Part shown: positions 1 to 64,000 of the stretch, in pieces | How positions within the stretch are numbered: the stretch's first letter is position 1 | Layout: each line of letters begins with the position of its first letter | Translations under genes and position numbers: made by a program | Source: Desulfobacterales bacterium | GTDB lineage: Bacteria > Desulfobacterota > Desulfobacteria > Desulfobacterales > SpSt-501 | Assembly (NCBI GenBank): GCA_030834695.1 | Contig: JAUQXK010000143.1 | Location: 1-64,000, forward strand | Length of the DNA: 64,000 nt | Reading direction: 5' to 3' | The notes under the pieces: model-generated | What the model was told of the DNA's origin: nothing | Databases searched by the model: none | What the model saw: only the letters and a program-made list of their open reading frames with translations

Positions 1-183
1 TTCAACGACCCAGCGTACGGCAGCAAGCCCGCTTCATACGTGTCCGGACAGCCCCGGAATAAAACTTTCACGAAGCCGCTGGCCCTCTCTGCCTGTCTGC
101 AGTTCCTCTAAACGGCTTGGGGGCGTGGCAGGATCACCTGAAAAATTGGCGGCGACGCCTTGCGGCGAAAATACCGCCCAGCC
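1..183 (-). repeat. truncated copy of the 225 bp inverted-repeat element
   Basis: This stretch aligns as the reverse complement of the element at 5204-5428, with scattered substitutions and a diverged block around 58-95. The outer end of the element lies beyond the window. Its terminal repeat (about 148-183) is degraded relative to the perfect termini of the other copy. The remaining bases 184-428 upstream of the first gene hold no recognised gene. Confidence 0.8.
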
Positions 184-428
184 TTTTGACGCTGGTCGGT
201 TCACTAAGGGGGCAAGGTGACGAGAGGCGATCCCGGCCTTGCGGCGAACCGTGCCGTTCCGGGTTTATCTAATTGAAATTGATCTAAATACATTCAGGAT
301 CGCGATCCGCATTTTTGACAACCATCCTGAACTACTGTAAAATCAATATAGAAATCGACACGAAGGCCGTTTGTGGAGTGCCGGATGCGGCTCCGGGCTG
401 CGGTCCTTGGTCCGGAACGAGAGGCGAA

Positions 429-728
429 ATGAGAGTGATTCTGTCAGGGATAATGGTGGCGCTGGCCGCGGCCGCAATTGCCGGCTGCGCCGCCAACGGG
501 CCCTATTCGGTGGCGGTAGCCGAGGAAATCATGGTGCGCCACTGCACCTATATCGCCACTCTTTCGGAAAACTCGGACATGGGGTCCATCCAAATCCACC
601 CGAAATTCACCTACGACGGACGGGACATGGTTTTGAGAAAAGCCGAGATGCTGAACGCCACCCATGTGGTCTTTCTGGCCGACTATCCCTCCGGTTCGGC
701 GGCGCTCGCTTATCACTGCCCGGAGTGA
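429..728 (+). CDS. small outer-membrane-type lipoprotein (DUF4156-like)
   Basis: A 99-aa protein with a hydrophobic signal segment (residues 4-18) ending in a lipobox (AIAGC), so a lipoprotein is predicted. The mature part has an early Cys, a central LNATHVV block and a C-terminal Tyr-His-Cys. This resembles DUF4156-type lipoproteins, where two cysteines bracket a short domain. ATG 429 was chosen because the signal sequence starts there; the open frame reaches further upstream without signal character. Function is unknown. It stands alone, 37 bases before the ribbon-helix-helix gene. Confidence 0.55.
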   Translation: MRVILSGIMVALAAAAIAGCAANGPYSVAVAEEIMVRHCTYIATLSENSDMGSIQIHPKFTYDGRDMVLRKAEMLNATHVVFLADYPSGSAALAYHCPE

Positions 729-765
729 ATCGGGTTATTTCATCGGAGTTCAACGCGGAGAATCC

Positions 766-951
766 ATGGAACATATCGCAATGGAGACACTTTCCAGCAT
801 GGCTAAGCGCAAGATGTACAACACCACCCTTGATGCGGATCTGATCCGGCAGATTAAAATTCTTGCGGCTCAGCTCGAGAAGCGCCAGAACGACCTTCTG
901 GAAGAGGCCATCAAGGACCTGTTGAAAAAGTACGATTTCCGGAAAAACTGA
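766..951 (+). CDS. ribbon-helix-helix (CopG-like) DNA-binding protein
   Basis: A 61-aa basic protein. After a short lead, the strand MYNTTLDADLIRQIKILAAQ and the helix pair ending LLEEAIKDLLKKY fit a ribbon-helix-helix fold, as in antitoxins and small repressors. A GGAG motif 5 bases before ATG 766 supports the start; ATG 799 is an internal alternative. No toxin-like partner is adjacent. The next gene starts 26 bases downstream and is PilZ-like, so the two may be co-transcribed. The regulated target is not evident. Confidence 0.6.
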   Translation: MEHIAMETLSSMAKRKMYNTTLDADLIRQIKILAAQLEKRQNDLLEEAIKDLLKKYDFRKN

Positions 952-977
952 GAGCGTTGCGGCGGGCGGCCTCTGTC

Positions 978-1580
978 ATGGAAAAGGACAATCCTGAGAA
1001 ACGTGTCAGCGCGCGGATCGAGCACAAGACCCCGGTCATGCTCGAGCCGTTCGAAGCGGGCGTCATGCATGCGGCGCGCATGCACAACTACAGCAAGAAG
1101 GGCCTGTATTTCGAGTCGGACTTCTATCTCATCCCCGGTGCCGAAATTTACATCGGGATCGCCGATTCGCCCTTTGCCTCCGAACCCGGCGTCTACGAAT
1201 GTTATCGTTCGGTGATCAAATGGCGCAAGTTCCTCGAGAATTCATATTACGACTATGCCTATGGCGTCGAGATCCTGGCGCGCATCGCGCGTCCCGTAAA
1301 ATCGGGGCCGCGGCGCGATTCCCGCCGGCAGCCGCGCCGCGCCTGCTCGGTTCCAACCCTGGTTCAGAACAAGCATCGCCAGATCCCCGGCACCATCCAG
1401 AACGTGAACCACGGCGGCGTTTTCGTTCAATGCAGTGAAAAACCCTCCAGGGGCCAAAAGGTTTCCCTGACAATCCCCCTCAAGAAAAAGCAGAAGCTGG
1501 TGTCACGCCTCGGCGAAATTGTCTGGAGCGACGAAAACGGCATCGGCATCCGGTTCCAAAACGAGGCGCCGGCCAAATAG
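978..1580 (+). CDS. PilZ-domain protein with two PilZ-like halves
   Basis: A 200-aa protein. The N-terminal half begins with an Arg-rich RVSARIEHKTPV segment followed by MHNYSKKGLYFESD. The C-terminal half repeats the plan: an Arg cluster (RRDSRRQPRR), then NVNHGGVFVQ, then an IGIRF end strand. This is the PilZ pattern (RxxxR plus a [DN]xSxxG-like turn) that binds cyclic di-GMP, although both turn motifs are non-canonical, so binding is uncertain. ATG 978 is preferred over TTG 957. Likely a c-di-GMP effector or PilZ-fold adaptor. Confidence 0.6.
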   Translation: MEKDNPEKRVSARIEHKTPVMLEPFEAGVMHAARMHNYSKKGLYFESDFYLIPGAEIYIGIADSPFASEPGVYECYRSVIKWRKFLENSYYDYAYGVEILARIARPVKSGPRRDSRRQPRRACSVPTLVQNKHRQIPGTIQNVNHGGVFVQCSEKPSRGQKVSLTIPLKKKQKLVSRLGEIVWSDENGIGIRFQNEAPAK

Positions 1581-1599
1581 ACCTGCCTCCATTGCGGCA

Positions 1600-1655
1600 T
1601 AATTCCTGGGCTCCGGCTTTCGCCGGAGTGACGACTTTTTTCGGGCCCATCAAAA
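1600..1655. repeat. partial dispersed intergenic repeat
   Basis: Contains a palindrome of the type CTCCGGCTTTCGCCGGAG followed by TGACGACTTTTTT. The same core (TTCGCCGGAATGAC and CGACTTTTTGCGACTCCATC) occurs in the longer element at 58169-58362. It lies downstream of the PilZ gene and may also act as a terminator hairpin. Confidence 0.4.
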
Positions 1656-1810
1656 AAGGACAATGACCGAAACCGGATGATCTGCGGTTTGAGATGGTTG
1701 TGCCGGTGTTTCGGCCATTCGGATTTCGAGCTTCGGATTTAGCGTTCCTGCCGTCGTGCCTCGGTTCATTGAATGCGAGGCTGCCCTCTCCGCCTTTTGG
1801 CGCCATCACC

Positions 1811-3694
1811 TCAATCCGGCATCCGCACCGGCACCGCCAAACTCAGAAAATGGTCGTTTTCGGAGAACATCAGCTTCTGGGCCGTCATCATCCGCAGGAA
1901 GGATGTGATTTTGTCCTCCGGAAGGTTGCTGAAGTTTGCGAGGACGCGTTGGAGCGACCGGTGATGGCTGCAGAAGAGGTAGATCCGGCGCGAGGAGCCC
2001 TCTATGCGATGGGTGAGCGTGTCCCCGCCCGGGCGGTGTTCGCGGATGATCATGAAATCGCCGCCGTCGCGAAAGGCGAGGATGGGCTCGTCGGGCCTTC
2101 CCCGGTGCAGGTCTCCGTAGGCTTTCGTCCACGTCCGCAGCTGGTCGCGGACCGGCTGCCACAGGCGGCGTTGACGGCCTGCGCCGGCCTGATAGGCCTG
2201 GATCATGAACGGCATCCGGCGGAAGATCCGGGGCGGGAAAATTCGCGCCCAGTGGGGATGGTTGCCGACGTGGTCCAGCCCATGGGCCTCGGCATGCCGC
2301 CAGGCCGGGCTTCCGAGGCCCAGCCAGAAGTTGACGGGCTTGGGCGGCCGGAAAGGGCCGGCGAACTGCATGGCGTGCAGGGTCTCGGCGACATCGTCTT
2401 CGTCGCTGGCCGGAAAATGGAGGATGAGATTGGACAGGCTGGCGATGCCCAGCGCCTCGCAGTGCTTCATGATCTCGAGATTCTGGATGGCGGTGGTGCC
2501 TTTGCGCAGCTTGCGCAACAATCGGGTGCTGAGCGCCTCGATGCCGATCTGAACCCGGCGCATCCCGGCCGTGCGCATGAGCTTGAGCTCGGCCAACGGG
2601 GTCGTCGCCCGGATCTCCGCAAAAATGGACAGATCACGGTTCAGCCCGGCCAGTCCGCGCAGGATCTCGGCGGTGGACTCCTTGGGCAGGACGTTGTCCA
2701 TGACGGCCACCGCGAGCAGCCGGTGGCGGCGGGTCATTTGATCGATTTCGGAAACCACCCGTCCGGCGGATTTGGAGCGGTAGCCCTTCCACTGCAGGTT
2801 GAGGTTGCAGAATTCGCACCCGCCGCTCTCCCCCGTCGTGCTTTCGCGCTGCCACCAGCAGCCTCGTGAAACCTCGACCGGCAGGGTCGGGAAAAAGCGC
2901 CGGGAAGGATCGAGGCCGGAGAGGGCCGCGAAATAGTCGTCGAAATCCGGAAGCGGCAGGTGGTCCAGGTTCTCCAGCTGGTAGAATCCGCGGGCGGCCT
3001 CGCGGGCGTCGTCGCCCCCGCGCCGGACGATGCCGCGGGCCGGCGGAATTGCGGTGATCGGCCGCCCCTCCACGATGTGATGCTGCACCAGGTGGCAGAG
3101 GGGCAGCTCGCCCTCGCCGCAGACCACGGCGTCGATTTCCGGAAACAACTCCAGGGCCGCGGCCGCGGATTGATGATTGAACGCCGCCCCGCCGGCCACG
3201 ATCGTGAGGTCGGGATGCAGCTCCCGCAGGCGGCGGATGAAATAAAGGCCGGCGGTCAGCTGACACAGCACGCTGCTGACACCCACCATCCGGAACGGCC
3301 GCCAGTCGACGGCGGCCAGCCACGCTTCGGTGGCCGCTTGAACCTGGGAGACCAGCTGCGCGAAGTCGGTGCGGTGCAAGAGGCGGTTGCCCGCCGCCTC
3401 CCTGCGGAACAGCCGCGCCATGCCCGGCTGCTGTTCGGGATGGAGCAGGGCGCCGTAGACGGTCTCGGCGAGCCAGGTGCGCTCCGAAATGCCGTGGTAG
3501 CGGGCATAGCCGATGGCTGCGGCGATGGTCAGGTAAGCGTGATGGGCCTGGACCGCAACTCGGGGAAAGCGCGACCGGATAATGGCCTTCAGCGCACCCA
3601 GCTGAATCGACGGGCGCGTGTAAAGAGGCCAGGGCGGCGACAGCAGGGCGATCGGCGGGGGAGGCGGGGCGGATGATTTCAAGCGGGACTTCAT
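1811..3694 (-). CDS. B12-binding radical SAM protein, RiPP-maturation C-methyltransferase type
   Basis: A 627-aa protein. An N-terminal cobalamin-binding-like region (about residues 15-250, with IVAGGAAFNHQ and AVVCGEGE) precedes a radical SAM domain. This arrangement, with the GCWW lead-in and the later YRSKS element, matches the family called ribosomal peptide maturation radical SAM protein 1. The cluster cysteines are C279, C293 and C296, i.e. C-x13-C-x2-C, wider than the CX7CX2C I recall for the family. It overlaps the upstream sigma-54 regulator by 4 bases (ATGA), so the two are translationally coupled. No RiPP precursor or leader-peptidase gene is visible nearby, so its substrate is unknown. 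Confidence 0.75.
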   Translation of the reverse strand: MKSRLKSSAPPPPPIALLSPPWPLYTRPSIQLGALKAIIRSRFPRVAVQAHHAYLTIAAAIGYARYHGISERTWLAETVYGALLHPEQQPGMARLFRREAAGNRLLHRTDFAQLVSQVQAATEAWLAAVDWRPFRMVGVSSVLCQLTAGLYFIRRLRELHPDLTIVAGGAAFNHQSAAAALELFPEIDAVVCGEGELPLCHLVQHHIVEGRPITAIPPARGIVRRGGDDAREAARGFYQLENLDHLPLPDFDDYFAALSGLDPSRRFFPTLPVEVSRGCWWQRESTTGESGGCEFCNLNLQWKGYRSKSAGRVVSEIDQMTRRHRLLAVAVMDNVLPKESTAEILRGLAGLNRDLSIFAEIRATTPLAELKLMRTAGMRRVQIGIEALSTRLLRKLRKGTTAIQNLEIMKHCEALGIASLSNLILHFPASDEDDVAETLHAMQFAGPFRPPKPVNFWLGLGSPAWRHAEAHGLDHVGNHPHWARIFPPRIFRRMPFMIQAYQAGAGRQRRLWQPVRDQLRTWTKAYGDLHRGRPDEPILAFRDGGDFMIIREHRPGGDTLTHRIEGSSRRIYLFCSHHRSLQRVLANFSNLPEDKITSFLRMMTAQKLMFSENDHFLSLAVPVRMPD

Positions 3695-5058
3695 CCGTTG
3701 ACGTCACGGGTGAGGTCGATGCGGTGCTTCTTCATCCGCTTCCAGACCGTGACGCGGCTGACACCCAGTATGCGCGCGGCGGCCGACTGATTGCCGCCGG
3801 CCTGCCGCAGGGCCCGCACGAGTTGCTCGCGTTCATAGGCGGCGGCCGGCTCGGGCAGGGGCGGGCAGATGTTGTCGGACACGATTTTGGGAGGCAGGTG
3901 CTGGACGCCGATCTCGCCGTCGGCGCACAGCACCAGCGCGTATTCGATGGCGTTGCGCAGCTCGCGGACGTTGCCCGGCCAGGCGTAAACGGACATGCGG
4001 GCCACCGCTTCGGGGCTGATCCCCGTGATGTTTTTGCCGCTCTTCTGGCGGTGCTGGGCGATGAAGTGCTGGACGATGATGGGAATGTCTTCCGGGCGGT
4101 CTTTCAGCGGAGGAATCGTGAGCGGGAAGACGCTGATCCGGAAGAAAAGGTCCTCGCGGAACCGCCCCGCGGCGATCAGCTCGTCCAGATTCTTGTTCGT
4201 GGCGGTGATGACCCTCACATCCACCTTGATGGGGGTATGGTCCCCGACCCGCTCGATTTCCTTTTCCTCCAGGACCCGCAAGAGTTTGACCTGGGTGGAG
4301 GGCGGAATATCGCCGATCTCATCCAGGAAGATGCTGCCGCCGTGCGCGGCTTCGAACCGCCCCGTCCGATTGCGGTCGGCACCGGTGTAAGCCCCCTTGA
4401 CGTGTCCGAACAGCTCGCTTTCGAGAAGGTTCTCGTTCAGCGCCGCGCAATTCACCTTGATGAACGGCCGGCTCTCCCGCGGGCCCGCCCAATGGATGGC
4501 CCGCGCGACCATTTCCTTGCCGGTTCCGCTTTGTCCGTAGATGATGACGGGGGCGTCGGACTTGGCGACGCTCTCGATCATTTCAAACAGCTGCTGCATG
4601 GGGATCGACTTGCCGAGGATGCCGAAATAGTGGTCGTTCAAATCGAGGGTCTTGCGCAGCGCCAGGATCTCCTCCTGCTGGCGCACGAAGTCGGAGATGT
4701 CGGTCAGGGTTTCCACGGCGCCGATGACCCGGCCCTGCGGATCGCGCAGGACCGTTGCGTTCTTGACGACGCTGACGGAGTGGTGCTCCTTGTTGGTGAT
4801 CCGGCACGGCTTGGCCTTGACCATCCCCTCCTGGAAAAGCCGGCACCACTTCTCGCCCGAACCGAGGCCGTAGATTTCGCAGCCGGTGCAGTCCAGAATA
4901 CGGCACGATTTTCCGATCAGCTCGGCCGCCGAATACCCGGTCAAGGTCTCGGCGGCGGGGTTCACGGCCACGATGGTGCCCTCCGGGTTCACCACGACCA
5001 GCCCTTCCTTGAGGGTGTCTACGATGGTTTTCCAGTAGGGCGAGAGGTCCATGGGCAC
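3691..5058 (-). CDS. sigma-54-dependent enhancer-binding regulator with Cys-rich PAS domain
   Basis: A 455-aa activator of RpoN promoters. Residues about 10-130 form a PAS domain carrying C52, C57, C60, C72 and C85, suggesting a metal, heme or redox sensor. The AAA+ domain (about 150-380) has Walker A GQSGTGKE, a GAYTGA sigma-54 contact loop (GAFTGA variant) and Walker B SIFLDEIGD. A Fis-type helix-turn-helix closes the protein (ARILGVSRVTVWKRM). The start is GTG 5058 or ATG 5052; neither has a strong ribosome site. It lies directly upstream of, and overlaps, the radical SAM gene, which is therefore either its target or its partner. Confidence 0.9.
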   Translation of the reverse strand: MPMDLSPYWKTIVDTLKEGLVVVNPEGTIVAVNPAAETLTGYSAAELIGKSCRILDCTGCEIYGLGSGEKWCRLFQEGMVKAKPCRITNKEHHSVSVVKNATVLRDPQGRVIGAVETLTDISDFVRQQEEILALRKTLDLNDHYFGILGKSIPMQQLFEMIESVAKSDAPVIIYGQSGTGKEMVARAIHWAGPRESRPFIKVNCAALNENLLESELFGHVKGAYTGADRNRTGRFEAAHGGSIFLDEIGDIPPSTQVKLLRVLEEKEIERVGDHTPIKVDVRVITATNKNLDELIAAGRFREDLFFRISVFPLTIPPLKDRPEDIPIIVQHFIAQHRQKSGKNITGISPEAVARMSVYAWPGNVRELRNAIEYALVLCADGEIGVQHLPPKIVSDNICPPLPEPAAAYEREQLVRALRQAGGNQSAAARILGVSRVTVWKRMKKHRIDLTRDVNG

Positions 5059-5203
5059 TGTACCGCCGGGATAGCCGATTTATTGAACGATAACACTACG
5101 GTGCCGTCTTCGCAAGCGGTTGCTGCCGGGCGGCCGGCTTGACTTGGTGGAAGGCTGTGCTATGAGTCCGGCAGTTGAATGGGCGCCATTTGAGCTCAGG
5201 TCG

Positions 5204-5428
5204 GGCAGGAGGGGGTATCCGCCGCAGAGCGCCGCCGCCAATTTTTCAGGTGATCCTGCCACGCCCCCAAGCCGTCTAGAGGAACTGCAGACAGGCAGAG
5301 AAGCCTGACGGCTCCGTGAGGGTCGGTCCTCCGGGGCTGTCCGGACACGTATGGAGCGGGCTTGCTGCCGTACGCTGGGTCGTTGAAGGCATGGCGGCGG
5401 CGCTCTGCGGCGGATACCCCCTCCTGCC
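5204..5428. repeat. 225 bp element with perfect 37 bp terminal inverted repeats
   Basis: Bases 5204-5240 are the exact reverse complement of 5392-5428, giving a MITE-like element without any coding capacity. A second, diverged copy lies in the opposite orientation at the start of the window (1-183). It sits between the divergent sigma-54 regulator and pyrD. No transposase is seen in the window. Confidence 0.85.
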
Positions 5429-5489
5429 TATACGCGATAGGACCGAATTGGAAGTATTGAATCTTCGGGATGATAGAAAGAGGGAAAAC

Positions 5490-6416
5490 ATGAGTCCCAC
5501 CCCACCCGCAATGGCGGTAAACATCGGCGGGATCTCGCTGCAGAATCCGGTGATGACCGCTTCCGGAACGTTCGGCTACGCACGGGAATTCGATCCGCTC
5601 ATCGATCTCAACCGGCTGGGAGGGATCATCGTCAAGGGGCTGGCGCTGAAGCCCGTCAAAGGCAACCCGCCGCCGCGGATCGTTGAAACTCCCTGCGGCA
5701 TGCTCAACGCCATCGGCCTCGAGAACGTGGGCATCGACGCCTTCGTGGCCGACAAGATGCCGTTTCTGCGCACCCTGAAGCCGCCGATCATCGCCAACAT
5801 CTACGGAACGAGCGTCGAGGAATATGCCGAGCTGGCCGGCCGCCTCGATGCGGTCGACGGCGTGGCGGGAGTCGAAGTGAACATCTCCTGCCCCAACGTG
5901 AAGGCCGGCGGAGTGGTGTTCGGGGTGGATGCGGCGGCAGCCGGCGGCGTGGTCAGAGCCGTCCGTCAAAGCACCCGCAAGCCGGTAATCGTCAAGCTTT
6001 CCCCCAACGTCACCGACATCACTGCCATCGCCCGCAGCGCGGAGGAAGCCGGCGCCGACGCCCTTTCGCTGATCAACACGCTCATCGGCATGGCCATCGA
6101 CATCGAAACCCGCCGGCCGCGGCTGGCCAACATCACGGGCGGCCTGTCCGGACCGGCCATCAAGCCCGTGGCGCTGCGCATGGTGTGGCAGGTGGCGCGG
6201 GCGACCCGGCTGCCGGTGATCGGCATCGGCGGGATCATGAGGGCCGAGGATGCCATCGAATTCTTCATCGCCGGCGCCCGGGCCGTTCAGGTGGGAACGG
6301 CCAACTTCGTCAACCCCCGGTCCACCATCGAGATCATCGACGGCATCGAGCGCTATCTCGAACGCCACGGCATCGCCGACATCGCCCAACTGGTGGGGAG
6401 CCTGGATACGCGGTGA
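5490..6416 (+). CDS. pyrD: dihydroorotate dehydrogenase B, catalytic subunit
   Basis: A 308-aa FMN enzyme oxidising dihydroorotate to orotate in pyrimidine synthesis. Class 1B features are the lead [15 protein letters not shown], the catalytic loop [14 protein letters not shown] with the base Cys, and [14 protein letters not shown] near the C terminus. Class 1B enzymes normally pair with the Fe-S/FAD subunit PyrK to reduce NAD+. No pyrK is adjacent here; the upstream side is the repeat element, so the partner must lie elsewhere. The start ATG 5490 follows an AGAGGG ribosome site; longer upstream frames run through the repeat and were rejected. Confidence 0.93.
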
Positions 6417-6428
6417 GAAGCGATACCG

Positions 6429-6503
6429 GATGCTGGATACTCGAGGAGGAAGAAACACACCGTCGATTTTTCATCGCGTATCGAGAATCAAGCATCCAGC
6501 ATC
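6429..6503. repeat. inverted repeat between convergent pyrD and leuA
   Basis: GATGCTGGAT at 6429-6438 is repeated exactly in inverse at 6494-6503, with further partial pairing (ACTCGAG / TCGAGAAT) inside. It lies between two genes that end towards each other, so it may serve both as a terminator-like hairpin. No clear U tract is present. Confidence 0.45.
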
Positions 6504-6510
6504 GTTATTT

Positions 6511-8049
6511 CTATAGCCCCGCCTCCTCCTGCACGGGATGGGTCTTGAGATACTCCAGCCGGTTCAGGCCGTTGATGTAGGCCTTGGCGCTGGCCGTGAT
6601 GATGTCCGGATCGGCCCCTTTGCCTAGCGCGAGCAGCCCGTTTTCGCGCAGGCGCACGGTGACTTCGCCCATGGCGTCCGTGCCGCCGGTCAGGGCGCTG
6701 ATGGAAAAGCGCAGCAGCTCCGAGGCCGTGCCCGTCAGCCGGCCGATCGTGTTGAAGGCGGCGTCGATCGGCCCATTGCCGTAGCCGGCATCCCGAACGG
6801 GCCGGCCGTTGATCTTCAGCCGCACGCTCGCCATGGGCAGCACCGTGGTCCCGGACGTGACGTGCAGGTAGTCCAGGACGAAGACGTCGGCGGTGCGCAG
6901 GATCCCCTCGGTGACGATCGCCTCCAGGTCCTCGTCCAGCACGTTCTTCTTCTTGTCGGCCAGCTCCTTGAACTTGGTGAAGACCAGCTCCACCTCATCG
7001 TCAGAGAGGTCGTAGCCCAGGTCCTTGAGCTGAGTGCGCAGGGCGTGCCGGCCGGAATGCTTGCCCAACACCAGCCGGCTGGCGCTCAGCCCGATGGTCT
7101 CCGGCTTCATGATCTCGTAGGTCATGGGGTTCTTGAGCACCCCGTCCTGGTGGATGCCGGCCTCGTGCGCGAAGGCGTTGGCGCCGACCACGGCCTTGTT
7201 GGGCTGGACCATGATGCCCGTGATCATGCTCACCAGGCGGCTGGTCGGATGGATGAACTCGGTGTGGATGCCGGTGCCGGCTTTGAGGAAGTTGGCCCGG
7301 GTGTGCAGGGCCATGACCACCTCTTCGAGCGAGGTGTTGCCGGCCCGCTCGCCGATGCCGTTGATGGTCACTTCGGCCTGGCGGGCGCCGGCGCGGATGG
7401 CGGCGAGCGTGTTGGAGGTCGCCAGCCCCAGGTCGTTGTGGCAGTGGACGCTCAGGACCGCTTTTTGAATGTTGGGGGTGTGCTCGCGGACGTAGCGCAC
7501 CAGTTCGCCGAACTCCTCGGGCACGGCATAGCCCACCGTGTCCGGAAGATTGACGGTGGTGGCGCCGGCCGCGATCGCGGCTTCGAACACCCGGCACAGG
7601 TAGTCCCGGTCGCTGCGCGAGCCGTCCTCCGCCGAGAACTCGACGGTATCGGTCAGGGACTTGGCGTAGCGCACCGCTTCCACGGCGGCCTTGACCACCT
7701 CCTCGCGGCTCATCTTCAGCTTGTACTGCAGGTGGATGTCCGAGGTGGCGATGAAGGTATGGATGCGCGGCCGGGCGGCATGGCGGACCGCCTGCCAGGC
7801 CCGATCGATGTCGCCCCGCGAGGCCCGGGCCAGCCCGGCCACTTCGGTCTTCTTGAGCCGGCCGGCGATCTTGGAAACGGCTTCGAAGTCGCCTTCCGAT
7901 GCCGCCGGAAACCCGGCTTCGATGACGTCCACTCCCAGTTTTTCCAGCTGAACCGCAATGCGCAGTTTTTCAGCCGTGTTCATGCTCGCGCCGGGGCTTT
8001 GCTCGCCGTCGCGCAGCGTCGTGTCGAAGATGATGACGGGGTCGGTCAT
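6511..8049 (-). CDS. leuA: 2-isopropylmalate synthase
   Basis: A 512-aa enzyme condensing acetyl-CoA with 2-ketoisovalerate, the first step of leucine synthesis. The HMGL-like TIM barrel starts with DTTLRDGEQSPGASM and includes the metal-binding SVHCHNDLGLA motif. A C-terminal LeuA dimer/allosteric domain (about 390-505, with RDAGYGNGPIDAAFN) indicates leucine feedback control. It is the last gene of the ilvB-ilvH-ilvC-cimA-leuA run, 46 bases after cimA. leuB, leuC and leuD are not in the window. Confidence 0.95.
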   Translation of the reverse strand: MTDPVIIFDTTLRDGEQSPGASMNTAEKLRIAVQLEKLGVDVIEAGFPAASEGDFEAVSKIAGRLKKTEVAGLARASRGDIDRAWQAVRHAARPRIHTFIATSDIHLQYKLKMSREEVVKAAVEAVRYAKSLTDTVEFSAEDGSRSDRDYLCRVFEAAIAAGATTVNLPDTVGYAVPEEFGELVRYVREHTPNIQKAVLSVHCHNDLGLATSNTLAAIRAGARQAEVTINGIGERAGNTSLEEVVMALHTRANFLKAGTGIHTEFIHPTSRLVSMITGIMVQPNKAVVGANAFAHEAGIHQDGVLKNPMTYEIMKPETIGLSASRLVLGKHSGRHALRTQLKDLGYDLSDDEVELVFTKFKELADKKKNVLDEDLEAIVTEGILRTADVFVLDYLHVTSGTTVLPMASVRLKINGRPVRDAGYGNGPIDAAFNTIGRLTGTASELLRFSISALTGGTDAMGEVTVRLRENGLLALGKGADPDIITASAKAYINGLNRLEYLKTHPVQEEAGL

Positions 8050-8095
8050 GCCATTTTGCTCCTTCGGAAAGTTAAATTGGGTTGTTTTGTTTTTT

Positions 8096-9706
8096 TTACG
8101 CCATCTTCAGCGGCAGCGGTTCCTGCCGGTTGCTGCGCAGCGCCTTTTCGCGGGCCAGTTTGTATTGGAAGCTGTCTGCGAGCGCCTGCCAGCTGGCTTC
8201 GATGATGTCCTCGGACACGCCGATGGTGCTCCAGATGTGATCCTGGTCGCGGGAGTCGATCAGCACCCGCACCCGGGCGGCGGTGCCGCGGTTGCCGTCG
8301 ATCACGCGCACTTTGAAGTCCGTCAGGCGCATGGTGTCGAGATCCGGGAAGAACCGTCCCAGGGCCTTGCGCAGGGCATTGTCCAGGGCGCTGACCGGGC
8401 CGTAGCCCTCGGCGGCGGTGATCTCGGCCTTGCCGCCCACCCGGACCTTGACGGTGGCGTGGGATTGGCAGGGCTGGTCTTTGTCCTTCTCGATGGTGAC
8501 CCGGAACGACTCCAGCTCGAAGAGCGGTCGGAAGGTGTCCGTCAGCTTTTCGATGAGGACCTTGAAGGAGCCGTCCGCCACGTCGAACTGGTAGCCGCTC
8601 TGCTCCAGTTGCTTGACCTCCGCGACGATGCGGCGGCTGTCGATCCCGCCGGCCTCCAGATCGAGGCCCAGCTCGCGGGCCTTGTACTCCACGTTGCTCT
8701 TGCCGGACAGATCGGACACCAGCACGCGCCGCTGGTTGCCGACCAGCCCCGGATCCATGTGCTCATAGGCCTCCGGCGTTTTCATGATGGCGCTGACATG
8801 CACGCCGCCCTTGTGCGCAAAGGCGCTGCGGCCCACGAACGGGCGGCCGTGCAGGGGCACGACGTTGGCCGTCTCGCCCACCAGGCGCGACAGCGATTTG
8901 AGCTTTTTGATGTTGGCGGCCGACATGCAGGGTCGTCCCATTTTCAGAGACAGGATCGGAACGATGGCGGTCAAATCGGCGTTGCCGCAACGTTCGCCGT
9001 AGCCGTTGACGGTGCCCTGCACCATGACCGCCCCGGCTGTCACCGCGGTCAGGGAGTTCGCTACGGCCAGGCCGCAGTCGTTGTGCGTATGGATGCCGAG
9101 GCGCACCCGGCCCAGCCGGCTGCGCACGTCGGCGAAAACGGGTGGGATGTCGAAGGGCAGGCTGCCGCCGTTGGTGTCGCACAGCACGATCACGTCCGCT
9201 CCGGCCTCGGCGGCCGCGGCAACCGTGGCCAGGGCGTACTCGCGATTATGTCGGAAGCCGTCGAAAAAATGCTCGGCGTCATAAATGACTTCGCGGTGGT
9301 TCCGCCGCAGGAAGGACACGCTGTCGCGGATCATGGCCAGGTTTTCTTCCAGGCGAGTTTCCAGCACTTGCGTGACGTGCAGATCCCAGCTCTTGCCGAA
9401 GATGGCGGCGACGGAGGCCCCGCTGGCGATGAGGGTGTTCAGCTGAGGGTCTTCTTCGGGCCGCCGGCCGGGCTTGCGCGTGCACCCGAAGGCGGCCAGG
9501 CGGGCGTGTTTGAAGGAGCTGCGCCGCGCCAGCTCGAAGAATTGCATATCCCGGGGATTGGATCCGGGCCAACCGCCCTCGATGTAATGGATGCCGATGT
9601 CGTCCAGACGCAGGGCGATCTTCAGCTTTTCCTCGGCGCTGAACGAGATGTTCTCGCCCTGGGTCCCATCGCGAAGGGTCGTGTCGTAGAGCAGAATCGG
9701 TTCCAT
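8096..9706 (-). CDS. cimA: (R)-citramalate synthase
   Basis: A 536-aa paralogue of LeuA that condenses pyruvate with acetyl-CoA, giving a threonine-independent route to 2-oxobutyrate and isoleucine. It opens with LYDTTLRDGTQGENISFS, typical of the CimA subfamily (TQGE rather than LeuA's EQSP), carries LGIHTHNDCGLA as the metal site, and has a C-terminal regulatory domain with AEGYGPVSALDNALRKAL. It lies between ilvC and leuA on one strand, consistent with a single branched-chain operon. The assignment against LeuA rests on subfamily motifs. Confidence 0.88.
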   Translation of the reverse strand: MEPILLYDTTLRDGTQGENISFSAEEKLKIALRLDDIGIHYIEGGWPGSNPRDMQFFELARRSSFKHARLAAFGCTRKPGRRPEEDPQLNTLIASGASVAAIFGKSWDLHVTQVLETRLEENLAMIRDSVSFLRRNHREVIYDAEHFFDGFRHNREYALATVAAAAEAGADVIVLCDTNGGSLPFDIPPVFADVRSRLGRVRLGIHTHNDCGLAVANSLTAVTAGAVMVQGTVNGYGERCGNADLTAIVPILSLKMGRPCMSAANIKKLKSLSRLVGETANVVPLHGRPFVGRSAFAHKGGVHVSAIMKTPEAYEHMDPGLVGNQRRVLVSDLSGKSNVEYKARELGLDLEAGGIDSRRIVAEVKQLEQSGYQFDVADGSFKVLIEKLTDTFRPLFELESFRVTIEKDKDQPCQSHATVKVRVGGKAEITAAEGYGPVSALDNALRKALGRFFPDLDTMRLTDFKVRVIDGNRGTAARVRVLIDSRDQDHIWSTIGVSEDIIEASWQALADSFQYKLAREKALRSNRQEPLPLKMA

Positions 9707-9800
9707 GCGTTATCTCCCCGGAGCGGCGGCATCCGCGGTTTTTGCTTTGGCTCTTTTCTTGTTTCGGCCTGTTCGTTACCTGGCCGATTTCATGGATACC

Positions 9801-10850
9801 CTACTTCCGGTTCTCCGGCCGCAGGGAGCGCACGGCAGTCCCCGCGCGCCACATTTCCGAGTCGTGCATGGCCGCGAGCTCCTTGTCGAGCTTCTGGCGG
9901 TAGTCGGCTGTGCTGTTGGCCTGCAGCACGCGGCGCGTCTCCTCGCCGGTCTTGACGCGCTCATAGAGCTGTTCGAACAACGGCGTCACCGCGTCCCGGA
10001 AGCGGGGCGCCCAGTCCAGCGCGCCGCGCTGGGCCGTGGTGGAGCAGTTGGCGAACATCCAGTCCATCCCTTTTTCCCCGACCAGACCGATGAGGCTCTG
10101 GGTCAGTTCTTCGACGGTCTCGTTGAACGCCTCGCTGGGGCTGTGGCCGTGCCGGCGCAGCAGGTTGTACTGGGCCTCCATCACGCCGGCCAGGGCGCCC
10201 ATGAGAATCCCGCGCTCGCCGGTGAGATCGCTGACGACTTCGCGTTCGAAGGTCGTGGGGAAAAGGTACCCGGAGCCGATCCCGATTCCGAGCGCCAGCG
10301 CTTTTTCGCGGGCCTTGCCCGTGAAGTCCTGGAAGACGGCAAAGCTCGCATTGATGCCGCTGCCGTCGAGGAAGTTGGTGCGCACAGTGCGGCCGGAGCC
10401 TTTCGGCGCCACCAGGACGACATCGACGTTCGGGGGCGGGATGATGCCGGTCTGGTCCTTGTAGACGATGGCGAAGCCGTGCGAGAAGTAAAGCGTGTTG
10501 CCCGGCTTCAGGCAGGCCTTGATCTTGGGCCACATGGCCACCTGGCCGGCGTCGGAGAGCAGGTACTGGATCACCGTGGCGCGCTCGGCGGCTTCCTCCG
10601 GGGAAAACAGGGTCTCACCGGGGACGAAGCCGTCGGCCAGGGCGCGGTCCCAGGATTTTCCGCCCTGGCGCTGGCCGATAATCACGCGCAGGCCGTTGTC
10701 GCGCATGTTGAGGGCCTGGCCCGGGCCCTGGACGCCGTAGCCCACGACGGCCACCACCTCGTTCGCCAGCACCGCGCGCGCCTTCTGCAATGGGAATTCA
10801 TCTTCCGTCACCACTTCTTCCATGACTCCGCCGAAATCGAATTGTGCCAT
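9801..10850 (-). CDS. ilvC: ketol-acid reductoisomerase
   Basis: A 349-aa NADPH/Mg-dependent enzyme converting acetolactate and acetohydroxybutyrate to dihydroxy acids in valine, leucine and isoleucine synthesis. The N-terminal Rossmann motif is VVGYGVQGPGQALNMRDNG; PKGSGRTVR and the metal-binding acidic helix (DLTGERGILMGALAGVMEAQ) follow. The length is near that of short class I enzymes. It is the third gene of the ilv operon; an imperfect palindrome separates it from ilvH upstream. Confidence 0.93.
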   Translation of the reverse strand: MAQFDFGGVMEEVVTEDEFPLQKARAVLANEVVAVVGYGVQGPGQALNMRDNGLRVIIGQRQGGKSWDRALADGFVPGETLFSPEEAAERATVIQYLLSDAGQVAMWPKIKACLKPGNTLYFSHGFAIVYKDQTGIIPPPNVDVVLVAPKGSGRTVRTNFLDGSGINASFAVFQDFTGKAREKALALGIGIGSGYLFPTTFEREVVSDLTGERGILMGALAGVMEAQYNLLRRHGHSPSEAFNETVEELTQSLIGLVGEKGMDWMFANCSTTAQRGALDWAPRFRDAVTPLFEQLYERVKTGEETRRVLQANSTADYRQKLDKELAAMHDSEMWRAGTAVRSLRPENRK

Positions 10851-10912
10851 TTTCTCATTCCTTTCTAGTTGTTAAGTCAAACTGTCTGCACAGGATGTCA
10901 GCTTGACGGATT

Positions 10913-10994
10913 AAAAGGGTTCCAGGGACCAAGGGGTCGAGGGGTCCAGTGAAAAATAGCCGTTCACCCGAACCCTTGACTCCTTGAACCCTTT
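10913..10994. repeat. imperfect palindrome between ilvH and ilvC
   Basis: AAAGGGTTC near 10914 is mirrored by GAACCCTTT near 10985-10993, and the inner part contains short direct repeats of the form GGGTCCA/GGGTCGA. The RNA could form a long imperfect hairpin in the ilvH-ilvC spacer, which may set different mRNA levels or stability for ilvC. It looks like a dispersed repeat rather than a terminator, since no U tract follows. Confidence 0.45.
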
Positions 10995-10997
10995 CTC

Positions 10998-11486
10998 CTA
11001 TTTCGGTTCCCGAATCAGTCCGATCGGCCCCGTGCGTGCGAGCTTTTTGATTCCATAAGGTTTCAACAGGTTCAAAACCGTCTGCACCTCTTCCTGCTCG
11101 CCGGACACCTCGACGATCAAGTGACTCAGTCCCGCATCGACGATCTTCCCCTGCGCCAGATCCACGATCCGCAGCACTTCGGCGCGTTGTTCCGGCTTGA
11201 CCGTGACACAAGCCAGCGCCAGTTCGCGCCGCACGCAGCCGGGGCCGTTCAGGCTGCGCAGCTTGATGACGTTGACCAGCTTGCGCAACTGCTTTTCGAT
11301 CTGCTCGACCACCGGCGGGTTGGCCTGGGTCGCGATGGTGATCCGCGACACCCGGGGGTCGTTGGTCGGACTGCCGCAGATGCTTTCGATATTGAAGCCC
11401 TTGCCGCTGAAGAGCCCCGCGACCCGGGACACCACTCCCGGCTCGTTGTCGACCAGCATGGTCATGACGTGCTTCTCGGTGTTCAT
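10998..11486 (-). CDS. ilvH: acetolactate synthase small (regulatory) subunit
   Basis: A 162-aa protein with an N-terminal ACT domain (VDNEPGVVSRVAGLFSGKGF) and a C-terminal small-subunit domain, the usual size for IlvH/IlvN. It binds the IlvB catalytic subunit and confers valine feedback inhibition. ATG 11486 follows an AAAGGA ribosome site. It is second in the operon, 104 bases after ilvB; that spacer contains a strong stem-loop. Confidence 0.94.
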   Translation of the reverse strand: MNTEKHVMTMLVDNEPGVVSRVAGLFSGKGFNIESICGSPTNDPRVSRITIATQANPPVVEQIEKQLRKLVNVIKLRSLNGPGCVRRELALACVTVKPEQRAEVLRIVDLAQGKIVDAGLSHLIVEVSGEQEEVQTVLNLLKPYGIKKLARTGPIGLIREPK

Positions 11487-11523
11487 ACGGTTCCTTTCAG
11501 ACTATCTTCTCCCCTATCCCCTG

Positions 11524-11555
11524 CCGGTCTCCTTCCCCTCGACGGGGGAGACCGG
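11524..11555. other. stem-loop in the ilvB-ilvH spacer
   Basis: CCGGTCTC (11524-11531) pairs with GAGACCGG (11548-11555), and CCCC can pair with GGGG inside. There is no following U run, so it is more likely an mRNA-processing or stability element, or a dispersed repeat, than a terminator. Confidence 0.5.
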
Positions 11556-11590
11556 GTGAGGGCCACCCCATCCGCACCGTTGTTTTCGTG

Positions 11591-13276
11591 CTACACCAGA
11601 AGCATTTCCGTGAGCGGCGCTCCGGACGGCACCATCGGATAGACGCCTTCCTCGGCTTCCACCACGAAATCGATCATCACCGGCCGGCGGACGGCCAGGG
11701 CCTCCTGAAGCACCGGAACGACGTCCGCGGGCTGGGTGGCGCGCAGGCCGACGGCGCCGTAGGCTTCGGCCAGTTTGACGAAATCCGGAGCGTGGTCCAT
11801 GCGCGTGGCGCTGTAGCGCTTGCCGAAGAAGAGCTCCTGCCACTGGCGGACCATGCCGAGGTAGCCGTTGTTGAGAATCACGATCTTGACCGGCAGCCCG
11901 TATTGAACGGCCGTAGCCAATTCCTGGATGTTCATCTGGATGCTGCCATCGCCGGCGATGTCGACGACGGTCTTGTCGGGGCAGGCGATTTGGGCGCCGA
12001 TGGCCGCCGGCAGCCCGAACCCCATCGTGCCCAGGCCGCCGGAGGTGATGAAGTGGTCGGGGTGGTCGAATCGGTAGAACTGGGCCGCCCACATCTGGTT
12101 CTGGCCGACCTCGGTAGCAATGATGGCCTCGCCGCGGGTCAAGGCGTGGACCTGCTCGATCACATATTGGGGTTTGATGGCTCCCCCGGATTGATAGGCC
12201 AGGGGCTGGGAGCGCTTCCAGTCGGCGATGCGTGCGAGCCACGGCGCGCGGCGGTCCGCCAACCCGGCCAGCCGGGCGTCGGTGACCATTTCGTCGAGCA
12301 GCTGCAGGCTGATGCGGCAGTCGCCGACGACGGGGATGCCGACCTGCACGTTCTTGCGGATCGACGTCGGGTCGATGTCGATGTGGACGATCTTGGCCTG
12401 GGAGGCGAACAGGTCGGTTTTGCCGGTCACGCGGTCGTCGAAACGGACCCCCACGGCCAGGAGCAGATCGCAGGCTCCGGTGCTCATGTTGGCGGCATAG
12501 GTGCCGTGCATGCCGATCATCCCGAGAAACAGAGGATCGCCGCCCGGGAATGCGCCGAGCCCCATGAGCGACGTGGTGACCGGAATCATGGTTCGGCGGG
12601 CCAGCCGGGTCAGGGCCTCACTACCGCCGGACCGGAGGACGCCGCCGCCTGCGAAAATGACCGGCTGTCGAGCCTCCTCGATCAGCCGGGCGACCTCGCT
12701 CAGTTGCTTGCGGTGAGGCTGGTAGGTCGGGTTGTAAGAGCGCAGGTAGACGTCGCCGGGCGGTTCGTAGACGCTGCGGCCGCTGGCGACATCCTTGGGG
12801 ATGTCGATCAGTACAGGCCCCGGCCGTCCGGAGCGCGCCAGGAAAAAGGCCTCCTTGACGGTACGGGCCAAGTCGGCGATCGATTTAACGAGGTAGTTGT
12901 GCTTCGTGCAGGGGCGGGTGATGCCGACGATGTCCACCTCCTGGAAGGCGTCGTTGCCGATCAGATGGGTGGGCACCTGGCCGGTGAGAATGACGATCGG
13001 GATCGAATCGGCGTGGGCCGAGGCGATTCCGGTCACCGTGTTGGTGGCGCCGGGACCGGAGGTGACCAGGCAGACCCCAACCTTGCCGCTGGCCCGGGCG
13101 TAGCCGTCGGCGGCGTGCACGGCGCCCTGCTCGTGCCGGACGAGAATGTGGCGGATGTCGGTGCGGGCCAGTTCGTCGTAGATGTCGATTACGGCCCCCC
13201 CGGGGAATCCGAAAATCGTGTCCACGCCTTCCTGCTTCAACATCGTCATCAGGATCTGGGCGCCGGTCATTTCCAT
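11591..13276 (-). CDS. ilvB: acetolactate synthase large (catalytic) subunit
   Basis: A 561-aa thiamine-diphosphate enzyme making acetolactate or acetohydroxybutyrate, the first common step of branched-chain synthesis. The N-terminal domain starts TGAQILMTMLKQEGVDTIFG with the catalytic Glu region (LVRHEQGAVHAADG); the C-terminal ThDP motif is GDGSIQMNIQELATA. ATG 13276 was chosen because GGAGA lies just upstream; an earlier in-frame start at 13306 falls within the leader terminator. First structural gene of the operon, preceded by a leader peptide and attenuator. Confidence 0.95.
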   Translation of the reverse strand: MEMTGAQILMTMLKQEGVDTIFGFPGGAVIDIYDELARTDIRHILVRHEQGAVHAADGYARASGKVGVCLVTSGPGATNTVTGIASAHADSIPIVILTGQVPTHLIGNDAFQEVDIVGITRPCTKHNYLVKSIADLARTVKEAFFLARSGRPGPVLIDIPKDVASGRSVYEPPGDVYLRSYNPTYQPHRKQLSEVARLIEEARQPVIFAGGGVLRSGGSEALTRLARRTMIPVTTSLMGLGAFPGGDPLFLGMIGMHGTYAANMSTGACDLLLAVGVRFDDRVTGKTDLFASQAKIVHIDIDPTSIRKNVQVGIPVVGDCRISLQLLDEMVTDARLAGLADRRAPWLARIADWKRSQPLAYQSGGAIKPQYVIEQVHALTRGEAIIATEVGQNQMWAAQFYRFDHPDHFITSGGLGTMGFGLPAAIGAQIACPDKTVVDIAGDGSIQMNIQELATAVQYGLPVKIVILNNGYLGMVRQWQELFFGKRYSATRMDHAPDFVKLAEAYGAVGLRATQPADVVPVLQEALAVRRPVMIDFVVEAEEGVYPMVPSGAPLTEMLLV

Positions 13277-13302
13277 GGCAGTTATCTCCGGTGAAATTTT
13301 AT

Positions 13303-13345
13303 CCAAAAAAAAATCCGTTACCGCCTTGGGGGCTGGTAACGGACT
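13303..13345 (-). terminator. attenuator terminator of the ilv operon
   Basis: Read on the minus strand, a 9 bp perfect stem (TCCGTTACC pairing with GGTAACGGA; 13335-13343 and 13314-13322) with a 12-base loop is followed by a run of T residues (13304-13313). It lies between the leader peptide stop (13372) and the ilvB start (13276), exactly where an intrinsic attenuator belongs. Confidence 0.88.
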
Positions 13346-13371
13346 TTTTGCTTCTCGGTTTCGGGGTGCGC

Positions 13372-13470
13372 TTAGGCCATTACCAACCCTTTCTCATCAT
13401 CGCCGACGATGACGCCGGCGATGATAATAATAAGGCTAAGAAGGCTAATAATGGCAAACGGCTGATTCAT
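13372..13470 (-). CDS. ilv operon leader peptide (attenuation peptide)
   Basis: A 32-codon open frame starting at ATG 13470 and ending TAA at 13372. Its central part reads IISLLSLIIIIAGVIVG, with runs of Ile, Leu and Val codons, the three amino acids made by the downstream operon. It is followed by the intrinsic terminator at 13303-13345 and then ilvB. By analogy with known ilv and leu leaders, ribosome stalling at these codons when branched-chain tRNAs are uncharged would prevent terminator formation. The antiterminator pairing was not worked out. The ribosome site before ATG is weak. Confidence 0.82.
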   Translation of the reverse strand: MNQPFAIISLLSLIIIIAGVIVGDDEKGLVMA

Positions 13471-13492
13471 GCAGTTATCCGAATTTTTCTGA

Positions 13493-13521
13493 AAGCTAAC
13501 AGCCGGAATGAAAGAAGTCAA
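13493..13521 (-). promoter_or_regulatory. candidate sigma-70 promoter of the ilv leader
   Basis: On the minus strand TTGACT (13521-13516) is spaced 17 bases from TAGCTT (13498-13493). The -35 box is good and the -10 box is poor. It lies just upstream of the leader peptide and downstream of topA, the position expected for the attenuated transcript. Confidence 0.35.
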
Positions 13522-13542
13522 GCATTTATTCTTCAACAGCAT

Positions 13543-15825
13543 TTATGCTTCAACGGGTTCCTTGAAGCCGCAATCGGGGTTGAGGCATATCTGCAGAGCG
13601 CCCTGCTTCTTGGTGGCGCGCGCCACGAGGAATTTGGCGCCGCAGGCCGGGCACGGACGGGCGACCGGCCGGTCCCAGGATGCGAAGCCGCACTCCGGGT
13701 AGCGGCTGCAGCCGTAAAACACCTTGCCGCGCTTGGAGGTTTTTTCCAGGACGTCGCCGGTGCAGCCCTCCTGCGGGCACTTGACGCCGATGCTCTTGGC
13801 CGAGCCGTTGATGGAGAGCGACTGGGTGTTCTTGCATTCGGGAAACCCGCTGCAGGCAAGGAAATCACCGTACCGTCCGCGTTTAAGCACCATCGGCTTT
13901 CCGCATTTCTCGCAGACCTTGTCGGTGGCTTCGCTGACCGGCGGAGCCACGGCTTGAATGTGTCCTTTTTCGTCGCGGGTGTAATCGCTGGAGTATTTGC
14001 ATTCGGGGTACCCGCTGCAGGCCAGAAAATGCCCGTTCTTGCCGATCTTGATGTGCAGGGCCTTGCCGCACTCCGGGCAGGCCAGGCCGGTCGCCACGCC
14101 GATGCCCTTGATGCTCACCATTTTTTCGGCAGCGGCGTCGAGGTCTTTGCGGAACGGCCGGTAGAACCGGGTCAAAAGCTCTATGGAGTTGGCTTTGTCG
14201 GACTCCACCTGATCCAGGCTTTCTTCCAGCCGAGCGGTGAACTCGACATCGAAGATGTCCGGAAAGCTCATGACGAGCAGGTCGTTCACGATGAGGCCCA
14301 ACTCGCTGGGACGGAAGTAGCCCCGGAGGAACTCCACATACCCCTTGTCGCGGATGGTGGAGAGAATGGCGGCATAGGTGCTCGGCCGGCCGATGCCGTT
14401 TTCCTCCAGCTCCTTCACCAGCGAGGCCTCGGAAAACCGCGGCGGCGGCTGGGTGAAATGCTGCTTGGGCTCCAGGCGCTGCAGGCCGAGCCGGTCGCCC
14501 ACCGCCAGAGCCGGCAGCTGCTCTTTGCCTTTTTCGCCGTTGACGTCGTTGTCCTCATCGTCGACCCGGTAGAGCGCCATGAATCCGGGAAATTTCACGG
14601 CCGAGCCGCTGGCCGCAAATCCATAGGGCCCGGCGGCGATGGCGGCGGATACCTGATCGATCAGGGCCTCCTGCATCTGGGAGGCGATAAACCGTTGCCA
14701 GATCAGCTGATAGAGGGCCTGTTGGTCTTTGTTGAGGAACGGCGCAACCGTTTCGGGCGTGTGGGCGGAGGCGGTCGGGCGGATGGCTTCGTGCGCGTCC
14801 TGGGCCTGCTTCGTGTTGCGGAACTGCCGCGGCCGTTCGAGCGCGTAGTCTTGGCCGAACCGCTCCAGGATCAGCTCACGCGCTTCGGCGGCGGCCACGT
14901 CCGCAATCCGGGTCGAATCCGTGCGCATGTAGGTGATCAGGCCGACCGGTTCGCCCGGCCCCAGGTCGATGCCCTCGTAGAGCTGCTGGGCGATCATCAT
15001 GGTCTTCTTGGCGGTAAACCGCAGCCGCCGGATCGCCTCCTGCTGCAGTTTGCTGGTCGTGAAAGGCGGGGGTGGATTTTTATGCACCGTCTTCTTCTGG
15101 ACTTTGTCCACGACGAAGCTCTTGCCCTGCAGTTCGGCCAGGATTTTTTGAGTTGCGGTCTCGTCCGGGATGGTGAGCTTTTCTCTGCCTTTCTTGACGA
15201 GCTTGGCCGTGAAGGGCGGTGAATCGCCGACCGCGAGGTGGGCGGTGATGGACCAGTACTCCTGGGGCACGAAGGCCTGAATCGCCCGTTCGCGTTCGCA
15301 GATGATGCGCAGGGCCACCGTCTGCACCCGCCCGGCGCTCAGGCCGCCCTTGACCTTGCGCCACAGCAGCGGCGACACCTGGTAGCCGACCAGCCGGTCG
15401 AGGATTCGGCGGGCCTGCTGGGCTTCGTATTTGTGGCGGTCGAGATCCTCGGGCGCGGCGATGGCCTTCTGGATGCCGTCCTTGGTGAGCTCGTGGAACA
15501 GGACGCGGTGGAAGCGGCGCCCCTTTTTCTTGAGCACCTCGGCCGTGTGCCAGGCAATGGCTTCGCCCTCGCGGTCCGGATCCGGTGCCAGATAGATGTC
15601 CTCGGCCGACCCGGCGGCCTTCTTCAGCGCCTGAATCACCGCCTGCTTGCCGGGGATGGTGGTGTATTCCGGCGTGAACCCGTCCTCCACGTCGATCCCC
15701 ATCTCGCGCTGCGGCAAGTCCCTGATGTGGCCGATCGTGGCGGCCACGTTGTAGGCGTCTCCCAGATATTTCTTGATCGTCCGGACTTTGGCCGGCGATT
15801 CGACGATTACCAACGGTTTGGACAT
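13543..15825 (-). CDS. topA: DNA topoisomerase I
   Basis: A 760-aa type IA topoisomerase relaxing negative supercoils. A Toprim domain at the N terminus (IVESPAKVRTIKKYLG; DPDREGEAIAWH) is followed by the catalytic tyrosine motif GLITYMRTDSTR. Four C-terminal zinc-ribbon repeats follow, the first three ending in CSGYPEC, CSGFPEC and CSRYPEC and the last in CLNPDC. ATG 15825 (MSKPLV) is preferred over the longer frame. It lies downstream of dprA on the same strand, a common bacterial pairing, 26 bases apart. Confidence 0.95.
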   Translation of the reverse strand: MSKPLVIVESPAKVRTIKKYLGDAYNVAATIGHIRDLPQREMGIDVEDGFTPEYTTIPGKQAVIQALKKAAGSAEDIYLAPDPDREGEAIAWHTAEVLKKKGRRFHRVLFHELTKDGIQKAIAAPEDLDRHKYEAQQARRILDRLVGYQVSPLLWRKVKGGLSAGRVQTVALRIICERERAIQAFVPQEYWSITAHLAVGDSPPFTAKLVKKGREKLTIPDETATQKILAELQGKSFVVDKVQKKTVHKNPPPPFTTSKLQQEAIRRLRFTAKKTMMIAQQLYEGIDLGPGEPVGLITYMRTDSTRIADVAAAEARELILERFGQDYALERPRQFRNTKQAQDAHEAIRPTASAHTPETVAPFLNKDQQALYQLIWQRFIASQMQEALIDQVSAAIAAGPYGFAASGSAVKFPGFMALYRVDDEDNDVNGEKGKEQLPALAVGDRLGLQRLEPKQHFTQPPPRFSEASLVKELEENGIGRPSTYAAILSTIRDKGYVEFLRGYFRPSELGLIVNDLLVMSFPDIFDVEFTARLEESLDQVESDKANSIELLTRFYRPFRKDLDAAAEKMVSIKGIGVATGLACPECGKALHIKIGKNGHFLACSGYPECKYSSDYTRDEKGHIQAVAPPVSEATDKVCEKCGKPMVLKRGRYGDFLACSGFPECKNTQSLSINGSAKSIGVKCPQEGCTGDVLEKTSKRGKVFYGCSRYPECGFASWDRPVARPCPACGAKFLVARATKKQGALQICLNPDCGFKEPVEA

Positions 15826-15851
15826 ATTCAATCCTGTAGTTGCCATCCGGC

Positions 15852-16973
15852 TTACGGACCGGTGTCTTCGGTCGATTGAAACAGCTTTCCGGGCAGCTGC
15901 TGCACCGCGCCCTTCAGCTCCAGGTTCAGGAGGATTCCGGACAACCGCCCGGCGTCGATCGCCAGCCGGCGCACCAGTTCGTCGATGTGCAGCGGGTACG
16001 GACCGATCGCCCTAAATACCATCGACTCCTCGGCGTTGAGCCCATAGCGCTTCTCGATGCGGGATGCGCCGTCGGGTTCGGCGGCGGTGGCCGCCGGGAC
16101 CGCCAGAAACTGGCCCAGTTCGCAGACGATGTCCTGGGCGTTCTCGACCAGCTTGGCCCCCTGCTTGATCAGCGTGTGGGTGCCCATGCTCTTGAACGAT
16201 TGGACGCTTCCCGGGACCGCGAAGACCTCCCGGTTCTGTTCGGCGGCCAGCCGTGCGGTGATCAGCGAGCCGCTGTTGCGCGTCGCCTCGACCACGACGG
16301 TGCCGCAGGACATCCCGCTGATGATGCGGTTGCGGATCGGAAAATGATGCGCATCCGGCCCGCTGTCCAGGGGGAACTCTGAAATAACCGCACCGCCGGC
16401 CGCGATCCGTTCGGCCAGCCGGCGGTTTTCCGGCGGGTAGACCTGGTTCAGTCCGCTGCCCAAAACCGCCACGGTTCGGCCGTGGACGCCGAGCGCGCCC
16501 TCATGAGCGGCCGTGTCGATCCCCAGCGCCATCCCGCTCACCACGGTGAAGTCGAGCTGGGCCAGTTCCGCGCAGAGCTGCCGGGCGGTGGCGACCCCGT
16601 ATGAGGTGGCGTTGCGCGAGCCGACCACCGCGATGCAGCGTTCCGCGGCCGCCAGATTGCCGCTGACATAGAGAAGCGGCGGCGGATCGGGGATTTCGCG
16701 CAACAGCGCAGGATAGTCCGCGTCGTTCAGCGTTACGATCCGGTATCCGCGTTTCCGGGCCGCGTCGATCTCAGCGGCGGCATCTCCGGGTGCGCGGGAC
16801 GCGCGCAGGGCATCGACCACGCGCCGGCTGACCCCATCTACCGCCAGAAGTTCCCCGGGCGAAGCTGCCAGCGCGCCCTGCGGAGAGCCGAAGCGGTCGA
16901 TGAGTCGTTTGAACAGGTGGTTGCCGATTCCCGGAACGCTCTTCAGATGAAACCAGGGCCGAAGCGTCTCCAC
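15852..16973 (-). CDS. dprA: DNA-processing protein DprA
   Basis: A 373-aa protein that in natural transformation loads RecA on incoming single-stranded DNA. It has an N-terminal helix-hairpin-helix/SAM-like region (SVPGIGNHLFKRLIDRFGS), the central Rossmann-like fold with VVGSRNATSYG and VVSGMALGIDTAAH, the GTVVVEA and NSGSLITARLA motifs, and a C-terminal winged-helix domain. It is probably the first gene of a dprA-topA unit. No competence genes are nearby, as is usual for this widely conserved gene. Confidence 0.93.
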   Translation of the reverse strand: METLRPWFHLKSVPGIGNHLFKRLIDRFGSPQGALAASPGELLAVDGVSRRVVDALRASRAPGDAAAEIDAARKRGYRIVTLNDADYPALLREIPDPPPLLYVSGNLAAAERCIAVVGSRNATSYGVATARQLCAELAQLDFTVVSGMALGIDTAAHEGALGVHGRTVAVLGSGLNQVYPPENRRLAERIAAGGAVISEFPLDSGPDAHHFPIRNRIISGMSCGTVVVEATRNSGSLITARLAAEQNREVFAVPGSVQSFKSMGTHTLIKQGAKLVENAQDIVCELGQFLAVPAATAAEPDGASRIEKRYGLNAEESMVFRAIGPYPLHIDELVRRLAIDAGRLSGILLNLELKGAVQQLPGKLFQSTEDTGP

Positions 16974-17017
16974 GTTGACGTCTCGCTCTTGTTGGAAGAA
17001 GCCACACCGAAGCGAAA

Positions 17018-17042
17018 CCCCCCTTTGGGGATCAAAGGGGGG
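17018..17042. terminator. GC-rich hairpin between secF and dprA
   Basis: CCCCCCTTT (17018-17026) pairs with AAAGGGGGG (17034-17042) with a short loop. It lies after the secF stop on the minus strand and just ahead of dprA. No U tract follows, so termination is only a suggestion. Confidence 0.4.
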
Positions 17043-17082
17043 CTAACAGGCCTGCCGGAAACATCGAGGCTGCACACGGCGG

Positions 17083-18123
17083 TCACCTTTTCTTGGCACG
17101 TTCCTCCCACGTGAGCACAATCGGGCTGGCCACGTAAATGGATGAATAGGTCCCCACGACAAAGCCGACCAGGAGTGCCAGGGCGAAATCGTGAATGATC
17201 TCGCCGCCCAAGATGAAAAGCGAAATGACCATGACCAATGTCAGGCCCTGGGTCATGATGGTCCGGCTCAGGGTTTCGTTGACGCTGCGGTTGATGATCA
17301 CGCCGAGGGGCGTTTTCGCGAGTTTGCGGACATTCTCACGGATGCGGTCATAGACGATGATCGTATCGTTCAGCGAATAGCCGATGATGGTCAGGAGCGC
17401 CGCGATGACGGTGATGGTGAACTCCTTGTCCAGAATCGACAGCACGCCGGCCGAGATGGTCACATCGTGGATCAGGGCAGCGATGCCGCCCAGGGCGTAC
17501 TTCAGGCCGAAGATCCAAAACAGCACCAGGGTGACCGCCAGGGCCGCCGGAATGATGTAGTGCATGGGCACGTTGAAGGTGTACAGGGCGTAAACCGCAC
17601 CCCCGAGGATGGCTGCAATGATGGCACTCTGATGCCATTTGAACTCGAACCGGCCCGAAATATAGACGGCCGTCAGCAGCAGGGAGAACAGGATGGCGAG
17701 CAATGCCTTTTCCTTCAAATCGTTTCCGACCTGGGGCCCCACCATTTCCAGCCGCCGGACTTCCACCCCGGCTCCAGTCGCCGCCGTGAGGTTCTGGGTC
17801 AGTTTGGAGGTGAAGTCCTGGCCGGTCTCCATCGTGTCGGTGCGGATCAGGAATTCGTTGTCCTTGGCCTCCCCCATGCTTTGCACGGAAACCGTTTCGA
17901 CGCCCGTGTCGCGCAGACCGTCCCGGATCTTGTCGATGGATGCGGCGGCCGCGAACTTGACCTGGATGATGGAACCGCCGGCGAAGTCGACCCCGTACTT
18001 GGGGCCCCGGGCGACGAGCGAAAGGATGCTGAGCAGCAGCAGGATCCCGGAAAACGTGTAGGCCCACTTGCGCTTGCCCACGAAATCCAGGTTGATGTTG
18101 GATTTGATGATTTCGATCGACAT
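17083..18123 (-). CDS. secF: protein-export membrane protein SecF
   Basis: A 346-aa inner-membrane protein with six predicted membrane segments. With SecD and YajC it forms the accessory complex that uses the proton motive force to help SecYEG release exported proteins. It has the SecF lead (FVGKRKWAYTFSGILLLLS), the YGVDFAGGS motif and the conserved Asn/Asp-rich segment IIGYSLNDTIIVYDRIREN. It is 16 bases downstream of secD in the yajC-secD-secF order usual in bacteria. Confidence 0.95.
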   Translation of the reverse strand: MSIEIIKSNINLDFVGKRKWAYTFSGILLLLSILSLVARGPKYGVDFAGGSIIQVKFAAAASIDKIRDGLRDTGVETVSVQSMGEAKDNEFLIRTDTMETGQDFTSKLTQNLTAATGAGVEVRRLEMVGPQVGNDLKEKALLAILFSLLLTAVYISGRFEFKWHQSAIIAAILGGAVYALYTFNVPMHYIIPAALAVTLVLFWIFGLKYALGGIAALIHDVTISAGVLSILDKEFTITVIAALLTIIGYSLNDTIIVYDRIRENVRKLAKTPLGVIINRSVNETLSRTIMTQGLTLVMVISLFILGGEIIHDFALALLVGFVVGTYSSIYVASPIVLTWEERAKKR

Positions 18124-18139
18124 GAAAGGCGTCCCTTGT

Positions 18140-19717
18140 TCAGATGCTGATGGTTTTGACCTTCTGGGTGTTCAGGATGTAGTCGAACACCAGACGGGAT
18201 ACGACGACGGCGGTGAAAATGCTCGCCACCACGCCCAGGCTCAGCGTGACGGCGAAGCCGCGCACCGGCCCGGTCCCGAACTGGTAGAGAACGGCCGCGG
18301 CAATCAAGGTGGTCACGTTCGCGTCGAGAATGGTCAGCGTGGCGCGGTCAAACCCTGAATCCACCGCGCCGCGCGGGGTTTTGCCGAGGCGCAGCTCCTC
18401 GCGGATCCGTTCGTAGATCAGGATGTTGTTGTCCAGGGCCATGCCGACCGACAGAATCGTCCCGGCGATGCCCGGCAGGGTGAGGGTCGCGCCGAAGGCC
18501 GCCAGGCCGGCGGCGGTCAGCACGATGTTGAGCAGGACCTCGAAGTCCGCCAGGAGCCCGGAGAGCTTGTAATAAAGCGCCATGAACAGCAACAGCAGCG
18601 CACCCCCGACCGCCATGGCGAACATGCCCTGGCGGATCGAATCGTAGCCGAGAGACGGGCCGACGGTGCGCTCTTCCAGAACCGTCACCGGTGCGGGCAG
18701 CGCGCCGGCCCGCAGCGCGATGGCCAGGTCGCGGGCCTCCTCCATGGTGAATCGGCCGGTGATGCGGGCTTTGCCGCCCCCGATTTTTTCCTGGATCGTC
18801 GGGGCGGAGTAGACCTTGTTGTCCAGCACGATCGCCAAGCGCTTGCCGACGTTTTCTCCGGTGATGCGCTCGAACGCGCGTGCACCCTTGCGATCGAATT
18901 CGATCGAGACATAGGGTTCGCCGTACTGGGAGTCGATCTGGACGCGCGCGTCCGTCAGCGAGGCGCCGGTAAGCAAGGTGGTTTTTTTGAGCAGGAACGG
19001 GGTCCGCGAGGTGCGTTTGGTGGCCGCGTCCTCATCGACTTTGTAGAGCACTTCGCTGCCCGGCGGCACGCTGCCCTGCAGCGCGGTGTTCACGTCGCGG
19101 GATTCGTCCACCAGCTTGAACTCCAGCAGGGCCGTGCGGCCGATCAGATCCTTGGCGCGCTGAGTGTCCTGGATGCCGGGAAGCTGAATCAGGATGCGGT
19201 CGTCGCCCTGGCGGCGGATGTCCGGCTCGGACACTCCGAACTGATCGACCCGGTTGCGGATGGTTTCGAGCGCCTGATCGACGGCCAGCTTTTTGATCTG
19301 GTCCGCCTCCGCGCCCGGGAGTTCCATCGTCGCCACATACGTGTCGGGATCCGGCGTCTGGGCGCTGATTTTCAACTCGCGCAGTTCCTTCTCCAGGATG
19401 CCCTTGAACTTTTCGATGTTTTCTCGGCCCTGAACCCGCACCAGGATGCGGGTGGGCGACGGGCGTTCCGGGCTGACGGCCTGGATCTGGTTTTTCCGAA
19501 CCAACTCCCGCAAGTCCTGGTAGCTGCGTTCGACGGCGCTTTCCACGGCCTTCGCGGTGTCGACCGCCAACACCAGGTGCATGCCGCCCTGCAGGTCCAA
19601 CCCCAGGTTGATTTTATTGTGCGGCCAGATTTCAGGCCGAAACGTCGGGATGCAATAGAGGATGGCAGCGGCGATCACCGCCAGAACTATGACCAATCTC
19701 ACGGAAAAGCGTTTCAC
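18140..19717 (-). CDS. secD: protein-export membrane protein SecD
   Basis: A 525-aa partner of SecF, with six membrane segments and a large periplasmic P1 domain. Visible motifs are NLGLDLQGGMHLVL near the N terminus, DQFGVSEPDIRRQGDDRI in P1 and ALDNNILIYERIREE in the RND-type membrane part. The start is taken as GTG 19717, preceded by a GGAAGA ribosome site; the open frame continues 59 codons upstream without SecD-like sequence. It sits between yajC and secF. Confidence 0.94.
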   Translation of the reverse strand: MKRFSVRLVIVLAVIAAAILYCIPTFRPEIWPHNKINLGLDLQGGMHLVLAVDTAKAVESAVERSYQDLRELVRKNQIQAVSPERPSPTRILVRVQGRENIEKFKGILEKELRELKISAQTPDPDTYVATMELPGAEADQIKKLAVDQALETIRNRVDQFGVSEPDIRRQGDDRILIQLPGIQDTQRAKDLIGRTALLEFKLVDESRDVNTALQGSVPPGSEVLYKVDEDAATKRTSRTPFLLKKTTLLTGASLTDARVQIDSQYGEPYVSIEFDRKGARAFERITGENVGKRLAIVLDNKVYSAPTIQEKIGGGKARITGRFTMEEARDLAIALRAGALPAPVTVLEERTVGPSLGYDSIRQGMFAMAVGGALLLLFMALYYKLSGLLADFEVLLNIVLTAAGLAAFGATLTLPGIAGTILSVGMALDNNILIYERIREELRLGKTPRGAVDSGFDRATLTILDANVTTLIAAAVLYQFGTGPVRGFAVTLSLGVVASIFTAVVVSRLVFDYILNTQKVKTISI

Positions 19718-19835
19718 ATCGTCTTCCCTTCGGGTGCCTTCAACGAAATTCAGCGATCCGGCCGCATCGCATGCGGCCGGCATACCGAGCATGCCGCGTG
19801 GGCGGCCGGCAGCGAGGATGGGCAGCGGTGGTGAT

Positions 19836-20180
19836 TCAGCTCTCTTTGGTTTCGGCTGCGGCGGGAGGCGCCGATTGGACGATCCCGGCCACATTGCTGC
19901 GGTTGATCTTCACCCGGACCTTGTCGGCGATTTCCACCGTGAGGGTGGTTTCGTCCATCCCGGTGATGCGGCCGTGAAGCCCTCCGGAGGTGACGATGCG
20001 GTCGCCCTTTTTCAAATTGGCAATCATGCCGCGATGATCTTTGTTGCGTTTCTGCTGGGGGCGGATGAGCAGAAAATAGAAGATCACGAACATCAGGATG
20101 AGGGGGATGAAACTGGTAAAACTAGCGGCGGCGCCATCCGGCGCGCCTCCTTGTCCCATGGCATAAGCGATGCTGACCAA
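19836..20180 (-). CDS. yajC: preprotein translocase subunit YajC
   Basis: A 114-aa protein with one membrane helix (FIPLILMFVIFYFLLIRPQQKR) followed by a small cytoplasmic domain containing LKKGDRIVTSGGLHGRITG, the YajC signature. The start appears to be TTG 20180, since GGAGG lies seven bases upstream and no ATG precedes the membrane helix in a good context. It leads the yajC-secD-secF group. Confidence 0.93.
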   Translation of the reverse strand: MVSIAYAMGQGGAPDGAAASFTSFIPLILMFVIFYFLLIRPQQKRNKDHRGMIANLKKGDRIVTSGGLHGRITGMDETTLTVEIADKVRVKINRSNVAGIVQSAPPAAAETKES

Positions 20181-20307
20181 GATACGACCTCCTTAAAATG
20201 AAAGTGGCGCTGATATACTTGAAAATTGTTTCGTCGTCAAACCCTTAATGCATTCCGGCCGGCCGGCGGACTCGGCCAGGGGTCCCGGGCGCCCTTCGGA
20301 CACCGTC

Positions 20308-21771
20308 TCACGGCGCTGTTTCGATCCGGCTTTCGAACGGCAGCAGGCTGGCGTCGCCCTCGATGTCGATGGTGATGTCCCGGCGCTTCTCCAACTCCAC
20401 GATGTCCCGGCGCTTGCGGTTGAGCAGATAGTCGGCGACGGCCGGCGGGACGACGCCCTTGACGCGGCCGATATCCGTTTTGCTGACCGCCAGGCCGAGC
20501 TTGCGCAGGAAGGCGATTCCCAGCGCTTCGGTGCCCGGGACCATACCCTTCCCCTGACAGCAGCGGCAGGTGACGTGGCTGCCGAATTCGATGGACGGGT
20601 GAATGCGCTGCCGGGACATTTCGAGCAGGCCAAACTTCGAGATGCGTCCGACCTTGGAGCGGGCGCGGTCCAGCTTGACGTGGTTCTTCAAGGCCCGTTC
20701 GACCTCGGCGCGGTGCTTGGCCTCCTTCATGTCGATGAAGTCGATTACGATCAGCCCCCCCAGGTCCCGCAGCCGCAGCTGGCGGGCGATCTCCTCGGCG
20801 GCCTCCAGGTTGGTCTGGAACGCGGTCTGCTCGACCGATTTCTCGTGGGTGGACTTGCCCGAATTGACGTCGATGGCCACCAGGGCCTCGGTGGGGGCGA
20901 TGACGATGGAGCCTCCGGATTTGAGCCGGACCCGGTTTTCGAAAATGGACGCAATCTGCTCCTCGAGCTGGAACTTGGAGAAAATCGGCTTGTCGCCATC
21001 GTAGAGTTTGACCACCTGGTTGTGTTTGCTCGAGAAAATATTGATCAGTTCCTGGGCCTCGCGGAACACGTTCGCTTCGTCGATCAGGATTTCCGAAACC
21101 TCCGGGCTGAAGGAGTCGCGGATCGAACGAATCACCAGGGCGCTCTCCTTGTAGAGCAGGGCGGTGGGCGGTTCTTTCATCACCTTGCTTTTGATGGTCT
21201 TCCACAGGCGCAGGAGATCCTTCAGATCTTTGGAGATCATGGTCTTGGAGCAGCCCTGGCCGGCGGTGCGCACGATGACGCCAAAGTTTTCGGGGATTTC
21301 CAATTCGCCGACGATCTGTTTCAGCCGGGTGCGCTCGGCGTCATCCTCGATCTTGCGCGACACCCCGCGCACCGAATGGCCCGGCATGAGAACGACATGC
21401 CGGCCCGGCAGCGAGATGAGGGTGGTGAGCATGGCCCCCTTCGTGCCGATGGGGTCTTTGGCGATCTGCACCATCACGCCCTGCCCGCGCTTGACCAGAC
21501 GATGCAGGGGGACGTCGCGGGAATCGTCCTCGTGATAATAGTCGTCGTGAATGTCGTGCTTCTGAAGGAAGCCGTTGCGCTCGGCCCCATAGTCGACGAA
21601 GACCGCCTGCAAGCTGGGCTCGACGCGCGCGACGACCCCTTTGTAGATATTGCCCTGGGTGATCGCCCGCGCCGCGCTTTCAATGCGGAACTCCTCCAGG
21701 CGGCCGTCTTTCACGGTGGCGACCCGGATTTCCTCCGGGTCGCTGGCGTTGATGAGAATTTTAGCGCTCAT
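20308..21771 (-). CDS. rng: ribonuclease G/E
   Basis: A 487-aa endoribonuclease processing rRNA and mRNA ends. An N-terminal S1-type RNA-binding domain (GNIYKGVVARVEPSLQAVFV) precedes the RNase E/G catalytic region with ALVAIDVNSGKST and the metal-binding GGLIVIDFIDM. The zinc-link motif CRCCQGKG follows. It has the size of RNase G and lacks the long scaffold tail of RNase E. It is transcribed towards yajC but separated by about 130 bases, and divergently from leuS. Confidence 0.9.
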   Translation of the reverse strand: MSAKILINASDPEEIRVATVKDGRLEEFRIESAARAITQGNIYKGVVARVEPSLQAVFVDYGAERNGFLQKHDIHDDYYHEDDSRDVPLHRLVKRGQGVMVQIAKDPIGTKGAMLTTLISLPGRHVVLMPGHSVRGVSRKIEDDAERTRLKQIVGELEIPENFGVIVRTAGQGCSKTMISKDLKDLLRLWKTIKSKVMKEPPTALLYKESALVIRSIRDSFSPEVSEILIDEANVFREAQELINIFSSKHNQVVKLYDGDKPIFSKFQLEEQIASIFENRVRLKSGGSIVIAPTEALVAIDVNSGKSTHEKSVEQTAFQTNLEAAEEIARQLRLRDLGGLIVIDFIDMKEAKHRAEVERALKNHVKLDRARSKVGRISKFGLLEMSRQRIHPSIEFGSHVTCRCCQGKGMVPGTEALGIAFLRKLGLAVSKTDIGRVKGVVPPAVADYLLNRKRRDIVELEKRRDITIDIEGDASLLPFESRIETAP

Positions 21772-22022
21772 GAGCCCTTTGTGGTCGTTGTCGGTCAGTC
21801 GGGTGGTTTCCGGTTAAAAATCCCTGTTTCCATATGAAATTGCTGAAAACAAGTCAAACGAAATTATGGATGCATTCTTGCAGTTCCCGCTATTGTATGG
21901 CATTAAAAAATTTTTAACAATCCAGACCGGCTCATCCGACGAGTCTGCCTCCGCATCCGGGCGGGTTGCCGGGGCAGGGGAGCCGGGACGAGTCGAATTC
22001 GAACGAAGGGACGCATCCGAGC

Positions 22023-24614
22023 ATGGACGAACGGTACGATGCGCAGGTCCTGGAGCGCAAATGGCAGGGGCGCTGGGAGTCTGAAAACCTGTTTCGGGTC
22101 AGCGAAGCCCCCGGCCGGCCCAAATACTATCTGCTGGAGATGTTCCCATACCCCTCGGGCAACATCCACATGGGCCACGTGCGCAATTACACCATCGGCG
22201 ACGTGGTGGCGCGCTACAAGCGCATGCGCGGCTTGAACGTGCTGCACCCCATGGGCTGGGACGCCTTTGGCATGCCGGCCGAGAACGCCGCCATTGCCAA
22301 CCGGACCCACCCGGCGCGCTGGACCTACGCCAACATCGACAACATGCGCTCGCAGCTGAAACGGCTGGGGTTCAGCTACGACTGGCGGCGGGAGGTCGCG
22401 ACCTGCCGGCCGGAATACTACCGCTGGGAGCAGTGGCTTTTTTTGCGCATGTATGAAAAAGGGCTGGCCTTCCGCAAGGAGTCCTACGTCAACTGGTGCG
22501 ACCCCTGTCAGACCGTGCTGGCCAACGAGCAAGTGGAGGCCGGCATGTGCTGGCGCTGCGGCAAACCCGTGCGCCAGAAGAAACTCTGGCAATGGTTCTT
22601 TCGCATCACGCGCTACGCCGAGGATCTGCTGCTTTATTGCGACCAGTTGCCGGGATGGCCCGAAAAAGTCATCACCATGCAGAAAAACTGGATCGGCAAG
22701 AGCCTGGGAGCGGAGATCCGCTTCCCCTTGGAAAACGGCGACGGCGAGATCCCGGTTTTTACCACCCGCCACGACACGGTTTTCGGGGCGACGTTCATGT
22801 GCCTGGCGCCCGAGCATCCTCTGGTTCCGAAGCTGTGCCAGGGGACCCCTCAAGAGGCCGAGGTGCTGGCCTTCGTCGAGCGGATCTCGCACCAGGACCG
22901 CTCGGCCAAGGCCGTCGAGAGCTATGAAAAGGAAGGGGTGTTCGTCGGCGCTTGTTGCCTCAATCCGATGACCGGCCGCCGGATGCCCATCTACACCGCC
23001 AACTTCGCCCTGATGGAATACGGGACCGGGGCCGTCATGTCCGTGCCGGCTCATGATCAGCGCGATTTCGAATTCGCCAAGCGATACGACCTGCCGATCG
23101 TCGTCGTGGTCCAACCCGCCGGCAGCGAACTGGACCCCGGCGCCATGGACGCGGCTTATGCCGGCGAGGGGATCATGGTCAACTCCGGCGCCTTCAACGG
23201 GCTGCCGAACCGCGAGGCCCAGGAAGCCATCGCGGCCCACCTGGAGACGAACCGTCTCGGCCGCCGCACCGTGAGCTTTCGGCTGCGGGATTGGGGCATT
23301 TCGCGGCAGCGTTACTGGGGGGCGCCGATCCCCATCATTCATTGCGAGCGCTGCGGCATCGTCGCGGTGCCGGCGGCGGACCTGCCGGTCGTTCTGCCCG
23401 AAGACGCCGATCTGCTGGAGGGCGGGCAGTCGCCGCTGCCGACCCTGGATCGCTTCGTGCGGGCAGTCTGCCCGACCTGCGGGAGCACCGAGGCCAAGCG
23501 GGAGACCGACACCATGGACACCTTCGTCGAATCCTCCTGGTACTTCGAGCGGTTCTGCAGCCCGGACTGCCACACGGGCATGTTCGACCCCGCGGCCGTG
23601 GACTATTGGATGCCGGTCGACCAATATATCGGAGGGGTGGAACACGCCATCCTGCATCTGCTTTACTCGAGGTTCTACACGCGGGTGCTGCAGGACGAGG
23701 GTCTGGTATCCTTCAAGGAACCGTTCACCCGCCTGCTGACCCAGGGCATGGTGTGCAAGGAGACGATCGCCTGCGAAGAGCACGGCTTTCTTTTCCCGAC
23801 CGACGCGCACGCCGAAGGCGGTGCGCGCTTCTGCGGCCAGTGCCGCCGGCCGGTGGTCGTGGGGCGGGTGGAGAAGATGTCCAAGTCCAAGAAGAACGTG
23901 ATCGACCCGAACACGTTGCTGGAGCGGTACGGCGCCGACACCACGCGGCTGTTCTGCCTCTTTGCCGCGCCGCCCGAAAGGGACCTGGAGTGGAGCGAGC
24001 AGGGGGTCGAGGGCGGCTTCCGGTTCCTCAACCGGGTCTGGCGGCTGGCGGCGGATTGGATGCCGGTGGCGGCTTCGGCGCAGCCGTATGCGGGCCGACT
24101 GCGCGACCTGGACGAGCCGTTGCAGGGGCTGTACCGCAAGACGCACGAAACGATCCGCAAGGTCACGCGGGACATCGAGGAGCGGTTTCACTTCAACACG
24201 GCCATCAGCGCGGTCATGGAGCTTTTCAACGCCATGGCCCTTCTCGACGGGAAGAATCCCGGCCCGGCAGGGGCCGGAGTGATGCGTCTGGCCATTGAGT
24301 CCCTGACGCTGATGCTGGCGCCCATCGTGCCGCACATCGCCGAGGAGCTGTGGGCGGCGCTCGGGAATACCCAGAGCATCCTGCTGGCGTCCTGGCCGGG
24401 ATGGAGCGAGGACGCCATCGAGCGCGACGAGGTGCTGATCGTCGTTCAAGTGAACGGCAAGCTGCGCAGTCGGATCACGGCGGGAATCGACGCCGACGAT
24501 GAGGCGGTGAAGCAAATGGCCCTCGCCGACGAGAACGTGCGCAAGTTCGTGCAGGACCGGACCGTTCGGAAAGTCATCGTGGTAAAGAACAAACTGGTCA
24601 ACCTGGTGGTCTGA
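22023..24614 (+). CDS. leuS: leucyl-tRNA synthetase
   Basis: An 863-aa class I aminoacyl-tRNA synthetase charging tRNA-Leu. The HIGH motif appears as HMGH in [17 protein letters not shown], and the KMSKS loop is [13 protein letters not shown]. The CP1 editing domain lies between them ([28 protein letters not shown]). The C-terminal anticodon-binding and LeuS domains end at the stop. ATG 22023 ([15 protein letters not shown]) is the conserved start. lptE follows after 31 bases, a common deltaproteobacterial order. Confidence 0.96.
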
Positions 24615-24645
24615 TGGCGCCCGACGACCGGGGTCAGGAGCATCC

Positions 24646-25200
24646 GTGCGATTAAACCGATCCCATGCGGCTGCTGGATCCGGCGTACCGATCGCCGCCG
24701 CCGCCGCGTTCGTTGCGGCGGCGATGGCGATGCTGATGGCTTGCGGATACCGATTCCAGGGGCCGATCCAACTGCCTGGAAACGCACGAACCATTTACGT
24801 CGAAACTTTTCAAAACCGGACCAACCAGGACGGGCTGGAAGTGTTGGTCACCAATGCCATCGTCTTCGAATTCACCAAGCGCAGCGAAACCATCATCGGC
24901 GCCGATCCCTCGACGGCCGATCTGCTCATGCGGGGAGTGATCCGATCCCTCGATACCCAGACGGTCTCCTCCCGACGAAAGGATGCGGCCGGAGAACGCC
25001 GGGTGACGTTGCGGTTGGATGTGCAGCTGGTGCAGGCGGATGGCCGGGTGATCTGGGAGGCCAAAGGGCTTTCCGACTATGAAGCCTACCCGGTCACGGA
25101 CGACAAATTCGAAAACGAGCAGCGGGAGCGCCGGATGGCCGCCATGGTGGCGACGCGAATCGCCGAACGCATCTTCAACCGCTTCACCGACGACTTCTGA
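24646..25200 (+). CDS. lptE: LPS-assembly lipoprotein LptE-like
   Basis: A 184-aa protein starting at GTG 24646, with an Ala-rich signal peptide and a lipobox (LMACG) followed by YRFQG, the hallmark of LptE/RlpB. The body has NARTIYVETFQNRT and a C-terminal helix ending IAERIFNRF, as in LptE-like proteins that plug the LptD barrel during lipopolysaccharide export. Its position after leuS supports this. An intergenic repeat begins inside its stop codon. Confidence 0.8.
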   Translation: MRLNRSHAAAGSGVPIAAAAAFVAAAMAMLMACGYRFQGPIQLPGNARTIYVETFQNRTNQDGLEVLVTNAIVFEFTKRSETIIGADPSTADLLMRGVIRSLDTQTVSSRRKDAAGERRVTLRLDVQLVQADGRVIWEAKGLSDYEAYPVTDDKFENEQRERRMAAMVATRIAERIFNRFTDDF

Positions 25201-25296
25201 TGGCTTCGCCAAGAGCCCAATGCCGGCGTTGCGCAAACGTACGCCTCGTGGCACGAGATTCGCGCGCCTTGGCCTTGGCCTCTTGGCGAAGCCATC
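25199..25296. repeat. 98 bp intergenic element, perfect 17 bp terminal inverted repeats
   Basis: GATGGCTTCGCCAAGAG at 25199-25215 is mirrored exactly at 25280-25296. The interior resembles the elements at 28599-28725, 35973-36098 and 44801-44926 (shared cores CGTTGCGC, GTACGCCTCG, CGCGCGCCTTG). The left end overlaps the lptE stop codon. It could also form a strong mRNA hairpin ending lptE transcription. Confidence 0.85.
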
Positions 25297-25357
25297 GATC
25301 CGGGTATCGTGATGATTCGTCTAACAACTTCTAAGAAAAGTAAGCGAGGGCGATGGA

Positions 25358-25624
25358 TCAGGCTTTCGGCCGCTGCGCCAGTTTGGACAGCCGGGAGATC
25401 TTGCGCGATGCGTTTTTCTTGTGGATCACGCCCTTCTTGGCCGCCTGGGCGATCATGGATTTGGCCTGGTTGAGCGTGGTCGTTGCCGCTTCCGGCGACT
25501 GCGCCTCAACGGCCTGGCGTACGGATTTGACGACGTTCTTGATGCGGGTTTTCACCGTCCGGTTGCGCAGTCTGCGGGTTTCGTTCTGGCGCGCGCGCTT
25601 GAGCGCCGATGCGTGGTTAGCCAA
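25358..25624 (-). CDS. rpsT: 30S ribosomal protein S20
   Basis: An 88-aa basic three-helix protein binding 16S rRNA. It reads ANHASALKRARQNETRRLRNR at the N terminus, followed by the S20 pattern through GVIHKKNASRKISRL. The start is taken as TTG 25624, which is preceded by AAGGAG; TTG starts are well known for this gene. It is divergent from murJ, whose start is 78 bases away. Confidence 0.94.
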   Translation of the reverse strand: MANHASALKRARQNETRRLRNRTVKTRIKNVVKSVRQAVEAQSPEAATTTLNQAKSMIAQAAKKGVIHKKNASRKISRLSKLAQRPKA

Positions 25625-25701
25625 GCTGATTGCTCCTTTCAACGGTTATTGCTAAAGTTGATTAGATAAATAATTCAACCGAATATGTCAAGAAGTTTCT
25701 G

Positions 25702-27321
25702 TTGATATCGCCCAATCGCCATCTCCCCCCGGCAGCCGGCGCGGAAGGGTCGACGACGGCTGCGGCCGCCCCGCATCTGACCCGCGCGACGGTGACGGTG
25801 GCGCTGGCCACGGTCCTCAGCCGCATGTTGGGGTATGCCCGCGACGCGGTGATCGCCTGGTATTTCGGAGCCGGGTTCAGCGCGGACGCATTTCTGGCCG
25901 CGTTTCGCATTCCCAATCTGTTTCGCCGCCTGGTCGCGGAGGGAACGCTCAACTCCGCGCTGGTCCCCATCCTCACCGAGGTGCGCTGGAAAGAGGGCGA
26001 AGCAGCGGCCGGCGATTTTTTCCGTTCGGCCGTGCACGGGATTGCCGTGATGCTTTTGGGGGTTTGCGCGGCAGCGGTATGGGCGGCGCCCTGGATCGTT
26101 CCGGCGATCACCCCCGGCTTTTCCGAACCCAAGGTGGAACTGACCCTGACTCTGGTTCGATTGATGCTGCCTTATTTGATCGCGGGCGGCATCGTGGCCC
26201 TGTTCATGGGAGCGCTCAACGTTTACGGCAGTTTCGCAGCGCCGGCCCTGGCGCCGTGCCTGTTGAACCTTGCCATGATCGGCTCCCTGGCCGGGGTCGC
26301 ACCGTTTCTGGACCGACCCGTGCTCGCTCTCGCCGTGGGGCTTCTCATCGGCGGCGCGGCTCAGCTGCTGATGCAGGCGCCGCTGCTCAAGCGGTATGGG
26401 CTGCAGCCCTGGCGGCCGCCGCGGCGCCGCCACCCGGCCCTGGCGCGCATGGCGCGGCTCATGGTGCCGGCCGTGGTGGGCGGCGCGGCGTATCACCTCA
26501 ACATCCTGGTGGGCACGATGCTCGCTTCGCTGCTTCCGGAAGGCAGCGTCAGCTACCTGTATTACGCGGACCGTTTGGTGGAGTTCCCGTTGGGAGTGGC
26601 CGCCATGGCCGCCGCGACCGTGATCCTGCCGAGCCTGGCCCGCCATGCGGCGGTCGGAGATATGCGGGCGTTGCGCGAAACCTTCGAATATGCCCTGCGG
26701 CTGGTTTCGTTCGCCACTATTCCGGCGGCCGCCGGTTTGATCCTTTTGGCCGAGCCGATCGTCACCGTGCTGTTTGCCCGCGGCGAGTTCAGCGCGGTGG
26801 ACGCGCGGTTGACGGTTCAGGCGCTTTCATACTATGCTTTAGGCCTGTGGGCGTTCTCGACCGTGCGCATCGTCGTAGCGGTTTTTTTTGCCATGCAGGA
26901 CAGCAAAACCCCGGTGCGGGCGGCGGTCTTTTCGATTCTGGCCAATCTGCTGCTGGGTATCGCGTTCATGCATCCTCTGGCCCACGGAGGGGTGGCGTTG
27001 GCCACGTCGCTGGCTTCGATGCTGAACCTGGTGCTGCTCTTGGCGGCCCTGCGGCGGAAACTCGTCGGGATGGATTGGCGCACGACAACGCGTTGCCTGG
27101 TCCGGTCGCTCCTCAGCGCGGGGCTGATGGCGCCGGGCGTGCTGGGAGTGTCGCGGCTCTTGATCCACGGCGCAGGCCAGTCGACCGCCAGCCTGGCGCT
27201 GGGGGTTGCCGCCAGCATGGCCGCCGGAGTGATCATTTATCTATCCGCCAGCCTGGTCTTCGGAAGCCCGGAGGCGCGGGCGCTGTTGACCGCACTCAAG
27301 GGGAGTGTTCGCGGGCGATGA
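25702..27321 (+). CDS. murJ: lipid II flippase MurJ
   Basis: A 539-aa membrane protein with about 14 hydrophobic segments that flips lipid II for peptidoglycan synthesis. The N-terminal SRMLGYARDAVIAWYFGAG and FRIPNLFRRLVAEGTLNSALVPI segments are characteristic of MurJ/MviN. The start is TTG 25702 in the open frame; a later start is possible, as the first 25 residues are poorly conserved in composition. The next gene overlaps its stop by four bases (ATGA), so it is co-translated with an ftsB-type gene. Confidence 0.92.
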   Translation: MISPNRHLPPAAGAEGSTTAAAAPHLTRATVTVALATVLSRMLGYARDAVIAWYFGAGFSADAFLAAFRIPNLFRRLVAEGTLNSALVPILTEVRWKEGEAAAGDFFRSAVHGIAVMLLGVCAAAVWAAPWIVPAITPGFSEPKVELTLTLVRLMLPYLIAGGIVALFMGALNVYGSFAAPALAPCLLNLAMIGSLAGVAPFLDRPVLALAVGLLIGGAAQLLMQAPLLKRYGLQPWRPPRRRHPALARMARLMVPAVVGGAAYHLNILVGTMLASLLPEGSVSYLYYADRLVEFPLGVAAMAAATVILPSLARHAAVGDMRALRETFEYALRLVSFATIPAAAGLILLAEPIVTVLFARGEFSAVDARLTVQALSYYALGLWAFSTVRIVVAVFFAMQDSKTPVRAAVFSILANLLLGIAFMHPLAHGGVALATSLASMLNLVLLLAALRRKLVGMDWRTTTRCLVRSLLSAGLMAPGVLGVSRLLIHGAGQSTASLALGVAASMAAGVIIYLSASLVFGSPEARALLTALKGSVRGR

Positions 27322-27611
27322 CGAAAAAACAGGGCCTTCTGCTGGTTGCGGTCGTTGGCTTCATCATCGCGCTGCTGTTTTTCATTGTTTTCAGCGAGCG
27401 CGGGCTCGCCGATTTCAATATGATGAAAAAGGAACGGGACCGCATCCAGGACCAGAACCGCCAGATCGTTCAGGACAACCTCGACCTCGGCGTGGAAATC
27501 GACCGGCTGCAAAACGACCCGAAGTACATTGAAAGCGTGGCCCGCAAGGACTTCGGCATGATCGGCCAGGATGAGATCGTGGTGAAACCCCAGCGGCCGC
27601 CGGACCGCTGA
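27318..27611 (+). CDS. FtsB/DivIC-family septum formation protein
   Basis: A 97-aa protein with a short cytoplasmic tail, one membrane helix (LLLVAVVGFIIALLFFIVF), a coiled coil (MMKKERDRIQDQNRQIVQDN) and the family end motif DPKYIESVARKDFGMI. FtsB/DivIC proteins join FtsL and FtsQ in the divisome. It overlaps murJ by four bases; the pairing of cell-wall and division genes is logical. Calling it FtsB rather than DivIC is arbitrary. Confidence 0.85.
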   Translation: MTKKQGLLLVAVVGFIIALLFFIVFSERGLADFNMMKKERDRIQDQNRQIVQDNLDLGVEIDRLQNDPKYIESVARKDFGMIGQDEIVVKPQRPPDR

Positions 27612-27622
27612 CGGAGTGGATT

Positions 27623-27928
27623 ATGGGGACGGATTATCATCAGGGCACGGCAACGCTCGCCCGGGTTTTCGCCGAGCAGGGGCACTGGGAAAAGTCGGTT
27701 GAGATTTATCGAAGCCTGCTGCGGCAGGACCCCGGCCGGTCGGATCTGGCGCAGGCCTTGGCCGAAGCGGAAGCCGCGCTGCGTGCCGCTCAACCGACGC
27801 CGCCCCAGGCGCTGGCGCCTCTTTTCCGGGAGTGGATCGACCTGCTGCTGAGGACCGACCGGATCCGAAAGCTGCGCCGGATCAGGACCCGAATATATAA
27901 CTCCGCCCAAAAAACCGCTGCACCTTAA
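27623..27928 (+). CDS. small tetratricopeptide-like protein
   Basis: A 101-aa protein with one clear TPR-like unit (TLARVFAEQGHWEKSVEIYRSLLRQDPG) and an Ala-rich second helix pair. It follows the ftsB-type gene by 11 bases and is likely the third gene of a murJ-ftsB-TPR group. The C-terminal part, FREWIDLLLRTDRIRKLRRIR, is basic. Possibly a scaffold or envelope-associated protein; no signal peptide is visible. Confidence 0.6.
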   Translation: MGTDYHQGTATLARVFAEQGHWEKSVEIYRSLLRQDPGRSDLAQALAEAEAALRAAQPTPPQALAPLFREWIDLLLRTDRIRKLRRIRTRIYNSAQKTAAP

Positions 27929-27959
27929 GCCGACGTCCGGTCCGGAGCAATGAGACCGG

Positions 27960-28541
27960 CTATGGTTTCGCTTTCTCGGCCTTACCGGGTTCCGCGCCCG
28001 CGCCTTTTTCCTCCTGGTAAAAGACCGCTTTGACCCGCTCGGCGCCCCCGCCTTCCACGAGCGCCTTCCCCTCGGAGCGTTTTAGGACGATTTTCGATCC
28101 GGTCAGGGTGTTCTTGCCGCTCAGCACCCGTGAGCCCTCTCCGCTCAGGGTCAGCACATCGCTGGCCGGGAGATACTCGGCGCGTTCGGAATCCGCGGTG
28201 TATTGGTCGGAGACGATATGCACCCGGCCGGTCGCCTCTATCTTTTGGATGCGGTCCTGGGTGGACCCGCCTTTGGGCGCGTTCAGGAGATCGCCCTCGT
28301 AATAGATCCGCAGGGCGTCTGCGGTCATCGAGAACTTGCCCTGCGTGGCCACCACCGATCCCAGAAAGTCGGCCCATTTTTCGGTCGTGTTGGCAACCAT
28401 CCGATCGGAGACGATTTCGATCGGAGCCTGCGAGTCGGCCGTACCGCCGGGAGTGAAAAGGCTGGCCGGCCACGCGGCCGGGGCGGACCAAAGCCCCGCC
28501 GCCGCCAGGACCATGGCCATCATGCTTAGGCGTCGTATCAT
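27960..28541 (-). CDS. lptA: LPS export periplasmic protein LptA
   Basis: A 193-aa protein with a signal peptide (cleavage near AAWPAS, about residue 26) and an OstA beta-jellyroll domain: APIEIVSDRMVANTTEKWAD, a MTADALRIYYEG strand and a GRVHIVSDQYTADSERAEYL repeat. LptA bridges the inner-membrane LptBFGC and outer-membrane LptDE in LPS transport. The C-terminal tail is Ala/Lys/Glu rich. lptB and rpoN, its usual neighbours, are not present here. Confidence 0.82.
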   Translation of the reverse strand: MIRRLSMMAMVLAAAGLWSAPAAWPASLFTPGGTADSQAPIEIVSDRMVANTTEKWADFLGSVVATQGKFSMTADALRIYYEGDLLNAPKGGSTQDRIQKIEATGRVHIVSDQYTADSERAEYLPASDVLTLSGEGSRVLSGKNTLTGSKIVLKRSEGKALVEGGGAERVKAVFYQEEKGAGAEPGKAEKAKP

Positions 28542-28598
28542 GGTTTTCTTTCTCCTCGCCGGAAAGCATACACCCGAACCCGGCCGATGATCAACTCA

Positions 28599-28725
28599 GA
28601 TGACTTCGTAAATAGTCCAAATCTCTGCGTTGCGCTTCATCTCGCTGCCGCTGCGGCGTACTGCAACAAACGCCTCGCGGCACGAGATTCGCGCGCCTTG
28701 ATCTTGGTCTTTTTACGAAGCCATC
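28599..28725. repeat. 127 bp intergenic element of the GATGRCTTCG family
   Basis: Begins GATGACTTCGTAAATAGTCC and ends with an inverse copy (near GACTTTTTACGAAGCCATC type). The interior carries CTGCGTTGCGCTTCATC and ACGCCTCGCGGCACGAGATT, as in the other copies at 25199, 35973 and 44801. It lies between the 3' end of the spmAB gene and the start of lptA. Confidence 0.8.
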
Positions 28726-28755
28726 GATTCGGATGACTTTTTACAGTTCATCGAC

Positions 28756-30054
28756 TCAACCGAAGAGATAGAGACAGGCCGCGATCGATCCGGCAATGCC
28801 GGCGGCGTCGGCGGCCAGCCCGGCGGCCAGGCTGTAACGGATGCGGCGCACCTGGACGGCGCCGAAGTAGACGGCCAGAACATAAAAGGTCGTTTCCGTG
28901 CACCCCTGGAGGGTCGATACGAGGCAGCCGGTGTAGCTGTCGGGGCCGATGGACGGGTCGTTGATGATCGAGGCCAGAACGGCGAACGCCCCGGACCCGG
29001 ACAGCGGGCGCATCAACGCCATGGGCAGGGCCTCGGCGGGAAGGCCGACCCGGGCGGTCCAGGGCCCAAGCGCCGTCACCATGGCCTCCATGGCCCCGCT
29101 GGCCCGCAGCATGCCGACGGCCGCCAGAATGGCCACCAGGTAGGGGATGATCTTGATCGCCACCTGAAACCCTTCTTTGGCGCCTTCCACAAAGACCTCG
29201 TATACGTGTACGCGCCGGACAGCCCCGAAGACGAGAAACCCCGTCATCAACCCCGGCAGGATCCAGGGCGACAGGGTTTTCCCGTAGGAAACCGTCAGGC
29301 CAAAAAACGTCGCGCCGATCGCCAAGACGATGGCGGTTACCCAGGCAGGGTAGGCGGGGGCCTCCTCCTCCGGCGCCCGGTCGGCGTCGAGCGCCCCGGC
29401 AATCGGCTCGGAAACCGGCGAAACGGCTTCGCCAACCGGCTGGCGCCGGCGGTAAAACCGGCCGAGCAGCTTGGCGGCGAAAACGGCGGTCAGGGTCGAG
29501 CAGACGGTGGCGAACAGCGTGGTGGGAAGGATGGCGGCCGGATCGGCCGAACCCGCTGCCGCGCGCAGGGCGATGACTCCGGTCGGCAGGAGGGTGACGC
29601 TCGAGGTGTTGATCGCCAGGAACAGGGCCATGGCATCGGTGGCGGTTCCCGGGTTCGGATTCAGCCGGTTCAGCTCCTGCATGGCGCGGATGCCGAAGGG
29701 GGTCGCGGCATTGCCCAGTCCCATAACATTGGCCGAAAGGTTCAGGATCATGGCGCCCATGGCCGGGTGTCCGGCCGGCACCTCAGGGAACAGCCGCAGC
29801 ATAAGCGGGCGAATCAGGCGGGCGATGATCTTCAGCAGGCCGCCGGCCTCGGCCACCTTCATGAGACCCAGAAACAGAGTCATGATCCCGACCAACCCCA
29901 GGGCCAGATCCACGGCTCCGGCCGCCGATTCGACCATGGCCTTGGAAAGCGCCTCCATGGGCGGCGGCTGCCCCGGCGCGACCAGCCCCGCCAGCTCGCG
30001 CCAGCCGGCAGCGGCAAAAGCGATCAGGACGATGGACAGAAAAAGGAAATTCAT
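28756..30054 (-). CDS. fused spore-maturation-type protein SpmA-SpmB (nucleoside-recognition family)
   Basis: A 432-aa membrane protein made of two related halves. The N-terminal half (to about residue 195) has the SpmA motifs AMGAMILNLSANVMGLGNAATPFG and LFLAINTSSVTLLPTGVI. The C-terminal half has the SpmB pattern, ending MRPLSGSGAFAVLASIIND and GCTETTFYVLAVYFGAV. In Bacillus these are two genes for spore-core maturation; fused forms occur in non-sporulating bacteria, where the role is unknown (putative transporter). ATG 30054 (MNFLFLSIVL) starts directly at the first membrane helix. Confidence 0.85.
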   Translation of the reverse strand: MNFLFLSIVLIAFAAAGWRELAGLVAPGQPPPMEALSKAMVESAAGAVDLALGLVGIMTLFLGLMKVAEAGGLLKIIARLIRPLMLRLFPEVPAGHPAMGAMILNLSANVMGLGNAATPFGIRAMQELNRLNPNPGTATDAMALFLAINTSSVTLLPTGVIALRAAAGSADPAAILPTTLFATVCSTLTAVFAAKLLGRFYRRRQPVGEAVSPVSEPIAGALDADRAPEEEAPAYPAWVTAIVLAIGATFFGLTVSYGKTLSPWILPGLMTGFLVFGAVRRVHVYEVFVEGAKEGFQVAIKIIPYLVAILAAVGMLRASGAMEAMVTALGPWTARVGLPAEALPMALMRPLSGSGAFAVLASIINDPSIGPDSYTGCLVSTLQGCTETTFYVLAVYFGAVQVRRIRYSLAAGLAADAAGIAGSIAACLYLFG

Positions 30055-30129
30055 GAAAACACGCTCGTTCGGTCGGCTCGGGTGCGGCCGGCGATGGGCC
30101 GGTCGCGTCAACAGGCGCGAACGGCACAC

Positions 30130-30186
30130 GCTAAAAACGCCGGCGCCTTACCTTGCCCCGGCATGCGGTGCGAATAGGTAAGGCGC
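30130..30186 (-). terminator. intrinsic terminator after the 107-aa gene
   Basis: On the minus strand GCGCCTTACCT (30186-30176) pairs with AGGTAAGGCGC (30153-30143), an 11 bp stem, and TTTTT follows a few bases later (about 30133-30137). It lies downstream of the stop at 30238 and ahead of the spmAB gene. Confidence 0.7.
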
Positions 30187-30237
30187 TTAGGAAGCGTTGA
30201 TAAACCCTGCTTCGGCGATTAGTTCGGAGATGAGCTT

Positions 30238-30561
30238 TTAGCGCTGAGCCGAGCGGATCGCCTTGCCGGCCAATGGACTGTAGAGTTTCATGATAGCCAC
30301 TTTCATCACGTCCAGGACTTTCATCTGGCCGATGATGTCCACCAGCTTGTTCTCCGCCTCGGCAGGCAGAACGCAGGCGTTGCTGGCGTCGAACTGGAGA
30401 TCCGGGAAGCCCTTGACGAGCTTCTTCTGCTCTTTCTCGTTGACCGGCACCTGAATCGCCTTCTTGCCGCCGATATCCTTAACCTGCCCGGCAAGGCCTG
30501 CGCCCTCGATGATTTTCATCTTCGCATCGTCCAGGAACACATTGATCAAGTAGTCTGCCAT
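30238..30561 (-). CDS. uncharacterised 107-aa protein
   Basis: Not recognised. It is a soluble protein without signal peptide, starting MADYLINVFLDDAKMKIIEG after a strong GGAGGG ribosome site five bases from ATG 30561. It has a Lys-rich centre (EKEQKKLVKGFPDL) and one Cys (SNACVL). The C terminus is helical and basic. A convincing terminator follows. The strong translation signal and own terminator suggest a well-expressed single-gene unit. Confidence 0.65.
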   Translation of the reverse strand: MADYLINVFLDDAKMKIIEGAGLAGQVKDIGGKKAIQVPVNEKEQKKLVKGFPDLQFDASNACVLPAEAENKLVDIIGQMKVLDVMKVAIMKLYSPLAGKAIRSAQR

Positions 30562-30699
30562 GAAATCCCTCCTGCGGTTTGATTTGGAATTGCGGATGAT
30601 GGATCGGATTGGCCCCCGTCGAAATTCTTTAGCTTTTTAGTTGGATTTTTTTTAACTGTCAAGCACCGGTTATCTGCGCCGCGGTGCGGAACGCATGCC

Positions 30700-32382
30700 T
30701 CAGGGCGCGATCTTCGGCAGGGCCGTCCGCGCCCCCCGGATCATCTGAACGGCCTGCAGCGGGATGTAGGCCTTGTCGGTGTTGGGGACATACACCACGA
30801 CCCCCTCCAGCGCATACATCCGCTCACCCATCTTCAGCCGGCTTTGGTTCACCGGCAGCTCGGCGGTTTTGCCGGCCGCTGTGATGGTCACCACCGGATT
30901 GGCCGGGTCGCTCTGGTCCATCGTGACCCGGCCGTCGGTGAAGGCCTGGGCGGCGGGGACGAACAGTCTCTGGGTGAGTTTATGCAAATCGAAGCCCATG
31001 GCGTCGGCGCAGACGCGGGCGATGTCGGGGGCGGCCAGCACCCCGGAGGGTTTGCCGGGGCCGAAGGCGTGCAGCGGCACGTCGCCGCCGCAGTGGCCGT
31101 GGGTGGTCCAGCCGACATAGGTGTATTTCGGACAGAGCACCTCGCCGATGGCCTGATTAGCGCTGTCTTTGTAGGACGCGGCCAAGGACAGAATCTGCTG
31201 CGCGTCCTCATCGGCGATGTCCATAGCCCAGCCCTCCTTGACGACCGCCTTGACCCGCGCCGTGGTCCGGTCCGGGGCGATGAGTTCCCACATCCGCACG
31301 GACGAGGCCTGCATTTTGCGGAACGGGTCCAGGAACGCTTCGACTTTCATCTGGGGGTAGATGCCGTTCGAGGCCTGGTTGCCGATGGAAAATCCGCCGG
31401 TATTGTGGTCGGACATGGCCAGCACGAGCGTCCGGCCGTCCCGTTTGGCGAAATCCAGGGCGGCCGCGACCGCCCGGTCGTAAGCGAGCAGGTCGCTCAG
31501 CAGGTAGGCCGGATCGTTCGCGTGGCAGGCCCAGTCGACCTGGCTGCCTTCCACCATCAGGAAAAAACCGTCCGGGTCCCGGGACAAGAGTTCGATGGCC
31601 TTGCGGGTCATCTCCTCCAGCGTCGGCTGATCGGGGTGCAGCCGGGAACGGTCGATCTCCGGATCCATGTGGCTGGGGGCAAACATTCCGAACACCCGGC
31701 CGGAGCCGGTTTTTTCCAGGTCCTGCCGATTCTCGACGATCTGGTATCCCCAGCCCTTGAGAGCCTCGTAGAGATTGGCGCCGTCGACCCGTTGGCCTTT
31801 GAGTTCCTTGGGAATCAACAGACGCCGGCCGCCGCCGAAAACCACGTCGATTCCCTGATAGACGGCCTGTTCCATGATGTCGTTCTCGTTGCTGCGGGAG
31901 ACCGTGTGGGCGACATAGGCGGCCGGAGTGGCATGCGTTACACGGGAGGTGGCGACGATGCCGGTGGATTTTTTAAGCAGCCTGGCCCCCTCGAGGACCG
32001 TGGCCACGGGTCGGTAGCGGAGGTCTTCCGGCGGAACCGGCACCCCGCTGATGGTGTCCGGGTGCGGCCCCACGCTGATGAACTTGTCGCTCGTGCGCAC
32101 GCCGGTCGCAAAGGCGCTGGCCGCGGGGGCCGAGTCGGCGATCACCGAGTCGGCGATGTACGTCTGAACCGCGCCGACGCGGTAGGGGTCGAAGGAGAGC
32201 GGAGCGCCCTTGAACCAGCGGGCGAAGGTGTACTGCTCGGCCGAGCAGCCGTCGGCGATGAGTACGATGACGTTCTTGGCCTTGGGGGCGGCTTGCGCCG
32301 GGCTTCCGCCGGCGAACAGGACGGCGGCGGCGATGCCGAGCACCAGCAGGGGCCATTTCCGAAGAGGGCTTTTCAAACGCAT
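30700..32382 (-). CDS. alkaline phosphatase
   Basis: A 560-aa secreted phosphomonoesterase. A signal peptide (cleavage near AQAAPKA, about residue 30) precedes NVIVLIADGCS, the first metal Asp. The nucleophile serine lies in ADSAPAASAFATGVRTSD; SRVTHATPAAYVAH and MSDHNTGG supply further metal ligands. The C-terminal 120 residues are an extra domain with VNQSRLKMGERMYALEGV. ATG 32382 is preferred; GGAAGGAG lies upstream. It is divergent from the GntR regulator with about 200 bases between. No Pho box could be verified. Confidence 0.9.
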   Translation of the reverse strand: MRLKSPLRKWPLLVLGIAAAVLFAGGSPAQAAPKAKNVIVLIADGCSAEQYTFARWFKGAPLSFDPYRVGAVQTYIADSVIADSAPAASAFATGVRTSDKFISVGPHPDTISGVPVPPEDLRYRPVATVLEGARLLKKSTGIVATSRVTHATPAAYVAHTVSRSNENDIMEQAVYQGIDVVFGGGRRLLIPKELKGQRVDGANLYEALKGWGYQIVENRQDLEKTGSGRVFGMFAPSHMDPEIDRSRLHPDQPTLEEMTRKAIELLSRDPDGFFLMVEGSQVDWACHANDPAYLLSDLLAYDRAVAAALDFAKRDGRTLVLAMSDHNTGGFSIGNQASNGIYPQMKVEAFLDPFRKMQASSVRMWELIAPDRTTARVKAVVKEGWAMDIADEDAQQILSLAASYKDSANQAIGEVLCPKYTYVGWTTHGHCGGDVPLHAFGPGKPSGVLAAPDIARVCADAMGFDLHKLTQRLFVPAAQAFTDGRVTMDQSDPANPVVTITAAGKTAELPVNQSRLKMGERMYALEGVVVYVPNTDKAYIPLQAVQMIRGARTALPKIAP

Positions 32383-32591
32383 GGACTGTCTCCTTCCAGC
32401 AAGCAGGTGCACCTTCGATCGGAACCGGGCGCGGCGGGGTTTTAGCCGGGATGCGCCGCAACCGTCCGGATTGGATTTGTCGTCGGAGTCATAACAGGGT
32501 GTCTCGCAGCAGGCAAGAATAACCTGACCCCGGCCGACCCGTTTCGAGCTTGACAGAGAGCCGATGGATTCGGTATGGTTGAACCATTGAT

Positions 32592-33407
32592 ATGTTCACC
32601 AAGGTCCGCCAGGTTCGCGCGTTCGAGAGCATCATTCAGCAGGTGGAGAATGCCATCCTGCAGGGCGGCCTTGCGGCCGGCGACCGGCTGCCCTCCGAGC
32701 GCGTGTTGCAGGGGATGCTGGACGTCAGCCGCAATACGTTGCGGGAATCGCTGCGGGTCTTGGAGCAGAAAGGGCTGGTCGAGATCCGCAAGGGCCATCG
32801 CGGGGGGATTTTCGTCAAACCGCTCAATGCGGACTGCATGGCCGAGAGCCTGGGGCTTTTCGTGCAGTCCCAGCGGATCACCATGGAGCAGATTTCCGAG
32901 TTCCGGCAGGACCTCGAGGGGCTGGTCACCCGCCGTGCCGCCCGGCAGGCCAATCCCAGACTTATGGGCGACGTCGATCGGCTGATCGCCCAGGCCGAAG
33001 CCCTGGCCGAAGAAGGGCCGGACCAATGGGATGCGTTCATGCAGGCGGACAAGGATATCCACCTGGCGCTGGCCCGGCTGGCCGGCAACCCGCTGCATCG
33101 GTTTTTTCTCGAAACCGTTCACACCAACCTTCACCGCTACCACATCCATGCCTACCTGCCGCGGGACGAGGAAACCATCCGGACGACCCTTGCGGAACTG
33201 AAGGCCATCGTTCTGGCCGTATCCCGGGGCGAAGCCGAGCGCGCGGAGGCGCTGGCGCGGGAGCACGTGGGGCGCGCGACCGAGACGATGAAGCAGGCCG
33301 CCGGCCGGAAGGCGGGAAACACAACCCCCAGCCGGCCGGCGCTGGAACGAGTGAAAACCAAATCCAAGAATCCAACACCGAGACATGTGGATAGGAGTCA
33401 ACCATGA
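32592..33407 (+). CDS. GntR-family (FadR/FCD type) transcriptional regulator
   Basis: A 271-aa regulator. The winged helix is at residues 10-75 (GDRLPSERVLQGMLDVSRNTLRESLRVLEQKGLVEIRKGHRGG), and the all-helical FCD effector domain follows with metal-ligand candidates D155/H160 region (QADKDIHLALARLAGN) and a C-terminal LAREHVGRA helix. FCD regulators usually bind small organic acids. Its stop overlaps the start of the glycyl radical enzyme gene (ATGA at 33404-33407), so it is almost certainly the regulator of that operon. Confidence 0.9.
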   Translation: MFTKVRQVRAFESIIQQVENAILQGGLAAGDRLPSERVLQGMLDVSRNTLRESLRVLEQKGLVEIRKGHRGGIFVKPLNADCMAESLGLFVQSQRITMEQISEFRQDLEGLVTRRAARQANPRLMGDVDRLIAQAEALAEEGPDQWDAFMQADKDIHLALARLAGNPLHRFFLETVHTNLHRYHIHAYLPRDEETIRTTLAELKAIVLAVSRGEAERAEALAREHVGRATETMKQAAGRKAGNTTPSRPALERVKTKSKNPTPRHVDRSQP

Positions 33408-35821
33408 CCGTGATCACGATGGACCGCCTCCAATCAGCCAGCGGCCCGGCGCAAGCCGCCCCAACCGGACCCACCGGCCGCGTCCGCCTCGGGATCGAGC
33501 GCAATCGGAACACCCGCCCGGAAGTCCACCCCTATCGGGCGGTGACGGTCACGCGCAGCTACCAGGAAACCGAGGGTGAGCCAACCGCGATCCGACGCGG
33601 CAAGATGCTCTACCGCGTCCTGGCCGAGCAGCCGGTGACGATTCAGGAAGACGAGCTGATCGTCGGCATGAAGACCCTCACGCCGCGGGGCTCTCCCGTT
33701 TACCCCGAGATCAACTGCGCCTGGATCGAACGCGACCTGGATCGCCTGGCGACCCGCAGGGATACGCCCTTTTATGTCAGCGACGAGACCAAGCGCATCC
33801 TGAGGGAGGAGGTCTTCCCCTACTGGCGGAACCGTCAGATCGCCGACCGCATCAACGCGGTCGTGCCGCCGGAAATCTGGAAGGCGGATGAGCGCGGCGT
33901 GATTTACAACTATTTCCGCTCGCGCACGATCGGACACTTCCAGGCGGCCTACGACAAAGTGCTCGCCAAGGGTCTGGAGGGCATCATCGCCGACGTGGAG
34001 CGTTCGCTCGAACGGCTGGATGTCCGTGGCGCGGATGGCCTCGACCGGAGGCAGTTCCTGGAGTCGGTGGCCCTGGCCTGCCGGGGCGCGATCCTTTTTG
34101 CCGGCCGCTACGCCGCCGAAGCCCGCCGCCTGGCCGGGATGGAGGCCGACCCCGTCCGCCGGGCCGAGTTGGATCAGGTCGCTGCGACCCTGGCGCAGGT
34201 CCCGGCCCGTCCGGCCCGGAGTTTCCGGGAAGCCCTGCAATCGTTCTGGATCACCCACCTGGTGCTCAACCTGGAGACCAGCGGCCACGCCTTCGGCCCG
34301 GGCCGCTTCGACCAGAATCTGTATCCCTATTACCGCCGCAGCATCGACTCCGGCGAGATCACACGGGAGCAGGCCCAGGAGCTGATCGACTGCCTGTGGG
34401 TCAAGTTCGACGAGATCACCCTGGCCAAGGACTCGGGTGAGTCCCAGACCTCAAGTTCCTACCCGGATTTCCAAAACCTGAACATCGGCGGTCTGACGCG
34501 CGGCGGCCGCGATGCAGTGAACGAGCTGTCCTTCATGTGCCTGGATGCGCTCGAGCACACGCTGCTGCCCCAGCCGGGCCTATCGGCCCAAATCGCCTCC
34601 GTCACCCAGCCGAAGTTCCTGCTGCGCTGCTGCGAGGTGCTGCGGCTGGGGACCGGCATGCCGGCCATGTTCAACGCCGACGTCATGGTGCTCGGCATGG
34701 TCAATCGCGGCAAGACCCTGAGCGACGCGCGCGCCAGCAGTCTGAACGGGTGCGTCGCGGCTTTCTGCGACGGCAAGGACCGCATGGCCTCGAGCGGCTA
34801 TTTCAACCTGGCCAAAGCCCTGGAACTGGCCCTCAACGACGGCGTCGACCGCATGACCGGCGAGATCCTCGGCCCGCGCACCGGGGACGCCAGGACCTTT
34901 GCGAGCTTCGAGGAAGTGATGGCGGCCTTCACCGCTCAGGTGGAGCACTTCGTGGCCATGAAAGTGCGCTACGACAATCTGGTGCGCGGCATCTACGCCG
35001 CACATTGCCCGGTGCCCTTCACTTCGGCCGTGATCGACGACTGCATCGCGACCGCCACCGACTGGCACGCGGGCGGGTCGCGCTACAAGATCGCCACCCT
35101 GAGCGGGGTCGCCGTCGGCACGGTGGCCGACGCGCTTTCGGCCATCCGCACGCATGTCTTCGAGCGGAGCACCTTCGGCATGGCCGAGCTCATCGAAGCT
35201 CTGGACCGGAACTGGGAGGGCCGCGAGATCATGCGCCAGACCCTGGCCAACAAGACCCCGCGCTACGGCAACGACGACGACCGCGCCGACGAGCTGGCGG
35301 TGCGGGTCCAGGACATCTTCTGCACGGCCGTGGAGCGCCACACCGACATCCAGGGCGCGAAGTACTGGGTGGATCTGCTGCCGACGACCAGCCACATCGC
35401 GCTCGGCGAGGTGACGGGCGCCACGCCGGACGGCCGCAGGGCCGGCAGCTGGCTGTCCGAAGGAGTCAGCCCGGTGCAGGGCTGCGACCGGAAGGGCCCG
35501 ACGGCCGCCACGCGTTCGGTCGCCAAGCTGGACCACGCCCGCACCAACGGCACGCTGCTCAACGTCAAGATCAACCCCCAGACCGTGAAGAACGACCGCG
35601 ACCTGCACAAGCTGGCCGCGCTGATCCGCGGCTATTTCAGCCAGGGCGGACATCACATGCAGTTCAACATCGTCGACCGCGAGCTGCTGCTCGAGGCCAT
35701 GGACCAACCCGAGCGGCACCGCAACCTGCTGATCCGGGTGGCCGGCTATTCGGATTACTTCACGCTGCTGAGCCGCGAGATTCAGCAGGAGATACTCTCG
35801 CGTGCGGAACACGGCGTCTGA
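33404..35821 (+). CDS. glycyl radical enzyme of unknown substrate (PFL-like)
   Basis: An 805-aa oxygen-sensitive radical enzyme. The glycyl radical loop RVAGYSDYF places the radical at G781; the thiyl cysteine is C450 in SLNGCVAAFC. PFL-type barrel motifs include GPGRFDQNLYPYY and QNLNIGG. Known eliminases (diol dehydratases, choline TMA-lyase, isethionate lyase, hydroxyproline dehydratase) carry Glu two residues after the Cys; here it is Ala452. The Cys-Cys pair of pyruvate formate-lyase is also absent, although C455 is close. The reaction cannot be assigned. Overlap with the GntR gene and the activase downstream define the operon. Confidence 0.9.
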   Translation: MTVITMDRLQSASGPAQAAPTGPTGRVRLGIERNRNTRPEVHPYRAVTVTRSYQETEGEPTAIRRGKMLYRVLAEQPVTIQEDELIVGMKTLTPRGSPVYPEINCAWIERDLDRLATRRDTPFYVSDETKRILREEVFPYWRNRQIADRINAVVPPEIWKADERGVIYNYFRSRTIGHFQAAYDKVLAKGLEGIIADVERSLERLDVRGADGLDRRQFLESVALACRGAILFAGRYAAEARRLAGMEADPVRRAELDQVAATLAQVPARPARSFREALQSFWITHLVLNLETSGHAFGPGRFDQNLYPYYRRSIDSGEITREQAQELIDCLWVKFDEITLAKDSGESQTSSSYPDFQNLNIGGLTRGGRDAVNELSFMCLDALEHTLLPQPGLSAQIASVTQPKFLLRCCEVLRLGTGMPAMFNADVMVLGMVNRGKTLSDARASSLNGCVAAFCDGKDRMASSGYFNLAKALELALNDGVDRMTGEILGPRTGDARTFASFEEVMAAFTAQVEHFVAMKVRYDNLVRGIYAAHCPVPFTSAVIDDCIATATDWHAGGSRYKIATLSGVAVGTVADALSAIRTHVFERSTFGMAELIEALDRNWEGREIMRQTLANKTPRYGNDDDRADELAVRVQDIFCTAVERHTDIQGAKYWVDLLPTTSHIALGEVTGATPDGRRAGSWLSEGVSPVQGCDRKGPTAATRSVAKLDHARTNGTLLNVKINPQTVKNDRDLHKLAALIRGYFSQGGHHMQFNIVDRELLLEAMDQPERHRNLLIRVAGYSDYFTLLSREIQQEILSRAEHGV

Positions 35822-35823
35822 AG

Positions 35824-35959
35824 TGGTTTCAAAGCCCCGTCTAAGGCCCGGGGGCTGCGTTGTCATGCGGATTGAAATGCTCACGTACTTGACGTACGCT
35901 CCGCTCTCAATCCGCACGACGCCTTGCCCGCGGGCCTGATCCGGGACTTTGAAATCGCT
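35824..35959. repeat. intergenic element with imperfect terminal inverted repeats
   Basis: The left end (GTTTCAAAGCCCCG...GGCCCGGGGGC) pairs imperfectly with the right end (GCCCGCGGGCC...GGGACTTTGAAATC). The centre contains a further palindromic stretch with TACTTGACGTACG flanked by GCGGATTGA and TCAATCCGC. It begins right after the glycyl radical enzyme stop and is a different family from the neighbouring element. Confidence 0.65.
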
Positions 35960-35972
35960 TCCCTGAAATCGT

Positions 35973-36098
35973 GGCTCTACAGGAAGGCCAATTTTTTCCC
36001 GCTGACAGCGGCATTAGCCCCGTCGTCGCTGCGACGTACGGCAGTACGCCTCGCTCCGCGGGGCTTGCGCGCCTTGAACTTGGTCTTCTGACAAAGCC
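35973..36098. repeat. 126 bp element, degenerate member of the GATGRCTTCG family
   Basis: The right part is close to other copies (GTACGGCAGTACGCCTCG; GCGCGCCTTGAACTTGGTC). Ends pair imperfectly (GGCTCTACAGGAAGGCCAA with TTGGTCTTCTGACAAAGCC). It has nearly the same length as the copies at 28599 and 44801. With the previous element it fills the whole spacer between the glycyl radical enzyme and its activase. Confidence 0.65.
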
Positions 36099-36122
36099 GC
36101 CCATTTGAGCTACCACCATCAA

Positions 36123-37100
36123 ATGCCCAAAAGCGCCAGCATCAGCATGAGCGGTTCCACCGGCATCCCCTATCGAAAATCAGGCCCACAGGGTTTGATT
36201 TTCGATATCCGTCCGTACAGCATCCACGACGGCCCGGGCGTGCGCACCACGGTGTTCTTCAAGGGCTGTCCGCTCACGTGCCGGTGGTGCTGCAATCCCG
36301 AGTCGCAGGCCGGGAAACCCGAGCTGGTATGGGTTCGCGAACGCTGTCTGGGCTGCGATCTCTGCCTGGCGGCGTGCCCCCGGGATGCCCTGCATCCGGC
36401 GGCCGCGGGTGTCAAGGTCATCGATTCCCAGCGCTGCGACCGGTGCGGGCAGTGCGCCGAGCGCTGTCCGGGAGAGGCCTTGAACCTGATCGGCCGGTGG
36501 CGGACCGTGGACGAGGTGCTGGCCGAAGTGGCCCGGGATGCGCTCTATTTCGAGGCTTCGGGCGGCGGCTTGACGCTTTCCGGGGGGGAGCCCCTGGCCC
36601 AGGCGGACTTCGCCGCCGAGCTGCTGCGGCGCTACAAGCACGAAGAGAAGGGCGCCCACACGGCGGTGGAAACCTGCGGGTTCGTCGAATGGCCGGTGCT
36701 GGCGCAGGTCGCCGCCCATGTCGATCTCTTCCTTTACGACATCAAGCACATGGACCCGGCGGAGCACCTGCGGCTGACCGGGCGGGACAACCGGCTCATC
36801 CTGGACAATGCCCGGCGGCTGGCGCATGCCGGCCGGGCGCTGGTGATCCGCGTGCCGCTGATCGCCGGTTTCAACGACAGCCGCGAAGCGCTCGAAGCCA
36901 TCGCCGGCTTCATCCGGTCGTCGCTGCCGGGGGTGCACCGCATCGACCTCCTGCCCTATCATCGCCTGGGTGAGCCCAAATACCGGCGCTTGGGCAAAGA
37001 CTATGCGCTCAAGGGCGAGCCGGCCCTCACCAGCGAACAGGTGGCGCAGGCGCGGGAAACCCTCGAAGCGCAAGGGATTGAAGTGGCTGTCGGCGGGTGA
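36123..37100 (+). CDS. glycyl radical enzyme activating enzyme
   Basis: A 325-aa radical SAM activase that installs the radical on the upstream enzyme. The SAM cluster motif C49-x3-C53-x2-C56 (CPLTCRWC) is followed by an inserted ferredoxin-like domain with two 4Fe-4S sites (CLGCDLCLAACP and CDRCGQCAERCP), as in activases of the dehydratase and decarboxylase branch but not in the pyruvate formate-lyase activase. The SAM-binding LSGGEPLAQ follows. ATG 36123 has no clear ribosome site; TTG 36105 and ATG 36147 are alternatives. Two repeat elements separate it from its substrate gene. Confidence 0.92.
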   Translation: MPKSASISMSGSTGIPYRKSGPQGLIFDIRPYSIHDGPGVRTTVFFKGCPLTCRWCCNPESQAGKPELVWVRERCLGCDLCLAACPRDALHPAAAGVKVIDSQRCDRCGQCAERCPGEALNLIGRWRTVDEVLAEVARDALYFEASGGGLTLSGGEPLAQADFAAELLRRYKHEEKGAHTAVETCGFVEWPVLAQVAAHVDLFLYDIKHMDPAEHLRLTGRDNRLILDNARRLAHAGRALVIRVPLIAGFNDSREALEAIAGFIRSSLPGVHRIDLLPYHRLGEPKYRRLGKDYALKGEPALTSEQVAQARETLEAQGIEVAVGG

Positions 37101-37191
37101 ATCGCCGGGCTTCTATCCATCGGAACGATTTATCAACCGCTGAATTCCGCGGAACGGCCGCGTCGCGGGATCGATGAAACGGAGGGAAGAA

Positions 37192-37689
37192 GTGGGTCGG
37201 TCCATTGAAACAGAAGGCAAACCCCTGCTACGGCCCAATCCGGACTATATCCGTGAGCTGGTTGAGATCATCAACGCCAGTTCCTTTCCAATGCATATGT
37301 CCATGCGGTTGTCCTCGATCGACCTGGACCAGGCGGTCATCGAACTCCGGACGCAGCAATGCCATCTGCAGGCCTATGGAATCGTCCACGGCGGCGTATT
37401 GGCCACTTTGATCGATACGGCGACGTTCTGGGCGGTCTATATGAGAATTCCCGAGGATGCCGGACTGGTGAACATCGATTTGAAGCTCAATTACCTCAAA
37501 CCGGTTGAGAATGGATTGCTGACGGCCGAGGGGCGCGCGATTCGATCCGGCCATACGATCTGCTATGCCGAAGCGGACGTGTACAACGCCAACCGCGACC
37601 TCGTTGCCCACGGCACTTCGACATTGATGATTCTCCCGGGCAGAGGCCTTAAAATGAGGTCCCGTAAAATTACGCCTTCCTCCCGGTAA
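37192..37689 (+). CDS. PaaI-family hotdog thioesterase
   Basis: A 165-aa hotdog-fold acyl-CoA thioesterase. The active-site helix region reads IVHGGVLATLIDTATFWAV, with the catalytic Asp, and the following strand is VNIDLKLNYLKPV. GTG 37192 is preferred because GGAGGG lies five bases upstream; ATG 37174 overlaps that site. It follows the activase by about 90 bases on the same strand and may belong to the glycyl radical operon, hinting that a CoA ester is formed downstream of the radical reaction. The substrate is unknown. Confidence 0.82.
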   Translation: MGRSIETEGKPLLRPNPDYIRELVEIINASSFPMHMSMRLSSIDLDQAVIELRTQQCHLQAYGIVHGGVLATLIDTATFWAVYMRIPEDAGLVNIDLKLNYLKPVENGLLTAEGRAIRSGHTICYAEADVYNANRDLVAHGTSTLMILPGRGLKMRSRKITPSSR

Positions 37690-37722
37690 CCCCACCCCTC
37701 ACGAATCCGGCCGCCGGCAAGA

Positions 37723-38018
37723 TTAGAGGCCCGCTTGCGCCGCTATCGCCACCGGCTGGCAAAGTTTCTTCAGATCCCAGGAACGGATTCTGATCGACTT
37801 GTGATGCCCTCCTAAATTGAACCATGCGTATTCGGCCTTGGTCAACTCCTGGTCCGTGTAGGCCGGCAGCAACATGCTGCGGCCAAACGGCGGTACGCAG
37901 CCCACCTCGCAACCGACCGCATCTTTGACGGCCTCGGGTTCGGATTCGTGCATACCCGCGGGTGCTCGACCTCCTCATACGCAATTTGGTTTTCCGTCAA
38001 TGCGCGAATTACGCTCAT
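37723..38018 (-). pseudogene. ybaK/proX-type aminoacyl-tRNA deacylase remnant
   Basis: From ATG 38018 the minus strand reads MSVIRALTENQIAYEEVEHP, a YbaK-like N terminus. It then shifts frame near 37953 and jumps directly to EPEAVKDAVGCEVGCVPPFG and YAWFNLGGHHKSIRI, the C-terminal third of the family. The middle of the domain (about 70 residues, with the conserved Lys) is missing. So the gene has an internal deletion and a frameshift and cannot make a working deacylase. Confidence 0.75.
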
Positions 38019-38046
38019 CCTTAGAGGCTGATCGGCAGGCGCTCAA

Positions 38047-38829
38047 TCATTTTTTTCGAAAAAAATATTCCGAAATGAGCGGGACCCCGATCGTGATGAC
38101 AATCATGATGGTTGCCAGCACGTTGATCTGGGGATTGAGCTCGGTTTTGATCATGGAAAAAATCCGGATCGGGACCGTGGCCGTGCTGGGGGTGGAGAGA
38201 AACTGGGTTGCGGGAAACTCGTCGAAGGATATCGTAAAGGCCAACAGCATGCCACCGATTATTCCCGGCGCAATCAGCGGCAACGTGACGGATCTGAAGG
38301 TCTGCCAAGGGGTGGCGCCCAGGTTCATGGCGGCTTCCTCCAGGCTGCGGTCGAAACCGGCCAGTCTGGCGGAGACTACCACGACCACGTAGGGTAGCGA
38401 AAACAGGCTATGGGTAACCACCAAACTGAAGAATCCCCGAGGAAATCCGATGGCATTAAAAAACGACAATATCGCAACCCCCATGACAACCCCTGAGATG
38501 ACCATGGGGGCAAAAGTGACCGCGTTCAAGGCGGCCTTGATCCGGAGGTTGGAGCGCACGATCGCGAAGGCCGCCAGGGTGCCGATGACCCCGGCCAGGC
38601 AACCCGCCGAAAGCCCGAGCGTCAAGCTGACCCACAGCGCTCGCAGGAGATTTTCGTTCGACAAGAATTTGGCATACCATTTGAAGCTAAAGCCCGGCAT
38701 GGGAAAGGAAACTATGTCCTGGGGATGAAAGGACATCAGGATAACCACCAGAATAGGAGCAAAAATGAAGATATAAACGACCACCGTTACCCATTTGAGG
38801 GGATTAAACCCGACTATGATTTTTTTCAT
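38047..38829 (-). CDS. ABC transporter permease, PotC-like
   Basis: A 260-aa inner-membrane permease with about six helices and the BPD signature EAAMNLGATPWQTFRSVTLPLIAPGI. It resembles PotC of the spermidine/putrescine group (FNPLKWVTVVVYIFIFAPILVVILMSF lead). ATG 38829 (MKKIIVGF) is 13 bases after the upstream permease stop; the longer frame overlaps that gene and was rejected. Last gene of the four-gene transporter set. Confidence 0.9.
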   Translation of the reverse strand: MKKIIVGFNPLKWVTVVVYIFIFAPILVVILMSFHPQDIVSFPMPGFSFKWYAKFLSNENLLRALWVSLTLGLSAGCLAGVIGTLAAFAIVRSNLRIKAALNAVTFAPMVISGVVMGVAILSFFNAIGFPRGFFSLVVTHSLFSLPYVVVVVSARLAGFDRSLEEAAMNLGATPWQTFRSVTLPLIAPGIIGGMLLAFTISFDEFPATQFLSTPSTATVPIRIFSMIKTELNPQINVLATIMIVITIGVPLISEYFFRKK

Positions 38830-38842
38830 GGTTATTCCCCGC

Positions 38843-39787
38843 CTACATATTGAGAATCCGCTTAAGGCCGACAAAGCGGTCATACACCAGCACGAAGGCA
38901 ATCATGATCGCCAAGTAAATGATGGAGGCGGCCGACCCGAAGGGCCAGTCAAAAAGCGTCAGGAACCGCTCGGCGATCACCATGGTGATCATCAGGTCCT
39001 CCGGCCCCCCCAGGAGGGAAGGGGTGACAAATGACCCGATCGTCAGGATGAACGTCAGCAGACAGCCTCCGGCGATGCCGGGCATGCTGAGCGGCAGGGT
39101 GACCCGCCAAAACGCCTGGAGGCTGTTGGCGCCCAGGTTCTTGGCGGCGTTGACCAGGTCAAAGTCGATGTTGTCCACGGTCGAGAAAATCGGGAAAATC
39201 ATAAACGGCAGCACCCAGTGCACGAGTCCCAAAACAACGGCAAACTCGGAGTAGAGCAGCTGCAGCGGCTCGGAGATGATCCCCCACTGCATGAGATAGA
39301 CATTGATGATCCCCTCGCGTCCGAGGATGAGTATCCACGAATAGTTCCGGATCAGCAGGCTGGTCCAGAAAGGGACGATCAGCATGATGAGCAGCAGGAT
39401 GCGGTTCTTCATCTTGACCGTGGCCAGGTAATAGGCGGGGATGTAAGCAACGAGCAACGCCCCGAGAGTCACTTCCAGGGCGATAACGGCCGACTTGATG
39501 AGCACCTTGCGGTAAATCGGCGCGACGAAAAAATGGGTATAGTTTTTCAGAGAGAAGCTATGCTCGATGACGCCGCCGGGCCCTCTTTGGCAGAAGCTGT
39601 AGAACAAAATAATCAGCATCGGGATCAGCAGGAAAAAAAAGATCCAAAAAACAATCGGGCCGAACTGGACTCCAGCTATAAAACCGCGCTGTTGGAGCAG
39701 CCTGATAAAAAAGGGTTCTTGGCCGGTGGCTGCGTCGGGGATTTCATCGCTGCGGTACGCAGGTGCCTTCAAGGCGGCTTTTTCCAT
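38843..39787 (-). CDS. ABC transporter permease, PotB-like
   Basis: A 314-aa permease with six helices. The EAA loop reads LVNAAKNLGANSLQAFWRVTLPLSMPGI, where NAAKNLGA replaces the more common EAAxxLGA. The longer N-terminal cytoplasmic extension (about 35 residues) is typical of PotB types. It pairs with the PotC-like permease and is 46 bases downstream of the ATPase gene. Confidence 0.9.
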   Translation of the reverse strand: MEKAALKAPAYRSDEIPDAATGQEPFFIRLLQQRGFIAGVQFGPIVFWIFFFLLIPMLIILFYSFCQRGPGGVIEHSFSLKNYTHFFVAPIYRKVLIKSAVIALEVTLGALLVAYIPAYYLATVKMKNRILLLIMLIVPFWTSLLIRNYSWILILGREGIINVYLMQWGIISEPLQLLYSEFAVVLGLVHWVLPFMIFPIFSTVDNIDFDLVNAAKNLGANSLQAFWRVTLPLSMPGIAGGCLLTFILTIGSFVTPSLLGGPEDLMITMVIAERFLTLFDWPFGSAASIIYLAIMIAFVLVYDRFVGLKRILNM

Positions 39788-39833
39788 GATTGACCCTCTT
39801 CGCAGGCCTAAAGGTGCTGGATAAAAAGGCCGT

Positions 39834-40925
39834 TCAGGTGTGCCTTGGAAAATAAAGGCAGTTATGAAACCCGAATACCAGGAACGCAGCGTCTTCTTTT
39901 TGAAACATCGTTTTTCCAGCGGTTTGTTCGATCACAAATACGCTCTGCCCGTTTTCGAGCCTCAGATAGTAGTGAACATTGCCGCCCAGATAGCTCCAGT
40001 TTTCAATGGTTCCTTTGATCACATTCGTGTCGGAAGCCAGATGGGTCGCTTGCGGCTTGCTTTTCAGATCGATCCGCTCGGCGCGAATCAAGACCTTCAC
40101 CTTGGCTCCCAAGTCGACGGGAGCTGTCTTTTTGGCCCCCACGAGGATGCCTTCGGCCAATTTTATTTTTAAAGTATCCCGGTCGGCTGCCTCGACGGTT
40201 CCGTTCAGGAAGTTGGACTGGCCGATGAACGCGCCCACGAACTCGGTGGAAGGTTTCTCGTAGATTTCGAAGGGGGTTCCGATCTGAGTCACTCCGCCCT
40301 GGTTCATCACGACGATGCGATCCGAAAGAGCGAGCGCTTCCTCCTGGTCGTGGGTGACGAAGATGGAGGTGATCCCGACCTCCTGTTGAATCTGTCTCAG
40401 TTCAACTCGCAGCTTCTCCCGGAGCTTGGCATCCAGGTTGGATAGGGGTTCGTCGAACAGCAGGACCTTCGGCTTGATGACCATCGCCCGGGCCAGAGCG
40501 ATGCGTTGCTGCTGGCCGCCGCTCAGCTGGGCAGGTCTCCGGCCTTCAACATCCGGCAGTCGAACCAATTCCAGCATCTCCCGGACTCGTTTCTTGATTT
40601 CATCCTTGGGAACTTTACGATATCGCAGCCCGAAGGCGATGTTGTCAAAAACCGTCATGTGGGGGAAAAGCGCATAGTTCTGAAAGACCATTCCGGCGTC
40701 CCGGCGATAAGGCGGCACGCCGTCGACCCTTTTGCCCCGGATCAGAATTTCGCCTTTCGACGGCTCGATAAAGCCGGCAATCATGCGCAGAGTGGTAGTT
40801 TTGCCACAACCGCTGGGTCCTAAGAAGGAGACGAATTCTCCTTTTTCAACCGAGATGGAGAAATCCTTGACGGCCAGAAACGTTCCGAACTGTTTGGTGA
40901 CCTGTTTGAGCTCAAGATCGGCCAT
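39834..40925 (-). CDS. ABC transporter ATP-binding protein, PotA-like
   Basis: A 363-aa ATPase. Walker A is GPSGCGKTT, the signature is LSGGQQQRIALARA and Walker B is VLLFDEPLSNLD, followed by the switch His in FVTHDQEEAL. The C-terminal TOBE domain (about 285-360) is as in PotA. It drives import through the two permeases downstream. The substrate range of this family includes polyamines and related cationic compounds. Confidence 0.93.
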   Translation of the reverse strand: MADLELKQVTKQFGTFLAVKDFSISVEKGEFVSFLGPSGCGKTTTLRMIAGFIEPSKGEILIRGKRVDGVPPYRRDAGMVFQNYALFPHMTVFDNIAFGLRYRKVPKDEIKKRVREMLELVRLPDVEGRRPAQLSGGQQQRIALARAMVIKPKVLLFDEPLSNLDAKLREKLRVELRQIQQEVGITSIFVTHDQEEALALSDRIVVMNQGGVTQIGTPFEIYEKPSTEFVGAFIGQSNFLNGTVEAADRDTLKIKLAEGILVGAKKTAPVDLGAKVKVLIRAERIDLKSKPQATHLASDTNVIKGTIENWSYLGGNVHYYLRLENGQSVFVIEQTAGKTMFQKEDAAFLVFGFHNCLYFPRHT

Positions 40926-41151
40926 GAAACAATTCCTCCTTACGTTTTCGCCATTCCCTCTATGTGAAGCCGGCGAGCGTTATCGCGGAGGCGCCAACTT
41001 CCTTTTGCGCCGCCGCCCAGCGGTCGGCCGAAACGCCTTCATAGTGAATCCGAAGCTTTTTGAAGCTGCTCATGGCCATGTTTGCAAAGGGGGGGCAATC
41101 CCAGCCCGATGGAATGCCCCCCGCGCACGAAAACAGGCATTAAACAGGCCG

Positions 41152-42288
41152 TCATCCACCCATCTTGATCTGATTGAACTTTTCAGTCCACTCGACGTTG
41201 TGTTTCTCTTTGTAGCCGTAATCCACGAACTTGTATTTTGCTAAAGTTCCCGTGGGATCGAAGTCCGGTAGATTTTTGATCGTATCCGACACCTTGTAAG
41301 CTGACGGCTTGAGCCCACAGGGGTATTTCGTAATCTCCGACAGGCGTGCCCCTACCTCGGGTTCCAGCAGGTAGTTCAGGAGCGCTTCGACGGTGTATTT
41401 CTTTTTCGACCCCTTCGGCACGCACCAGGCCTCAACCCAGGTGGAAGCACCTTCCTTGGGGATCACGTATTCAACCGGCACAGCCTTGTCCTTGAGGTTC
41501 AGAGTCCTTCCGCTCCAGAATTCACCCAGGTAGATTTCGCGGTTGGTGAAGAGCTGCTGCATTTCCATTCCGGAACCCCAGTATTTGAGAACGAGCTTGT
41601 GCTGCTCCCGGACCGCATTCCAAAGACGGTTCCAGTCCTTGACATTGTTAGGGTCTTCTCCCAGGTAAAGGGCCGTTGTGAAAACCCGGTACCAGGCCAA
41701 CTCGTTCATGGAGACTTTTTTGGCATACTTTTTGTCCCAGGCGACGGCCCAGGAGTCAGGTTTAGGAGTGACCGTTTCCGTGTTGTAGGTGAGTGCCGTG
41801 GTTCCGAAGATGCTCGGCACCGAGCGGATCTTTCCGTCTTTCTTTATGCCCGGATCGTAAATCGGTTTCTGCAGGGGATCCATGACGTTTTTGAAATTGG
41901 GTAGGTTTTCCATGTCGAGCGGTTCAAACAAATCCTGCAGTACGCCGGGGTAAAAGCCGCTCTCGTTGATCGTGATGATGTCATATGCGCCCCCTCCGCC
42001 GACGCGAATCTTCGCCAGAATCTCCTCTTCCCCACCATGACTGCTCTGGACGATTTTTACGCCGAACTCCTTTTCGAACGGCTCCAATACGGCCTTGGTG
42101 AGATTTTCCTGCCAGCTGCCGCCATAAGAGCTCAAACTAATGGAGTCCGCCAGCTTGGACTTGTCAACCGTGTTCTTGCCGAGGATAACGTTGGGAAATC
42201 CCATTCCGAAAAGCGATGCTGTTCCGACTGCGCCAACTCCCTTTAGAAAAGTACGCCTGCTGATGCCGTGTGTCTGCTTTTTCTTCAT
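41152..42288 (-). CDS. Tat-exported ABC substrate-binding protein, PotD-like
   Basis: A 378-aa periplasmic binding protein. The N terminus has a twin-arginine signal (SRRTFLKG followed by a hydrophobic stretch) and then a PotD/SBP_bac family body (SLSSYGGSWQENLTKAVLEPFEKEFGVKI). It is the first gene of the set; 226 bases separate it from the ATPase, and that gap holds nothing recognisable. The divergent sarcosine oxidase cluster suggests a ligand such as a betaine, creatine or a polyamine; this is inference from context. Confidence 0.88.
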   Translation of the reverse strand: MKKKQTHGISRRTFLKGVGAVGTASLFGMGFPNVILGKNTVDKSKLADSISLSSYGGSWQENLTKAVLEPFEKEFGVKIVQSSHGGEEEILAKIRVGGGGAYDIITINESGFYPGVLQDLFEPLDMENLPNFKNVMDPLQKPIYDPGIKKDGKIRSVPSIFGTTALTYNTETVTPKPDSWAVAWDKKYAKKVSMNELAWYRVFTTALYLGEDPNNVKDWNRLWNAVREQHKLVLKYWGSGMEMQQLFTNREIYLGEFWSGRTLNLKDKAVPVEYVIPKEGASTWVEAWCVPKGSKKKYTVEALLNYLLEPEVGARLSEITKYPCGLKPSAYKVSDTIKNLPDFDPTGTLAKYKFVDYGYKEKHNVEWTEKFNQIKMGG

Positions 42289-42359
42289 GACGACTCCTCC
42301 TATCTCCCTGGTTTAAGTGGATGGGCGGCGGCTTCCTGTCCTCCTATTGACGCCAGCGC

Positions 42360-42824
42360 TCAGGCGGCCGGCGCCTGCCCTGATTGAGCGCTGGTGGATC
42401 TGCTATCAAACGATTTAGTTGTAGTCACCGGGCAGGTCGCGTGCAAAATCACGAATTGAGCGGTCGAACCGAGCAAAAGCTTTTCCAACCGCGATTGCTT
42501 CTTGATGCCGATGATGATTTCATCGACGGAATGCTCTTTGGCGAATTCAACAATGTCTTCGCCGGGTTCCTGGCCGCGGGTCAACAGGTGAGCTTCGCAG
42601 CAAATGCCCTGCTCTTTGATGAAATCTTCCTTTTCGTGGAGAGACGCTGCAACGGATTTTATATCTTTGAGCGTAACTTCGGAGCCTGTCTGCATGGAAT
42701 GGACGATTAAGAGCTTGGCCTTTATCAATCTGGATCTATCGGCGGCGAGGGCCAGTGCCGCCCGCGATGCCGGGGAGTCATCATAGCCGACCATCAGCGT
42801 CATGATTTCGCATTTCCGCTTCAT
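42360..42824 (-). CDS. universal stress protein (UspA family)
   Basis: A 154-aa protein with a Usp fold: an N-terminal MTLMVGYDDSPASRAALALA and a C-terminal LLGSTAQFVILHATCPVTT, where the G-x9-G(S/T) nucleotide loop is partly kept (GIKKQSRLEKLLLGSTAQ). It precedes the binding-protein gene by 71 bases on the same strand. Usp genes beside solute transporters are common and are thought to modulate uptake. Upstream is the long divergent intergenic region. Confidence 0.85.
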   Translation of the reverse strand: MKRKCEIMTLMVGYDDSPASRAALALAADRSRLIKAKLLIVHSMQTGSEVTLKDIKSVAASLHEKEDFIKEQGICCEAHLLTRGQEPGEDIVEFAKEHSVDEIIIGIKKQSRLEKLLLGSTAQFVILHATCPVTTTKSFDSRSTSAQSGQAPAA

Positions 42825-43578
42825 GACATTTCCTCCTGATGGTTGTTTTTCAGGGCTCCCCTGTCGATCTATGTCAGGGGGAGGGGGCTTTTATTTTTGA
42901 ATAGGGTTCCATACCACAGCGCCGGGCTTTTACAATGTTAAATAATTTTTAGGTAAACATTAGGAAAAATCTCATAGTATAGGAGTTTAATAGCCATCGA
43001 GCAGGTGAATTCTATTTATAAAATTGGTTGGTATCTGCTATCGAAGCCACGTGCCGCCGCAGGCTGAGGCCGAACAGCAGGGTCACGCACAGCAGAGCAC
43101 CCGGCCGTTAGGATTCCAATCAGCGTGGCGTTCAGCAGCCATTTGCGGCGGTGGCTTGGGTCTTGAAAACTAAGGATCGGGGAGTTGCAGGCGGGGCGTT
43201 CGGCGGCGACCGGGCTGGCGATGGCGGGGCCCAATTTCATTGCACGCCGGCAGCCGGCTGACTTGCGGCAATCGAGATCGAATCCGGGGCGTTGAGGGAA
43301 CGCCTGCCCGCGGCCCGCGATTACGTGGCGATGTCCTCCCGACACCACCTGCGTCGATCTGACGAGGTGGGCGGAGCCAGCGAATGACCCGCGCCCGCGG
43401 CGGGCCCCATCAATAAACAGCTGGCGATAACCGGCATCCGGGTTGAATATGAGGATTTTCCCGATATTGACCTCACAGCAATTTAGCATCGGGCTGCATT
43501 GATTTAGAGGCGGGATTAAGGATAGAAAAAACTGGACGGTTCAATGAGAAATTTTTCCTCTTCTGCTAAGGAGCCCTT
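42825..43578. other. 754 bp divergent intergenic region
   Basis: No gene is recognised here. The 157-codon minus-strand frame at 43016-43489 looks like chance or a decayed gene (no family motif, high-GC shadow composition). The first 150 bases beside uspA are AT-rich and include TAGGTAAA at 42950-42957, also found at 52164 and 54336 (reverse). It must hold promoters of the transporter and the sarcosine oxidase operon. Confidence 0.5.
42950..42957 (+). promoter_or_regulatory. candidate operator TAGGTAAA upstream of uspA/transporter
   Basis: TAGGTAAAC at this position is followed by an imperfect inverse half (ATTAGG). The same eight bases occur in the palindrome at 52164-52175 and in inverse form at 54336-54343, all in AT-rich gaps before genes of this locus. 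Confidence 0.3.
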
Positions 43579-44802
43579 ATGTTTCAGAGATTCAGACCCC
43601 TTTGGGGGAAGAGACCACATCTCAACTCTAGCTACGACGCGGTCATCATCGGCGGGGGGTTGCACAGTCTGGCGACCGCCTATTTTCTCGCCAAGGAACA
43701 GGGCATGAGCAATGTGGCGGTGATCGAGCAGCGCTTCATCGGCTTCGGCGGCGCCGGCCGCAACACCGCCATCGTGCGCGCCAACCAGCGCACCCAGGAA
43801 AACGTGCCGTTGTACAAGGAGGCACTGGAGTTGTGGCCAATTCTGACCAAGGAGCTGGACTACAACCTGATGTTCAACAATTGCGGCAACCTGAACCTGA
43901 TGCACAGCGAAGCGGCCATGAACGCGGCCCGGATGAACGTCTGCACGGCCCAGTTCCACGGGGTCGAAAGCCACCTGCTGGACCCCAAGCAGCTCAAAGA
44001 GGTTGAGCCGACCATCAATACCTCTCCCGACATCACCTACCCGGTCCACGGCGCCATGTTCCACCCGCCCGGCGGCGTCATACGGCATGACGCGGTGGTG
44101 TGGGGATTGGCCAAGGGGGCCGCTCGCCACGGGGTGCACATTCATCAGCAGACCGAGGCGACGGCGATCCTCACCGACGGAGGCAAGATCACCGGCGTTG
44201 AAACCACCCGCGGGCGGATCAGCGCTCCGCGGGTGCTGGTCTCCGCCGGAGGCTATTCGGCGGGCATTATCAACCGGATGCTCGGCATCAAACTGCCCAT
44301 CAGCGTTCTGACGATTCAGGCCATGGTCACCCAGCCGCTCAAGCCCGTGCTCAATCATGTAGTCTCCTCCGGCATGTACCACGCCTATGCCAACCAGACC
44401 CTGAAAGGCGAGATCGCCACCGGCGCCCACATGGATCCATGGCCCAACTACACGACCCTTACCACGGCCCACTATATCAAGCACCAAGCCGAGGCGCTGT
44501 CCGAATTCCTGCCGTTCCTGCGGGGGGTCAAGTTCATGCGCCACTGGGCCGGGCTGGCCGACATGACCCCCGACATGGCGCCCATCATGGACGGCAACGA
44601 CCCGATCGAAGGGTTTTACATGAACTGCGGCTGGGGCTACTTCGGCTTCAAGTCCTGCACCGCGACCGGGCGGCACATGGCCGCTTTTATGGCCAAGGGC
44701 GAATGCCCCGAGCGGCTCAAGCCGTTCGGCCTCAAGCGTTACGAGAATCACCGGCTGATGGGCGAGACGGCCGCTCTGGTCACCTACACCCCGGACAACT
44801 GA
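43579..44802 (+). CDS. soxB: sarcosine oxidase beta subunit
   Basis: A 407-aa flavoprotein of the DAO fold. The FAD motif is DAVIIGGGLHSLATAYFLAKE. The segment VIRHDAV places H170 where the covalent FMN His of heterotetrameric sarcosine oxidase lies. NCGWGYFGFKSCTATGRHMA is the conserved C-terminal FAD region. It demethylates sarcosine to glycine. First gene of a soxB-soxD-soxA-soxG operon, the classical order. A repeat element starts in its stop codon and separates it from soxD. Confidence 0.92.
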   Translation: MFQRFRPLWGKRPHLNSSYDAVIIGGGLHSLATAYFLAKEQGMSNVAVIEQRFIGFGGAGRNTAIVRANQRTQENVPLYKEALELWPILTKELDYNLMFNNCGNLNLMHSEAAMNAARMNVCTAQFHGVESHLLDPKQLKEVEPTINTSPDITYPVHGAMFHPPGGVIRHDAVVWGLAKGAARHGVHIHQQTEATAILTDGGKITGVETTRGRISAPRVLVSAGGYSAGIINRMLGIKLPISVLTIQAMVTQPLKPVLNHVVSSGMYHAYANQTLKGEIATGAHMDPWPNYTTLTTAHYIKHQAEALSEFLPFLRGVKFMRHWAGLADMTPDMAPIMDGNDPIEGFYMNCGWGYFGFKSCTATGRHMAAFMAKGECPERLKPFGLKRYENHRLMGETAALVTYTPDN

Positions 44803-44926
44803 TGACTTGGCAAGAAAGCCCAATTTCGGCGTTGCGCTTCATCCCGCAGTCACTGCGGCGTACTGAAAGTACGTCTCGCTCCGCGGGAATCGCGCGCCTT
44901 GAACTCGGGCTTCTTGCCCAGTCATC
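44801..44926. repeat. 126 bp GATGRCTTCG-family element inside the sox operon
   Basis: Begins GATGACTTGGCAAGAAAGCC and ends with the inverse (GGGCTTCTTGCCCAGTCATC). It overlaps the soxB stop codon (TGA at 44800-44802), as the copy at 25199 overlaps that of lptE. The following bases (CTCGGATGACTTTTTACGAC) look like the start of another copy. It could act as an mRNA stem-loop within the operon. Confidence 0.8.
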
Positions 44927-44982
44927 GACTCGGATGACTTTTTACGACTTCATCACCATTGACGATTGAGGGAGGCGAGGAT

Positions 44983-45243
44983 ATGGCCTTGACGATTAGC
45001 TGTCCTGTTTGCGGTAAACGCAACGGTTACGAATTCCGTTACGGCGGCGAGGACAAGGGCCCCCGTCCCGATGAGAAGGGGCTGACTCCGCGCACCTGGT
45101 GCGACTATGCCCATATGAACGCTTGTGTGGCCGGCGTGCAGAAGGAGTGGTGGTGCCATAAGAACGGCTGCGGCGTTTGGTTCACCATTCACCGCAACAC
45201 GCTAACCAACCTTGAAGTGGACGGGCCGGAGGTAACCTCATGA
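44983..45243 (+). CDS. soxD: sarcosine oxidase delta subunit
   Basis: An 86-aa zinc-binding subunit. The Zn ligands are the N-terminal CPVCGKRN and the later WWCHKNGCGVWF (His and Cys), as in SoxD of heterotetrameric enzymes. ATG 44983 has a GGAGG site seven bases ahead. Its stop overlaps the soxA start (ATGA, 45240-45243), so the two are translationally coupled. Confidence 0.92.
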   Translation: MALTISCPVCGKRNGYEFRYGGEDKGPRPDEKGLTPRTWCDYAHMNACVAGVQKEWWCHKNGCGVWFTIHRNTLTNLEVDGPEVTS

Positions 45244-48155
45244 GACTGGAACGATTGCCGACGCTGCGCGTCAACCCTTCGGAGCAATGCACCGTGAATT
45301 ACCATGGCAAGAGCTATCAGGGGGTTGCGGGCGACACCGTGGCCACAGCGCTCTATGCCAACGGCGTGCGTGTCTTCGGCCGCAGCTTGAAATATCACCG
45401 TCCGCGCGGGCTTTACAGTCTGGATGGGGAATGCAGCAATACCTGCATGGCGGTGGACGGAATCCCCAACGTTCGCGCCGAGAACACTTTGGCGAAAAAC
45501 GGGATGCGTGTTGCCGCGCAAAACGTCATCGGCTCGGCCGACTTCGACTGGATGGGGTTCATGGACAAAGCCGACTGGCTGATGCCGGCCGGCTTCTATT
45601 ACCGCACCCTGCACAAACCCGCCAGGCTGTGGCCGCTTGCCTTGCGGCAAGTGCGCAAAGCCGCCGGTTTGGGTAAGATTTCGCCGGATTTCAAGATGAA
45701 GGGCCGGTTCAGCGAAATCTATCCTACGGCCGATGTGTGCGTGATCGGGGGAGGTCCGGCCGGCATGAGCGCAGCCTTGGCCGCGGCGGAAAGCAACCTG
45801 CGGGTGATCCTGCTGGAAGCGCGTCCCTGGCTGGGCGGCTGCTTCGATTACCGGGTGAGCGCTTTCGATGCCGAGAAGAAGCTTTTTGAACGGGGGCGCG
45901 AGCTCGCCGCCCGGGTGGAGGCCGCCGCCAATATCCGGGTCTTCAAGCACGCTCCGAACGTGGGCATCTACAACAACAATTTGGTCACGGCTTTTCAAAT
46001 CGGACCACCGGACGGGGCTTACGACGAACGCTACATCGAAATCCGGGCGACCAGCGTGGTGGTCGCCACCGGCTGCATCGAACGGCCGCTGCTATTCGAA
46101 AACAACGAGCGCCCCGGAGTCATGCAGGTGGGATGCGCCCACCGTCTGGCGCGCACTTACGGGGTGATGCCGGGACGCCGGGCGGTCTTCAGCATCGGGC
46201 ACGACATGGGGCTGGAAGCGGCCATCGACCTGTGCGATCTCGGAATGGAAATCGCCTGCGTCGCCGATATCCGCGATGACGGGCAGGCCCCCGATCTGTT
46301 GATGGCTCTGGCGGAACGGCGGATTCCTTTCTTGAAGGGCTGGGTGGCCGCCAGGACCCACGGCGCCAAACAGGTCAAGAAGGTCACTCTGCGCTCCATC
46401 GAGGGCAGCGTCAAACGTCAATTCGAATGCGACCTGCTGGTGGCGTCGGCCGGCTTTACGCCACTCACGGGTGCCTTGACCATGGCCCAGGCCCGGCTGC
46501 GCTACGATGCGCACACCGGATATTTCATGCCGACCCAATTGCCGGCCAAAATGCACGTAGCCGGAACTATGACCGGCCGCAATCATCCGCTATCGATCGA
46601 GGCCTCCGGTCGGCTGGCCGGCCTCAGGGCTGCGGCCGACTGCGGTGCCGACAACGCGGATGCCGTAACCGTGGCCGATACGCACCTCGGCCGGCTTCCC
46701 GGCCCCGAGCGCGGCACCAAGCTGGTGACGGCGCCGGTCAAGGGACGCAAGAGCTTCATTTGCTTCGACGAGGACACCACCGTCAAGAACATCAAACAGG
46801 CCATCGACATGGGCTTCGATGTTCCCGAACTGATCAAGCGCTTCACCTCGGCCGGCACCGGACCGGGTCAGGGAGGCATCCCCGGCCACAACCTGCCGCT
46901 GTTCACGGCCAGGTACCAGGCGCTGAGCGGCGCCACCCCGCTGCCGACCGTTGCGCGGGCGCCGCTGGTGCCCACCCTGGTTGCGACCTATGCCGGCGCC
47001 CATCACGACATGTGCAAGCGCACTCCGCTGGACGAGCTGCAGAAACGCGACGGCGGGGTGTTCCGCCGAATCGGGGTGTGGCAGCGGGCGCGCTACTTCT
47101 CGGAGGACTTGAGCTGCCGCGAGGAGGTGCTCAACGTGCGCAACAACGTGGGCATGCTGGACGGATCCACCCTGGGCAAGTTCCGCCTCCATGGACCCGA
47201 CGCCCTCAAGGCCCTGCAGCGCGTCTATGTGGGCAACATGGCCAAAATGAGTCCGGGGAAGATCAAGTATTCGGCCATGTGCAACGAGGACGGCTGCGTG
47301 ATCGATGACGGCGTGGTGGTGAAACTCAGCGAAAACGAATACTACTTCACCACCTCCACCGCCCGGGCCGGCGAAACCGCGGAGTGGTTCCGCTATCACA
47401 CCCGCTATGACGGATGGGACTATCATATCGTCAACCTCACCGACGGCCTGGGAGTGGTCAACATCTCGGGGCCGAATGCCCGCAAGGTTCTCCAGAAGGT
47501 TGTCGATGCGGATATTTCCAACGAGGCCTTTCCCTTCGGCGGCTATCGCGAATTCACGGTTCAGGGGGCTATTCCGGTGCGTGCCATGCGCCTCGGATTT
47601 GTGGGCGAACTTTCCTACGAGCTGCATGCCCCCGCCGCCTGCATGGTCTCTCTGTGGGAGATCCTAACCGAGGCCGGCAAGGAGTTCGGCATCCGCAACT
47701 TCGGGGTGGAGGCGCAGAACGTGCTGCGCATGGAAAAATGCCACATCATCCTGGGAGTCGAATCCGAGCAGCGCACCAACCTGCTCGATCTGGGTTTGGG
47801 CTTTCTGTGGGATCGCCACAAGACCGACACCAAGACCGTGGGGACCGTAGCGCTGCGCCAGGCCGAGGGCGACCCCAACCATTTCCGCCTGGTGGGCATC
47901 GAGATGGAGAACCCCGAACGCGCGCCGCGCGACGGCTCGATTATTGTAGACCGGCGGATTCGCGGCTATGTGTGTACCGCGCGCCGCAGCTTTAGCTTGA
48001 ATCGAGCGGTCGGCATGGCCCTCGTAGAGGCGGAATCGGCGGGTGTAGGCACCCGCCTCGAGATATTCGAAGATGAGTGCGACGGCCGCCGGCTGGCGGC
48101 CCGGGTGGTGCCGATGCCGTTTTATGATCCGCCCGGCAACCGGATGAGAATGTGA
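45240..48155 (+). CDS. soxA: sarcosine oxidase alpha subunit
   Basis: A 971-aa subunit. The N-terminal 110 residues form a ferredoxin-like fold domain (VNYHGKSYQGVAGDTVATALYANGV), followed by an NAD-binding domain with CVIGGGPAGMSAALAAAE. The C-terminal half (about 590-970) is a GcvT-type tetrahydrofolate-binding domain that captures the methyl carbon as 5,10-methylene-THF (QKRDGGVFRRIGVWQRARYF; FGVEAQNVLRMEKCHII). The length is that of the family. It is followed 10 bases later by soxG. Confidence 0.93.
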   Translation: MRLERLPTLRVNPSEQCTVNYHGKSYQGVAGDTVATALYANGVRVFGRSLKYHRPRGLYSLDGECSNTCMAVDGIPNVRAENTLAKNGMRVAAQNVIGSADFDWMGFMDKADWLMPAGFYYRTLHKPARLWPLALRQVRKAAGLGKISPDFKMKGRFSEIYPTADVCVIGGGPAGMSAALAAAESNLRVILLEARPWLGGCFDYRVSAFDAEKKLFERGRELAARVEAAANIRVFKHAPNVGIYNNNLVTAFQIGPPDGAYDERYIEIRATSVVVATGCIERPLLFENNERPGVMQVGCAHRLARTYGVMPGRRAVFSIGHDMGLEAAIDLCDLGMEIACVADIRDDGQAPDLLMALAERRIPFLKGWVAARTHGAKQVKKVTLRSIEGSVKRQFECDLLVASAGFTPLTGALTMAQARLRYDAHTGYFMPTQLPAKMHVAGTMTGRNHPLSIEASGRLAGLRAAADCGADNADAVTVADTHLGRLPGPERGTKLVTAPVKGRKSFICFDEDTTVKNIKQAIDMGFDVPELIKRFTSAGTGPGQGGIPGHNLPLFTARYQALSGATPLPTVARAPLVPTLVATYAGAHHDMCKRTPLDELQKRDGGVFRRIGVWQRARYFSEDLSCREEVLNVRNNVGMLDGSTLGKFRLHGPDALKALQRVYVGNMAKMSPGKIKYSAMCNEDGCVIDDGVVVKLSENEYYFTTSTARAGETAEWFRYHTRYDGWDYHIVNLTDGLGVVNISGPNARKVLQKVVDADISNEAFPFGGYREFTVQGAIPVRAMRLGFVGELSYELHAPAACMVSLWEILTEAGKEFGIRNFGVEAQNVLRMEKCHIILGVESEQRTNLLDLGLGFLWDRHKTDTKTVGTVALRQAEGDPNHFRLVGIEMENPERAPRDGSIIVDRRIRGYVCTARRSFSLNRAVGMALVEAESAGVGTRLEIFEDECDGRRLAARVVPMPFYDPPGNRMRM

Positions 48156-48165
48156 GGTGCAACCC

Positions 48166-48828
48166 ATGATTCAGATAAAGAAACGATCACCGATTCACTT
48201 TAAAGCCGGCATCGAGAAAACGGAAGAGCGCGGCCGCTGGACGGTAGTCCTGGCTTATAAGGATGAGGGGCCTGGGCCGTACCTCGTAGATCTTTCGCAC
48301 AAAACCAGGTGGGACCTGCAGGACAAAAACCTCTCCGGGTTCAACCCGCTGGGGCGTGAGGTTCCAGTTGCTCCCGGGGCATGCCATCTGCAGGACGGCA
48401 CCCTGATCTACCGCATGAACCGTACGCAGGCGGTCATCTGGCAGTTGAACGCCGCCGCTGCGGAGATGCCCGGGGAGTCGGCCTATACCAATGTGAGCGA
48501 TGTATCGGTCGGCCTGGCGTTGTTCGGCCGGAATGCATTGGCCGTGGTTGAAAAGCTCTGCGCGCTGGACTTTCACGATCCGCGTCAGAAGCCGCCCTTC
48601 CTGCTGCAGGGCCCCTTCTCGCATATCCCCTGCCATCTCGTGCTCATGGAAAGAGGGCAGGGGCATGACGGGGCGCTGCTTTTAACGTGTTCGCGCGGCT
48701 ATGCGGACAGCATGGCCCATGCGATCCTGGATGCCGGCGATGAATTCGGCCTGAGGGCTGCCGGCGAGCAGCGATTTAACGACTGGCTGGAGCGTCTCTC
48801 CGGCCATCAGCGGCAAGTTGATCGATAG
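48166..48828 (+). CDS. soxG: sarcosine oxidase gamma subunit
   Basis: A 220-aa protein with the GcvT-like fold of SoxG. Weak but recognisable features are GECAxxxL-type strands (YTNVSDVSVGLALFGRNA), a conserved FSHIPCHLVLM strand and the C-terminal SRGYADSMAHAILDAGDEFGL. ATG 48166 follows GAGGTG. It completes the BDAG set. SoxG has no cofactor and is needed for assembly of the complex. Confidence 0.85.
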   Translation: MIQIKKRSPIHFKAGIEKTEERGRWTVVLAYKDEGPGPYLVDLSHKTRWDLQDKNLSGFNPLGREVPVAPGACHLQDGTLIYRMNRTQAVIWQLNAAAAEMPGESAYTNVSDVSVGLALFGRNALAVVEKLCALDFHDPRQKPPFLLQGPFSHIPCHLVLMERGQGHDGALLLTCSRGYADSMAHAILDAGDEFGLRAAGEQRFNDWLERLSGHQRQVDR

Positions 48829-48896
48829 CAATGGGTTTGTTAAACAAGCTCTTGGTCTTTTGCGAAACCATCAATACACCTTAAGGAGGATGCCTC

Positions 48897-50234
48897 ATGA
48901 ACAAGAAGTATGATGCAATTATCATCGGTGCTGGCGTCATAGGCTGTCCGATCGCCTATGAATTGGCCAAAATGGGTTACAAGACCCTAAATGTGGATAA
49001 GAATTCGGACGCCGGGCTGGGATCGACCGCTGCGACCTGTGCCATCATCCGTGCCCATTATTCGACCGAAGACGGCGTGGCCATGGCGTATGAGGGCATG
49101 AAATATTGGAAGGACTGGGAAAACTACCTCGGGGGCGTCAAAGACGAAAAGGGGCTGGCCAAGTTCATGAATACCGGGTCGATTTTGCTCAAGTCCAAGG
49201 GGCATGACTGGCGCAAGGTCAAGAAGAACTATGACGCCGTAGGGGTTCAATACGAGGACTGGAGCGTCGAACGGGTGGTGAAAGCAGCACCGGTCTACGA
49301 TCTGCACGAGCACTGGCCGGTTCGCCGGCCCGAGGACTCGGAATTCTGGAACGAGTCGACCGGCATGTTGGAGGGGGCGCTGTACTGCCCGGAGGGCGGC
49401 TATGTCAACGACCCGGTGCTCTCCACCCATAACATGATGCGCGCAACCCAGGCCCACGGAGGCGAATTCCTGTTTAACGTGGAAGTCGTCGCGGTCCGCA
49501 GCGAGGCGAACCAGGTCAAGGGCATCACCTTGAAGGACGGCTCCCAGTTCGACGCGCCCGTGGTGGTGAACGTCGCCGGACCGCATTCCTTCAAAATCAA
49601 TCAGATGGCGAAAGGCGTGTGGGAAGGCTGCAATATCAAAACCAAGGCCCTGCGGCACGAAGTGATGCACTGCCCGTCGCCGGAAGGGTACAACTATTAC
49701 GGCGACGGCTATCACACCTCCGACGCCGATCTCGGCATTTATTATCGCCCCGAAGTCGGAAACATGTTCCTGATCGGCAGCGAGGACCCGAAATGCGATC
49801 CCAAGGTCTATCCCGACCCGGATGACTTTTATGCCGGCAAGGGGGGGGCGGGGGAAGACAACCAGCTCTCGGAAGCCCAATGGAAGGCGCAATGCTACCG
49901 GCTGGGGCGGCGGGTCCCCACGCTGCGGGTTCCGAATCAGCCGCGCGGTGTCGTGGATCTGTATGACTGCTCGGATGACTGGATTCCGATTTACGACAAG
50001 TCCGACATGAAGGGATTTTATATGGCCATCGGCACCAGCGGCAATCAGTATAAGAATGCGCCGGTGGTGGGCGCCATGATGGCGGAGCTGATCGATGCCT
50101 GCCAAAAGGGTTTGGATCACGATGCCAATCCCTTCCAGTACAAACTGAAATATCTCCCCCGGAGCTTCAACGTGGGATTCTTCTCTCGGAAACGCGAGAT
50201 CAACACCAACAGCAGTTTTTCCGTGAACGGATAA
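48897..50234 (+). CDS. FAD-dependent amine oxidoreductase, dimethylglycine-dehydrogenase-like
   Basis: A 445-aa DAO-fold flavoprotein with DAIIIGAGVIGCPIAYELAKMGY and a second FAD region (GFYMAIGTSGNQYKNAPVVGAMMAE). It starts after a strong AAGGAGG. It is distinct from SoxB (no covalent-FMN His motif). Its position between soxG and etfBA suggests an N-methylamino-acid dehydrogenase (dimethylglycine or sarcosine) passing electrons to ETF, similar in logic to DgcA systems, but no Fe-S partner (DgcB-like) is present. Confidence 0.75.
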   Translation: MNKKYDAIIIGAGVIGCPIAYELAKMGYKTLNVDKNSDAGLGSTAATCAIIRAHYSTEDGVAMAYEGMKYWKDWENYLGGVKDEKGLAKFMNTGSILLKSKGHDWRKVKKNYDAVGVQYEDWSVERVVKAAPVYDLHEHWPVRRPEDSEFWNESTGMLEGALYCPEGGYVNDPVLSTHNMMRATQAHGGEFLFNVEVVAVRSEANQVKGITLKDGSQFDAPVVVNVAGPHSFKINQMAKGVWEGCNIKTKALRHEVMHCPSPEGYNYYGDGYHTSDADLGIYYRPEVGNMFLIGSEDPKCDPKVYPDPDDFYAGKGGAGEDNQLSEAQWKAQCYRLGRRVPTLRVPNQPRGVVDLYDCSDDWIPIYDKSDMKGFYMAIGTSGNQYKNAPVVGAMMAELIDACQKGLDHDANPFQYKLKYLPRSFNVGFFSRKREINTNSSFSVNG

Positions 50235-50319
50235 TGAACTGAAGTGGCCTATCCGCCCGGGAGCCGGGGCTGCTGTGCAGCCTTTGGCTCCCGAGCGATC
50301 GACATCGAGGCAGTGGAAA

Positions 50320-51093
50320 ATGCCCTTTAAGATCTATGTCTGCGTCAAACACGTCCCCGACTCCGCCGCCAATATCACGATATTAGACAAGACCCGCATT
50401 GAAGAGAAAATCACCTTCATCATCAACCCCTTCGATGAGAACGCCATCGAGGAGGCTGTCCAATTGCGATCGAAAGTCGGCGACGCCGAGGTGGTCGCCG
50501 TCACCATCGGAAAGCCGGCGGCGGTCGAGACGCTTCGTTCGGCCATGGCCATGGGAGCCGACCGCGGCATCCATGTCGTGACCGGAGACCCGCCGGACAG
50601 CATCGCCACCGCACGCGCTCTGAAAGCAGCCATCCTGGCCGACGGTGCCCCCGACATCATCTTCACCGGAAAGGGGTCCATCGACAGCGAGGGTTTCCAG
50701 ACCATGTTTCGACTGGGCGCGGCGCTGGGTGTTCCGGCGGCCAACAACGTCGCGTCCTTCCGGCTCGAGGGCCGCACTGCAACAGTTGAATCCGAGCTGG
50801 AAGCCGGCGGGAGGGCGGTCATCCGCATGCCGCTTCCCTGCGTCATCGGAGCCGGCAAAGCCTTGAACAAACCGCGTTATCCCATTCTTCCGGACATCAT
50901 GAAAGCCCGCAAGAAGCCCATCCGAACCGTGCCGATGGAGAGCCTGGACATCGGCACACCCCCCGCAAGCGTCCAGTTGATTGAGCTGCGTCCCTTTTCC
51001 GACCGACGCCAGGCCAAACTGATTCCGGGACCAGTCGAGAAAGCAGTGGAGGAACTCGTCCGGTTGCTTCGGGAGGAAGCCAAGGTCATCTGA
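50320..51093 (+). CDS. etfB: electron transfer flavoprotein beta subunit
   Basis: A 257-aa subunit with the N-terminal IYVCVKHVPDS and the domain motif FNPFDENAIEEAVQLR-type sequence (INPFDENAIEEAVQLR). The AMP-binding loop region ILADGAPDIIFTGKGSIDSE and a C-terminal LPCVIGAGKALNKPRYP recognition loop are as in EtfB. ATG 50320 is used; the longer frame adds 15 unconserved residues. It precedes etfA by 26 bases and probably accepts electrons from the flavoprotein dehydrogenase upstream. Confidence 0.93.
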   Translation: MPFKIYVCVKHVPDSAANITILDKTRIEEKITFIINPFDENAIEEAVQLRSKVGDAEVVAVTIGKPAAVETLRSAMAMGADRGIHVVTGDPPDSIATARALKAAILADGAPDIIFTGKGSIDSEGFQTMFRLGAALGVPAANNVASFRLEGRTATVESELEAGGRAVIRMPLPCVIGAGKALNKPRYPILPDIMKARKKPIRTVPMESLDIGTPPASVQLIELRPFSDRRQAKLIPGPVEKAVEELVRLLREEAKVI

Positions 51094-51119
51094 GCCATCG
51101 GGAGGAGGGCGGTTACGCC

Positions 51120-52079
51120 ATGCCAAGGATAGGGGTTTTCATCGAAACACGCGAAGGCCGCATCAAACCGGCGATGAGCGGCGTCATCACGGCCGCCCGC
51201 GGGCCTAACCACGAGCTTTACGGGCTGGTATTGGACGGGCGTGCTGCCGACTACAAAGCGCAACTGCAGGCTTTCGGCATCCATCGCATCGTCGATGTCG
51301 CATCGCCGACCGGTCCGCTCGGCTGGAACCCGGATACGTGGGCGCGGGCCATTGCGCTGGCCATGCGCGAATTCGGGCTGGAGGCCTTGTTCGGCCTGAC
51401 GTCGGCCATGGGGAAGGAAGTGCTGCCTCGAATCGCGGCTATCCTGGATGCGCCCCTATTGATGGACTGCCTGCGCGTGGATGTCGAGAAGCGCACGGCG
51501 GAAAAATCCCAATTTTCAGGCAAGACGACCGGCGTCTTCAAGCTGAACGGCGCCCATTGCCTTTACGGCATGCGCCCCAACGTGATCGAGGCGATCCCGG
51601 CCCCGACCGAAGCCAAGATAGATGCATTTCAGGCGCCGGTGACTGAGGGCGCCTTGATTGTCGAAGCGCTGCGGCTGGAGGCCTCCCGAGGCGTGGACCT
51701 TACTGAAGCTGAAATCATCATCTCGGGCGGGCGGGCCATGCAAAACGGCGACAACTTCAGGATCCTGCGGGAATGCGCCGAAGTTCTGGGAGCATCCGTG
51801 GGGGCTTCCCGCGTGGCCGTGGATGCCGGCTGGGTCCCGCATTCCATGCAGGTGGGACAGACGGGAAAAACGGTCAGCCCCAAGTTGTATATCGCCTGCG
51901 GGATTTCGGGTTCGGTCCAACATTTCGCCGGCATGAAAACCTCCGGAGTCATCGTCGCGATCAACACCGATCCGAAGGCCGTCATGATGCAGCATTGCGA
52001 TTATGGCATTGCGGGAGATCTGTTCGAAGTCGTCCCGATCCTGACCCGACAGCTTAAGGCCAGCCTGAATCACGGATAA
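51120..52079 (+). CDS. etfA: electron transfer flavoprotein alpha subunit
   Basis: A 319-aa subunit. The C-terminal FAD-binding domain has VGQTGKTVSPKLYIACGISG, the FAD signature of EtfA, and AINTDPKAVMMQHCDYGIAGD. With EtfB it forms a heterodimer that moves electrons from dehydrogenases to the quinone pool or other acceptors. Electron-bifurcating ETFs carry an additional FAD in EtfB; this could not be decided from the sequence. It ends the sox-DMGDH-etf run; the PAS regulator gene follows on the same strand. Confidence 0.93.
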   Translation: MPRIGVFIETREGRIKPAMSGVITAARGPNHELYGLVLDGRAADYKAQLQAFGIHRIVDVASPTGPLGWNPDTWARAIALAMREFGLEALFGLTSAMGKEVLPRIAAILDAPLLMDCLRVDVEKRTAEKSQFSGKTTGVFKLNGAHCLYGMRPNVIEAIPAPTEAKIDAFQAPVTEGALIVEALRLEASRGVDLTEAEIIISGGRAMQNGDNFRILRECAEVLGASVGASRVAVDAGWVPHSMQVGQTGKTVSPKLYIACGISGSVQHFAGMKTSGVIVAINTDPKAVMMQHCDYGIAGDLFEVVPILTRQLKASLNHG

Positions 52080-52163
52080 GACATCCGCACCGAATCATCA
52101 ATGGGGTTTATCCAATAATACAATCGCAATAATTTTGTTGCCCAAATTATATTAGAATAGTAT

Positions 52164-52175
52164 TAGGTAAACCTA
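52164..52175. promoter_or_regulatory. candidate operator: 12 bp palindrome TAGGTAAACCTA
   Basis: TAGGT and ACCTA are inverse copies with a two-base spacer, in an AT-rich gap just before the PAS-LuxR gene. The half site recurs at 42950-42957 and, reversed, at 54336-54343. LuxR-type dimers bind such palindromes, so autoregulation is plausible. Confidence 0.4.
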
Positions 52176-52195
52176 TCTATTTTCGGGCTGATTCA

Positions 52196-54022
52196 GTGTT
52201 TCGAGTCAACCGCTGGTGGCTTATTGCCCATCAGTTTCAATCATATTTTGGACGGGCGTTCGATATGCAATCAATAAAAGTCGGAAAAACTCTGAGTTCC
52301 AAGAGCGTAACGCACCAGATAAGCCTCAAAAAGGACATCAATCTATTATGGGACATTTTCTCTCGGAGTCCCATCCCTACCCTGATTCGTACGATTAAGA
52401 AGAGACAGAATGTTAAGTACAATCGAGCGATGTACCAACTAACAGGTTTTTCGCACTCCGATGTACCGGATGTCAAAGCATGGTTACAAAAACTTTATCC
52501 GGAAAAAGAAATACGAAAAAAGATGAATGACGTTATCAATAAGAGCTTTGAACAAAAATTGGACCTAAAAGCATACGAAGCATTTATTACCTGCAAAGAT
52601 GGTCAAAGGCGCTATGTCGAGTTTTCTTTGTACAACGTATCTGTCCAAAACAGCCCACCAGTATATCAGGTCGTACAGGCCTTGGATGTTACAGAGCGGA
52701 AACGGGCTGTTGAAGAACTCAAACTTGTTAATGAAAAGCTTCAACGGTACAACAAGGATCTGGATATCCGTATTAATGAAAGGTCGCGCGAACTGCAAGA
52801 AAGCGAAAACCGACTGAAATTGGCTCTTGAGGGCGCCAATGAAGGGTTGTGGGAGATTGATTTCAAAGAGAACAGGATGACCTTTTCTGCCAAGTCGGCG
52901 GAAATGATCGGGTATCAATTAGAGGACCTGGGGACCACCTCTGAAAAATGGGACCAAATTACGCACACTGAAGACTGGCCTCTTGTGCAGCAGCGTTTAA
53001 TCGATCATTTCGAAGGCCGAACTCCGTTCTACGAAGCGGAATATCGTGCGCGGACAAAACTGGGAGAATGGAAATGGATATTAGGCCACGGTCAAGTTGT
53101 GGAGTGGAGCCTTGATAATAAACCAGTTAAGGCAATTGGAACGCACGTTGATATAACCAAGCTAAAGGAAACGGAACAAAAACTGCGATTTAGCGAAAAC
53201 AGGTTCCGAAGTTTGGTTGAACATGCACCCTTTGGCATCATCATCATTAACCAGAATAAGAGAATCGAATACTTCAATCAAAAATTCCAGATGATTTTTG
53301 GGCGCACCGAACCAAACTTTGGCAGTATAGATGAGTTCCTGCAAAAGGTGCTGGTCGAGCCAGAGCAACTGCTCAAAACGCAAAAGATTTTAAAACAAAT
53401 TATGAGTGAAACGTTGGTCGAGCCTTCAGAGGCCCAACAACTTAAAATTTGTTTAAAAACAGGCGAATCAAAAATCGTCCAAATTAAAATCGTTCCGTTG
53501 AATGGCGATTTCTTGGTAACGGTTGAGGATATTACGAAAGTTGCCGAGGCCTATGATGCGATAAAAGCTCGCGAAAGCGAGTTGGAGATCAAAAGCTCTA
53601 GTCTCTCGGAAGCCAATACCGCACTGCGGGTGCTGCTAAAACAAAGAGAGGAAGATAAAAAGGAATTTGAGGAAAGGGTGCTTTCAAATATGAAAGACCT
53701 TGTATCTCCATGCATCCTGAAGCTTGAGCAAACGAACTTGAGCACAACCCAGAAAACGCTTTTAGGCATTCTGAAATGCAACTTGGAGGACATCGTCTCG
53801 CCTTTCGCTCAACGCCTGCGATCGGCGTTAATAAATCTTACTCCCAAGGAAATTCAAGTAGCAAATCTGCTCAAAGAAGACCTTATCACCAAAGAAATAT
53901 CTGAAATACTTAAAATTTCTGAAAGTTCGGTAGAGTTCCATAGGCACAATATCCGGCGTAAACTCGGTTTGACCAGAAAAAAAATCAATCTAAAGACCTA
54001 CCTTCTGTCTATGAAGGAATAA
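52196..54022 (+). CDS. multi-PAS LuxR-type transcriptional regulator
   Basis: A 608-aa cytoplasmic sensor-regulator. PAS domains are at about 45-170, 205-325 and 330-450, followed by a coiled-coil linker (470-500) and a C-terminal LuxR-type helix-turn-helix (LTPKEIQVANLLKEDLITKEISEILKISESSVEFHRHNIRRKL). PAS-PAC ends (TERKRAVEEL; ITKLKETE) are visible. It has no membrane segment or kinase domain. The start is GTG 52196 or ATG 52265. Composition is much more AT-rich than the genes around it, suggesting separate acquisition. It lies between the sox/etf block and the amidinotransferase block and may regulate both. Confidence 0.85.
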   Translation: MFRVNRWWLIAHQFQSYFGRAFDMQSIKVGKTLSSKSVTHQISLKKDINLLWDIFSRSPIPTLIRTIKKRQNVKYNRAMYQLTGFSHSDVPDVKAWLQKLYPEKEIRKKMNDVINKSFEQKLDLKAYEAFITCKDGQRRYVEFSLYNVSVQNSPPVYQVVQALDVTERKRAVEELKLVNEKLQRYNKDLDIRINERSRELQESENRLKLALEGANEGLWEIDFKENRMTFSAKSAEMIGYQLEDLGTTSEKWDQITHTEDWPLVQQRLIDHFEGRTPFYEAEYRARTKLGEWKWILGHGQVVEWSLDNKPVKAIGTHVDITKLKETEQKLRFSENRFRSLVEHAPFGIIIINQNKRIEYFNQKFQMIFGRTEPNFGSIDEFLQKVLVEPEQLLKTQKILKQIMSETLVEPSEAQQLKICLKTGESKIVQIKIVPLNGDFLVTVEDITKVAEAYDAIKARESELEIKSSSLSEANTALRVLLKQREEDKKEFEERVLSNMKDLVSPCILKLEQTNLSTTQKTLLGILKCNLEDIVSPFAQRLRSALINLTPKEIQVANLLKEDLITKEISEILKISESSVEFHRHNIRRKLGLTRKKINLKTYLLSMKE

Positions 54023-54465
54023 GGCTGATTAAAATCGCAAAATGCAGAATTGCACTTGAGAAATCGAGTGCTGCAGGCTGAAGGATACCACAAACCTACA
54101 CCATTTTTTGGTCTCACTGGCCAATCCCGTCGCTGGCAGAATGACTGTGTGCATCGAGCATGCACATGATATTGGCCAAGGCCAGCAACATTGCATTCAC
54201 GCTGTCCTTCAAAAGTAAGCCCTTTTCATGCCGGCCTCCGTATTATCAAACCTCGCTAGGATCTAACTCCATTGTATGTAGAGCGATTTCTATTCGATTG
54301 CGCAGATATGAAGCTTTCAGGGCTAAGTATTGGTTTTTACCTAGTGCTATTCACGTGGATTATTAAGAACTCGGTCCATTGAATCTATGGTATCAAACTC
54401 GATAATGTTTTTCAAAACGCACTATGCACCGCTCTGGGTAAATCCAAAATACAAATGGAGGTAGC
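54023..54465. other. 443 bp intergenic region before the amidinotransferase
   Basis: No gene recognised. It contains a palindromic stretch (TGTGCATCGAGCATGCACA, about 54147-54165) and the inverse TAGGTAAA half site. The promoter of the amidinotransferase operon must lie here. Minus-strand reading gives short peptide-like stretches without family identity. Confidence 0.4.
54336..54343 (-). promoter_or_regulatory. candidate operator half site upstream of amidinotransferase
   Basis: TTTACCTA here is the reverse complement of TAGGTAAA; with the preceding TTGGT it makes an imperfect palindrome (TTGGTTTTTACCTA). See the palindrome at 52164-52175. About 120 bases before the amidinotransferase start. 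Confidence 0.3.
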
Positions 54466-55599
54466 ATGATGGCAAAATCTTTAAAAGGTGCTTCAAAAAC
54501 GGTAGTCAACTCCTGGAACGAATGGGATCCCTTGAAGCATGTGATCGTCGGGAGAGCCGATTTCTGCTGCATTCCGGCACCGGAGCCGGCGCTGGATGCC
54601 AAGGTTCCGGAGGACAGCGATATGCGCGGCATGCACGGACCGCGTCCTCAAGCCACGGTCGAAAAAGCCAATGCGCAGCTGGATAATTATGCCAAGATTC
54701 TGGAAAGCCGGGGCATCCGGGTGGACCGGCCGACTCCGATTCAATGGAACCGTTCGGTGGGAACCCCCGACTGGCAGGTCGACTCCATGTTCGGGTGCAT
54801 GCCGCCCCGCGATGTCTTGTTGACAGTGGGCAAGGAGATTCTCGAAGCGACCATGTCCTATCGCTGCCGCTGGTTTGAATACCTCGCCTACCGGCCCCTC
54901 TTGGAAGCGTACTTCGAAGACGACCCCGGCATGCGCTGGGAGGCTGCTCCCAAGCCGCGTTTGACCGACAAGGATTACCGTGCTGACTATCTGAGCGATA
55001 AGATCGGCATCGAAAAACGATTGAAGTGGATGGCTGAGAAATATTTCGTCACCACGGATCACGAGCCGCTTTTTGACGCCGCCGACACCTGCCGCATGGG
55101 CAAAGACCTGTTCATCCAGCATGGGTTTACGACGAATCTGAAAGCCATGAACTGGATGCAGCGCCACTTTCCGGAGCATCGCGTGCATCCCGTCAACTTT
55201 CCGGGCGACCCGTATCCGATCCACATCGATGCCACCTTCGTGCCGCTCCGGCCCGGGCTGATCATCAATAATCCCAAGCGCAAGCTGCCGGAGGCGCAGC
55301 GCAAGATTTTCCAGAAGAACGGTTGGGAGATCGTGGATGCGGCGCAACCGGCGCACAAGACACCGCCACCCTTGTGCTACTCGAGCGTCTGGTTGTCCAT
55401 GAACTGCCTGGTGATCGATCCCAAAACCGTTTGCGTCGAAGCAAGCGAAGTTTACCAGATGGAGCAGATGGATAAACTCGGTTTTGAAGTGATCCCGGTT
55501 CCCTTCCGCGACGCCTATGCTTTCGGGGGCGGGCTGCATTGCGCCACGGGGGACGTATACCGCGAGGGCAAGTGCGAAGATTACTTTCCGAAACAATAG
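54466..55599 (+). CDS. glycine amidinotransferase family enzyme
   Basis: A 377-aa member of the guanidino-group-modifying superfamily, closest in motifs to arginine:glycine amidinotransferase (guanidinoacetate formation, reversible). The catalytic triad is visible as D204 (LFDAADTCR), H253 (PIHIDATF) and C359 (GGLHCATGDV). The lead VVNSWNEWDPLKHVIVG is also family-typical. GGAGG precedes ATG 54466. It heads an operon with carbamate kinase and ornithine carbamoyltransferase, so a catabolic role moving amidino groups between guanidino acids and ornithine/arginine fits. Whether glycine, sarcosine or water is the partner cannot be told from sequence. Confidence 0.88.
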   Translation: MMAKSLKGASKTVVNSWNEWDPLKHVIVGRADFCCIPAPEPALDAKVPEDSDMRGMHGPRPQATVEKANAQLDNYAKILESRGIRVDRPTPIQWNRSVGTPDWQVDSMFGCMPPRDVLLTVGKEILEATMSYRCRWFEYLAYRPLLEAYFEDDPGMRWEAAPKPRLTDKDYRADYLSDKIGIEKRLKWMAEKYFVTTDHEPLFDAADTCRMGKDLFIQHGFTTNLKAMNWMQRHFPEHRVHPVNFPGDPYPIHIDATFVPLRPGLIINNPKRKLPEAQRKIFQKNGWEIVDAAQPAHKTPPPLCYSSVWLSMNCLVIDPKTVCVEASEVYQMEQMDKLGFEVIPVPFRDAYAFGGGLHCATGDVYREGKCEDYFPKQ

Positions 55600-55702
55600 C
55601 CGGGGATGCAATCGGCCGTTATCGGAAAAGGCGGCCGGGCGTGCGCTGGGGTTTTTTGGTGTGAGCGGTTATACCGGGTCTTCTTTCAGGTACCTGGATG
55701 GA

Positions 55703-55735
55703 TTCCGGCAGCGGCACCATGTGTCGCTGCCGGAA
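55703..55735. other. strong stem-loop between amidinotransferase and carbamate kinase
   Basis: TTCCGGCAGCG (55703-55713) pairs perfectly with CGCTGCCGGAA (55725-55735); the inner GCAC/GTGT can extend the stem to 15 bp with a three-base loop. There is no U tract, so it is likely an mRNA stability or processing signal. Confidence 0.6.
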
Positions 55736-55829
55736 ATTGTATGGTCACCTCTTTTGCGAACATCGGCCGCATGACCGGGGCGTTTCAACCCGTAGATGGA
55801 TTTTTAACCTGCGAGGAGGAAGAGGTTAT

Positions 55830-56759
55830 ATGCCCGCCAAGAAACCCATCATTTTGATTGCATTGGGCGGAAATGCGCTCATTCAAAAAGGGCAAAAAGG
55901 TACCGCCGAAGAGCAGATCGAAAATTTGAGCTTTCCGATGCGACAGATTGCCGAACTGGTCGACAACTACCGCATCGTCATCACGCACGGCAACGGTCCC
56001 CAGGTGGGGAACCTATTGCTTCAGCAGGAGAGCTGCGCGCAGGTGCCGAAAATGCCGCTGGAGATCATCGGGGCGATGACCCAGGGCCAGATCGGCTACA
56101 TGATTGAATCTTCTTTGGACACGGCCCTGATGGAGAGAGGCATTGAATCCGAGCAGCCGTTCTGCACCCTGATCACCTATGTGGTGGTCGACGAGCAGGA
56201 TCCGGGATTCCAAAATCCCTCGAAACCGATCGGCCCGTTTTTTACCGAGGAGCAGGCGGCCAAACTCCCCTACAACCTGGTTAAGACCGATAAGGGCTAC
56301 CGCCGGGTGGTGGCTTCGCCCAAGCCGGTTACGATCGTGGAGCATCGGGAGATCAAGAAGCTGATCGACATGGATTTTATCCTGATCTGTGCCGGCGGCG
56401 GGGGCATTCCGGTGGTCCGTAAAGGTCGAAGGTTCAGCGGGGTGGAGGCCGTGATCGACAAGGATCTCGCCAGTTCCGTGCTGGCGCGGGAGATCAAGGC
56501 CGATCTTTTCGTCATCGCCACCGACACCGAGGGGGCCGGGATTCATTGGGGCAAGCCTGAGCAGACGTTTCTGCGGAAGGTGCCTCTGGCCGAAATGGAG
56601 AACTACTTCCGCGAAAAGCATTTCCCGTCCGGTTCCATGGGCCCCAAGGTTCAAGCCATTCTGGAGTTTTTCCAAACCACTCGTAAGCGCGGAATCATCT
56701 GCCACCTGAAAGATATTCAAAAAGCTATTGCCGGGGAAGCCGGTACGGAGATTATTTGA
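55830..56759 (+). CDS. arcC: carbamate kinase
   Basis: A 309-aa enzyme converting carbamoyl phosphate and ADP to ATP, CO2 and ammonia, the last, energy-yielding step of arginine deiminase-type pathways. It begins ILIALGGNALIQKGQKG, has ITHGNGPQVGNLLLQQE and CAGGGGIPVV, and ends with the MGPKVQAILEF segment. ATG 55830 follows GGAGGAAGAGG; upstream in-frame codons were rejected. It lies with an ornithine carbamoyltransferase gene 1.6 kb downstream. Confidence 0.94.
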   Translation: MPAKKPIILIALGGNALIQKGQKGTAEEQIENLSFPMRQIAELVDNYRIVITHGNGPQVGNLLLQQESCAQVPKMPLEIIGAMTQGQIGYMIESSLDTALMERGIESEQPFCTLITYVVVDEQDPGFQNPSKPIGPFFTEEQAAKLPYNLVKTDKGYRRVVASPKPVTIVEHREIKKLIDMDFILICAGGGGIPVVRKGRRFSGVEAVIDKDLASSVLAREIKADLFVIATDTEGAGIHWGKPEQTFLRKVPLAEMENYFREKHFPSGSMGPKVQAILEFFQTTRKRGIICHLKDIQKAIAGEAGTEII

Positions 56760-56816
56760 TCCTGAAATCATTGGGTTCGTTTCGAACCTATCCGCATCAA
56801 CCAGGAGGAGGAACGC

Positions 56817-58166
56817 ATGTCGAGAAAAAGAACAAATGTGCTGATCATTGGAGCGGCGGGAAGAGATTTCCACAATTTCAACACGGTGTACCGGGAGGAC
56901 GACTCGATGAACGTCGTGGCCTTCACCGCGGCCCAAATTCCGGATATCGAAGGCCGCAAATACCCGGCGGAACTGGCCGGCAAGCTTTATCCAAAGGGGA
57001 TTCCGATTTATGCCGAGTCGGAACTGTCCAAATTGATCCCATCGCTCGATGTCGATGAATGCGTCTTTTCCTACAGCGACGTGCCCAATCAACACGTCAT
57101 GACGGTAGGGGCGGTCTGCACGGCCGCCGGGGCTAATTTCAAGATTCTGGGGACCAAGCATACCCAGGTAAAGAGCAAGAAGCCGGTGGTGTCGGTTGGA
57201 GCGGTGCGGACCGGCGCGGGAAAAAGCCAGACCTCACGGAGAATCGTCGAGATCTTGATGGCCAAAGGACTCAAAGTCGTCGCGGTCCGGCATCCCATGC
57301 CCTACGGCAACCTGGTGGCGCAGAAGGTGCAGCGGTTTGCCGAGATCGCCGACCTGAAGAAGCATAAATGCACCATAGAGGAGATGGAAGAGTACGAACC
57401 GCACGTCGTTCGTGGCAATGTGATCTATGCCGGCGTCGACTACGAAGCGATTCTAAGGGCGGCGGAGGACGATCCGAAAGGATGCGATGTCGTACTCTGG
57501 GACGGCGGCAACAACGACTTCTCCTTTTTTGTATCCGACTTGCACTGTTGTGTCGTGGATCCGCATCGCCCCGGTCACGAGTTGAGCTACTATCCGGGTG
57601 CGGCCAATTTGAGGAGCGCCGATGTCGCGGTGATCAACAAGATCGACAGCGCGAATTGGGCCGATATCCAGACCGTAAGGCAGAATATCGCGGCCGTAAA
57701 CCCGAAGGCCATCGTGATTGACGCAGCCTCCACTCTCACCATGGACAACCCCGCGGTGGTGAAAGGCAAGAACGTGCTCGTGGTGGAAGACGGACCCACG
57801 TTGACCCATGGCGAGATGAAGATCGGCGCCGGAGTTGTAGCGGCGCAAAAGTACGGGGCGGCCGGTTTTGTCGATCCGCGCCCCTATACCGTCGGCCGGA
57901 TTTCCGAGACGTTCAGAATTTATCCGAACATCGGCGTGCTGTTGCCGGCCATGGGATACGGCAGCAAACAGCTAAAAGATCTGGAGACCACGATCAACAA
58001 AACCAAATGCGATGCCGTCGTGGTGGCCACGCCGATCGACCTCGGGCGATTGATCAGGATCGACAAGCCCCATACCCGCGTCCACTACAACTTGCAGGAG
58101 ATCGGGTCGCCGAATTTCGACGAGATCCTCTCGGATTTCTGCAAACGGCACAAACTGACAAAATAG
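56817..58166 (+). CDS. cyclic 2,3-diphosphoglycerate synthetase-like P-loop protein
   Basis: A 449-aa protein beginning with a Rossmann-like region (NVLIIGAAGRDFHNFNTVYR), followed by a P-loop (GAVRTGAGKSQTSRRI), and WDGGNNDFSFF and INKIDSANWADI motifs (GTPase-like). This matches the cDPG synthetase family described from thermophilic methanogens. In bacteria such homologues are seen near amino-acid and carbamoyl-phosphate genes, where cDPG is not expected, so the true role is open. It lies between arcC and arcB with a good ribosome site (GGAGGAGG). Confidence 0.75.
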   Translation: MSRKRTNVLIIGAAGRDFHNFNTVYREDDSMNVVAFTAAQIPDIEGRKYPAELAGKLYPKGIPIYAESELSKLIPSLDVDECVFSYSDVPNQHVMTVGAVCTAAGANFKILGTKHTQVKSKKPVVSVGAVRTGAGKSQTSRRIVEILMAKGLKVVAVRHPMPYGNLVAQKVQRFAEIADLKKHKCTIEEMEEYEPHVVRGNVIYAGVDYEAILRAAEDDPKGCDVVLWDGGNNDFSFFVSDLHCCVVDPHRPGHELSYYPGAANLRSADVAVINKIDSANWADIQTVRQNIAAVNPKAIVIDAASTLTMDNPAVVKGKNVLVVEDGPTLTHGEMKIGAGVVAAQKYGAAGFVDPRPYTVGRISETFRIYPNIGVLLPAMGYGSKQLKDLETTINKTKCDAVVVATPIDLGRLIRIDKPHTRVHYNLQEIGSPNFDEILSDFCKRHKLTK

Positions 58167-58168
58167 CC

Positions 58169-58362
58169 TTGACGAGTTCGTAAAAAGTAGTCACCCCGCC
58201 GAACCTCGGCTGAAATTGTACCAGTTTACTTGCCGGAGTGATAATAACATCCGGGGCTGGCGCTGGGGTCAAGATGATCCATACGCATTTGCAAATACTG
58301 GATTCCGGCCTTCGCCGGAATGACGGACAACGGAGTTCGACGACTTTTTGCGACTCCATCAA
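58169..58362. repeat. 194 bp intergenic element with inverted ends
   Basis: Starts TTGACGAGTTCGTAAAAAGT and ends CGACTTTTTGCGACTCCATCAA, which are inverse of each other with mismatches. Inside is GGATTCCGGCCTTCGCCGGAATGAC, a core shared with the fragment at 1600-1655. It separates the cDPG-like gene from arcB, as repeats also separate other operon genes in this window. Confidence 0.65.
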
Positions 58363-58399
58363 CCTTATCACCTTACGGTTGGAAGCAGAGGAGATCGAC

Positions 58400-59401
58400 A
58401 TGGCATTCAATCTGAGGAACCGGCATTTTCTGAAACTCTTGGACTTCACGCCTCAAGAGATCAAATTCCTGCTCGATTTATCCCTGGACCTGAAGAAGGC
58501 CAAGTACGGCGGGTATGAACAGCAGCGTCTAAGGGGTAAGAACGTTGCTCTGATTTTCGAGAAGGACTCCACACGGACCCGTTGCGCGTTTGAAGTGGCG
58601 GCCTATGACCAGGGGGCCCATGTCACCTATCTGGGCCCCACCGGATCGCAGATGGGCAAAAAGGAGTCTTTGAAGGACACCGCCCGGGTTCTGGGCCGAA
58701 TGTACGATGGCATCGAATACCGCGGGTTCGGCCAGGCGATCGTCGAGGAGCTTGCCAAGTACGCCGGCGTTCCGGTGTGGAACGGCCTGACGGATGAGTT
58801 CCACCCGACCCAGGTTTTGGCGGACCTTCAGACCATGATCGAGCACTCGGACAAGCCGCTGGCCCAGGTCAAGTTCGCCTACATGGGCGATGCCCGCAAC
58901 AACATGGGTAACGAGCTTCTGATCGGGGCGGCTAAAATGGGCATGGAATTCCGGTCGATCGCCCCCAAAGCGGTACAGCCCTCGGCCGAAATGGCCGGGA
59001 AGGCCAAGGCCATAGCGGCCGACACCGGGGCGAAAATCCTCATCACCGAGGACGTCAAAAAGGGTGTCCAGGGTTGCGATTTCCTTATCTCCGACGTGTG
59101 GGTCTCCATGGGCGAACCGGCCGAAAAATGGAAAGAACGCATCGAACTGCTGAAGCCTTACCAGGTCAACGCGCAGGCTATGGAGATGACCGGAAATCCG
59201 AATGTCAAATACTTGCACTGCCTGCCGTCTTTCCACAATCGGGAAACCGTAGTCGGAGAGGAGATCTTTCAGAAATTCGGGCTGGACGGCATGGAAGTGA
59301 CCGAGGATGTGTTCGAGTCACCGGCCTCGCTGGTGTGGGATGAGGCCGAGAACCGCGTCCATACCATCAAGGCGGTAATGGTCGCTACGCTGGGAGAGTG
59401 A
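58400..59401 (+). CDS. arcB: ornithine carbamoyltransferase
   Basis: A 333-aa enzyme exchanging carbamoyl phosphate plus ornithine with citrulline plus phosphate. The carbamoyl-phosphate motif is STRTR, with [11 protein letters not shown], the ornithine loop DVWVSMGEP and the HCLPSFH active-site Cys. Motifs fit true ornithine transcarbamoylases rather than the aspartate type. The arcC neighbour favours a catabolic direction, though an anabolic argF role is not excluded given argA downstream. ATG 58400 was chosen over the long frame through the repeat. Confidence 0.92.
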
Positions 59402-59448
59402 CTTCTGCTTGATGGTTTCCTGATTGTCCAGACCGGTCCTCAGACATC

Positions 59449-59487
59449 CCCCCGGCGTTTCCGATCATAACCGGTCATAACCGGGGG
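59449..59487 (+). terminator. weak hairpin after arcB
   Basis: CCCCCGG (59449-59455) pairs with CCGGGGG (59481-59487) around a 25-base loop holding two copies of TCATAACCGG; a short T run follows (about 59496-59500). It may end the arc operon. Confidence 0.35.
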
Positions 59488-59670
59488 CGATGCCTCTTTT
59501 CCCGATGCGAGATCTGGACGGATCGGCAAGGATTCATTCTGTATTTCCGGGCGGGGATGGATGTCTTCGAAAAAGAGCCGGGGCTGGCCACGGGCTTAGC
59601 GGCTCCGGGGAACGCGTTCCTCCCATCTCGATCCCGATAGACGGTTCTCCCACATCTTATGGAGGAACCT

Positions 59671-60264
59671 ATGGATTACCACGATCCGCCACCGTTTCCG
59701 AAGCCGATTCCGCAACGACGCAGAGACGTGCTCCCCGGTCTACCCGGAACTCAATCCGTTCCCTCGGAACTTATCATCAAACATGCCAAAATCAGAGATG
59801 TCGAGGAAATCCTCGATCGCATCAATCACTATGCGTCGTCCAATGTGATTCTCCCGCGGGGGCCGATTTACCTTTATGAAAACATACGCGATTTCGTTAT
59901 AGCGGTCGACCAGAAAGTTCCGGTATACTGTGTATTGGACACGCTTGACGAACTCCACTTGATAGCGGCGTGCGGCAGTCTGCACGTGCTGTGGGAGGAT
60001 ATCGCCGAAATCCGAGCGCTGTCCGTCCACCCGGATTATTTGGACGGCGAGCTCGAGAAGCGATTAGTGGATTTCATGAAGGCGGACGCGAAAAAATTGG
60101 GCGTCAAGTGTCTGGTCATTTTTGCGGCAAACGTGGAGCGGTTCGAGAAACTGGGGTTCAAAGTGAAATCGAGAAGCGATCTGCCGCCGAAGGCCTGGGG
60201 CGAATGCATGCGCTGCCCGAAGTATTTTCGATGCGATGAGGCTGCGATGGTCCTGGAAATTTAG
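59671..60264 (+). CDS. argA: short-form amino-acid N-acetyltransferase (N-acetylglutamate synthase type)
   Basis: A 197-aa GNAT protein lacking the kinase-like domain of classical ArgA. Motifs DVEEILDRINHYASSNVILPRG, LYENIRDFVIA, GSLHVLWEDIAEIRALSVHPDY and the C-terminal CMRCPKYFRCDEAAM pattern are those of short ArgA proteins. It acetylates glutamate for arginine synthesis. ATG 59671 follows GGAGG; ATG 59659 is possible. An N-terminal Pro-rich tail of about 35 residues precedes the domain. Position beside ornithine carbamoyltransferase is consistent with arginine metabolism. Confidence 0.75.
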   Translation: MDYHDPPPFPKPIPQRRRDVLPGLPGTQSVPSELIIKHAKIRDVEEILDRINHYASSNVILPRGPIYLYENIRDFVIAVDQKVPVYCVLDTLDELHLIAACGSLHVLWEDIAEIRALSVHPDYLDGELEKRLVDFMKADAKKLGVKCLVIFAANVERFEKLGFKVKSRSDLPPKAWGECMRCPKYFRCDEAAMVLEI

Positions 60265-60332
60265 ATCGAGACGGGTTTTGGCGAAAAGGCCATTCTTCCG
60301 GGCTTCAATGCGCCGATTAAAGGTTTTTCGTG

Positions 60333-61118
60333 ATGACGACCAATGCGACGAGAGAGAAAATTAAAGGGGTGCTGTTCGATCTGGACGGGGTTCTCGAGTT
60401 CAAGGGCAAAGTGTACCCGGGCGCCATTGAACTCATCGACGATCTGCGACGAAACGATATCGGCATCAGGATATTGACCAACAGCACGTTGAAAAGCAGA
60501 AAATCCTGCGCGGACAAACTGATTCAAAAGGGCTTTACCATTTACGAAGAAGAAATTATCACTGCTTCGTTTGCCACCGCTCGATACCTGAAACAGCTAA
60601 AGCCTAAATCGTGCTGGATCATGCTGGATGGACGCGGGTTGGATGAGTTCCGTGATTACGAACAGGACATGATTCATCCGGAGTATATCGTCCTGGGAGA
60701 CTATCGGGAAAAATTTAATTTCCAAAATATGAATAAAGCATTGAGGCTGTTGCTGGAAGGATCAAAATTGGTCGTCATGATCAGCGAAATGGTGGATCAC
60801 AGCATGGGGGATGTCGAACTGACGGTGGGGGCATACGGGAAAATGCTGGAAATCGCGTCCGGTGCTGAAACGACTTATGTGGGGAAACCAAGTCGCTACA
60901 TGTTTGAATTGGCCATTCGGACAATGGCCATACCAAAAAGTCAGCTATTGATGGTAGGAGACCGAGTCGGCTCGGATATCTTAGGTGCTCAATCAGCGGG
61001 CATCCGGTCCGTATTGGTAAAGACGGGCGAGTATCAGGACGGAGACCAAGCCAATAAGGCTCAGCCGGACTACATCATTGATTCGATAGCCGATCTGTCG
61101 TTGTTGAACCTCTTTTGA
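60333..61118 (+). CDS. HAD-family (type IIA) phosphatase
   Basis: A 261-aa hydrolase. HAD motif I is FDLDGVLEFKG, motif II ILTNSTLKSR, and motif IV VGDRVGSDILGAQSAG; GKPSRYMFELAIRTM precedes it. The NagD-like C2 cap between motifs II and III fits type IIA enzymes acting on sugar or amino-acid phosphates. The start is ATG 60333 (or GTG 60330). AT-rich relative to upstream genes. Substrate unknown. Confidence 0.82.
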   Translation: MTTNATREKIKGVLFDLDGVLEFKGKVYPGAIELIDDLRRNDIGIRILTNSTLKSRKSCADKLIQKGFTIYEEEIITASFATARYLKQLKPKSCWIMLDGRGLDEFRDYEQDMIHPEYIVLGDYREKFNFQNMNKALRLLLEGSKLVVMISEMVDHSMGDVELTVGAYGKMLEIASGAETTYVGKPSRYMFELAIRTMAIPKSQLLMVGDRVGSDILGAQSAGIRSVLVKTGEYQDGDQANKAQPDYIIDSIADLSLLNLF

Positions 61119-61140
61119 TTGTCTGGCAGGAGAGCCCGAT

Positions 61141-61647
61141 GTGAATGCAAACTCAAACATTATCTTGAACGGCATGCCGGGGGTGGGAAAGAGCACGGTC
61201 GGGCAGTTGCTGGCCAAGCGGCTGGGGCTTGCTTTTCTAGACACGGACGTTTTTATCCAGGACCGCATGCGAAAGAGCCTGCAGGCGCTGATTCGCAAAT
61301 ACGGTGCATCCGGCTTTTGCCAGCTTGAAGAAAAACACATTTTGTCCTTAAACGTGTCGTCTCATGTCATAGCCCCCGGCGGCAGCGTGGTGTACAAAGA
61401 AAGGGCCATGCAGCATTTGCGTGCAAACGGAACCGTTGTGTATTTGGATTTATCGGTGCAGCAGCTGAAAAAGCGGTTGGAGGACGTTCATGCTCGCGGC
61501 GTTGTTATCGCTGAAGGCCAGACGATTGAAGGCCTCTTTTCCGAGCGTCGGCCGCTTTATTTGAAATATGCCGACCATACCATAAGAACAGACAACCTTA
61601 CTGCCGATCAAATCGTAGAATTTGTTGTTGCGAAAGTTCGGAATTAG
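61141..61647 (+). CDS. shikimate-kinase-like P-loop kinase
   Basis: A 168-aa kinase starting at GTG 61141 after GGAG. Walker A is GMPGVGKSTVG, with LAFLDTDVFIQ and the substrate region APGGSVVY, all like shikimate kinase (AroK). An expected Arg triad partner region (GASGFCQLEE) differs from the usual FRxxE, with Cys in place of Arg, so the substrate may not be shikimate. No aromatic-pathway genes are near. It follows the HAD gene by 22 bases and may be its partner. Confidence 0.7.
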   Translation: MNANSNIILNGMPGVGKSTVGQLLAKRLGLAFLDTDVFIQDRMRKSLQALIRKYGASGFCQLEEKHILSLNVSSHVIAPGGSVVYKERAMQHLRANGTVVYLDLSVQQLKKRLEDVHARGVVIAEGQTIEGLFSERRPLYLKYADHTIRTDNLTADQIVEFVVAKVRN

Positions 61648-61697
61648 GGTTCGAAACGCTTTTCATGCTCCCGTAACATTCATGAGAAACCCACCAG

Positions 61698-61790
61698 CAC
61701 CCGCCCCCGGCCCTGCTCGACATTTACACCCTGCAGCGCGAGCTTCAGTCGATCGGCGGCCGGGGCGGCCGGAAGATTGCCTATGTCTTT
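61698..61790 (+). pseudogene. aspartate/ornithine carbamoyltransferase fragment
   Basis: The frame HPPPALLDIYTLQREL followed by IGGRGGRKIAYVFN resembles the HPTQALLDIYT...GLKIA region of aspartate carbamoyltransferase. Only about 30 codons survive, with no start codon, and there is no upstream or downstream counterpart. It sits directly before the truncated amidohydrolase, suggesting a deletion joined two genes. Confidence 0.55.
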
Positions 61791-61839
61791 AACCTCGCGC
61801 AGGAAATTTCATCCGAATTTGAATTAAAGGCTCGAGCGC

Positions 61840-63048
61840 ATGAAACGCCGCATCCCCCTGTTAAAGGATCACCACAGCCATCCTTATTTATATGCCGCTC
61901 TGCTGGAAGCCATCGACCTGCGCCCTGTAAAGACGAAAGCAGAGGCGCTGAGTCTGATAGGAGAATATCCGCATGAATTCAAAATAGCCTACGGATGGAA
62001 CGACCGCCAGTATTCTTTCAGGCCGGATGAAATCGAACATCTGTCTCCGATGGTGATCATCAATACGTCGCTGCATCGATTCCTCTTGAACCCGGCGGCG
62101 AAGAACCGTCTCATGGATTCACACGCCGAGGTCCTGGCTAACCAGAACAACCGCCAATGGGTCGAGAGGAATTTCGCTCAAGTTTTGAAATTTCTCATGG
62201 AACTCAATTGCGGTGTAACGCGCCGGTTTTCATATTATTTTGAACTGTTGCTCAAGCAGGGGATTTGGCATACGGAAGAAATGTCGCTGCTGGGTGGTGC
62301 AGAGATCGAGATGCTATCCGAAAATAATTTATTCGATCGCACGAACTGCTGGGCGGATTTGGAAACCTACCGGAGACTGAAAAACGATCATCCCAAAAAG
62401 GTCTGTGGCATAAAATTATTCGCCGATGGTTCTTTGGGAGCTAAGACAGCCGCGATCGGCAGGGAATATCTCGGTGGTGGAAAGGGCGTTCTGAATTACA
62501 CGGAAGCCGGGTTGGCTGATGAAATCAACAAGGTGTCGGCTGTAAAAAAATCGCTCAGCATTCATGCGGTCGGCGACGCGGCCATTTCACAGGTGATTGA
62601 TGTTTTAGCCGAGGTAAAGCGCACTCGTGGTTTTGTGCCGGAAACACGAATCGAACACTGCCAATTCATATCCAAGGCAGATGCAAAGAAGGCTAAATCT
62701 CTCGGGATCATTCTATCGATGCAACCCAATTTCAGCAACGAGTCGCAAGGTTACAACGACCGTCTTCCGATAGAATGGTGCCTGGCAAACAACCCGTTTC
62801 GAATGTTGATCGACGAAGCCGGATTTATTCCCGGCAATGACCTTCTGCTAGGATCAGACGGGATGCCGCCCGGCGCCAAAGAAGCATTGCAATCCTCGCT
62901 GTTCCCTTCCCTTCCGTCGCAAACGCTGACTTTAGACGAGTTTATTGCAGGCTATTGCATGCCGGGTTACCAGTGGGGGTGGATCGATGTGGATATTGAT
63001 GAGAGTCGCCGAACCATAAGAATCGATCACCTCCAAACCAAGGAATAA
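61840..63048 (+). CDS. amidohydrolase family 3 (YtcJ-like), N-terminally shortened
   Basis: A 402-aa metal-dependent hydrolase. The first metal motif HSHP is at residues 12-15, then KLFADGSLGAKTA, HAVGDAAI, ETRIEHCQ and LGSDGMPPG follow in the usual order. In full-length YtcJ-like proteins about 60 residues (a beta-sandwich start) precede HxH; here they are missing, and a carbamoyltransferase fragment lies upstream. It may be a short form or a 5'-truncated pseudogene. ATG 61840 is the first start. Confidence 0.7.
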   Translation: MKRRIPLLKDHHSHPYLYAALLEAIDLRPVKTKAEALSLIGEYPHEFKIAYGWNDRQYSFRPDEIEHLSPMVIINTSLHRFLLNPAAKNRLMDSHAEVLANQNNRQWVERNFAQVLKFLMELNCGVTRRFSYYFELLLKQGIWHTEEMSLLGGAEIEMLSENNLFDRTNCWADLETYRRLKNDHPKKVCGIKLFADGSLGAKTAAIGREYLGGGKGVLNYTEAGLADEINKVSAVKKSLSIHAVGDAAISQVIDVLAEVKRTRGFVPETRIEHCQFISKADAKKAKSLGIILSMQPNFSNESQGYNDRLPIEWCLANNPFRMLIDEAGFIPGNDLLLGSDGMPPGAKEALQSSLFPSLPSQTLTLDEFIAGYCMPGYQWGWIDVDIDESRRTIRIDHLQTKE

Positions 63049-63069
63049 GCGGTTAACGCTGAAAACCCT

Positions 63070-64000
63070 CTAAAAATAGCTCGAGCCGTCCCAGCAGTGC
63101 GTGCATACTTTTTCCCGGGGCAGGCCAATGGCGGCCACGAGATCCTCCAGCCGCTGGTATTTAAGGGTGGTCAGCCGCAGGCGCCTCCGGATGCCGTCGA
63201 TCATGGCCAGGTTCTGGGGTGTGCCGGCGCCGGCATAGACGGAGAGTTCGGCGGGTTTGCCGCCCTCGAGATCATGGATGGCCCTGCGTCCGGCCAGATC
63301 CAGCGTCGAGCGTGAGGCTGAAAAATTGATGAACTCACAGGGGTAGATCAGCACCGGGCAGGCCGGCCGCATGTGAACCTCGCGCGCGCCGTAGTCGTAG
63401 AGGACCTGGATCGTGTCCTGCAGCTGGGTGCCGCGGACGATGGAGTCCTCGCAGAAGAGCAGGCGCTGCCCATCGATCAGTTTGCGGATGGGGATCAGCT
63501 TCATGCGTGCGACCAGGTCGCGCATCTGCTGGTTCTGGGGCATGAAGCTGCGCGGCCAGGTGGGCGTGTACTTGACGAACGGTCGGCGGTAGGGAAGGTT
63601 GCGCGCGGTGGCGTAGCCGATGGCGTGTCCGATGCCGGAGTCCGGAATGCCGGCCACGCAGTCGATGGCGGTGTCGTCGCGGCGGGCGAGGGCTGCACCG
63701 CAGCAGTTGCGCGCATGTTCGACGTTGATGCCTTCGTACTCGGATGCGGGATATCCGTAGTAGACCCAGAGAAAGGCACAGATCTGCATGCGGGGGCCCG
63801 GCGGCACCCGCGTTTCATAGCCTTCGGCGGACATGAAGACGATCTCGCCGGGGCCGAGGAAGCGCTCGGCCTCGAATCCGAGATTGGGAAAGGCGCAGGT
63901 CTCCGAGCTCACGGCCAGAGCGCCGTTGCGGCGGCCGATGGCGAGCGGCGTGCGGCCCAGCCGGTCGCGCGCCGCATAGATCCCCCGATCGGTCAGCACC
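63070..64000 (-). CDS. purF: amidophosphoribosyltransferase-like protein (3' part only)
   Basis: The last 309 codons of a minus-strand gene whose start is beyond the window. It joins the end of a class II glutamine amidotransferase domain (GIYAARDRLGRTPLAIG, VSSETCAFPNLGFE) to a phosphoribosyltransferase domain with LLFCEDSIVRGTQ, the PRPP-binding loop. This is the layout of PurF. The linker YYGYPASEYEGINVEH differs from the usual FARPDS pattern, and CTHCWDGSSYF ends the protein. It may be a divergent PurF. Confidence 0.75.
   Translation of the reverse strand, partial: VLTDRGIYAARDRLGRTPLAIGRRNGALAVSSETCAFPNLGFEAERFLGPGEIVFMSAEGYETRVPPGPRMQICAFLWVYYGYPASEYEGINVEHARNCCGAALARRDDTAIDCVAGIPDSGIGHAIGYATARNLPYRRPFVKYTPTWPRSFMPQNQQMRDLVARMKLIPIRKLIDGQRLLFCEDSIVRGTQLQDTIQVLYDYGAREVHMRPACPVLIYPCEFINFSASRSTLDLAGRRAIHDLEGGKPAELSVYAGAGTPQNLAMIDGIRRRLRLTTLKYQRLEDLVAAIGLPREKVCTHCWDGSSYF

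Follow-up and report, generated by a model that had tools for sequence, protein, structure and literature searches.

The minus strand of the window analysed here, a 64,000-nucleotide stretch of a Desulfobacterales genome, raises the question of what stands between the topA stop at 13543 and the ilvB start at 13276, and whether it controls the branched-chain genes that follow. A preliminary description, made from the sequence alone, had placed a leader peptide and a terminator there. The element is very likely a ribosome-mediated transcription attenuator of the trp/ilv type that controls the ilvBHC-cimA-leuA operon.

Leader, competing helices and operon

The leader ORF lies exactly as the preliminary description gave it, with 32 codons between an ATG at 13470 and a TAA at 13374-13372. 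Ile, Leu and Val account for 14 of its 32 residues (7 I, 4 L, 3 V), and its Shine-Dalgarno sequence is weak (CGGATAA). The predicted promoter, downstream of the neighbouring topA, consists of a -35 element TTGACT (13521-13516) and a -10 element TAGCTT (13498-13493) separated by a 17-nt spacer that ends in TGT, a TGn extended -10. A TTGAC element is found upstream in 20/20 leaders checked, the window's leader counted. The -10 hexamer is poor, which is why a strict consensus promoter scan left the window promoter unscored.

The terminator (UCCGUUACC-agcccccaaggc-GGUAACGGA plus 9 U) spans about 13344-13305. Its 9 bp stem and T run, described earlier as preceding ilvB, are correct; the run holds 9 T, and the ilvB ATG at 13276 follows 28 nt past it. 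A consensus terminator scan does not pick up this hairpin because its loop is 12 nt long. NCBIfam models confirm the five downstream genes that had been named. Gaps between the operon genes measure 46-147 nt and contain no terminator by a simple scan; as the attenuator itself escapes that scan, the negative result is weak evidence. A covariance-model search finds one copy of the element in the host genome. A second IlvB-like protein is encoded elsewhere in this genome (G000:C119:27700-29328, 40% identity) without this attenuator.

Table 1. Features of the leader region and the downstream operon, in window coordinates
Feature	Coordinates	Strand	Evidence
Predicted sigma-70 promoter	13493..13521	minus	sequence; TTGAC upstream in relatives
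Leader ORF, 32 codons + stop, MNQPFAIISLLSLIIIIAGVIVGDDEKGLVMA	13372..13470	minus	sequence; homologous leaders in relatives
Segment 1 (GCCAUUAUUAGCCU)	13442..13455	minus	14/14 pairs in MFE fold; covariation
Control-codon stretch IISLLSLIIIIAGVIV, codons 7-22	13405..13452	minus	sequence; codon content
Central hairpin inside ORF (AUCAUCGCCG...CGGCGAUGAU)	13396..13425	minus	fold; covariation
Segment 2 (GGGUUGGUAAUGGC)	13376..13389	minus	covariation; stop-codon position
Segment 3 (CCGUUACCAGCCC)	13330..13342	minus	covariation
Segment 4 (GGUAACGGAU region), 3' arm of intrinsic terminator	13313..13323	minus	fold; covariation
Terminator U run, 9 T	13305..13313	minus	sequence
ilvB, acetolactate synthase large subunit	11591..13276	minus	TIGR00118, 844 bits
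ilvH, acetolactate synthase small subunit	10998..11486	minus	TIGR00119/PRK11895
ilvC, ketol-acid reductoisomerase	9801..10850	minus	TIGR00465
cimA, citramalate synthase	8096..9706	minus	TIGR00977, 713 bits
leuA, 2-isopropylmalate synthase	6511..8049	minus	TIGR00973

Segment 1 (GCCAUUAUUAGCC) sits inside codons 6-10, itself contains Ile/Leu control codons, and pairs with segment 2 to form the protector helix 1:2. Segment 2 (GGGUUGGUAAUGG) overlaps the end of the ORF and is common to the protector and the antiterminator 2:3, while segment 3 is common to the antiterminator and the terminator 3:4. Helices 1:2 and 2:3 are mutually exclusive, as are 2:3 and 3:4. The preliminary description had proposed a search for an antiterminator by RNA folding, and segment 2 indeed pairs at 13/13 contiguous positions with the 5' half of the terminator. 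The other helices in the window comprise 14 pairs (1:2) and 10/11 named pairs (3:4), and the named-pair energies are -16.2, -19.3, and -14.4 kcal/mol for 1:2, 2:3, and 3:4, respectively. The fold of 13303-13480 reaches -74.3 kcal/mol versus -45.5 +/- 4.3 kcal/mol for 200 shuffles (z -6.7).

In constrained folding, blocking segment 1 in RNA that ends before segment 4 gives the complete antiterminator of 13 pairs, and blocking segment 2 gives the terminator. At equilibrium the terminator wins in the full leader, even with segment 1 blocked; antitermination must therefore be kinetic, decided during transcription. When the no-ribosome case is folded as RNA truncated ahead of segment 4, helix 2:3 forms in preference to 1:2, and termination of the untranslated leader therefore requires 1:2 to form first. 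Known attenuators likewise decide during transcription; thus the equilibrium result does not contradict the attenuation model, and static folding cannot prove it.

Conservation, covariation and gene context

The gene ilvB was found in 53/58 relatives. A first scan of ilvB upstream regions gave homologous Ile/Leu/Val-rich leaders at about 18 loci; at many of the remaining loci, another coding sequence runs up to ilvB, which is ilvD in those followed up, and in the ilvD-ilvB genomes the element precedes ilvD. All 53 relatives with ilvB carry the element. It is absent from 2/58 relatives (G013 and G055), both among the five in which ilvB was not found. A covariance model built from the alignment of 18 relatives' leaders matches 253/291 genomes of the host's order. 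In a draw from the class the element occurs in 137/147 genomes, every listed one belonging to the same order, and genomes of the phylum that lie beyond the order carry it only sporadically (8 of about 191). Additional weak opposite-strand matches of the model at the same place were taken to be palindrome artefacts of the terminator.

Covariation appears in all helices of the 18-leader alignment and is least clear for 1:2. Paired cells amount to 95% for 2:3, 93% for 3:4, and 77% for the central hairpin, with covariation scores that 0/500 shuffles reach in each case, and to 88% for 1:2, for which 36/500 shuffles reach the score and 2/500 the double changes; because shuffling does not take out the effect of relatedness, these counts and those below are not probabilities. 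Slid registers, in which relatedness is retained, also fall far below the true registers, to 18-61% paired in the 18 leaders. A larger alignment of 72 leaders was modelled with 1:2, the central hairpin, and 3:4, leaving 2:3 out. Its paired cells are 88% (1:2), 93% (2:3), 95% (3:4), and 89% (hairpin), and each of the four helices beats 200/200 shuffles, the central hairpin having the strongest covariation. One A/G position of segment 2 covaries with a U/C position of segment 3, itself covarying with an A/G position of segment 4; these linked changes keep both competing helices.

The coding features are conserved along with the pairing. Ile, Leu, and Val make up 51% of frame 0 codons in the 72 leaders, compared with 22% and 7% in the two alternative frames; by mechanical count the leader frame is open in 69/72 versus 2 and 15 for the others. 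Without exception (72/72 leaders), the stop codon falls inside segment 2 or no more than 5 nt away from it. Alignment across relatives, which had been suggested as a check, thus bears out the conservation of the Ile/Leu/Val peptide codons.

The downstream region was examined for 92 elements. The next recognised gene is ilvB in 38, ilvD in 32, cimA in 10, and a leuA-like gene in 7; the rest comprise one leuC behind a small ORF, two aromatic genes, and two elements for which no gene within reach could be assigned. The codons of the leaders match the pathway downstream, being Ile/Leu/Val-rich in general and Leu-rich before leuA-like genes and leuC. The Leu share is 0.58 in leuA-like-gene leaders versus 0.33 in ilvB/ilvD leaders, although all seven leuA-like leaders belong to a single family and so amount to about one event. 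The ilvD leaders of genomes with a leuA-like leader are Ile/Val-rich. An apparent Ile-specificity of cimA-first leaders (p 0.002 in 6 cases) lost significance with all 10 (p 0.09) and was dropped.

In that one family (L167, L168, L169, L199-L202), a divergent gene resembling isopropylmalate synthase has a Leu-rich attenuator of its own. The protein is nearest isopropylmalate synthase models yet scores below all curated cut-offs. Clear paralogy of the leuA-like and ilvD leaders in this family was weakened as a proposal, since they share 75-79% identity but have about 75% to others. Four Leu codons in succession (MHKSEPGIFLLLLIDMGALPCPEDAG) mark the leader at L207:1643-1784, which precedes leuC; the ORF between its terminator and leuC is small and, judged by eye, HicB-like. 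It is a real though tentative possibility that one ancestral attenuator of the order serves as a movable sensor, copied before ilvB, ilvD, cimA, leuA-like genes, and leuC, with its codons rewritten from Ile/Leu/Val to Leu and its switch kept.

Proposed mechanism and rival explanations

Direct support for ribosome-mediated attenuation, the reading that the preliminary description had proposed, comes from the anatomy of the element, its gene context, its conserved and covarying exclusive pairings, its codon content, and the place of its stop. The locus contains the sequence and structural features expected of such an attenuator: an ORF with control codons, an exclusive antiterminator and terminator, a 1:2 protector, a stop at segment 2, and a terminator before the cognate genes. 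Ribosome stalling, its kinetics, the tRNA dependence, and readthrough of the whole operon would belong to the mechanism as follows. Transcription would begin just after topA, and a ribosome would translate the leader with RNA polymerase ahead of it. When charged Ile, Leu, and Val tRNAs are plentiful, the ribosome would reach the stop at segment 2 and mask that segment, so that 3:4 would pair and transcription would stop before ilvB. Shortage of any of the three tRNAs would stall the ribosome in codons 7-22, which would keep segment 1 unpaired and segment 2 free. Helix 2:3 would then form before segment 4 is made, no terminator would arise, and ilvBHC-cimA-leuA would be transcribed. Without translation, 1:2 and 3:4 would form and transcription would stop.

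If the hairpin were simply the topA terminator, ilvB had its own promoter beyond it, and the ORF-like stretch had arisen by chance, the position about 200 nt past topA and the constant advantage in equilibrium folding would be accounted for. However, the same element stands before ilvD, cimA, leuA-like genes, and other ilvB genes, at many loci without topA found upstream, and topA is separated from the leader by a conserved TTGAC promoter element. Conservation of the peptide, antiterminator, and protector refutes this explanation, which we regard as exceedingly improbable. A leader of the T-box, riboswitch, or protein-binding kind, with direct sensing of tRNA or an amino acid, would resemble this element, as it too would be structured and have a terminator and an antiterminator. 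In that case the ORF would be incidental, but conservation extends to its open frame, its Ile/Leu/Val content, and the position of its stop, and its codons track the downstream pathway. No Rfam family, T-box and amino-acid leader families included, reaches its gathering score in the window or at 16 related loci, and T-box covariance models have no match in the window at E <= 10, making direct sensing very unlikely. Rfam matches in the window at permissive E-values are chance matches only.

Another reading takes the ORF to encode a small membrane protein with a role of its own and the RNA structure to be secondary; in its favour, the hydrophobicity of the peptide would suffice for a transmembrane helix. 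Across relatives, however, composition is kept and not sequence, only M1 and G28 being invariant. The last residues of the peptide are set by the RNA pairing, the stop shifts from frame to frame, and parallel leaders before aromatic genes are Tyr/Phe-rich, all of which argue that a functional membrane protein is extremely unlikely here.

Known attenuators and other leaders of the order

The E. coli-type ilvGMEDA, ilvBN, and leuABCD attenuators have leaders with Ile/Val/Leu codons and competing 1:2, 2:3, and 3:4 helices. The present element is like them in these respects, in the intrinsic terminator before the first gene, and in codons matched to the pathway, a likeness of described architecture and not of compared sequence. 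Unlike those attenuators, it belongs to a different lineage, carries control codons inside segment 1, has a separate covarying hairpin inside the ORF, and matches no Rfam leader family. Its operon also differs, being ilvBHC-cimA-leuA here and ilvD-ilvB in many relatives. The Corynebacterium ilvBNC leader (ilvB-II motif; PMC10272879, PMC11857589) resembles it by description, unaligned, in having a regulatory short ORF and an attenuator before ilvB, but comes from an unrelated lineage, and the present element matches no Rfam model. The attenuator peptide before the ilv-leu operon of Staphylococcus aureus (PMC5794164) likewise senses peptide codons ahead of branched-chain genes, whereas that leader is reported as Leu-rich and belongs to a different phylum.

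Among amino acid attenuators, Rfam includes only those for His, Leu, Thr, and Trp, and Ile/Val attenuators are characterised yet absent from it (PMC3766115). A literature search returned no description of the element in the host's order, though subscription papers, for example the 2004 survey by Vitreschak and colleagues, may mention it; PMC545781, on delta-proteobacteria, does not mention ilv. The element is apparently new to this lineage and absent from Rfam, and its covariance model would serve as a new RNA family. Its mechanism is an ordinary, textbook one, while its order-wide spread is unusually pervasive. In almost the whole order of these sulfate-reducer relatives, ribosome-mediated attenuation very probably controls branched-chain synthesis. 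This places the family well outside the gamma-proteobacteria, the group in which amino acid attenuator motifs are suggested to have originated (PMC3766115). The match between leader codons and pathway would make gene function readable from leaders.

A second attenuator-like family occurs in the host's order, with a short Tyr/Phe/Trp-rich leader of about 19-36 codons (e.g. MANTYAAQYFYFYWYYYFSTGLPGVALRSI) upstream of ADTH synthase (2-amino-3,7-dideoxy-D-threo-hept-6-ulosonate synthase) in an aromatic pathway operon. These leaders lie at L213-L239 (e.g. L234:1269-1438 and L216:1293-1462) and at L203:1670-1823, and 26/30 loci reach 7/12 aromatic residues. Their CAGGCAGA/TCTGCCTG helix is often accompanied by a terminator-like hairpin. 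The window's own genome has no ADTH synthase at E <= 1e-60. At L195:597-735, in a different member of the phylum, a shikimate kinase gene is directly preceded by a Tyr/Phe-rich leader (MFAQQSRPDFYYFYYTRRGTGLPRD) and a terminator.
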